From assembly GCA_027596195.1 (NCBI GenBank), contig JADGJG010000105.1, positions 1 to 43,941 on the forward strand: 43,941 bases of DNA. The letters run 5' to 3'. This document shows, one piece after another, positions 1-43,941 of the stretch. Below the pieces are notes generated by a model that saw nothing but the letters and a program-made list of their open reading frames with translations, made no database searches and was not told the DNA's origin. Made by a program: the position numbers and the translations under genes. The first letter of the stretch is position 1, and each line of letters begins with the position of its first letter. Origin of the DNA: Podochytrium sp. JEL0797 (taxonomy: Eukaryota; Chytridiomycota; Chytridiomycetes; Chytridiales; Chytriomycetaceae).

Positions 1-50
<50 letters not shown>
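1..50. other. Homopolymer C tract at window start
   Basis: Exactly 50 consecutive C residues, followed by GGGG and ordinary sequence. It does not resemble a fungal telomere, which would be a short G/T-rich repeat. Poly-G runs are a known artefact of two-colour sequencing and would appear as poly-C on the other strand, so a contig-end artefact is the likeliest reading. Confidence 0.7.
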
Positions 51-52
<2 letters not shown>

Positions 53-612
53 GGCATGTGGTTCTTACACGGCTACACTGGGAATAAGCATACCACCGTA
101 ATTGACAAGCTGTTGCCGCTCTTCAATCCTTGGCAGGGGGCGCGTTTCCACCGCGGTCAGCAGAATCCATAGTATCAGGAGAGGCCACCAACTTGCAGCA
201 CGGATCATCTCGATCATGCGCATCTTCCTGCCAACTGCTCTTTTTTGATTGGATTACCCCACGCAATTATTTTTTGTTTTTTTTTTCCAAAGGAGGAAAC
301 AATGTGATTGGCGGGGTCATTGTTGTGCGCTGTCTCCGCGTCTATATCCATGTTAGTAATCCATTTTTAATGAATACAACTTCCTTTCTTCTCCCTGTTG
401 GCTAGAAAAATCGAATCCTTTTTCAAAGTGACTAAAAACATCCCTTCTCCCCCCCCCCCCTTCCATATTTCGCACACACATCGAAGGCATCCATCAAATT
501 ACTTCCAGACAAAGCAGTTTAATAACAGCAAAAAAAAAACAAAAATGATACTGAAGCCCCAAAAACACGAAACACGCAAACGTCCCCCTATCACATCAAA
601 AAAAAAACAAAA
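51..612. other. 3' flank of the MUB1-like gene; no gene seen
   Basis: This stretch has short homopolymers (T, C and A runs near 250-290, 450-460 and 530-610) and no open frame with protein-like composition. It presumably holds the 3' untranslated region of the minus-strand gene that ends at 613. Open frames crossing it on the plus strand are short and low in complexity. Confidence 0.5.
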
Positions 613-2971
613 TCAAAACATCCCCCGCGGATTTTCAGCACCCGCCTCCCCAACCCCCCTCGGCACCACCACGGCCGGCACAGCCACAGCCGCAGCAGCC
701 GCAGCAGCCCCTTCCGCAACAAGACTACTACTCGCCCTCCTCCTCAACGGAATCACAACATTCCCCCCCTGCCCCCCCGCTTCCGCCCCAACCCCCGCAG
801 CAGCCGCACTCGCAACTGGAGCAACCGCCCCAGAATCCCCCGTATACTTCAAACACCAATTCTTGTGCAACACCCACGCCCGCCTCTGACACCCTTTGCT
901 ACAATAACTGACCCTCCTACATCGAGAACATTTCGAAAACTGTTTATACCCTTCCTCCCATTTGCCACACTTTCCATTCGCGCAGCGACGCAGGTGACCG
1001 AGCCCGACCACGAGGTTCTTTCCGCCGGATCGGATCGCGCCGGAGCGGTGGAACTCGTCAACGTCGAGGTAGAGCACAGGTCCCATGCTTTGGGTGAGGG
1101 GGGTGAATGGGGGGTGACACGGGGTTGGGACGGGGTCTCGGCGGTATGCGTTGCGGAGCGTGTTGACGGCGAGGGTTCGGGTTTCGGGGAGGAGTGTACA
1201 TGGGGAGGTCCAGATTTCGAGGAGGTCGAAGGCGGAGCGCGGGTTGGTGGGGGTCGGAAGGTAGTGGAGGCGGGATTGGAGGAGGTGCGATTTGGCAGGG
1301 GTGTAGGATGTGGAGGGGAGAGTGGGGGGTTGGGAAAGGTGTTCGAGGTGGGCGAGTTCGGTGGGAGTGTCGTTGGAGAAGATGAGGAGGGGGATGGTGG
1401 TGATGGTTGGGGGGTAGGTTTGCGGGGTGGGTGGGGTCGGGGTGGTGGTGGGGGGTGTGGCGGTGGTAGTGGGTGGGGTGGTTGTGTCGAAGCGGTTGAA
1501 GGTGACTTGTCGTAGTTGAGTCATGTCGGCGGCGGCGAGGGGGCCTCCAATGGTGGTTGGGATGGGGTTTGGGAAAACGTCCATGTCGATTCCGAGACCT
1601 GCTGCTGCGGGTGCGCGTGGGATTGTTGTGGTGGGGGCTGTGGTCGCGTCGGGTCCTTCGACTTCGCTGGCGGAAATGGCGGCTCCGCAGAGGTCCAAGA
1701 CACTTGGTCTCGCGGGCCGCGTGGAATCCACGTGCATATAGTGTCTGAGGTGGGGGTATTTCGAAACCGTGTGGAGAATCTTGCAGGCCATCAGAATGTT
1801 GTGTTGGTGTGGGATGATGGTGGACAGGTGCGTGGCGGTGAGCGGGGATGTGGGGAGTGGGAGACGCAGGCCAGGGAGCAGCGGGAGGTCGTGGTGGCGG
1901 TGGTGTTGGTGGGTTATTGCGGGTTGTTGTTGTTGCTGCTGCTGTTGGGTGGGAGCGGGGGCTGGTGCGGCCGTTGCGGTGGGGGCGATGGAGATTGGTT
2001 CTGCGGCGGAGGAGATGTGGGGAAGAGATTGCTGCTGCTGCTGGTGATTCTGCTGATCCATTTGTTGTATGGATTCGGGGGTGCCAGACTGTTGCTGCTG
2101 TTGCTGTTGAGGGATGTTTGGCAGCGGGGTATTTGGCTCCGTGTTTGCATTGTCGATCACCGAGGGCATTTCGTGGCGGTGCTGGTGGGGCAGGGTTCCA
2201 GTGGAGATGGCGTCAATGTCCATCATCATCAAGTTTGAATCCTCCGTTGGCTTCTCGGTGATGGGTGCAACGAGGGGGGCATCGTTGAGTTTCGGTGGTG
2301 GAGATGCTATGAATTGTAATGCGAAAATTTGTTATTTGGTTGTGCTTCATCAGGGGATGCATTCATCACGTACCAAGCTGCAGCTCCTGAAGGGCTTCAA
2401 CGGCCTGGACCACTGGCTCGAGGAACCGCACAAGCACATCCACAAGGCCCGCCTCGACAAGGGCGTCACGCACCTGGGCCCGTCCGCGAAGCATCAGGTT
2501 GGTGGCAGCAGCAAGGGCGTGCTGGGCGAGCTGCGTGCGCTCGGGGTGGGATGCGTAGAAGGAGTGCGAGTCGCTAGGCGATCCTCTAGGAGTGCCACTA
2601 TGCGTGTCCCTAAAAATGCCCCTAGGCGTGTCCCTAGGGGCGTGCCTAGAAGAGGCGCTCGAGGCATCGCCAAGAGAGTCCCTAGACGACTCCCTAGGGG
2701 CATCAACCAATAGGGCATCGACCACGCGCACCAGCAGCGACACGCCGCCGTCGGCAAGCATCAGCTGCGACACCAGCTGAGTGTTTGCGAGGGTCAAGTA
2801 GGCCAGCGACCGCAGCGACTGGGCCAGGGCGTCGCCGTCGCGGCTGAGAAGGCCGCGCTTGTCGTAGTGCGAAGAAGTGATGGACACCACGGCGTGCGGC
2901 GTTGTCTGCGCGGGCTGCGCAGCAAGAGAGAAGCCAGAGCTGTGCGCGGGGAGGGCAAACACAGGGCGCAT
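613..2971 (-). CDS. MUB1/samB-like ARM-repeat and MYND zinc-finger protein
   Basis: Two exons on the minus strand, 2971..2374 and 2306..613, joined over a 67-nt intron with a GTACGT donor and TAG acceptor; the phases match and give 763 residues. Residues 1-199 carry the armadillo-type N-terminus seen in fungal MUB1/samB (SSHYDKRGLL, SLAYLTLAN, ADGGVSLLVRV, EAGLVDVLVRFLE). Residues about 641-684 are a MYND finger with the family's CGKWEE and CSRCRRVSYCSKGC signatures and a final HKNWC. Between them is a long linker rich in Q, P, T and A. In yeast, Mub1 works with the Ubr2 ligase and Rad6 to degrade Rpn4; Aspergillus samB affects morphogenesis. That role is inferred by family only. An S/R/D-rich insert encoded by a CTAG-rich repeat interrupts the ARM region. 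Confidence 0.88.
2577..2712. repeat. CTAG-rich degenerate minisatellite inside MUB1-like exon 1
   Basis: CCTAGG, CCTAGA and CTAGGGG motifs recur every 15-25 bp (for example near 2584, 2631, 2643, 2658, 2690 and 2702). On the minus strand it encodes an S/R/D/P-rich insert in an otherwise conserved ARM-like domain. Similar CTAG clusters lie at 3011-3053 and in TFB1 intron 1 (23367-23432). Confidence 0.6.
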
Positions 2972-3785
2972 TTCTTTGGTAGGGTAGTGTGTTTGAAGAA
3001 AGAAGAAGTAGACTAGGGCGCGGCGTGGAGTTCGTCTAGAGGGTCACTAGGCGAAGGAAAGGGTGCGGCACCGAAACGATTTCGTGATGATTTTTTGTCC
3101 TTCTCTTGTGTTGCCACAGCCCAAATGAAATTACAAAATTTCAAAATAACTGCCTTGTTGGTTTCGTGCCGCTGCGCCAAGATTTCATAACAGAATGAAG
3201 GTGGAATTCACTATTTATCCCATTTGGCCAAGTGCATTCGTGCCGCTGCGATCAAGTAGTCAAGTGGCTCATTCATGCACGAGTGCCTTACCGAAAAGAA
3301 AAGGGATAGCGAGTACCTATCCGGTCATTAAGCAAAGAAAACGTATTCTATTCTCCTCTCGGCTCTCGCGCATCCTTTATTTTTTGAGAGCAGGTCCCGG
3401 CTCTCGAGTCTCGCCCAGGCAAATGCGCCTGCGCCTCGGTCCCCTTTTGCTTGACCTAACTGTTTACCCAAGCAAAAACGAGAGCGTCTGTCGGATTTGT
3501 CGGATCGCAAATGAAACGCGGATCCAACTTACCCCCCTTCATCAAAAGCGAGCAGCCCACAACAACGACAGATTTGCAATCATCAATAAACAAAAAAAAG
3601 GTTCAATTCTCCACTTCAAAATCAATAATCGTGCAAAACAAGGTCCAAGTCTCGCTCGAATAGTCCCTTCAGGATAGAACTCTTGACCCGCAAGATGCAA
3701 AAATGACCAGATTAAATTTTTTCACCTTTTTTTCGCAAAAAAGAGGGAAAAGGGGAAGATTGAGAATATCGCGGCAGGCAAAGAC
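2972..3785. other. Intergenic, no supported gene
   Basis: This is the upstream region of the MUB1-like gene on its left side. An open frame of 160 codons (3195-3677, plus) has no domain, no consistent composition and no paralogue in the window, so it is not called. A motif like TTCGTGCCGCTGCG occurs twice (about 3164 and 3237). Nothing else is visible. Confidence 0.4.
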
Positions 3786-4632
3786 ATGGACTTCGTGGCA
3801 CTTCAATTCCATGGTCGCTGCATGGCTGAGGTGCTTCAGCATGCAGAGCTGAGCAACCAGCTGGGAAAGCTTGCGAAGCTTGACATCGCAGAGAAAATGT
3901 TGAGAAAATGTTCTCATCAGTAGCTCCCTTGCCCTGGGAAACCGTCCTCAAGGTGCATTCTCTCTGCATCAAATTCCTACCTCAATTAATCCATCTCCCA
4001 ACTTCTGATCCATGTGCCAACACAACAAGTTATGGGCAGCAAGAGCGTTACTTGGGATATCCTCCATTATCGCAGCAGCTCTCGGAGACGGAGGAACTTC
4101 GACGTCATCATTAAGTTGCTCAAGGGCAAGAGCAACGGCCATCCCGCCATACAATGGTCGCTTCCTTCCTATATCTATTTTTCGGTCATTCGGCTTCCTC
4201 TGGTTGCGGCAGGGAGGCGTCTTTCCGGCCGAGCCTCGAAGCTGATCAACGTGCTGACAAGTCAATTCTGTGGCACTGAACCTACGGCTTCAGACTTCAA
4301 GGCTCTCCTCAACTACTCAGCACACTTGACTGTAAATGTCGTGGCTATGAACGTGGAAGCATTCCCCTGTGGTATGGGGAGGCATCAGCAATTTTTTAGC
4401 AACTTCTGGTTTCGATTTGAGTCGGGTGTTTTTTTCTCTCATCGGTAATACCATTGGAGCAAACCACAAGACATCGCACGACCCTATCAGCTTCAGTGCC
4501 GAGGAATGGCACGCTTTCCTGACGGAGGCGAAGAGTTTCGAGTCCTGCACTCCGGATTTGAAGGCGTTTGTTGATATGTACGTAACAATCTCCAACGACC
4601 AATTGCTTCCATGGGCAAGCAGGACAGCATGA
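3786..4632 (+). pseudogene. Unrecognised, apparently decayed coding region
   Basis: Protein-like stretches occur on the plus strand in several frames. The first is an amphipathic helix-rich segment from ATG 3786 to a stop at 3921-3923 (includes LGKLAKLDIAEKML). A middle segment (about 4100-4390) contains DVIIKLLKGKSNGHPAI and SDFKALLNYSAHLTV. A C-terminal segment ends at 4632 (SFSAEEWHAFLTEAK, DLKAFVDMYVT). No set of consensus splice sites joins them cleanly, which suggests a broken gene, although a multi-exon gene that I could not resolve is possible. No family is recognised. It lies just upstream of an RNA polymerase fragment on the same strand. Confidence 0.3.
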
Positions 4633-4861
4633 ACGCGGGTCGTCAACAAGTGGAGTTTGTACTCGAGGTAGATTTGGCTTAGCCTATTGGAAAACTAGAG
4701 GAGGATCTAAAAAAAAAATGAGGATGGGAGTACTAAATTAACTATCGCTTAATGAAAATACGCCAATAGCCACGCGCAGTCAATCAGCATTTTTTCTGCT
4801 TCACAAATATAAATTTTATTTGCCTGGTTTTGTAAAATAGAGCCAAAGTCTCGTAATTAGA

Positions 4862-5032
4862 CAGCAACCTCAAGTTGGAGAAATGGTCGGAGCGATTGCG
4901 GCACAGTCGATCGGAGACCTTCCCACCCAAATAGTCAGATGTACTGCACCACGTTTGAAGCAGATTATCAACGTGGCCGCGAATCTCCACACGCCGTCTC
5001 TGACGCTAATGAGTACAAATATTCGAACATAG
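4862..5032 (+). pseudogene. Fragment of RNA polymerase II largest subunit (RPB1)
   Basis: A single frame reads [19 protein letters not shown], then [21 protein letters not shown], and ends at TAG 5030-5032. These are two conserved blocks of the RPB1/RPA1/RPC1 family (consensus GEMVGxxAAQSIGEPxTQ and VPRLxEIIN). The roughly 20 residues that normally lie between them (the TLNTFH...G...V segment) are missing. The fragment follows a TAATTAG that looks like an intron end. It is too short to be functional and is read as a remnant of a duplicated or captured RPB1 copy with an internal deletion. Confidence 0.75.
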
Positions 5033-5116
5033 TCTCGATTCCGTATAATCTTCTTTTCTTTTCTGATATATTTGTTTATTTGGAAAAAGAAAAATTCTGC
5101 GTCTTTCTAGGTAGAT

Positions 5117-7561
5117 TCAAGCTGCGAGCGCATACTGACGAAACACGCTCCAAATGCTCGACGTTGGCGAAAACTCGTAATCCGTTGGCTGCGTCACAGA
5201 CGAGACTTGCCAAATCATCCAAGGGATGCAATTCTTGTTCATGAGACCCCCCGCGTATGCAATCTCGTTCGCTTGTGCCGCGCCTTGTGCGCCAAACTCT
5301 TCCATCACGACGGTCTTGCCACCTTTCTGGGCGGACACCATTTGCGGAATCAAGTTTGCAACGTCGCCGTAGGTGTGGACAGTGATGGCATCGATGGCGG
5401 GGCAGTTTAGGGCTTGGGGGATGAACGCGTCCGTGGGGTTTTGGTTTCCTCCTGTGGAAACGAGAATCGGGCTTCCTTGCGGCAAGAGGCTCTTGATGGC
5501 GTTGGCGCGCGAGCACCACCAGTCTGGGTTCGGGAGGGTGGAGCCCAGGGCGGATTCGGCTTCATTTTGGATGTTGAAGGAATAGATGGAGTTGGAGAGG
5601 GAGAACCAAGGGGCATTTCCGAGCAGAGCGTTTCGGTGGTTGAGGATGTGGGCGATGCGGTTGTCATATTGCTTCTGTGCAGTGGGGCTCGTGTAGAATG
5701 TGGCTGCGCCGCCGGGGAGGGTGCACTTGCCTGGAGAGACGACTGATGTGGGGCCGCAATACGCTTGGCAATAGGCGTCACAGGTTCCCCAGGCTTTGTC
5801 GAGGTTCCAACGGTCGTGGAGAGCAATGATGAGTTTGATGCCGTAGTTGGGGACGATGGAGAGGAGGTAATCGATTCGGGTGAGGATCGTGTCGTCGTAT
5901 ACTCCGATGGTGGTCATTTCGAGATCGGGAGTTCCGATGGCGTTGGTGCCTTTACTGCCTTGTCCGAACTGGGTGATGAAAATGCGGACTATGGTCACGC
6001 CGGCTTGTTGGAGTGAGGCGAGGAGGAATTGTTGTTCTGCCGCGGGGAGACTCTGAATAAAGTACGAATTTGCTCCGGCCCACATGTTCGTAGAGGAGGG
6101 GCAGGATGCGGGGGCTGGGGGAGGGGCGCATCCGTTCGCTGTTGGGGAGCGAGGTGTTCGAGTTTAAAAGACGCGCAAAAAAAATTTGTTGCGGTTATTT
6201 ACCATCCGTGAATTGATTCAGGCGACATGTTGATTTTCCCGCACGTAAATCATTGGGACCAACACAGCATACATAGGGAGCGACGCAGTTTGATGTTCCG
6301 ACGCTTGGTCCGCACGTGCTCCAAGCTGGAAGTGAAGCAGGAGTTGTCGCGGAGAGTGCAGTAGTTTTGGATGTAGTTGAAGCAGAGGTTGTCGTGGGGG
6401 GCGCAGTAGTGCTGGCTGTAGTTGAAGCGGAGGTTGAAGCAGAGGTTGTCGTAAGAAGCGCAGTAGTACTGGCTGTAGTTGAAGCAGAGGTTGGAGCAGA
6501 GGTTGTCGTGGGGGGCGCAGTAGTGCTGGCTGTAGTTGAAGCGGAGGTTGAAGCAGAGGTTGTCGTAAGAAGCGCAGTAGTGCTGGCTGTAGTTGAAGCA
6601 GAGGTTGTCGGTGCAGTGGTTTTGACCGTAATCGAAGAAGAGGTTGTAGGAAGGGCGCATCCGTTCGCTGTTGCGGAGTCGGGTGTTAATTGAAAGGAGC
6701 ACATAAAATATATTGTGCCAGTATACCATCAGTGAACTGATTCTGGCGACATGTTTTTTTTCCCGAGCCCAAGTCAGCCGGAGCAACACAACATACATAA
6801 GGAGCAACGCAATTTGATGTTCCAACGCTTGGCCCGCATGTGCTCCAAGCTGAAACTGGAGCAGGAGTTGTCGAAGCGGATGCAGTAGTTTTGGGTGGAA
6901 TTGCGGTAGAGGTTGTCGTGAGGGGTGCAGTAGTGCCGGCTGGAGTTAAAGCCGAGGTTGTCGGCGCAGTGGTTTTGGCCGGAATTGAAGAAGACGTTAC
7001 AGGAGGGGCGCATCCATTCGCTGTTCGGAATCGAAGTTAGAGTGTAATTACGAAGGGAAATTATTACCATCGGTGAACTGATTCAGGCGACACGTTCTTT
7101 TCGCGGTACTCAAATCGGCGGAACCGACACAGCACACATAGGGAGCGACGCAATTGGATGTTCCGACGCTTGGCCCGCACGTGCTCCAAGCTGGAATGGA
7201 TGCAGGTGTTGTCGCAGGGAGTGTGGCAGCCTTCGTGGTTGTAGAAGTCGTCGCGCGTTTGGAAGTTGTACTGGAAGTGGGCCGGACACATCCGTTTGCT
7301 AATGAGAGCGCGTGTTAGTTTTGATGAAACTTGATGCGCACTTTGTTGCTTACCATCAGTGAATTGGTTGAGTCGACACGTTGTCTTTCCAGTACTCAAG
7401 TCGGCCGGTCCAACGCAGCAGACATATCCGGAGACACATGGGGTGGTAGATCCTGCGCTTGCTCCACAAGTGCTCCACGCGGACACAGTTGCCTGCTGGG
7501 GGGTTGGAATCGCGTTCGAGAGGGTAACGAACGCAGTCAGAGTGAAGAAAATGAAGCGCAT
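5117..7561 (-). CDS. Secreted GH5 glycoside hydrolase with four CBM1-like modules
   Basis: Five minus-strand exons: 7561..7354, 7298..7068, 7020..6727, 6667..6203 and 6138..5117. All are joined in phase 1 at GTAA/GTAT donors and give 739 residues. Residues 1-17 form a signal peptide (MRFIFFTLTAFVTLSNA). Exons 1-4 each end with a ~38-residue cysteine module of the form W-S-T-C-G...C...YVCC...TCR.NQFTD, similar in layout to fungal cellulose-binding CBM1, separated by T/S/P-rich linkers. Exon 5 encodes a GH5-type barrel from MWAGANSYF (418). It has the acid/base NIQNE (E592), VHTYG (about 653) and the nucleophile in MEEFG (E680), with a Cys-rich loop near 519-538. Cleavage of a beta-1,4-linked plant polysaccharide (mannan or cellulose) outside the cell is inferred; the exact substrate is not readable. 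A broken paralogue lies upstream at 8150-9756. Confidence 0.85.
6370..6610. repeat. Tandem repeats encoding the T/S/A-rich linker of GH5 exon 4
   Basis: About four imperfect units of ~57 bp encode STTASTTA(L/P)xTTTSAS(TSA) on the minus strand. The pattern GTTGTCGT...GGCGCAGTAGTGCTGGCTGTAGTTGAAGC recurs in part at regular spacing. Such linkers are usually O-glycosylated. The array explains why this exon is longer than the other three module exons. Confidence 0.75.
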
Positions 7562-7603
7562 ATGTTTGGAAAGGATGCGATCCTTTCCGCCAGGATCAGC
7601 CTT

Positions 7604-7612
7604 CTATTTATA
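7604..7612 (-). promoter_or_regulatory. TATA-box candidate of the GH5 gene
   Basis: TATAAATAG on the minus strand, about 43 bp upstream of the start codon at 7561. The broken paralogue has GATAAAAATAG at the matching place (about 9808-9818). The next ~100 bp upstream are also alike in both (motifs ATGAAATTTTTA, CGAAACGAAATTTATAG, TGGGGTCA), so the promoter was copied with the gene. Confidence 0.5.
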
Positions 7613-7681
7613 TGATTACGAGCATGAAATTTTTACGGCATAATGAGGTGATCTGACTGCGAAACGAAATTTATAGGAACT

Positions 7682-7980
7682 TCATGAAGATGGGGTCACT
7701 GAGTGCATTGATCCGATAACATTTTTTGTCTTCAAAAGCGTATCAAAAGAGATCAAAGCGTTTTCCTCACCAAACAACACTCTCGAAATGCCCACAAATG
7801 TGCGATACAAATGCGCATCGCGATCTCTCATTCCCTGTTTCGCGTAAACTACGGCCCACGCGTGCAGCGAGTCCAACGTGAGGTTTTGGGTGTTTCCAAA
7901 CGCGTCTCTGCAAGCCGAGAAGCGATTCTTGTATTGGGATTCTGCTTCAGAAGTCTATAAAGCATTCCGAGGTTCCCGAG
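7682..7980 (-). pseudogene. Remnant of a kinesin-light-chain-type TPR protein
   Basis: Two minus-strand frames together give TPR-like pieces: LGNLGMLYRLLKQ in one, then NLTLDSLHAWAVVYAKQG and LYRTFVGISRVLFGEENAL in the next. This follows the TPR_12 layout (hydrophobic A-helix NLA.LY..QG, then LYRRAL..R...LG.E). The frame changes near 7935 and there is no start codon, so this is a truncated and frameshifted fragment. It lies between the GH5 gene and its pseudogene. The parent gene is not in the window. Confidence 0.4.
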
Positions 7981-8149
7981 GGAAACGAAAATACCTCGTT
8001 AGTCGTTGTTTTTCTCTTAGAATTGGCATATTTCAGAAATCGGTCGCAAATTGCCCCGCTTTTCTTTGTTTGGAAACGAAAATGCAGACAACCCACGAAG
8101 GAAACGGCCCTATATTTAGAATGCCTGTGAAAGGAGACCGTTTTTGTTT

Positions 8150-9756
8150 TTAATCCTTTAAAGATACAGACGGTTCGTCGACTTGAAGATTCAAGCTGCA
8201 AGTGCATGCCTGCTGGCTAAACACGTTCCAGATGCTCGACGTTGGAGAAAACTCATAATCCGTCGGTTGCGTCACAGACGAGACTTCCCAAATTATCCAC
8301 GGGATGCAATTCTTGTTCATGAGACCTCCCGCGTACGCAATCTCGTTGGCTTGAGCCGCACATTGCGCACCAAACTCTTCCATCACGACTATCTTCCCAC
8401 CCTGCTTGGCTGACACCATTTGTGGAATCAAGGGTGCTACATCTCCGTAGGTGTATCGATGGCGGGGCAGTTAAGATTTTGGGAGATGAACGCGTCCGTG
8501 GGGTTTTGGTTTCCTCCTGTGGAAACGAGGATCGGGCTACCTTGTGGCAAGAGGCTCTTGGCGGTGTTTGCGCGGGCGCACCACCAGTTGGAGTTCGGGA
8601 GGGACGTTCCCAACGCCGATTCGGCTTCGTTTTCGACGTCGAACGCGTAGATGGAGGTGGAGAGGGTGGACCATGGGGCGTTTCCCATTACCAAGGGGCG
8701 TTTCCGAGCAGAGCGTTTCGGTGGCTGAGGATATGGGCGATGCGGTTGTCATATTGTTTCTGTGCAGTGGCGCTCGTGTAGAATGTGGCTGCGCCGCCGG
8801 GGAGGGTGCATTTGCCTTGGGATACGACTGAGGGCGGGCCGCAATACGGTTGGCAATGCGCGTCGCAGGTTCCCCACGAGTTGTCAAGGTTCCAGCGGTC
8901 GTGGAGAGCAACGATGAGTTTGATGCCGTAGTTGGGTACGATGGAGAGGAGGTTGTCGATTCGGGTGAGGTTCGTGTCGTCGTATACTCCGATGTGGCCA
9001 TTTCGAGATCAGGTGTTCCGATGGCGTTGGTTCCTTTCCCGCCTTGCGCAAACTGGGTGATGAAAATGCGTACCGGATGCGGGGGATGGGAGAGGAGCGC
9101 ATCCGTTTGCTGTTGGGGAGCGAGGTGTTAGAGTTTAAAAGACGCGTAAAAAAACTTTGCTGTGGTTATTTACCATCGGTGAATTGATTTAGGCGACATG
9201 CTACTTTCCCGGTACTGATATCGGCCGTCCAGGCGCAGCATTCATAAGCAATGCAGTTTGATGTCCCAACGCTTGGTCCACACGTGCTCCAAGCTGGAAG
9301 TGAAGCAGGAGCTGTCGTAAGGAACGCGGCAGTTTCGGCTGGAATTGAAGCAGAGGTTGTCAGCTCAGTGGCTTGGGCTGGATTCGGTTTCGTGGTTGCG
9401 GGAACGGAAGAGATAAACAATGTAGTTGTGGCTGTCGTGGCTGCATAAGCTATCGTCACGCGTTTAGAAGTGGTACTGGAAGCGGGCAGGGCACATCCGC
9501 TTGCTAGGAAATCAGCGTTTTAGTAATATCACTGAAGTGTTTTTTGTTGCTTACCATTGGTGAATTGGTTGCGTCGTCACGTTGATTTTCCCGTGGATAT
9601 ATCGGAGAGACCAACGCAGCAGACGTATCTGGAGGTACATGGGGTGGTAGATCCAGTGCTTGTACCGCAAGAGCCTCACGCAGGTATAGGTCTGGGGGCT
9701 GGAATCGCGTTCGAGAGGGTAACGAAAGCATGCAGAGTGATGGCAAGGAAGCGCAT
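8150..9756 (-). pseudogene. Broken paralogue of the GH5 / CBM1-like gene
   Basis: The same gene plan as 5117-7561 with fewer modules: exon 1 at 9756..9555 (signal MRFLAITLHAFVTLSNA), exon 2 at 9503..9174 (a CBM1-like module with one Cys pair altered), and the catalytic exon from 9109. Several lesions are visible. The Trp of module 1 is replaced by a TGA (about 9680). About 105 nt encoding the barrel start are missing near 9075. A ~20-nt insertion lies near 8690. A ~13-nt deletion near 8455 destroys VHTYG and shifts the frame. The C-terminal MEEFGAQ segment is still readable. It is read as a pseudogene. Promoter similarity to the intact copy shows the whole unit was duplicated. Confidence 0.8.
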
Positions 9757-9997
9757 GTGATTGGGAAAGGATACGATTTGATAAGAATTCTGCCTTGATG
9801 CACGTGTCTATTTTTATCGGAGTGGTATGAAATTTTTAAATATGATGACATGATCAGATCCGAAACGAAATTTATAGAAAGAAGCGTATATGATGAGCTT
9901 GGGGTCAATAAGTTAATCGCACGTAGATTCATTATCTTTTTATTTCTTCTAAACTGATCCTAAAATTTAACAATCCGCCACACGACCCTCATAAATA

Positions 9998-10140
9998 CGG
10001 AGGGTAATACGACCCCCCCCTGAGTTCGAAACCGACTTTCCACCAATCAGACTTTCCACCAATCAGATAAGGGAGTTGAACATGAAAGAGTCGAGTCACT
10101 CGCAGTATCCACAAGTTCCGTTGCCCCTCTCTCCCCATCT
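9998..10140 (+). repeat. Left terminal inverted repeat
   Basis: It pairs with 11990-12126. The outer ~100 bp are about 95% identical, including a C/G run, a tandem direct repeat of GACTTTCCACCAATCA, and AAGGGAGTTGAACATGAAA. The inner ~35 bp are more diverged. Confidence 0.8.
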
Positions 10141-11424
10141 CTACATATATTTAACGATGTATATGCGAGTTTCCGACATTCTTGCTGTCAGCCATCTCGC
10201 AATGAAACGAGTCTGCTCTAATTCAGGGGCCATCGCGACAACCTCGCTACGGAAAGGTGAAAGCGACGGAAGAAAATTAAAAGCGTTCTGAGAGGGGAAT
10301 AAACGAAACGAGGGTCAATTTCTAAGCGATGGAAATGAAAACAAAGATACAACGTTTCAATTTTTTTCTGATCCCGAAAAACCACCTCTCACTTGACGAG
10401 GTTGGGCACAGCCACGCTATGGGTGAGGCACTTCGTCGTGCTTGTCGTTTTATCAGGACCCCGAGTTCCATGCGCACGCATCAAAAAATATTGGACGCGC
10501 CATTGTGGAGGAAAATGTGGATGACGCGTTTTGGTGGGGTGTTTGGGATGAAAACCTCGAGAGCTCCAAGATGAAGCGCATTGAAAATGCCACCAAAATG
10601 CACCAGTTCCTTGCCCCCCGGGGAATCAACATATTTCGCTCCATTTATTCCCTACAGAAATTGTTGGAGGTTGCGGCCAAAGTTGAAGGAGGAGTACGAG
10701 GAAGCAGTAAGAACAAAGATTTCAGAACAGGGCACTTTGAGCCTTGTTTCGCGTCGAAAATAACACATCCATGCGTCTTTGTATGTGGTGGGCTCAGTGA
10801 TGCCGATCCAGGATCAAAAATTGGCTCATAATAACTCTTCGTTCCGTCATTTGCTGCACTTTATAACGGACGACGACAACCTCGCGATTCATTGTTACAG
10901 GTGGATGTGTGCACTAAATTGAGACAAAGGCCTCTACTATACATACGATTTCTCCTCTTGGACCGTTACTCAACTGCCCCATGGCACCACGTGTGCGATT
11001 ATCATCTGGATCTAAGGGCTACATTGGGGCCACCACCAAGACCCACTCCGGCAAAGCTGAAAATTGGTGCAACTGCACTGAACTTGTACATTTGAGCCAC
11101 CGAGCTTACCAAGCCGGAATCACTCTCACGCGCGACAGCGATTGCACAGACCATCGAGGAAGTCGGAACTGTGTCTGGGAAAAAAGTCCATCTATGACGC
11201 TTCTATGGCGACAGAACAAGTTGAGATTGATGCCATTTTAGCTTGCATTCACCCAAGCAACGAAATTCGCGAAGCTGCTCCCTGTATCCTTGCTGGCGGC
11301 TTTAATCCGATGCGTTTCGACCCTTCCTCACGGAAGCGGAAGAATCACAAGGAGGCGCACCCTAGTCCTCGCAACCCATCAATCCCTGTTCCGCCGGCCG
11401 AGGAGGCTGTCTCTGGCGCTCTGG

Positions 11425-11608
11425 TTGATCTTCCTGTGCCCTATTTTTCCCCCTCCAAATCGCCGCAAGTGGCCCTCGCAACCGAAAGCCAAACTTTGCA
11501 AGAAAGAAGCCACTTCTTGATCTTCCTGTGCCCTATTTTTCCCCCTCCAAATCGCCGCAAGTGGCCCTCGCAACCGAAAGCCAAACTTTGCAAGAAAGAA
11601 GCCACTTC
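11425..11608. repeat. Perfect 92-bp tandem duplication
   Basis: Two copies with period 92 (11425-11516 and 11517-11608), starting at TTGATCTTCCTGTGCCC and ending in GCCACTTC. They are identical by eye, so the duplication is recent. Because 92 is not a multiple of three, it shifts any reading frame that crosses it. Confidence 0.9.
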
Positions 11609-11989
11609 TTGATACCGCCTACTTCGCCAGTTTGCGCACAGCCATTTTATGGATTTTGGCTTCGAGCCCCCCTACCCCACGCCTCTCGAATCATTCGTAC
11701 AGCATGTGGCTCGCGCTGCTGAGTATAGCCGCTTGAGTTGAGAGTGTTGAAACAAGGGGTGACCTGTTTATTTTGGTTGGATTTTTTAAATTCGGAATAA
11801 TGCTATCTCAGGTGTGGGGAATGAAACAGGGTTTATTTATTGTTTGACGTGTTTGTCAAGGGAGAATACATCGTAATAGAGCGCGAGAGTTCTTATAACG
11901 GGGAAGCTGCTGAGGCACCTGAAAGATCTCTTATGGACGCACAAAAGTTTGGAGCGCTGGAACCATTATCAAATAGAAGCGGTGAAGGG

Positions 11990-12126
11990 GTAGAGAGAGG
12001 GAGGGACAGCTTCTGGGAATGTGAGTGACTCGACAATTTCATGTTCAACTCCCTTATCTGATTGGTGGAAAGTCTGATTGGTGGAAAGTCGGTTTCGAAC
12101 TCCGGGGGGGGTCGTATTACCCTCCG
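11990..12126 (-). repeat. Right terminal inverted repeat
   Basis: Reverse complement of the left repeat at 9998-10140. It carries the same doubled TGATTGGTGGAAAGTC motif and the same G run ahead of GTCGTATTACCCTCCG. Confidence 0.8.
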
Positions 12127-12128
12127 TA

Positions 12129-12203
12129 CGAATGAACGCGCCAAACAGTCAGCTTTTGTGTTGGTATTCGACTATTGCGGATGTTGCGGCTTTGATTTTG
12201 TGA
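12129..12203 (+). repeat. Partial copy of the aminotransferase 3'-tail repeat
   Basis: It begins CGAATGAACGCGCC and runs through CAAACAGTCAGC and GGATGTTGCGGCTTTGATTT, nearly identical to the last ~70 bp of both aminotransferase genes (14930-14996 and 17766-17832). It starts immediately after the inverted-repeat element. Confidence 0.8.
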
Positions 12204-12269
12204 TCACGGAAAGAATGCTTAATTAATCGCCTGAGTGTGGAAAGGAGAAGTTTTAAAAATATAAACAAT

Positions 12270-12510
12270 CACACCGTGAGCGCGAATACAGATTAAATCA
12301 GAATCAATCACTTGCGCCGCGCAAGTCGCAAATCCAAATTCAGCACAGATACGAGCGCCCTCTCTATTCCAGCCAATTATCCTTGCGCAAAAAAGCAAGT
12401 ATGCTAAGTTTGATGACTTTTGGTGCCTTGTGTCCCTGTCGGCACCCAATCTCGAGACTCCCGCGAGTTTGTCTTCAACATAACCCTAGAACGCATCTCC
12501 GTATTCATAG
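12270..12510 (+). pseudogene. 5' fragment of an aminotransferase-gene copy
   Basis: This stretch resembles the 5' region of aminotransferase copy 2 (15750-16010). Shared landmarks in the same order are CACCGTGAGCGCGAATAC, TCAGAATCAATC, AAATTCAGCACAGAT and TCGA(G/T)ACTCCCGCG followed by TTCAACA. The conserved enzyme core does not follow. It is a truncated duplicate upstream of copy 1. Confidence 0.5.
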
Positions 12511-12956
12511 TGGCTCCTATGGGAATTTCACTGTCACAGGAAGACCGTACGGGGGATAAGTCCGTCCGCAATTCCAACGGCATCCAAATTCGGGTCCCTT
12601 TGTCGCTACCCAAGTATGAGCATGCTCCCGCTTAAACCGGTGCTGTGCGAGCGAGTTGCAGTTTGTCAATTCTCGCCGAAAGGGCAGATCTCCACTTTCA
12701 GTCTTTCACCATCTCCTCAGGTCCACATCTCCAGATTCAATTTGATTAAATCGAAAATTTGGGTGCCCATGAACTATTTCTCTTTGGAATTGGACGCGCG
12801 CCAACACAACACAGAAAGAGGTTGCCATATCCTCAATATTTGCTATCTCCTGACTCCTAGGAAAAAAGGGGATAGATTTCTTGGCGAAAAGACACTCCGT
12901 GTCTTTTCGGGAGTGAGTGGCTGCTTTTCTTTTCCTTCGTCTTCAAAACCAAACAG

Positions 12957-14996
12957 ATGCCAGACTCTAACACTCGCGCCACGAAGCCAGTTCAACGCAA
13001 AAGCCCCTCTTTCAACCAATTTCTGCACACGTTTCACAGCAACGAGCAGTCGCGGTTCGACCACTACTGGCGACTTGCCGTAAAGGGGCCACACCTGCCG
13101 ACGCCCAAGACGCTTCGTCCTCGAGACTCCCGCGATAATGTCTTTCGTCACGATGTACTGCCGATTCCAAAGCGCATCTCTGATTCCCCGAGAGATCTTG
13201 CACGTTTCTTGCACAGTGATATCATTTTGGCCAAGTCTGTCGAAACGCCGTTCGGGATCCGGCCATTGGTGTATGCTGATTTCATTGCCTCGGGGAGACC
13301 GTTGAGATGCATTGAAAAGACGATGATGGAGAAGGTGATGCCATACTATGCCAATACTCACACTGAGACGGGTATTTTGGGACGATGCATGACGGAGTTG
13401 CGTGAGAATGCAAGGTTTGAACTGGACCGGGATATTTGCAAAACGTATGTGATTAAATCCTCAAAAATATTACTAGAACTAACATCAAGAGATCCTGCCA
13501 CGCAACGGAGGAATACGGGTGCATCTTTGTCGGCTCGGGATCCACTGCCGCCATCAACCGGCTTGCCCATCTCATTGCTTTGCCTCAGAAGGTTTCTGCC
13601 GCCAATTTGGGTCAAGGCAAATCGGATACTCCAGTCGTGTTCATTTCATCAGCCGAGCACCATTCCAACATTCTTGTGTGGCGTGAAATGGGAGCCAATG
13701 TCATTTCGATCCCAACCAACTCGGTGACTGGGGTGATCAAGATGGACGTGCTTGAAACGCAGTTAAAGGTGAGAATAAGCGGAAGAATACATCTCTTTGT
13801 CTTTGATAATTGATTTTGCTGTCCAGCTCCACATGGCAAGTTCGACGTTGATCGGCTCCTTCACTGCGGCGTCAAATATTGTCGGCATCCTCCAACCTGT
13901 TCACCAACTCGCAAAACTGATGCACAAGTACAACGGTCTCGCCTTCTTTGACTACGCCTGCGCGGGACCATACGTCTCCATCGAAGTTAGCCCCGCCTCG
14001 AGACCCGTCGACGAGCACTTGGACGCTGTCATGGTCAGTCCGCACAAGTTCTTGGGTGGACCTGGAACCCCAGGACTTCTTCTCATTCGCAAGAGCATCT
14101 GCGGTGGAGGAGAACGTCCACCCGTTGTTCCAGGAGGAGGTGCTGTGACGTGGGTCAACGAACGCGGATTCCACGCGTATTACGCTGATTTGGAGACGCG
14201 CGAGGAAGCAGGGACTCCAGACATTCTCGCAGCCATTCGCGCCGGACTTGTTTTTGAAATCAAGGCGATGCAGACGCCGGCTTTCATTCAAGAAAAGTCG
14301 TTCCATTGGACGCGGTTCGCCGCCAGTCGCTTGTCTGCTTCTCCAAACATCCAGGTGTTGGGATCACCACATGCGGAAAACAAGCTTCCGGTCTTTTCTA
14401 TTCTGGTCAAGTCACCTGTGGAAGGGCAACTCTTGCATCATCATTTTGTGAGCAAGCTTCTGGCCGATGTGTTTGGGGTCCAGTCTCGAAGCGGATGCAG
14501 CTGCGCCGCCCCGTATCTTATTGAACTCCTTGATATCTCTGCTGCAGCTGAAGAGCGCAATAGGAGCGCGTTCTTTGGAAGCGGGAAGATCACAGAGGGA
14601 TTCAAGTTCGGGTTCACGCGGTTCAATCTCAGTTACACGCACACGCAGCAGGAGGTGGATTATATTCTGGATGCAGTGTGTTGGGTGGGGGAGTATGGGT
14701 GGAAGATGTTGCCATTTTATGAACACGATCTGGTTCGTGGGACTTGGACGCCGATTGTGAACGACACGAGTGTTTTGGGAGTCACAGTTGGGAGGAGCAA
14801 GAAATGGGGTGGGGAGCGTGGTTTTGATTTCAAAATGTGCGCGCGCGTGGCGTTGTTCGCCGCAAAGGAGATTGTGAAGAGAAGTGATTGGAGGGTGCGA
14901 GTCGGTGCGTGCCAACAAGCGCGAATGGACGCACCAAACAGTCAGCTTTTGTGTTGGTATTCAACTATTTCGGATGTTGCGGCTTTGATTTTGTAA
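12957..14996 (+). CDS. Class V aminotransferase-like PLP enzyme, copy 1
   Basis: Three exons: 12957-13444, 13492-13768 and 13827-14996. Donors are GTATGT and GTGAGA, with a CTAAC branch motif before the first acceptor; phases agree and give 644 residues. The cysteine-desulfurase-like fold shows YADFIASGRPLRCIEK and YYANTHTET in exon 1, the cofactor loop VGSGSTAAINRL and SAEHHSNI in exon 2, and the PLP-holding Asp in AFFDYACAGPY and the Schiff-base Lys in SPHKFLGGPGTPG (about K329) in exon 3. Family members act on cysteine or related substrates; the substrate here is not readable. Residues after about 581 (from WGGERGFDF) are encoded by a dispersed repeat. The N-terminal ~90 residues are poorly conserved between copies, so the start is uncertain. 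Confidence 0.82.
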
Positions 14997-14999
14997 AAT
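14807..14999 (+). repeat. Dispersed ~190-bp repeat forming the 3' end of aminotransferase copy 1
   Basis: From GGGTGGGGAGCGTGG to TTTGATTTTGTAAA. The same unit occurs at 17643-17835 (plus), 18903-19072 (minus), 20886-21072 (minus) and, in part, at 12129-12203 (plus). The two minus copies have no aminotransferase coding sequence attached. Confidence 0.75.
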
Positions 15000-15001
15000 G
15001 C

Positions 15002-15195
15002 AAATTAATACATCGTCGATTGGCCCGCCTCGGTGTAAGTATTGGCAAAGTATGGATCACTTCTCCATCAATGTCTTTTGCTGTGCACCTCAACGCTGTT
15101 CCCAACGCGATGAAGTCGGCATGAGTTGTTGGTTTTTGGTGAGAGCCGCCTATGGAATCCTTCACAGGAATACGAAGTGCAGTGATGCAACACAA
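15002..15195 (-). pseudogene. Inverted fragment of aminotransferase exon 1
   Basis: The minus strand reads HADFIALGTALRCTAKDIDG and then a diverged match to MPYYANTHTETG, corresponding to YADFIASGRPLRCIEKTMME in the intact genes. Nucleotide identity by eye is about 70%. It has no flanking exons. It sits between the two intact copies in opposite orientation, so the locus has been rearranged as well as duplicated. Confidence 0.7.
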
Positions 15196-15656
15196 TTTGG
15201 AAAGTATTTACAGTAACGCAGTTTTTCCCCTTCCTCTTCTCCTTTCCTTGAAGAATAAGGATATTTTTGTCTTCGTCATGAAGACTCGATTTCTCCTCCC
15301 ACGCTTTCAAGCTGGGAGGCTTAACAGGCTTCATCAGTTCAGACCTGTTTTTAACGCCTAAATTCTTACCTCTCCTAAATTGCGCCGTCCATTACCTGTT
15401 GAGCAGTGGTTTCACGGTGCAGATTTTCGAAAATACATCCAAAGCTCGACTTTATAACTCGCAACATGGGCGCTGCCTTTCTTCGCGTCCCGTCGAGACC
15501 TGCGGAAAGGCCCTTAAATGCGGCTTGGATTACCGTCTGAGACGCAAAAAAAGCTGGGTACTGCCACTTTTTTTTCAAGTCCCTCCCAGGTTTTGCTGAA
15601 CTGGCTGAAAAAATATGTTGAGGAGTGTGATTCCGAAACAACAAGCAATTTAATTC
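15196..15656. other. Intergenic between aminotransferase copies; no gene called
   Basis: A minus-strand open frame of about 89 codons (15375-15644) lacks an ATG and any recognisable motif. No repeat or RNA gene was seen. Confidence 0.4.
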
Positions 15657-17832
15657 ATGTTACAGTATGCCGCGATGAATGAATTAAAATTGAGAAGTTC
15701 CCATAAAGCACCTCTCACTTGCTCATTCGCCGGCCAACCACTACTCACTCACACCGTGAGCGCGAATACGCAGATGTCAGAATCAATCCCTCGCGCCACG
15801 TGCTTCGCAAATCCAATTCAGCACAGATGCGAGCACCCCGCAACTTCCACCAAATATACATACACGCATAAAAACACCAAGCCCGCGTTCTTGGACCATG
15901 TCTGGTTCCTTGCGTCTCCTGGTTTACACCTGCTGCAGCCTAAGATTCAAAGTTCTCGATACTCCCGCGACTTTAGCTTCAACAGTCTACTACAGATTCC
16001 AAAGCGCATCACGAATTCCCCGGTGTCTTTTGTACGTTTCTTGCACGGTGACACAATTTTGGCCAAGTCTGTCGAAACGCCGTTTGGGATCCGTCCACTG
16101 GTGTATGCGGACTTCATTGCCTCGGGGAGACCGTTGAGATGCATTGAAAAGACGATGATGGAGAAGGTGATGCCATACTATGCCAATACTCACACTGAGA
16201 CGGGTATTTTGGGACGATGTATGACGGAGTTGCGCGAGAATGCAAGGTTTGAACTGGACCGGGATATTTGCAAAACGTATGTGATTAAATCCTCAAAAAT
16301 ATTACTAGAACTATCATCAAGAGATCCTGCAACGCAACGGAGGAATACGGATGCATCTTTGTCGGTTCGGGATCCACTGCCGCCATCAACCGGCTTGCCC
16401 ATCTCATTGGATTGCCTCAGAAGGTTTCTGCCGCCAATTTGGGTCAAGGCAAATCGGATACTCCAGTCGTGTTCATTTCATCAGCCGAGCACCATTCCAA
16501 CATTCTTGTGTGGCGTGAAATGGGAGCCAAGGTCATTTCGATCCCGACCAACTCGGTGACTGGGGTGATCCAGATGGACGTGCTTGAAACGCAGTTACAG
16601 GTGAGAATACGTGGAAGAAATACACCTCTTTGTGGTTTGTTAATTTGATTTCTGCTGTTCAGCGCCACGCGTCGGCCGCCGTGCTCATTGGCTCATTCAC
16701 TGCGGCGTCAAACATTGTCGGCATCCTCCAACCTGTTCACCAACTCGCAAAACTGATGCACAAGTACAACAGTCTCGCCTTCTTTGACTACGCCTGCGCG
16801 GGGCCATACGTCTCCATCGAAGTTAGTCCTGCCTCGAGACCCGTCGACGAGCACTTGGACGCTGTCATGGTCAGTCCGCACAAGTTCTTGGGTGGACCTG
16901 GAACCCCAGGACTTCTTCTCGTTCGCAAGAGCATCTGCGGTGGAGGAGAACGTCCACCCGTTGTTCCAGGTGGAGGTGCTGTGACGTGGGTCAACGAACG
17001 CGGATTCCACGCGTATTACGCTGATTTGGAGACGCGCGAGGAAGCAGGGACTCCAGACATTCTCGCAGCCATTCGCGCCGGAGTTGTTTTTGAAATCAAG
17101 GCGATGCAGACGCCGGCTTTCATTCAAGAAAAGTCGTTCCATTGGACGCGGTACGCCGCCAGTCGCTTGTCTGCTTCTCCAAACATCCAGGTGTTGGGAT
17201 CACCGCATTCGGAAAACAAGCTTCCGGTCTTTTCTATTCTGGTCAAGTCACCTGTGGAAGGGCAACTCTTGCATCATCATTTTGTGAGCAAGCTTCTGGC
17301 CGATGTGTTTGGGGTCCAGTCTCGAAGCGGATGCAGCTGCGCCGCCCCGTATCTTATTGAACTCCTTGATATCTCTGCTGCAGCTGAAGAGCGCAATAGG
17401 AGCGCGTTCTTTGGAAGCGGGAAGATCACAGAGGGATTCAAGTTCGGGTTCACGCGGTTCAATCTCAGTTACACGCACACGCAGCAGGAGGTGGATTATA
17501 TTCTGGATGCAGTGTGTTGGGTGGGGGAGTATGGGTGGAAGATGTTGCCATTTTATGAACACGATCTGGTTCGTGGGACTTGGACGCCGATTGTGAACGA
17601 CACGAGTGTTTTGGGAGTCACGGTTGGGAGGAACAAGAAATGGGGTGGGGAGCGTGGTTTTGATTTCAAAAAGTGCGCGCACGTGGCGTTGTTCGCCGCA
17701 AAGGAGATTGTGAAGAGAAGTGATTGGAGGGAGCGAGTCCATTCGAATCAACAAGCGCGAATGGGCGCGCCAAACAGTCAGCTTTTGTGTTGGTATTCGA
17801 GTATTGCGGATGTTGCGGCTTTGATTTTGTAA
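15657..17832 (+). CDS. Class V aminotransferase-like PLP enzyme, copy 2
   Basis: Exons 15657-16276, 16324-16600 and 16663-17832 have the same intron positions and phases as copy 1 and give 688 residues from the first in-frame ATG (a second ATG lies at 15774). From about 15990 the protein is almost identical to copy 1, with the same VGSGSTAAINRL, SAEHHSNI, FFDYACAGPY and SPHKFLGG (Lys codon 16882-16884). The first ~100 residues have no counterpart in copy 1, so the true start may lie downstream or in an exon I cannot see. Exon 3 again ends in the dispersed tail repeat. High identity and tandem orientation indicate a recent duplication with a period of about 2.84 kb. Confidence 0.8.
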
Positions 17833-17835
17833 AAT
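17643..17835 (+). repeat. Dispersed tail repeat, copy in aminotransferase 2
   Basis: Same unit as 14807-14999, differing at a few positions. It encodes the last ~63 residues and the stop codon of copy 2. Confidence 0.75.
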
Positions 17836-17865
17836 ATGTAAATATTAATTTCAAAAAAAATAAAC

Positions 17866-18882
17866 ATGTCAAACTGCTCAGGCGGCGAATCCGACTGCCC
17901 CGCCGCCGTGGAACTCGCATCCCTCCGCCGCATTCTTCTTGTCCCTGAAGACCCCGACCTTCCCCCACACGATCTCGCCCCGCCTTCGCGCACCCGACTG
18001 TCAACCACCTTCCTCCCACCCGAACTCCTCACGCGCATCGCCTCCTTCACGGACGCACCCTCGCTGCTACAGCTCTGCCATGCCATCAGGAGCCTCAAGC
18101 ACGTGTCCTTCGCTCTCTGGTCTCTCGCCCAGAAACTCGACCGCAAAACAAGTTTTGCGCAGCTCTGGCCCCATTTTCTCTTTCCTGGTGCACCGCCCCT
18201 CGAGCGTTTCAGTGCTTGTCTCAGAACGAGCAATGTTGTGGCCTTCCGCAACTACTTTGCCGTTCTCGCCCAACTCGATGGCCAGGTCTCCATCTGCCCA
18301 CAAACCGCGTTGTGTTTATACGAGCTGCGTCCTCTTGTGCCAAAGAATCTGCTCCTGAACGTGACCTTTTGCTACGAAGAACGCGACTTTGACCACGACG
18401 ACTCGATCGACACGCCCGACCTCCTCCTGGAAAACCTTGCCGCGCTGCAGTTCCGCATCGGCGAATTAACGCTCCCGCAGTTCATCCCCGATGAAATCCT
18501 ACCAGAATGCGCACAGCTGCTCAAGAAAATACCTATGCACACGCTGTGTTTTAACCGCATCGCTCCGACTCTCCTCATTGCACAGATTCCCAAGATTCCA
18601 AACCTCGTGTGCCTCGAGCTCAACAGGATCAAAAAAGAGCCAACGTGGACGTTCCTTTCGAAATGCCACAACTTGCTCACACTGCGTATCTATCATACAA
18701 ACTTCTCCCCAAAATCCGTCAAACTTCTTGTTGACGCGTTGCCAGGAAGCAAGTTGACTGTCGTGTCATTTCCTCTGCAACTACGAGTGGATATAAAATC
18801 CGAGACATTGAACGAAATTGGATGGAAACTGGAAACTTTGAACTGGCGCGGAATGAAGTGGTTGAAGAAAAGTGAAAAATAA
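17866..18882 (+). CDS. F-box-like protein
   Basis: Single exon, 338 residues, ATG 17866 to TAA 18880-18882, starting only 33 bp after the stop of aminotransferase copy 2. Residues about 46-85 have the F-box layout (STTFLPPELLTRIASFTD, SLLQLCHAIRSLKHVS). The C-terminal half contains leucine-rich stretches such as IPNLVCLELNRI and CHNLLTLRIYHTNFS, which resemble degenerate leucine-rich repeats. F-box proteins usually recruit substrates to SCF ubiquitin ligases through Skp1; that role is inferred from layout only. The coding frame is intact and the codon use is C-rich at third positions. Confidence 0.7.
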   Translation: MSNCSGGESDCPAAVELASLRRILLVPEDPDLPPHDLAPPSRTRLSTTFLPPELLTRIASFTDAPSLLQLCHAIRSLKHVSFALWSLAQKLDRKTSFAQLWPHFLFPGAPPLERFSACLRTSNVVAFRNYFAVLAQLDGQVSICPQTALCLYELRPLVPKNLLLNVTFCYEERDFDHDDSIDTPDLLLENLAALQFRIGELTLPQFIPDEILPECAQLLKKIPMHTLCFNRIAPTLLIAQIPKIPNLVCLELNRIKKEPTWTFLSKCHNLLTLRIYHTNFSPKSVKLLVDALPGSKLTVVSFPLQLRVDIKSETLNEIGWKLETLNWRGMKWLKKSEK

Positions 18883-18902
18883 ATCTAACTTAATGGTGCA
18901 AA

Positions 18903-19072
18903 AAAAAAACAACGCCGCAAGTTAGGCAATAATCTAGTACCGGCGCAACATATTTGTTTGGCGCGTCCATTCGCTCTTGTTGGCTCACACGGATTCGTTC
19001 CCTTCAATCGCTTCTCCTCAATCTCCGTTCTCCCCAACAACGCCACGCGCGCACACTTTTTAAAGATCCAAT
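18903..19072 (-). repeat. Dispersed tail repeat, solo copy (minus)
   Basis: The reverse complement contains AGTGTGCGCGCGTGGCGTTG, GAGCCAACAAGAGCGAATGG and ACGCGCCAAACA, matching the aminotransferase tail. It carries no enzyme sequence beyond the repeat. Located 3' of the F-box-like gene. Confidence 0.7.
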
Positions 19073-19192
19073 TTTTTGCTTCTCCCGACCGAATTTCTTG
19101 CTTCTTCCGACCGTGAACTGACAAGAGGAGGATTAAATATTCCAAAGTATTGCAAAATCTTCAAACTGAAAACACGCCAGAAAACCGACTTC

Positions 19193-19679
19193 ATGCCGTG
19201 TTGCCCCGTTTGCAAAGCCTCTTTTGAGATTCGCACTGAAAATGGCCTCCTTTTGAAACCTGGATGCTGTGGAAATCATCACCATCTTTTGCGCTTCAAC
19301 ACAGTTGAAAAACGATGGGTGTATGATACAGGCATGGGTCATCGAGCCTCCAAGTAAGTTTCAGGATCAAGGGCGAATGAGATGATCATGATTGTCGATT
19401 GATCTAGAATATGAAAAGCAGTTGCCCAATTTGCCGCCGAAGCTTGAACAAAACGTTGCAACCCAAACGTCAACAGAGAACACGTTGAAGTTATCCAAAA
19501 CCATCCTCTTGCGTGACAGTATTTACCTCATAATGTTTGGCGCACCCACTGGCTGGTTCACCTTGTGGATGAGGGGTTTGGCGCTCCAATCAACCGTTTC
19601 TTACCGTGAAAGTCTCTTTCTCATTATTTTTGGAGCTCCACTTGGAAGCTGTGGTGTTTTCTTTTCTTTGCATGTGTAG
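19193..19679 (+). CDS. Small unrecognised Cys/His-rich plus membrane-hairpin protein
   Basis: The first part starts at ATG 19193 (MPCCPVCKASFEIR, then PGCCGNHHHLLRF) and reaches GTAAGT at 19354, a good donor. A downstream open stretch (about 19408-19679) follows a CTAG acceptor. It contains a doubled hydrophobic motif, RDSIYLIMFGAPTGW and RESLFLIIFGAPLGS. The Cys/His part suggests a metal site and the doubled motif suggests membrane or membrane-surface helices. The phases across the obvious intron do not match by one base, so either the splice choice is wrong or there is a frameshift. No family is recognised. Confidence 0.35.
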
Positions 19680-19917
19680 TCGGTGAATAAAAATTTAAAG
19701 AGTTGTAGGGGGGAACAACGAATCCCCATCCGACAAAAATCATCCCATTGATTTCTCTGACACCCGGACACCCAACACTTGACGCTCCTCCGATCCATCA
19801 AGCCAGCAGTATCGAATATCGACAGAACTCAGAACCGATGCGCCCCGGAAGACGCGTGCAGGACGCGCCGCAAAAAAACAAAAAATGAAGCTGAAACCTC
19901 GTGAATGAGAATCAAAC

Positions 19918-20876
19918 ATGAGCAGTGATGCTTCAAGTGTACAGCAGATCGCAAGCATGTACCGTGATGCTGGAAGTGTATGGCAAATTCTTCATTCTCT
20001 TACCCCCTCAAAACAGAAGGGAAGCACACAAAGTTTGAGGGATCTCATCATTGCAGACATGAAGCAGCTCCCAATTGGACTGAATATGGCACTTGATGCG
20101 TGCCTTCAACAGTATTGGGAGACATTTGTTTGTGGGACTGAAATTGAGCCCATTTCAAAAATTCGACTTCGCATTTATCAAGAGTATCGAATTCCGCAGT
20201 TGAGCCTCTATATCATCGAGTCATCGCAATTTTGACTGCATATATGATCAGCTATCAGTTGTTTAACCCCATTCCAAACCGTATTTGCTCTGCGCTTCGT
20301 GTTTTCCAGCAATTCGCGAAGTCTAATGATACTATTTGGCATTCGGGGTCCTTCGAATCCGTGAAAGGAGCAGTTGATACGTTTATCGATGTCACCAAAA
20401 ATCAATTCGTATCCCTGAGACCCGAGCTCTGATTGAGCCAGCGACCAAATCTCGCAAGGAATGTTTTGCGACGCGTGTTGGTCCCCACGAGACAAGAATC
20501 CAAGTCATCTCAAAATATGTTCAAGGTGCTAATGTACATATTATTGCTCGCGCAAGTGCCAAAAAAAGAGATGCTTGAACGGACACAAAATATATTGTCG
20601 ACCGGTGGGAGAGTTTCAGCCTGGGGACTTGGTCATAAGTCACAGCCACTTGACTACTTCAAATTGAATGAGATAGTTTATCTTTTGGAGGAGAAGGGGA
20701 ATCAAATTTCAACGTGGGTTGGGTTGCCAATCAACGGCAGAGACAATGCTTTTCAGACAGAGATTCTGCACCAAGCAAATATGCGCATTATTGCGACCAA
20801 TAGCGAATACAAGGATGTGGAACAGTTGTCAGTGAATCCGTTTGTGTTGGTTTTTATTCATTTTTTTAATTTTTGA
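19918..20876 (+). pseudogene. Unrecognised gene in three successive frames
   Basis: ATG 19918 opens a frame to a stop at 20235 (SSVQQIASMYRDAGSVWQIL, IADMKQLPIGLNMALDACL). A second frame runs about 20232-20432 (ALRVFQQFAKSNDTIWHSG, VDTFIDVTKNQFVSL). A third runs to 20876 (FKVLMYILLLAQVPKKEML, LNEIVYLLEEKGNQIS). All three look like one helical protein of about 310 residues, but no consensus introns reconcile the frames, so it is probably frameshifted twice. No family is recognised. Confidence 0.4.
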
Positions 20877-20885
20877 AAGACAATT

Positions 20886-21072
20886 ATGCCCCTTATTAAA
20901 TCAAAACCGCAAACATCCACAAATACCGACGCAACAGCTAATTATTGGAGCGCGTCCATTCGCTCTTGTTGGCTCACACGGACTCGCTCCCTCCACTCAC
21001 TTCTCTTCATACCCTCCGCTCTCACCACCACGGGCGCCGCACATTTTGAAATCCAAAGCTCACTCCCCACCC
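20886..21072 (-). repeat. Dispersed tail repeat, solo copy (minus)
   Basis: The reverse complement starts GGGTGGGGAGTGAG and contains TTTCAAAATGTGCG, AAGAGAAGTGAGTGGAGGGA, GCGAATGGACGCG and GCGGTTTTGATTT. It covers the whole ~190-bp unit without any aminotransferase sequence. Confidence 0.75.
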
Positions 21073-21092
21073 TGTATCTGAGCTGAACTGGA

Positions 21093-21397
21093 TTACGCAC
21101 CTGGGAGCTCAGGCCTATAGGAGAAAATGGTTTCACGGATCTGTTTTGTTCCAAATCCTTTGGTCAGCAAACGCGAGCCCCTAAACAAAAATAAAGCACC
21201 CAAAACAGCCAAACCCCCTCCGCCAAACGCATTAACTAGCGTGCCCCCAATGGTGGGTGTAGAAGGGACAACGCTGGTGCAGCTTCGGCATCCCCCACAG
21301 GTAGATTGGAGGCTCGAATCCAGGCGGTCCCTCCTCCCGTAAGCTTGTCGATCACAAACTGTTCATTTAAAAAACATGCCACAACCGCGTTCCCCAT
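21093..21397 (-). CDS. Possible small membrane protein with a frame shift
   Basis: From ATG 21397 the minus strand reads MGNAVVACFLNEQFVIDKL and TAWIRASNLP before a stop near 21236. A +1 frame continues as CGGCRSCTS, then a glycine-rich hydrophobic segment (GGGGLAVLGALFLFRG), ending at TAA 21093-21095. The two frames overlap around a run of five G, where one base could reconcile them. No family is recognised and the call is tentative. Confidence 0.25.
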
Positions 21398-21499
21398 TTT
21401 GGCTTGGAACGGCAGGAGGTGCAAGAACTCCGAACACACAATCAAAAAAATCAAGAGTAATTAATGTTTTGGAAATGAAAGTCTTCACCAAATGTTATT

Positions 21500-23683
21500 T
21501 CAAACAGCCCCCGCAGCAGCAACAGGCGCCTGAAACAAACTCACCATCGCCTTCTTAACCCCCTCCAACAACAACCCTTCCTCCCCACTTCCACCCCCCT
21601 GTCGACCCAACGCGTCCTGAAACTCCATCACGTTCGAATACACTTTCGACACCGCGTTCAGCAGTTTATCGAGCTTCTCGCGGACGACGGGGGCGTCGGG
21701 GGATCCGGGGGCGAGTTTTGCGAAACGCGTGTGGAAGGCCCAATAGTGGCGCAGGAGTTCGTTGGCGGAGCTTTGGAATTGGAGAATGTCTTCGCGGATG
21801 GGGGCGGCGTTGTCTGTTTTATTTTGGTTATAGAAAGAAGAGAGAGAAAGATATTTATTTCAAAATCACCTTTGCATGTGAGAATAGTGAGTTTGCGTTT
21901 GAGAGAGGCGTTGTTGAGTGATTTCATGACTTTGCCGGCACGTACTGGGTTTACGGAAACCTGTTCGTACGCGTATCGTGTTATGAACAAGACAGCAACA
22001 GACTGACGGGAGAGAAAAAATCTGCACCAACACCACGCACATACGCACAAAAAAAAACACACGCATCACTCACCCCCATCAAATTCGGAACCCACGCATT
22101 CAACGAAGGTGCTTCCACACCTCCACTCGACTCAAACGAGGAAGCCGCGGTTTCTTCAATCCCGCCAAAGTAGTTGGAATCTTGGAGGATAGTGAGCGGT
22201 CGTGTGGGGTGGGTTTGGCGCGGGAGAAGGTCTTCCATGACGGTTTCGTTTTGGAGGATCGCGGAGGGGGTTTGGTAGACGGTTTCTCCTCTGGAGACGG
22301 GGGAGGGTGGGGGTAAGTCGTGTGGGTTTTTTGAAGGGCAAAAAACGCGAGATGTTACGCGGATTCGAGGATGATGGTGGAGTGGCGGTTCAAGCGACGG
22401 ATGATGGGGAGAGAGGCGCGGTAGGAGCCTGGTCTCATGGTTGTATCGGGAGCGTTTCCGTATTCCTGAAAAAAAACATGAGCGGCGAGATTCGAGATTG
22501 GAAAAAAAACGGGGTTTGGATTTACCAAGTGATCTTCGCTTGTGGAACTCAAATCGAGGAGTTTGTTGGACGTGTCCTTTCTCGGTTTCTTTGGGATTGG
22601 GAGGGAGTCTGTGAGGAGGGCATCAGCGCTCAAAACGCGGTCCCACAACTCCTCCTTCGCAAAAGCCGCATACCGTCATCAATCTCGGACTCCAACGCAC
22701 TATAAATCTCCGACAGATCTCCGCTCGTTGACTTTCCGGCCTTCAACGCGTGAAACGCTTTCGATGCATAATATTTGGTCCAAAACTCCTTCTCGGAAAT
22801 CTTTTCGGGCACGTTGCGCTCATAGGCTAGACGGACAGCGGGAGAGTTGACGAAAATGGAGTGAATGATTTCGGGGGTGAATGTGAATTTGTTTTCGGCT
22901 GGTTGTTGGGGGTCTTGTTTTTCGGAATCTTGTTTTCGGTGGGAGTGGTTGAGGATTCGGGGATGTCGATCGATTAAAGCGGGTTGTTACCGTTCTCGGC
23001 ATTCGCAGAGGTCGAGGATCCTCCTGCAGCGGCTCTCACAACGTCAACGAGAAGCGAGCTCGACTTTCCCGTCTTCATTCCCGACTTCCAGTCCTGGTTC
23101 ACGAGCAGCTCCTTCCTTGATGCCCAAAAGTCATCCTCGCTGATTGTTCCGCCGATGCAGAGATCCGTATGGAGGCGTTGGAGTTCCTGCGGGGTGGTTT
23201 AGTTTGTGGTTTCGCGCGATTCGGAGCAGCACCTTGTTCTTGGGGTCCTTCAGCAGTGCGCGGCGGATGGCAATGTCGTGGCTGGTCAGAAGCGTTGTTG
23301 GTTGTGGACGGGAGAGGGCGAGGGCGGTGTTGAGGCGTTCTGAGAAGCGCTGCCTGGCGAGGTGTTAGTTCTCCTCTAGACTCCTCTAGACTCCTCTAGC
23401 AAGCGCCTAGCAAGCACTAGAAAGCGCCTAGAAGACTGACGCACCTGTCGCCCAGCGCATCTGCGCCCACAAAGGCAAACGCCAAGGCGCCCCTTCCCTG
23501 CGTCAAAGCCACGCGCAGCAACACGCGCTTCGCCTTTTCGCCCACAACGTTGGCTGCCTGGCTGGCAATGTCCGCGACGCTGACTGACACGCTGTCTGCC
23601 GCGTTCTGCGCAGTGAACACGACAACTCCCGCTCCAGTGAGCGTCAGGGACCCGCCCTTTTTGTTGAGCTGAACCGCGAACAT
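21500..23683 (-). CDS. TFB1: TFIIH core subunit TFB1 / p62
   Basis: Eight minus-strand exons: 23683..23445, 23353..23233, 23186..22991, 22928..22526, 22465..22359, 22290..22074, 22002..21870 and 21813..21500, about 576 residues. The N-terminus is the PH-like domain (LNKKGGSLTLTGAGVVVFTA, RVLLRVAL). Two BSD domains follow (LHTDLCIGGTISEDDFWASR and VPEKISEKEFWTKYYASKAF). The family's DTTMRPGSYR, RRLNRHSTIIL and C-terminal SSANELLRHYW are all present. TFB1/p62 is a scaffold of TFIIH in nucleotide-excision repair and RNA polymerase II initiation. All splice phases agree except within exon 4, where the frame changes between EIYSALESEIDD and AAFAKEELWDRVL (about 22650-22690). That is either a one-base sequence error or a true lesion. 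Intron 2 has a weak GTGCTG donor. Confidence 0.88.
23367..23432. repeat. CTAG-rich short repeats in TFB1 intron 1
   Basis: CTCCTCTAGA occurs in three tandem copies, followed by AAGCGCCTAG / AAGCACTAGA-type units. It resembles the CTAG clusters at 2577-2712 and 3011-3053. Confidence 0.65.
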
Positions 23684-23839
23684 TTGGCGAGAAAAATAAA
23701 CAAACAAACGCGAGACGGCTTGAAGCAGAGTTCTCCTTTTCTTTGAACACGGCATCCAGATAATTAGGTCATGCTCGAAATCCTTGGCATGTTCGCGCCT
23801 TCCTTCAAACCCTATATGAATGGTTTGTTTACCAGGAAA

Positions 23840-24030
23840 CGAAGAATTCTTTCAGAATTCTTTCTCCTCAAAGCCATTGAGTCACAACACGCGCGATTGT
23901 TCCTCCCGAACGGATTATACGCGTCGCACATCTGTGAGACATAGTTATCTGCGCTCAAACGCCAGATGGCGGAGTTTTGTCGCAATCGCGATATGGGCAA
24001 ATGTTGTGTCGCGCTGTTGGGTTTGAGGCG
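23840..24030 (+). pseudogene. Coding fragment, copy 1 of a duplicated pair
   Basis: The plus strand reads SEFFLLKAIESQHARLFLPNG and then, after a frame break, a diverged match to AEFCRNRDMGK. The paralogous stretch at 24570-24723 reads EELFLLKVIESQHTRLFLPNG. Most differences between the two are at third codon positions of this frame, so it was a coding sequence. The parent family is not recognised. There is no start codon and the frame is broken near 23935. Confidence 0.45.
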
Positions 24031-24569
24031 GATTATCGGTGGAAATTGTTAATTTATTAACTATTTAACCATACCCGTATATATTGAAGATAACGATTCC
24101 CGTTTTCTTTGCTTTATATTTGGTAATCTTCGAGTTACGGGAAAAAACTCGAATCCCAGATATTGCAGCACAAGAAAAATATTGCATGGTGTTCGTACGA
24201 GACCAGACCTCCACCCGAGTATGCCGAAAATTGATTTTCAAAGTCATGAAGAAACCTTTCGGTTGTCAAATGATCTCTTAAGCTGTGTCAATGAAGCTCA
24301 AGATGGGTGATTTATATCAGTACCGCATGGTTAAGTGAAGCGCCACCAATGGGCCCTTTGGAATATGAAAGCGTTCACTAATAATAAGTCGGTATCGCAC
24401 CACTGCTCCACAAAACCGGACTCCATCAACGATTCCCTGCTCGTGTCCTCGCCATTTTCGCTCGCTCGCAAAACTCTTTGAATCCAACCACAAGAACCTC
24501 GCAAGGATTTGACCCCAAGCCCACAACTCACCGCAAGCCGTCACCAAAAAGTCATCTCGTGAGCCTGAA
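24031..24569. other. Intergenic; no gene called
   Basis: A short plus-strand stretch (about 24085-24281) has protein-like composition but no ATG. A minus-strand open frame of ~127 codons (24317-24700) overlaps the coding fragment at 24570-24723 on the wrong strand and is treated as its shadow. No repeat or RNA gene was seen. Confidence 0.35.
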
Positions 24570-24723
24570 CACGAAGAACTCTTTCTGCTGAAAGTCATCG
24601 AATCGCAACACACGCGATTGTTCCTCCCGAACGGGTTACCTATACGCGTCGCGCGATTTTGTAACGACGCAGTTGCCCATATGTCGGAATTTTGCCCCAA
24701 TCGCGAGATGAAAACGTGCTTTA
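24570..24723 (+). pseudogene. Coding fragment, copy 2, interrupted by the Helitron
   Basis: It reads LFLLKVIESQHTRLFLPNG, then AHMSEFCPNREMKTCF, and runs directly into the 5' end of the Helitron at 24724. Similarity to 23840-24030 fades at the same place, consistent with insertion into this sequence. The base before the element is A and the element begins TC, as Helitrons usually do. Confidence 0.45.
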
Positions 24724-25109
24724 TCCGGTTACGACTAGTAACTGTTGTAGGACGGAAAAATGGTTAGTGCGAGTCGAAAATATTGTGCATTTTATTCGGA
24801 ATCTGATTGGACAGCCATCCTCCTAAATCGTGTCTGAGCCGCACACGAGCCTACTCGAGAATCGAATCAGTGCATTCGCAAGAGGTCTATCGCGAGAGGT
24901 CAGTCACCGAAGGAGGGGTCGTGGGAACGAAAGGGAGAGGTAGGAGAGGGCTGGGAAGGATGTTGTGGGTGGTTCCTCATCATGTCATCAGGTGTTTGAC
25001 GGCCGATATCTGCTGAACTAATAAAGCGAATCATAATCGGATGCCGGGTGTGCCTAGATATATGGTTAGCCAACATGGGAGTCGAAGGACAGGACTGTGC
25101 TGTTAAGGG
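24724..25109 (+). repeat. 5' terminal segment of element A (386 bp)
   Basis: About 92% identical to 37864-38249 and 43556-43941. It starts with a small palindrome (GTTAC, 5-nt spacer, GTAAC) and ends at GTGCTGTTAAGGG, where the three copies stop resembling each other or the window ends. In element A it is followed by 25110-25955. Confidence 0.9.
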
Positions 25110-25955
25110 TGCGACGACGCCAGCCCTCCGGCCGTATTTTGCTCAGTGGCATTCTTTTCAAAATGTTTGACATGCTGTACCGCGGGATCCAAGAGAGAGA
25201 ATCAGAATCGGACAAAAGGAGCATCGAGCTAAAGCATCAGGCATTAGGCAAGCGCGAGGGAAAGTCGGCAATGTCATCAGTGAGACCACACGAGCCTTGC
25301 GGCCGATTTGGGATACAGTGCCACACCCATTTAAATTGGAAACTCGCCAACAGGACCCTCTGTGATGCCCCAGTCGCTCTCCTCCCACATGCCTTAGCCA
25401 TTCGACCTTGCAAGTACGCGCAAGCAAGCCAGCATGCCATGAACCTCCCAGCGATATGACGTCACAGGACCCGAAAATCTCATTCATTCATTCATTCCGA
25501 TTGGCGAAAGGGAACCCACACTGCACATACTCAAGCAACAATCCAGCAAGCCAGTCATGCAACCAAGCTACCCATTTCACGCAAGCAAACCAACATCATG
25601 TGGACGCGAAGAGTGGAAAAGTTGGACCCCCAGAAATTCATTCATCAATCATTCATTGGAAAAAAAGTCGACTCAGTCATCTCTGATCCTGAGAAAGAGA
25701 ACCGCAATCCAAGCACACTGAACCAAGCCAGATTCCGACTGCATGCAAGACACAGCAAGCCGCGATCTTCACAATGAACGCAATAAAATTTCATTAATTC
25801 ATTTAATAATTGCACACGAGAAAGAGAGCCCGGAACCACGAAGCCAGCACGGGAGTCAATCAAAAAAGCAAATCTCCTCCCGAGAAAGGGAATGTGCATC
25901 GCGAATATTGGCGAAATAAAATTGTCAGCCGCTCCACCAAAAAACACAGAAATCA
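25110..25955 (+). other. Leader region of element A before the Rep gene
   Basis: 846 bp with no convincing gene. It contains CATT-rich microsatellite stretches (25486-25500 and 25635-25660) and several AAGCCAG/AAGCAAGCCA-like motifs. It probably includes the promoter and 5' untranslated region of the long gene starting at 25956. An ATG at 25075 opens only about 30 codons. Confidence 0.45.
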
Positions 25956-28900
25956 ATGATCTGGACCGAAGAAGAACTGGCCAGCTGCTGTGAGACGCTT
26001 GATCTCAATCCACAAGGGATCCATCCGAAACTCTTGTCCAATCTCTTTGGCATTTGGGATCCAATGACACTGTCCTACAATCTGCCTGCATGGACTATTG
26101 AGCAACTTGAGTATGTGGAACTCAACTGGATCCACGAATACCGCCTCTTTCACGGCTGTCAAATCATCCATCCGGTTCTGTTGGCCAACTTGTTTGGCAC
26201 ATGGAATTTAAATACACGCAACTTCAATCTACCGGAATGGACAATCGAGCAAATCAATTATCTCGAAGCAAACTGGAGTTATGAATATCGACTCTTTCAC
26301 GGCTCTGAAGCTGATTTGCATGGAAACGAGCCCAGCAAGAGTACCAGGGCTAAACCGAAGGAGAGTGCTGCAATGAGAGCTTATTTGAAGCTGCTGAGAA
26401 AAAACGTCACAAAACACCGCATCAGAGATGGAATCTTCAAAATGCGCGGTGATTGGAAGGCCAGAGTAAATCCACCAACAGATTTAACAGAGGTGGTTTA
26501 TGGGAGAAAGCATCTGCGCCACTTAACAAACAGGGATCTTCGTTACCTGTGTGTGAAAAACAAACTTGAAGAGTTGAATGAGCTTTCACGCCGCGAGAAG
26601 TCTACAATGGTCACCATGCTGGTCACATCCTTTCGCGAGTTTGTAGTGGAGGCATTCTTGCGGAAATTTCAGGAGGAAAACGCGAATGAAAAAATGATGG
26701 AGCTTGCACCTGCTGCATTTACAGAAGTGGAGTCCAATGAAGAAACTGCATGTGAGTGTGTTTTTTTCATTTGGAACGATGGTATTCACTTCGTTTTAGT
26801 AAGGGCTCCATCTGTTTCATCTTTGCCTCCTGACCCAACCACAACAGCAACCTCAGATTTGGATAGGAATGATGCACTTGATTTCGCAGCAAATTCTAGT
26901 TCAGCGAAAATTATGGACAAAAATGAGGAGGCAGTAGAATCAGAGTCTGAATGTGAGTTCATATTCTTGCACTTGCAATGGTCATAATAATTCTTTTATC
27001 CAATCTTTTATTAGCTCCTGGTGTTAAGCCTGCATGTGCAGTTGCAGTTCCATTATCACTAGGGCTCCAGACTGTTAGGAAGTCAGAAAGAGATGCTGAC
27101 TCTGAATGTAAGTAGACTTGATTCCACTCATAATTTGGTTCTTATGTTTTTAGAACAATACAGCATTGCTTCCACCACCTCCACCTGTTGATTTTATGCT
27201 CTCACTTGCCGTTCCACCACCGCTTTTGATCCAAGACTCTGCTGAAATAGAAAACAATGTCAATTCCAAACGTGAGTTGCTATAGCATTCAATCAATTTT
27301 TTTCAATTATTCATTTTTATCGAATGCAATCACACAGAGTTGCTTGTACCACCTACTACTGTCTCACCAATCATGACAGTCTTTGGGCCTCCACCTCCAG
27401 TGCTTGAAGTTTGCATTGAGAAAGAAGAAAATGACCCCACTTCAACTGTATTGAAGGAATTTGATGGTGGAGATGTCTCTCCTGCCATGTCAACAGATGC
27501 CAGTTCGGAATTATCTGAAACTGATTCTTTTCCTGACCTGGTTTCCGACTCTGATTTCGATTCCAATTCCGATTTCGAATCCGAATCAGAAAACTCTAGT
27601 AGAAATCGTGAGCTGCCATTAATTCAAAGTTTCTTAAATAACATTTTTTGGTAGAATGTACTTGTTGTTGGAATGGGAACAACCAGCCAACTTATCCTAT
27701 TGAGCCAAATCAACCTACTGGATCAGATAGAGAATCCGAATTGTCTGATGGAGATATGCCAAACCTCCTGGACGATTCTGATTCAGAGACTGAATATTCT
27801 AGACCACCAATAATCATTCCACCGCAATTTGCCCAGGTAGAAGCAGAATTGTCTGATGGGGATATGCCAGATCTTCTGGAGGATTCCGATTCAGACTCTG
27901 AAAATTCCAGGGCAAAGCACTGCAAACAAACAAATGAGAGGAAGTCAGTCAAATCAGAATTGCCAGACTTGGATATACCAATGCTGATATCTTCAGACAC
28001 AGATTCCGATAATGTATATTTCGAAACATTTGGTCAGGATATATTCTTCTTTATTCTTCAACCTACAATATTGATCTGATTTTTATTAGGTCATGAATGG
28101 ATGGGAGCACAGCATGGTATTCTAAGTGGTGGGCCTCCAATTCTGTCAGAAGAAGAAGCATTGGCAGCAGAGTCTCTCTTTGTGGATTCTGCTTCGGAAC
28201 TTTCCCCAGAGTTGGTTTTGAATTCAAAATTGGTAACTGAAAATGCTGCAGTACTATTGTCCACTGAACCTGATACAAATGGTGACTATTCTGATTCTTT
28301 TGTCTTCCTGGCAACTTAATATATTGATATATATTATGCAGATCATTTGGGAGCTCATGATAGTATTCTTGGTGGTGGACGTCGAGCTCATACACATGAA
28401 GAAAAGCTGGCAAACAAAGCCAAGAGAGCTGAGCAGCGTCGCGCCCAAAATGCTGAACACCCTGAAGTAGAACGCGAAAAAAGGAGGAAAACATACGATA
28501 GTCGATCAAAGGAAGAGCAGGAAAATGCGAAATTAAAGCAAAAAGAAAGGAGGGATGGTCAAATGGATGAACAGAGGTCAAACAACAATGCTAAGCAGAA
28601 AGAAAAGCGGGATAATCAATCAGAGGAACACCAGGCCGAGGAAAACTTAAAACGAAAAGAGAGACGTGATAGCCGAACAAAGGAGCAGCAAGACGCAGAA
28701 GCTTTGAAGCGAAAAGAAAAACAACAACTTATGTATGCTAGCCGCATGGAAGATGAGGTGGAGAGGGATCAATTGGACAAGAACCAACGGTACAACTTAC
28801 GGACCCCTACTGCACGAGCTGCACAAGAAATTAATCGGAAAGCGGCCCGCCGTCGTCATGCTGCAGTGTTACAGGATTTGCTGGTGGAAACCAAGGAGGC

Positions 28901-31900
28901 TCTTGCTAAAATGGACGCAGATTTGGATTTGAAAGCCGTGACTGCAGAAACTCTGGATGACATTGAGAAACGACTGCGGCTATTATATGTGCCAGATAAT
29001 TTTGAATTGGTTGCATGTGCATGCTGTGATGCGCTAAAATTCAAGGCCAATGATTTTGTTCCTGATATCAACATTGCCGAAATTCCAGACAAGCTGCTTC
29101 AGGTGAGTGCGGTTTTGAGTTTAAAAACTAATTCTCTTACTCAGGCAATGAAAGCCAAATTGAATATGAGCAATGAAGCTGGAGTGACTGCAAATATGCG
29201 GGTGTTTCCATTACCTCTCAGAGAGTATTACTCCCCTGCCATCTTGCAAACAAAATTGAAAGACACTTGGATGTCGCCAAATGGATGCTATGAGGCTGTG
29301 AATTCACCTGAAGCCAATGATTCTGCTGCTTCTTCCACATCCAATGATGCACTGGAAAATCCAACACCATCAAATGAGACCACAGCCACTTACATTCGTT
29401 TGTGCACTGAATGTTCCGAACAACTTGAGAATGACAAAAAACCGAAAAAAGCCATTGCCAATGGGCTGCAAATTGGGCGTCTCCCTTTACATCTCCGACT
29501 GATTACTGGCATTGAAGCTGCTACTGTGGCAATGTATCAAGTGTCATGCTCTCTCATATCCATTGCAGGTGGAGCAGGCCGAAAACTGACTGGTCATGTG
29601 TATGTGTTCACAGCAATGGGTGAACCACCGATTGTCCACTTTCCCAGGGATGTCGCGGGAGATATCCGCATCTTAATTACTGGAAAATTGACAGATGCTC
29701 AACGTGCGAAAATCCACAAGTTTTTTGCTTACAATATCGACAATGCGCGCCAATTCTTTGACTTCCTCAAGGAGAATCACATTGATTATCGAATGTGCGA
29801 CTTTGATGTGTCAAAAGCGAATCCAAATGTCATATTTGCTGATGCTCCTGGAGAAGAGGCACACACAGAAGCGGAAAAACTACACGAATCACTGCCCAAC
29901 CATAGTAATTCCAATGACAGCACTTCAGAAGAAAGTTCCGAATTTGATCTCCGCATTTCAGCAGCTATTGACAATGGTCCAAAGTTGACACAAAAAGTGG
30001 AAGAGCACCAGTATATTGTTGAACGTGCCAATGTTGTCTGCAAAGAATTATGGGAAAAAATGCCGGCCACTTTTCCAGAGCTTTTTCCGTTTGGAAGAGG
30101 AGGTTTGCAAGATGAAAGGGAAACAGCAATTGGCCAGGAGGAATATGTTTTGTGAGTCCATTTTCTTCCTTCTCTGCATTTGCAGACAATAACTGATACA
30201 ATTGAAATCTTGCAGGCATTTGCTCAGCTTGAGTTCACGAGCATTTGCTCAACATGCCACATTCACAGCCTTAGCCTTTGACGCAATTGCCAAAAAACGT
30301 GCTGCTGATACTGCATTCTTCAAAGTCAAATATGATGCAGTCAACATGAATCGAATTACGCGAGACGATATCGAGGCCTATTGGAAATACGTGGACGCAT
30401 ATAACAAAAGTACACGGACTGGTCAGCCACACCCAGCCCGACCAAATCTGGCAGGAAACGGGGCCATTATCCGCGGTGTCGAGCTCGGAGCAGGTGCTCA
30501 TTGGGGAAGTAATGAAGAGAGACGCCAAGGACGTCTCATTGTGGATGCGATGCTTGAAAAATATGGAATGCCCCATGCTTTCCTCACAGCAACTCCAGAT
30601 CCAAAGGATATTTTGACAATCTTCTTTATGATGGGGGATAAGGAAGTCTTCACCCAGAGGCCAACAGCAGATGAACGCAAGCAGATGATTGGAGCAGATC
30701 CCTTTACAACAACACGGTATTACAAAAAGGTAACTCTTCCATCACAGAGACTTTCTCATTCAAATCTTTCTAACCAATGAATCAAATAGGTCATGGATAT
30801 ATTTTTCAGCAATGTTCTGCGATTTGATTTAAAAACGGGGCGATCTATGGATGGTGGTGGGGCATACGGATGGATTAGGGCTGCAGCAAATGCGACAGAA
30901 TCTCAACTCAATGGGACAAATCATATGCACTGGATGCTTTGGATTCATGGAATGCCCACCACCACACGAGCCACTCGCGAAGCACTCAACATATTTGACA
31001 CTGCCGCTTCCGACCCTTATCAACCTAAACCAAATCCATTGCAATTTGAGCAAATACCAGTGGCAGCGGGATCGTTTGGGGAAAAACTAGTGAATTACAC
31101 AGACAGTGTCGTTACTGCGAGCCATCCTTTCTTGGAAGCTGGAGTGTGCCCAGATTGCAATGCTGCGCTTGAGAAATTGCCGATTCCTCTCGCGGCCTAC
31201 AAGAAGGGGAAACCCAGTGACAAGCCCTGCGGAGTTACAAAATGTACTGGGTGTTTTGTGGTGTACGGATCCGACCAGCTGCTGTGTCTGTGGGTCACCA
31301 AAAAAACGGAGGAATTGAAACTTTCACATCCAGAAGACTATGCTATGCTCACCGAACAAGAGGAAAACGTGTTACTCGGAGTAGCTCCTATCCCGCGAGA
31401 ATTTCGCAGCGGTGCTTCTGGTGACACTGATATTCCTGTACCTCCAGAAGTGAGTGCCATCTGGCTAGCCAAGCGACTCCTCAAAAAGCAGTTTCATCAC
31501 TGCAACCATTTCGGCAGTTGCTTCAAAGTGACCAAACGTACCCCGCATGCCGAAATTTGTCGCTTCTTTATCCCACAAGAAGCAAACATACAAATTTCTG
31601 CATTCTGCACTGACGGAAAATATCACGGCCATCGCCCAATGGGCGCTGAATATTTGAATGGATACAATGAATTGACCATGATCCTTGCCCAGGTAATTCA
31701 ATGCAAACCAACTAGAAGGGTGAAATAATTAAATATCTCGATTATTTTAGCTCAACATGGACTTTAAAATCTGTGTTTCCGGCGAAGGCCCGGATTTGGC
31801 ATTCTACTTTACGAAATACACCTTCAAAGATCAACAAGCCATTCTCAACAAAATCCAGTTCCTCATGGCTGCTTATGATCGTTTCGAATCTCGCAACAAA

Positions 31901-34900
31901 GAAAACCCGCATTATCAATACAAAACCGAGAGATCCAAAGCAGCCAGCCTTGCGCTTTCCATGCTGAATGCACGCACCGGATTTCAAGAGACTTGCTCCC
32001 AATTGATGTGTTATTTCCTGCTTGGAGTTCGAGACCCGTCTCAATATGGCCCATTTGTCTTCTCACATCCGTACCTCCTTTTGAATATTTCCAAGGGTTT
32101 ATCAGCATGTGGCTTGCCAACTTATTTCTCTCGATCGCCAAAATCCACTGAATCACCCATTGACGAAGAAAACGACTTGCCCGAAGAAGAGGAAGAACAG
32201 GAAACACAAGAGGTGCCGGATAGAAACGAAGAGGAAGAGATTGAGAAAGAGAGAAACGCAAATGACGCCGAAAACGAGGAAGATGGGGATCAAGGACAAT
32301 CCATCAACGTGACGCTGGCCCAGATGCGAAATGAATTCATTAATTCCGAACAAGATGATCTTGCCGCCGACACAAAACAAATCAGTTATTCAGTGTACAC
32401 ATCGCGTCCTGACGGTCCCTTATTTGCGGAAGTTGGTTGGGTTCCATTCTATGAAGCGTGGCATTTAACGAAATTGCCAAAAAAGAAAGTGAACGCGGAC
32501 CTGGAAGAAATTGAACCCAATCTCGAAGGAAAACATTTACTTCAACCGCTTCATCGGCTTTCCAAAACATTCCATGTTATCCTCAACAAGATTGACACTA
32601 CTGTTGTCAAAATCGGGCCGCGCTTACCAAAACTTGATTGGCGCGACAATTTGCAACCACAGACTCCAACAACTGAATTCTATGCAAACATGATCCTCAT
32701 CATGTTCAAACCACACCAAACTGTAGAGGATCTCAAAGGGGGCCAACCCACTTTCTGGCGGGCATTCATTGCTTGGGACAAATCGACGGCAGCTATTCAA
32801 TATATGGATCATTCAGCTGATTACCACTACTCAAGAGAATTAATGGCAACCAACCAAGGCGCAGAATATGAGAAAGCATTCGCTGATGCGCTCAACGCGG
32901 ACCCCGACTTTCCACGTGCCACAAATGCCGATGCTGCCCCTCCAATACCAGATGAAGACGATTCCAATAATTACGAGGAAGTTCCGTATGATATCGATGC
33001 CAATGTGAATATTGAGGTGAACGACTTTTACGAAAAGCAACTGTTGGATATTCCCGGCATCACAGATACCCTTGCTGCGTTGACCAGCCACCCCGAAGCC
33101 ACGTCAATTGATTGCGCGGAATTTACAATTCCAATAGAGCAGATTAATACGCGACTTAAACGTCAAGCAGAGATCAACCGCCCAACTCCACTGCCACCAA
33201 CTACAGACCCAGCCGAAGGTGCCTCTCCTAGACATAGCATTTACACAGCCTATCCACTTTTCGCTGGGCGTGTCACGTTATACGAGGAAGCGCAGAAACG
33301 AGTTCCATATGACGCCGCTGCCGTTGCAGAAACACGAATATTAAAAACTCCAATTCCACCTCCCACCGAAATGCCTTTCCTGTCAGCCGAAAAAATATCT
33401 CGAATGCACACACTCAACTCAAAACAACACCATATTTTCATGGAATACGCGACTGTGTTGATTTCAGCATTTCGCGATGACGACACGGAAAATCGTTCCG
33501 CGAACCAACCGGATGCGCCAGATATTGCGTCAAAACTGAATCCAAATCTGTTTCAAAAAGCAACTCAACTTCTCAAGAAACTGTATGGTGAAGGTGGAAC
33601 TGGGAAATCGCAAGTCATCAAATCACTTCAATATTTGGCTTGCAATTGGCTCCGACCCGAAACTGTCATCACAGTCGCGTTCACAAACGCAGCTGCAGCT
33701 CAATGCAATGGTCTCACATTGCATGATGCTGCTGGGTTAGCGGGAATCTCCTTAAAATACAAAGACCTGGCCAAGAATCCTTTCGTTGAACTTCGTATCA
33801 AATGTGCCAAACTCATTATTATTGATGAACTGAGTATGATTCCGCAAGCTTTGTTTGGTGTCTTTCATTCTCGATTTCAATCACTAAGCTCTGATGGGAA
33901 TCACCGCTATGTATTTGGAGGAAAACATGTCTTGCTCTGTGGCGACTGGCTACAAATTCCTCCTGGTATGATTCATTCTACTACCCGCTCCCATTTTACT
34001 TACTAATTTTTATCCACAGTGAAAAGCCTTTCTTTGTTTCGCGACCCAAAAGATTTGACAGATGACAAGGCCATCCTAGGTTACCAAGTATACCATTTAT
34101 TTGGCTTGGGTGCCATCTTGGACGAAAATATGCGCGCCATGAACGATCCAGACTTTGCCCGATTCTTGGTCAAACTCCGAGAGGGAGACTATGACCCCGA
34201 GATGCTTGCATACTTCAACTCGCGCGTCATTTCTCGCAAAAATAAGCAAAAATTCTTGGACTCTACAGCTCCATTCAAGCTAAGCATTACTGGCCTCAAT
34301 GTAGACCGTGTTGCCATCAATTGGAAAGCCACGCAGCTGGCCGCACAAGCAGGAAAACAGGAATTGATTCAATTTGATGCACAACCTATTGGAAACCCAG
34401 ATGCTCTTGAAGGCTTCATGCATTTATCGGAAGCAGCGACATCAAATATATGCCTTCGAATGCAGATTGCCAAGAACACCCAAATTGTATTCTCGCGTTC
34501 CGAAATTACTCAAAAGGCACATGGAATTTCCAAAGAAACTGTTGGTCACGTAGTGGGTTGGCGATTGAAACCAGGAACGAAGTCTGAAATCAGATTTCTT
34601 CCTGGCGGAAATCAGCAGTTCACTCATCTTTTCTCTCCGCCCGACATCATTTACGTCCGAATCCTTGACTCCACCACTGTGTATGACACAGATCTTCCCC
34701 CAGGCATATATCCAGTATTGGCACACGAAATGAAGGACGTCAAAATATTGCGCGGTAAAAGGAAACATAAGACTTCCGAAAAACTTTTCGACCACATCCA
34801 TTCAAGGTCCATTCGAGGTTTCAACTTTCATCCTTGTTACGCAATCACTCCTGAAAAGTCGCAAGGAATGACTCTCCAATTCTTGATTCTTGACAACTTT

Positions 34901-36182
34901 GCTACTCGCAAAAACCCACCCATCAACGGAATGTATGTCGCCACTTCACGAGTCAAGCAACAATCGCAGCTTTGGCTCACCACCGCTCTTACGCAACAAA
35001 CATTCCAACGTCTCTTTGCAATCAACAAAGATGCTTACGCTGAAATGATGCGTGAAGAAGATCCTGAATGGCGCGTACGTACTTATGGGAATGAAACCTC
35101 GAAAGGGAACTCCAAAGGCAAGGGAAAAGGGAATCAAAATCCTCCACCAAATCCAACAGGCCAACCCCCCCAAAGACAACCACAAGATATTGACCCGCTC
35201 CTATTTGGACCTGTACCTGGTAAGTTTCCTTTTTTTTTTTATTTGGCCAATCGAGAATATATGCTTTAAATTTCATTCTTTAGTCATGGCAGGCCCATCT
35301 CATCGCAACAACACCTGTTATCTTACATCTCTGACTGTGGCCCTCTCTGCAGTAGCGGCTGCAGCCCCAACTCATCTACAACTCCCATCTGTTCTAACAC
35401 CTGCACATTCCGAAATGCTGATAGTTCAAATGCTACAACACTTCATCCAATTGAGCAACTCACCCCCCACTGAGCGACCACAGTTGGTTTCTACTTTTGC
35501 AACCACATTTTCCACCTGGGTCACGGAAACTATACAGAAATACGAATTTAATGCTTATGGGAATCCATTCGAAGTCCTATTCGAACTGCTGAAACTCGAA
35601 TGCTGTCCAGTCACTCTTAGAGATGCTTTCACGTTTGAACAGACCTCGTATTATTCTTGCCAGAATTGCGAATCAAACCTTCGCACTGCCGTCACTCCAC
35701 GCGAATTACCAGGCTTCCCTATTGCAAACCAACACATTGTTGGAGCAGGTTCTTATAATGCAGAATCAATTCTGACTGCTTTGCACAACACGCTCCAGTG
35801 TGCAAGCAACCAGATGTGCGCGAATTGCAATTCTACTTTAACACACTCTATCCATGTATCCACCATCCCCAAAATCTTATGCTTCCAATCTCCTACAAAT
35901 GCGGCCCAGCATCTTACCGACACTCCCATTATATATCCTCCAGAAATCCAAATTGAAACGCGAAAATGGGAACGAGTATCCGTCATTTATGCAACACATC
36001 CGAGTGGGATGCACTTTTACACCCATTTCGAAAGGAATGGGCAACCCTATATCTACAATGATTTAAAGCAAAGTGGGCTTTACTCAAAAGCGACATCCCC
36101 TCTTCCTGACAGAAATGGGCTGCAAATGTTAAATTTTTATGTCGAAATAGTCAATGCACTGGATGAGGGAGAAGATTTATAA
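25956..36182 (+). CDS. Helitron Rep-helicase fused to a ubiquitin-protease-like domain
   Basis: Predicted exons: 25956-26751, 26800-26952, 27015-27107, 27164-27271, 27338-27607, 27655-28032, 28090-28281, 28342-29102, 29145-30151, 30216-30729, 30790-31692, 31751-33965, 34020-35219 and 35284-36182. Phases agree throughout and give 3,162 residues; the donor at 28033 (GTCAGG) is weak. Order of parts: W-T-x-E repeats and a SAP-like stretch (1-265), acidic short exons, 19-residue basic repeats, a DUF6570-like region (about 890-1200), HUH nuclease with H-M-H (about 1469-1471) and catalytic tyrosines Y-F-T-K-Y (1744, 1748), Pif1 helicase with GEGGTGKS (about 2338), IIIDELSM, GDWLQIPPV and VATSRV, then a USP-like domain with Cys box NNTCYL (C2875), two CxxC pairs and His box GMHFYTHF (about H3107). 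Rep nicks and joins DNA during rolling-circle transposition; the protease role is unknown. Confidence 0.85.
28542..28712 (+). repeat. Three 57-bp coding repeats (basic 19-residue units)
   Basis: Units 28542-28598, 28599-28655 and 28656-28712 encode KE(R/K)RD...(K/E)EQ...K(Q/R), for example KERRDSRTKEQQDAEALKR. Degenerate copies flank them. Similar Arg/Lys-rich tandem repeats ahead of the nuclease region are common in such elements and may bind nucleic acid. Confidence 0.8.
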
Positions 36183-36400
36183 TTTTTTGGTTTCTACATA
36201 AATCAATTCGCTTTTCTCCATGACTAAACCATTCATCCTTCCAAAGGGTTCATTTATTCTAAAAAAAAAAGATTGAATTCTTCCGCTTTACATAATAGTT
36301 TGAATTCCAATTTCCAAAATACGAAAAATTCGCCATTCATTGAAGGTGAAATCATTTCCATTTGTTCTATTTGATACATCATTCATTAGCAAGGCAACAA

Positions 36401-36409
36401 TATAAATAT
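36401..36409 (+). promoter_or_regulatory. TATA-box candidate of the second Helitron gene
   Basis: TATAAATAT, 46 bp upstream of ATG 36455, within a 272-bp A/T-rich gap after the stop of the long gene. The identical sequence occurs at 42093-42101 in element B. It suggests that the second gene has its own promoter. Confidence 0.5.
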
Positions 36410-36454
36410 CCGTTCGAAAATCCACAATCCAAAAATCAATTCACCCCCCCCACA

Positions 36455-37674
36455 ATGTCGTTTCTCCACCACACCAACAAAAAGCCAAACACCAACACCA
36501 CCACCCCTCCTCCATCATCGCCAACAGATCCAGCTTCGAATGCTTCCTTGCCCACTCCCGCTCCTCCACCACGTGCTACTACTACCAACTCCAAAACTCC
36601 AGTTCATGGACGCCGTGCTGCTGCCACAACTCCAGCTCCAGCTCCAACAGGTTCTGCTACCACCTCCTCCACTACCACCCCAACACGCGCCGCTAATGCC
36701 ACCACTACAACCACTCCCTCATCTTCCACGACTACACCTCCCACCCAACCTGCAACTGTTCAAACTGTCAGAATCACCCCAGTGAGACGCAACCCCAACT
36801 TTACAACGGTCCTGAACAACTCTACACAGCCTGTGGCCATCCCACTACCTCCCACCCTTCCTCGTGACCCCAACTACTCAAGCTTCAACACCAAAAACAG
36901 CCGTCTCCCAACCTCCCTGAAAACCATCTCCCTCAGCAACCTTGCCGGAGATGGAGTGAAGGAATTGATCACTGCCCGTATGGCTCCAGCCACACTTTCC
37001 TCAGGCCTGCTTCCCACACGCGTAAATGACCCAGGCCGCAATAAAATCAGCTACCACCTCAATAATGGAGAGTACACTCTTCACCTCAACTCAAATGGCT
37101 CCATCACTCAAATCACTTTCCGTATGTTGGCCCTTGTTGCTGGCCTTGGTTTCAACAAAGACACAGGCATGTTGATTCCAATTGGTTTCTCTCACAACCT
37201 CCATACTCACACACTCCCTTTTCATCAGTCGAAATATCTACCAATCGTTCACTCATAGTGCATCCAATCGTTGCTGATGATGGCCACGACCTCCAGAAAT
37301 GGGGCCACACGGTCATGGCTCCCCTTGGCCCCACCTCCCTCTTCCCAGGTACAACAAAAAACGGGACGGAACTCAGATTCAACCATTCAGGAAGGGTTCC
37401 CCTCTACTTTGACATGTTCTCTCATGCATTCGGAAAACACACCTATGACCAGGCCCACACCATCAAAATGAATCGCGAACCTGTTCAAAATGACCTTGTC
37501 GAAATTTTCTTCACAGTCGGCCGTTACCCAAATGGCTCGTATTTCAATGGTGCTTTCAACTTGGTCAATATTGTTTTATTGGCCATTCAAGGGGAAGATC
37601 TGGCAGATGGTCCTTTCGACAATGAGGCTCCAACAAACACTGACATGGCAGAGGATGTTGGCGAAGACCTTTGA
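36455..37674 (+). CDS. Helitron second protein: P/T/S-rich with acidic tail
   Basis: Two exons. Exon 2 is 37259-37674. Exon 1 ends either at 37184 (74-nt intron, GTTTCT donor, 381 residues, preferred because the sequence up to GFNKDTGMLIPI looks coding) or at 37121 (137-nt intron, GTATGT donor, 360 residues); both keep the frame. The first ~105 residues are low-complexity P, T, S and A. The rest is a folded-looking domain rich in beta-type segments (KISYHLNNGEYTLHLNSNG, LVEIFFTVGRYPNGSYF, FNLVNIVLLAI). It ends in an acidic tail (DMAEDVGEDL). No family is recognised. An OB-fold-like core plus acidic C-terminus is typical of single-strand DNA-binding proteins, which some Helitron groups encode, so that role is a guess. 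Confidence 0.6.
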
Positions 37675-37828
37675 CCATTTAATTTACAATGTATAATTTT
37701 GTTTTTTAATTCAAAGTAAAAAAATAAAAAATTTCTGTGCAATGACCACTCACTCCAAATCTGTTGTTCCGGTAAGGACAGTCACCCAACTTGGAGAATT
37801 CATTCATGCAGAGGCGGAACCGCTCCCC

Positions 37829-37847
37829 GCTCGTGGTACCCACGAGC
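37829..37847 (+). other. 3' terminal hairpin of element A
   Basis: Perfect stem GCTCGTGG / CCACGAGC with loop TAC, 16 nt upstream of the 3' boundary at 37863. A short hairpin at this distance is the standard Helitron 3' termination signal. The identical hairpin is at 43521-43539 in element B. Confidence 0.85.
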
Positions 37848-37863
37848 CAGAATTTGAAATCTG

Positions 37864-38249
37864 TCCGGTTACGACTAGTAACTGTTGTAGGACGGAAAAA
37901 TGTCGGGTGCGAGTCGAAAATATTGTGCATTTTATTCGGAATCTGATTGGACTGCCATCCTCCAAAATCGTGTCCGCGCCACACACAAGCCTGCTTGAGA
38001 ATCGCATCAGTGCATCCGCAAGAGGTTCATCGCGAAAGGTCAGTCACCGAAGGAGGGGTCGTGGGAACGAAAGGGAGAGGTAGGAGAGGCCAGGGAAGGA
38101 TGTTGTGGGTGATTCCTCATCATGTCATCAGGTGTTTGATGGCCGATATCTGCTGAACAAATAAAGCGAATCATAATCGGATGCGGGGTGTGCTTGGATA
38201 GATGGTTGGCCAACATGTGTGTCAAAGGACAGGACTGTGCTGTTAAGGG
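37864..38249 (+). repeat. 5' terminal segment of element B (386 bp)
   Basis: Identical by eye to 43556-43941 and about 92% identical to 24724-25109. In B it is followed directly by helicase coding sequence. It contains an ATG (38215) in frame with that coding sequence. Confidence 0.9.
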
Positions 38250-41200
38250 AAAATTCCATGTTATCCTCAACAAGAAAGACACAACTGTTGTCAAAATCGG
38301 ACCACGCTTGCCAAAACTTGATTGGCGTGATGATTTGCAACCAGAGACTTCAACAACCGAATTCTATGCAAGCATGATTCTCATCATGTTCAAACCTCAC
38401 CGAACTGTGGACCATCTCAAAGATGGACAGCTGACATTTTGGCGCGCTCTTGTTGCTTGGGACAAATCTCCTTCGGCCATTCAATATATGGATCATTCTG
38501 CTGATTACCACTACTCACGAGAGCTTATGGCAACCAACCAAGGCGCCGAATATGAAAAAGCTTTTACTGACGCGCACAACGCGGATCCTGACTTCCCACG
38601 TGCCACCAACGCTGATCCAAAACCACCAACACCAGATGATGACGATCCCAACGATTATGAAGTTCTTCCGTATAATCTCGGCGGCGAAGAGAGCATTGAA
38701 ATCAACAACTTTTACGAATCTCAACTGCTGAACATCCCTGGTATTGCAGATACTCTTGCTGCCTTGACCAGCCACCCAGAAGCCACGCCAATTGATTGCT
38801 CGAAATTTACAATTCCAATGGAGCAACTTACGACGCGACTTAAAAATCAAGCAGAGATCAATCACCCCACTCCCTTGCCTCCGACTGCAGACCCCCCCGC
38901 CAATGCCGCTAAAAAACACGACATTTATACTGCCTATCCGGCTGTTGGCGTGCGTGTCACTCTATACAAGGATGCACAGGAAAGACTTCCTTATGATGCT
39001 GCTGCCGTTGCGGCAGAACGAATATTAAAAACTCCAATCCCGAACCCCACCGAAACTCCATTCATGACGGCCGAACGAATCTCTCGAATGCACACACTCA
39101 ACTTGAAGCAGCACCTTATTTTTATGGAATACGCGCTTGCATTGATCTCCGCGTTTCGCGATGATGACACGGAAATTCCTAAAATGAACCAACCAAATGC
39201 CCCCGACATTCAATCAGAATTGAACCCGAATCTTTTTCAGAAAGCAAACCAACTGCTCCAAAAACTCTATGGTGAAGGTGGAACTGGAAAATCCCGAGTC
39301 ATCAAATCACTTCAATACCTTGCTGCCAACTGGCTTCGACCTGAAACTATTATAACAGTTGCATTCACAAACGCAGCTGCAATTCAATGTGACGGCCTCA
39401 CATTTCATGATGCTGCTGGATTGGCTGGAATCTCCCTTGCCTACAAAGATTTGGCCACGAATCCATTCATCCATACCCGAATCAACTGTGCCAAGTTAAT
39501 AATTATCGATGAATTGAGCATGATTCCGCAAGGTTTATTTGGCATTTTCCACTCCCGATTTCAATCCGTTTGCTCCACTGGGAATGACCGCTATGTATTT
39601 GGAGGAAGACATGTTCTTTTATGCGGCGACTGGCTACAAATTCCTCCTGGTACGATTCATTCAATATATGTTTCCCCTTCCTAAATAATTGGGTTTTCAA
39701 TTTAAAAACAGTGAGAAGCCCTTCCTTGTATCGCGACCCAGGCAACTCAAAAGATGACAAGGCCAGTTTGGGTTACCAAGTCTACAGATTATTTGGCTTG
39801 GGTCAAATCTTGGATGAAAACATGCGCGCCATGAACGACCCAGAGTTTGCTAAATTCCTTGTCAGACTCCGTTTGGGACAATATGATGTTGAAATGCTCA
39901 ATTACTTCAATGAGAGAGTTATTACTCTGGAAAATAAGCAACAATTCCTCAACTCTACAGCTCCATTTAAACTCACCATAACTGGCCTCAATAAGGATCG
40001 TGTTTCCATGAACTGGCGAGCCACTCAACTGGCCGCGCAAGCTGGCAACCAGGAATTGATTCAATTTGATGCCCAACCTCTCGGAAGACCAGATGCACTT
40101 GACGGATTCATGCATCTATCCGAAGCAGCGACTTCAAATATATGTCTCCGGATGCAGATTGCCAAGTACACCCAAATTGTCTTCTCCCGCTCCGAAATCA
40201 CCCAAAAGAAGCATGGAATTTCCAAAGAAACGATCGGACATGTGGTGGGTTGGCGATTGAAACCAGGAACAACATGGGAGACCAAATTCCTTCCAGACCA
40301 AGTGCAACAAGTCACCTGCCTTCATACTCAGCCTGATATCATTTACGTCCGAATCCTTGGCTCCACAACCGTTTATGACCCAGAACTCCCACCTGGTGTT
40401 TATCCAGTCATGGCTCACGAAATTACGAGCCTCAAGTTAACACGCGGTCAAAAGAGACACAAAACATCCAAGATGCTTATCGACCAAATTCATTCAAGGT
40501 CCATTCGTGGGTTCAACTTTCATCCTTGTTACGCCATTACTCCCGAAAAGTCGCAGGGGATGACGCTCGAATTCCTGATTCTCGACGACTTTGCCACACG
40601 CAAAACCCCTCCAACGAATGGAATGTATGTAGCCACTTCAAGAGTCAAGCAACAATCGCAGCTTTGGCTCACCACCGCTCTTACGCAACAAACATTCCAA
40701 CGTCTCTTTGCAATCAACAAAGATGCTTACGCTGAAATGATGCGTGAAGAAGATCCTGAATGGCGCGTACGTACTTATGGGAATGAAACCTCGAAAGGGA
40801 ACTCCAAAGGCAAGGGAAAAGGGAATCAAAATCCTCCACCAAATCCAACAGGCCAACCCCCCCAAAGACAACCACAAGATATTGACCCGCTCCTATTTGG
40901 ACCTGTACCTGGTAAGTTTCCTTTTTTTTTTTATTTGGCCAATCGAGAATATATGCTTTAAATTTCATTCTTTAGTCATGGCAGGCCCATCTCATCGCAA
41001 CAACACCTGTTATCTTACATCTCTGACTGTGGCCCTCTCTGCAGTAGCGGCTGCAGCCCCAACTCATCTACAACTCCCATCTGTTCTAACACCTGCACAT
41101 TCCGAAATGCTGATAGTTCAAATGCTACAACACTTCATCCAATTGAGCAACTCACCCCCCACTGAGCGACCACAGTTGGTTTCTACTTTTGCAACCACAT

Positions 41201-41874
41201 TTTCCACCTGGGTCACGGAAACTATACAGAAATACGAATTTAATGCGTATGGGAATCCATTTGAAGTCCTATTCGAACTGCTGAAACTCGAATGCTGTCC
41301 AGTCACTCTTAGAGATGCTTTCACGTTTGAACAGACCTCGTATTATTCTTGCCAGAATTGCGAATCAAACCTTCGCACTGCCGTCACTCCACGCGAATTA
41401 CCAGGCTTCCCTATTGCAAACCAACACATTGTTGGAGCAGGTTCTTATAATGCAGAATCAATTCTGACTGCTTTGCAGAACACGCTCCAGTGTGCAAGCA
41501 ACCAGATGTGCGCGAATTGCAATTCAACTTTAACACACTCTATCCATGTATCCACCATCCCCAAAATCTTATGCTTCCAATCTCCTACCAATGCAGCCCA
41601 GCATCTTACCGACACTCCCATTATATATCCTCCAGAAATCCAAATTGAAACGCGAAAATGGGAACGAGTATCCGTCATTTATGCAACCCATCCGAGTGGG
41701 ATGCACTTTTACACCCATTTCGAAAGGAACGGGCAACCCTATATCTACAATGATTTAAAGCAAAGTGGGCTTTACTCAAAAACGACCTCCCCTATTCCTG
41801 ACAGAAATGGGCTGCAAATGTTGAATTTTTATGTCGAAATAGTCAATGCACTGGATGAGGGAGAAGATTTGTAA
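38215..41874 (+). CDS. Truncated helicase-USP-like protein of element B
   Basis: Exons 38215-39649, 39712-40911 and 40976-41874, phases intact, 1,177 residues from an ATG inside the 5' terminal segment (MCVKGQDCAVKGK, then helicase sequence FHVILNKKD). The upstream frame is open further, to about 38188. Pif1 motifs are complete: GEGGTGKS (39271-39294), IIIDELSM, GDWLQIPPV, SQGMTLEFLILD and VATSRV. The C-terminal protease-like domain keeps NNTCYL, both CxxC pairs and GMHFYTHF. No HUH nuclease part is present. The first ~800 residues are clearly diverged from element A, while the rest is nearly identical. The absence of stops in the diverged part suggests selection on the helicase before or after the deletion. 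Confidence 0.75.
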
Positions 41875-42146
41875 TTTTTTGGTTTCTACATAAATCAATT
41901 CGCTTTTCTCCATGACAAAACCATTCATCCTTCCAAAGGGTTCATTTATTCTAAAAAAAAAAGATTGAATTCTTCCGCTTTACATAATAGTTTGAATTCC
42001 AATTTCCAAAATACGAAAAATTCGCCATTCATTGAAGGTGAAATCATTTCCATTTGTTCTATTTGATACATCATTCATTAGCAAGGCAACAATATAAATA
42101 TCCGTTCGAAAATCCACAATCCAAAAATCAATTCACCCCCCCCACA

Positions 42147-43366
42147 ATGTCGTTTCTCCACCACACCAACAAAAAGCCAAACACCAACACCACCACCCCT
42201 CCTCCATCATCGCCAACAGATCCAGCTTCGAATGCTTCCTTGCCCACTCCCGCTCCTCCACCACGTGCTACTACTACCAACTCCAAAACTCCAGTTCATG
42301 GACGCCGTGCTGCTGCCACAACTCCAGCTCCAGCTCCAACAGGTTCTGCTACCACCTCCTCCACTACCACCCCAACACGCGCCGCTAATGCCACCACTAC
42401 AACCACTCCCTCATCTTCCACGACTACACCTCCCACCCAACCTGCAACTGTTCAAACTGTCAGAATCACCCCAGTGAGACGCAACCCCAACTTTACAACG
42501 GTCCTGAACAACTCTACACAGCCTGTGGCCATCCCACTACCTCCCACCCTTCCTCGTGACCCCAACTACTCAAGCTTCAACACCAAAAACAGCCGTCTCC
42601 CAACCTCCCTGAAAACCATCTCCCTCAGCAACCTTGCCGGAGATGGAGTGAAGGAATTGATCACTGCCCGTATGGCTCCAGCCACACTTTCCTCAGGCCT
42701 GCTTCCCACACGCGTAAATGACCCAGGCCGCAATAAAATCAGCTACCACCTCAATAATGGAGAGTACACTCTTCACCTCAACTCAAATGGCTCCATCACT
42801 CAAATCACTTTCCGTATGTTGGCCCTTGTTGCTGGCCTTGGTTTCAACAAAGACACAGGCATGTTGATTCCAATTGGTTTCTCTCACAACCTCCATACTC
42901 ACACACTCCCTTTTCATCAGTCGAAATATCTACCAATCGTTCACTCATAGTGCATCCAATCGTTGCTGATGATGGCCACGACCTCCAGAAATGGGGCCAC
43001 ACGGTCATGGCTCCCCTTGGCCCCACCTCCCTCTTCCCAGGTACAACAAAAAACGGGACGGAACTCAGATTCAACCATTCAGGAAGGGTTCCCCTCTACT
43101 TTGACATGTTCTCTCATGCATTCGGAAAACACACCTATGACCAGGCCCACACCATCAAAATGAATCGCGAACCTGTTCAAAATGACCTTGTCGAAATTTT
43201 CTTCACAGTCGGCCGTTACCCAAATGGCTCGTATTTCAATGGTGCTTTCAACTTGGTCAATATTGTTTTATTGGCCATTCAAGGGGAAGATCTGGCAGAT
43301 GGTCCTTTCGACAATGAGGCTCCAACAAACACTGACATGGCAGAGGATGTTGGCGAAGACCTTTGA
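42147..43366 (+). CDS. Second protein of element B, P/T/S-rich with acidic tail
   Basis: Copy of 36455-37674 shifted by 5,692 bp, with the same two-exon structure (42147-42876 or 42147-42813, and 42951-43366). No difference in the coding sequence was noticed, so both copies would make the same protein. The P/T/S-rich start, beta-rich core (VEIFFTVGRYPNGSYFNG) and acidic C-terminus are all kept. Its upstream TATAAATAT lies at 42093-42101. Retention of this gene in a nuclease-less element suggests that it is either useful in cis or merely part of the recently copied 3' block. Confidence 0.6.
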
Positions 43367-43520
43367 CCATTTAATTTACAATGTATAATTTTGTTTTTTA
43401 ATTCAAAGTAAAAAAATAAAAAATTTCTGTGCAATGACCACTCACTCCAAATCTGTTGTTCCGGTAAGGACAGTCACCCAACTTGGAGAATTCATTCATG
43501 CAGAGGCGGAACCGCTCCCC

Positions 43521-43539
43521 GCTCGTGGTACCCACGAGC
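43521..43539 (+). other. 3' terminal hairpin of element B
   Basis: Stem GCTCGTGG / CCACGAGC, loop TAC, identical to 37829-37847 and again 16 nt before the element boundary. Confidence 0.85.
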
Positions 43540-43555
43540 CAGAATTTGAAATCTG

Positions 43556-43941
43556 TCCGGTTACGACTAGTAACTGTTGTAGGACGGAAAAATGTCGGGT
43601 GCGAGTCGAAAATATTGTGCATTTTATTCGGAATCTGATTGGACTGCCATCCTCCAAAATCGTGTCCGCGCCACACACAAGCCTGCTTGAGAATCGCATC
43701 AGTGCATCCGCAAGAGGTTCATCGCGAAAGGTCAGTCACCGAAGGAGGGGTCGTGGGAACGAAAGGGAGAGGTAGGAGAGGCCAGGGAAGGATGTTGTGG
43801 GTGATTCCTCATCATGTCATCAGGTGTTTGATGGCCGATATCTGCTGAACAAATAAAGCGAATCATAATCGGATGCGGGGTGTGCTTGGATAGATGGTTG
43901 GCCAACATGTGTGTCAAAGGACAGGACTGTGCTGTTAAGGG
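43556..43941 (+). mobile_element. 5' end of a third element (C), cut by the window end
   Basis: The 386-bp 5' terminal segment, identical to 37864-38249. The window stops at the base where copies A and B diverge (after GTGCTGTTAAGGG), so it is not known whether C is a full or an internally deleted element. Confidence 0.8.

Follow-up and report, generated by a model that had tools for sequence, protein, structure and literature searches.

A USP-like domain at the end of a Helitron Rep-helicase gene in the chytrid Podochytrium sp. JEL0797

The Rep-helicase (RepHel) gene of a Helitron in Podochytrium sp. JEL0797 ends in a domain resembling ubiquitin-specific proteases (USPs). On balance, and with moderate confidence, we favour the reading that the exon encoding this domain specifies a USP-class (C19-like) cysteine deubiquitinase forming the C-terminal part of RepHel, which would most likely deubiquitinate RepHel or gathered host proteins and so spare the machinery from degradation. 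The window, that is, the whole stretch of DNA analysed, comprises 43,941 nucleotides (contig JADGJG010000105.1 of assembly GCA_027596195.1, forward strand). The copy in the window is referred to by its contig label, C8, and relatives were compared within this one genome, on the contigs labelled C177, C228, C593 and C657.

The USP-like exon and the element that carries it

The USP-like exon lies at 35284-36182 on the plus strand, and is supported by a Pfam UCH match, by the positions of its motifs and by its register with a host USP. It is preceded by a 64-bp phase-1 intron (35220-35283, plus strand; GTAAGT...TTCTTTAG) and by the C-terminal helicase exon (34020-35219, plus strand), which has a proline-rich linker at its end and is supported by the splice model and by related pieces on C177. 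The predicted splice continues the helicase exon in frame into the USP-like exon (GPVP-VMAGPSHRNNTCYL...), with a stop at 36182. The initial annotation had placed the end of the helicase exon at 35219, with a GTAAGT donor and an in-frame exon after it, and both the sequence and the splice model bear this out.

Numbered from the Met at 35286, the domain contains a Cys box, NNTCYL (residues 8-13; Cys11 codon at 35316), two CxxC pairs, CQNC (Cys125/128, codons 35658/35667) and CANC (Cys178/181, codons 35817/35826), a His box, GMHFY (His243, codon 36012), and YIYNDL (Asp259, codon 36060). All five motifs had been noted initially, and all are present and in order. NNTCYL, which is found on C177 too, fits the USP Cys box, N-T-C-[YF]-[ML]. 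The two CxxC pairs, both of them also on C177, correspond to the USP zinc finger, with two such pairs about 50 residues apart. A His box with a following Asn/Asp, also typical of USPs, is present, the canonical GGHY reading GMHFY here. The USP-like domain is real.

Splice-path computation gave a 14-exon model for the RepHel-USP gene, of 3,102 amino acids (25956-36182, plus strand), much of which is collinear with C177. The product of 3,160 residues proposed earlier is superseded by this figure, which is itself subject to uncertain N-terminal exon choices. Upstream of the USP-like exon, Pfam searches found DUF6570, Helitron_like_N and PIF1. The Rep region and the first part of the helicase (30228-33965, plus strand; PF14214, PF05970) contain NHMHW and YFTKY, and the counterparts on C177 read NHAHW and YFTKY; we take NHMHW/NHAHW to be the Rep HUH motif and YFTKY the two-Tyr motif. 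These features identify a Helitron Rep-helicase gene, in which Rep and Pif1 would be made as a single protein provided that the splice model is correct. Near the predicted RepHel N-terminus, at 26019-26304, there is a tandem repeat of about 46 residues whose DNA copies are 71% identical.

The element that contains this gene (element 1) is 13.1 kb long (24724-37863, plus strand), begins with TCCGG, and is followed directly by the next element. Its 5′ end, TCCGGTTACGACTAG, occurs in four copies, at 24724, 37864 and 43556 and on contig C593, and the two copies that do not lie behind another element are preceded by A. A hairpin, GCTCGTGGTACCCACGAGC, was found near the 3′ end at 37829-37847 (plus strand; fold z -2.5, with 4 of 200 shuffles as good), and a genome search for its pattern gave two sites, one in each window element. 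Canonical Helitron1 elements are described as having a 5′ TC, a 3′ CTRR and a hairpin that lies 10-12 bases before the 3′ end (PMC5148889). The window element has the 5′ TC, its hairpin lies 16 bases from its 3′ end, and its last bases are TCTG, not CTRR. The 5′ end (24724-24763) can also form a small GTTAC/GTAAC hairpin, but its fold does not stand out from chance (z -1.1, matched by 30 of 200 shuffles). The AP endonuclease found C-terminally in Helentrons had no match in the scanned frames, which took in most of the RepHel gene and the second gene and left out the small exons at 27063-28281.

Downstream of the USP-like exon is a second gene (36455-37674, plus strand), with two exons predicted by eye, a low-complexity N-terminus and no Pfam match. 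It adjoins the USP-like domain in the window and has relatives beside that domain on C177 and C657; the relatives on C177 (L018:5820-7119; E=2e-5 and 3e-21 for the two exons) were not listed by an earlier genome search. Element 2 (37864-43555, plus strand) is internally deleted. After its first 386 bp, the sequence jumps at 38249/38250 to the counterpart of position 32566, with the loss of 7.4 kb equivalent to 25110-32565, and its USP-like exon, at 40976-41874, is 99% identical to that of element 1. A third tandem element (43556-43941, plus strand) repeats the 5′ end for its first 386 bp and is cut by the end of the contig.

Fusion to the helicase and comparison of copies

The window alone is ambiguous as to whether the domain is fused to the helicase, because an in-frame ATG lies two bases past the splice acceptor. 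This ATG, at 35286, could open an independent short gene for a separate USP-like protein, with the supposed intron at 35220 as its 5′ leader; a frame read on into the intron is closed by a stop at 35269, shortly ahead of the ATG. The GTAAGT donor, however, has the joint best score among the 13 donors of the gene model, and the relative on C177 argues further against a separate gene. There the order is helicase (54-64% identical), USP-like domain (40-44%) and second gene, and a phase-1 intron lies directly 5′ of the USP-like domain, as in the window. From the C177 helicase donor up to the codon for the catalytic Cys, none of the frames contains an ATG, and the joined exons leave an open frame from the linker through the Cys box. 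A stand-alone C177 product would therefore be without an active site. The C177 domain also has a frameshift further downstream, either a mutation or an assembly error, so that decay might account for the missing ATG. Through gene order, intron phase and the missing ATG, C177 nevertheless appears to settle most of the question, supporting the fusion proposed in the initial annotation better than the window alone does, and we regard a separate USP-like protein as unlikely.

On C177 the intron is preceded by a pair of proline-rich mini-exons, 72 and 69 bases long and both phase 1 (19262-18942, minus strand). These resemble tandem duplications that lengthen the linker between the helicase and the USP-like domain.

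The initial annotation described the domain as retained in two diverged elements. In the 2,384 bases up to 34949, an alignment of the two window copies has 515 differing columns, 48 of which are gaps, or about 22%, but over 34950-38249 it has only 14, all within 35555-36225, and these 14 may partly reflect the assembly of similar repeats. Being nearly identical here, the window copies are not independent witnesses for the USP-like domain, and the evidence for its retention was therefore moved to C177 and C228. For this region the claim does not hold for the window pair; diverged relatives are found instead on C177, at about 40% identity, and on C228, at 61%, the latter for the tail only. The contrast in element 2 between the near-identical last 3.3 kb and the sequence before it suggests either recent homogenisation or an assembly join.

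Thirteen of the 14 differences fall in the domain, and 10 of them are synonymous against 3 nonsynonymous (p=6e-5). This synonymous excess points to purifying selection on the domain. Comparison of C8 with the C228 tail gave a dN/dS of 0.36 over 85 codons (p=0.003), and between the C8 and C177 domains synonymous sites were saturated. The copy on C657, the fourth, has probably decayed: it retains a 32-residue domain tail, and the second gene next to this tail contains stops and has one part in the opposite orientation.

The same comparisons bear on whether the captured domain was kept for cleavage or to bind ubiquitin, say, or a partner. The domain is divergent, and the canonical QQDAxEF box of USPs is absent, its likely equivalent, judged by eye, being GNPFEVLF. 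Insect relatives of the Helitron VTD domains are also reported to be without active-site residues (PMC9741609). The catalytic positions of the present domain, by contrast, are kept: Cys11 in C8 and C177, the two lineages that extend to it, and His243 with the following ND in C8, C177 and C228, the three that extend that far, H243, N258 and D259 being invariant among the copies compared. Retention for binding without cleavage is thus quite unlikely.

Assignment to the USP class

The domain very probably belongs to the USP class. Pfam UCH (PF00443) matched the window copy over residues 7-203 with E=3.1e-4 and 20.9 bits, under the cut-off of 23.9, and on C177 the C-terminal piece of the domain passed the cut-off for UCH_1 (PF13423) with 22.8 against 22.2 bits, the match covering its zinc-finger stretch. 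When the domain was aligned with a host USP, which itself scores 150 bits to UCH, the Cys box, both CxxC pairs and the His box were in register, and YATHPSGMHFY ... YIYNDL aligned with YHRGGRESGHYW ... FKYDE. This cellular USP (L022) of the same genome thus shares the order of these motifs, at 20% identity to the window domain. Among 200,000 shuffles the Cys box arose in 120 and the full ordered motif set, a pattern composed after the domain was seen, in none; a Pfam scan of four shuffles returned no families.

Other comparisons gave less. Neither the N-terminal piece of C177, which bears the Cys box, nor the C228 tail matched any Pfam family, and a profile search of the whole genome with UCH, in which scores were computed for the top candidates, listed 21 matches, with none on C8 or C177 among them. 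Searches of PDB sequences gave no meaningful match, profile-profile comparison was weak (E=0.001 at probability 20 and E=0.008 at probability 5), and with a home-made profile of four USP sequences the window domain ranked 7 of 2,421 entries (E=2.1), under several shuffles. Structure prediction was run twice, from the single sequence (pLDDT 35.8) and from an alignment that added element 2's copy and a pair of IMG/VR USPs (pLDDT 34.2), in which, by eye, the His box was misplaced; both models were unusable, and the USP fold is inferred. An NCBIfam scan gave one weak match, to YccA (E=0.006), which was taken as chance.

The weak profile-profile scores, the failed small-profile test, the unusable fold models and the missing genome-wide UCH matches would all be expected if the domain were cysteine-rich but unrelated in fold, with motifs that had converged by chance. 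Such a domain would not, however, readily account for two diverged members matching UCH and UCH_1, for boxes that register with a host USP, or for an ordered motif set found in none of the shuffles, and we consider it very unlikely. The C19 assignment of the initial annotation accordingly keeps its UCH match and ordered motifs, with a score below the cut-off and several weaker profile tests unsupportive. Its alternative, a C98-type (USPL1) peptidase, was dropped, as Pfam gave no match to Peptidase_C98 at E<=1. OTU and Ulp1 identities were dropped likewise, OTU and Peptidase_C48 giving no match at the same threshold.

Relatives were also sought more widely. In a protein collection, the domain alone gave 1,146 candidates, with none at E<=0.01; a RepHel-USP query of 1,975 residues, for which the final 700 were scored, gave 4,175, with none at E<=0.001; and an alignment with the host USP gave 7,183, with none at E<=0.01. 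Since even the helicase was unmatched, these zeros probably reflect how few eukaryotic proteins the collection holds, and have no bearing on rarity. Viral contigs searched with the domain and with the helicase yielded no relatives, and a host-USP query and a two-USP alignment run against viral sequences yielded none for a deeper alignment. Loci left out comprised one of three (L073), by eye not a USP, and 28 of 30 that had no open frame bearing both USP motifs.

A Helitron_like_N search of the genome gave eight matches on seven contigs. On the five contigs besides C8 and C177, no ORF of at least 60 residues in the fetched stretches matched the domain at E<=1; this absence is informative for C434, C373 and C346, where the helicase and 2 to 7 kb downstream of it are present, and uninformative for C114 and C92, whose fetched stretches stop too soon or show no end of the helicase. 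Of 41 ORFs listed beside other Helitrons eight were scanned with Pfam, and six from C434, C373 and C346 showed no protease family. On C434, F-box/leucine-rich-repeat ORFs (L053/L054) lie just downstream of the helicase of another Helitron.

Proposed function and known systems

Translated as the C-terminal part of the Rep-helicase protein, the domain would act in cis, removing ubiquitin from RepHel or from host proteins co-recruited to the transposition site, and this deubiquitination would keep the transposition machinery from degradation during rolling-circle copying. The element may in this way protect itself or nearby proteins from the disposal system of the cell while it moves. The initial annotation gave SUMO beside ubiquitin as a possible modifier and host repair factors as possible substrates, and these are likewise candidates. 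The domain is compact and testable, and its active-site positions are named above.

The initial annotation also suggested that the protease processes its own long product. USPs act on ubiquitin-type tails. The product is very long and has the domain at its end, as a protease cutting its own polyprotein in viral style might, but the gene model contains 10 GG sites, one of which reads GRGG (in the Rep region) and none LRGG; self-cleavage is therefore unlikely, and we rate it as highly improbable.

Deubiquitinases on rolling-circle elements are a published kind, for both the OTU and the VTD class in Helitrons and Helentrons, so that the enzyme class claimed initially as distinct from OTU and Ulp1 is indeed distinct, but as a further case of something known. 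A USP-type one is new here within the literature searched: no USP-type Helitron or Helentron was found in it, most subscription journals and Repbase lying outside its scope. A study of Mucoromycotina mentions both Helitrons and C19 proteases, each on its own.

Helitrons and Helentrons with VTD domains resemble the window element in having a cysteine deubiquitinase built into the rolling-circle protein, and the activity of VTD domains encoded by zebrafish Helitrons (DrT1, DrT2) on ubiquitin was measured in vitro; the authors suggest that these domains keep proteins on which transposition depends from being degraded by the proteasome (PMC9741609). They differ in that the domain is of the herpesvirus-tegument type, in some cases together with OTU, that an AP endonuclease is C-terminal, and that the hosts are vertebrates, insects, cnidarians and molluscs (PMC9741609), whereas the window element has a USP-like domain and no endonuclease or OTU match. 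The OTU Helentrons likewise carry a cysteine protease of the ubiquitin pathway that is proposed to aid transposition, but it is of the OTU class, is encoded as an additional ORF, and accompanies the Helentron endonuclease (PMC4067079).

Among fungi, Pleurotus and Fusarium Helitrons share with the window element a RepHel with Rep and helicase and hairpins at the ends, and Pleurotus RepHel has introns, as does the window gene; according to the Pleurotus paper, no cysteine protease was found in that RepHel ORF (PMC4289320, PMC5148889). Tandem Helitron copies, as in the window, are described in Metarhizium acridum (PMC5148889). Plant KIU/Ulp1 MULEs are also transposons that took up a ubiquitin-like-protease domain, but the domain is of the Ulp1 class and the elements are MULE DNA transposons (PMC13317346).

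A third unrelated enzyme class joined to a transposase would favour ubiquitin removal as part of the transposition cycle over accidental gene capture. We lean, if only slightly, towards the view that on at least three separate occasions rolling-circle transposons have acquired deubiquitinases, the classes being unrelated (OTU, VTD and USP) and the present domain lying within the Rep-helicase polypeptide, which would make deubiquitination a general need of Helitron transposition.
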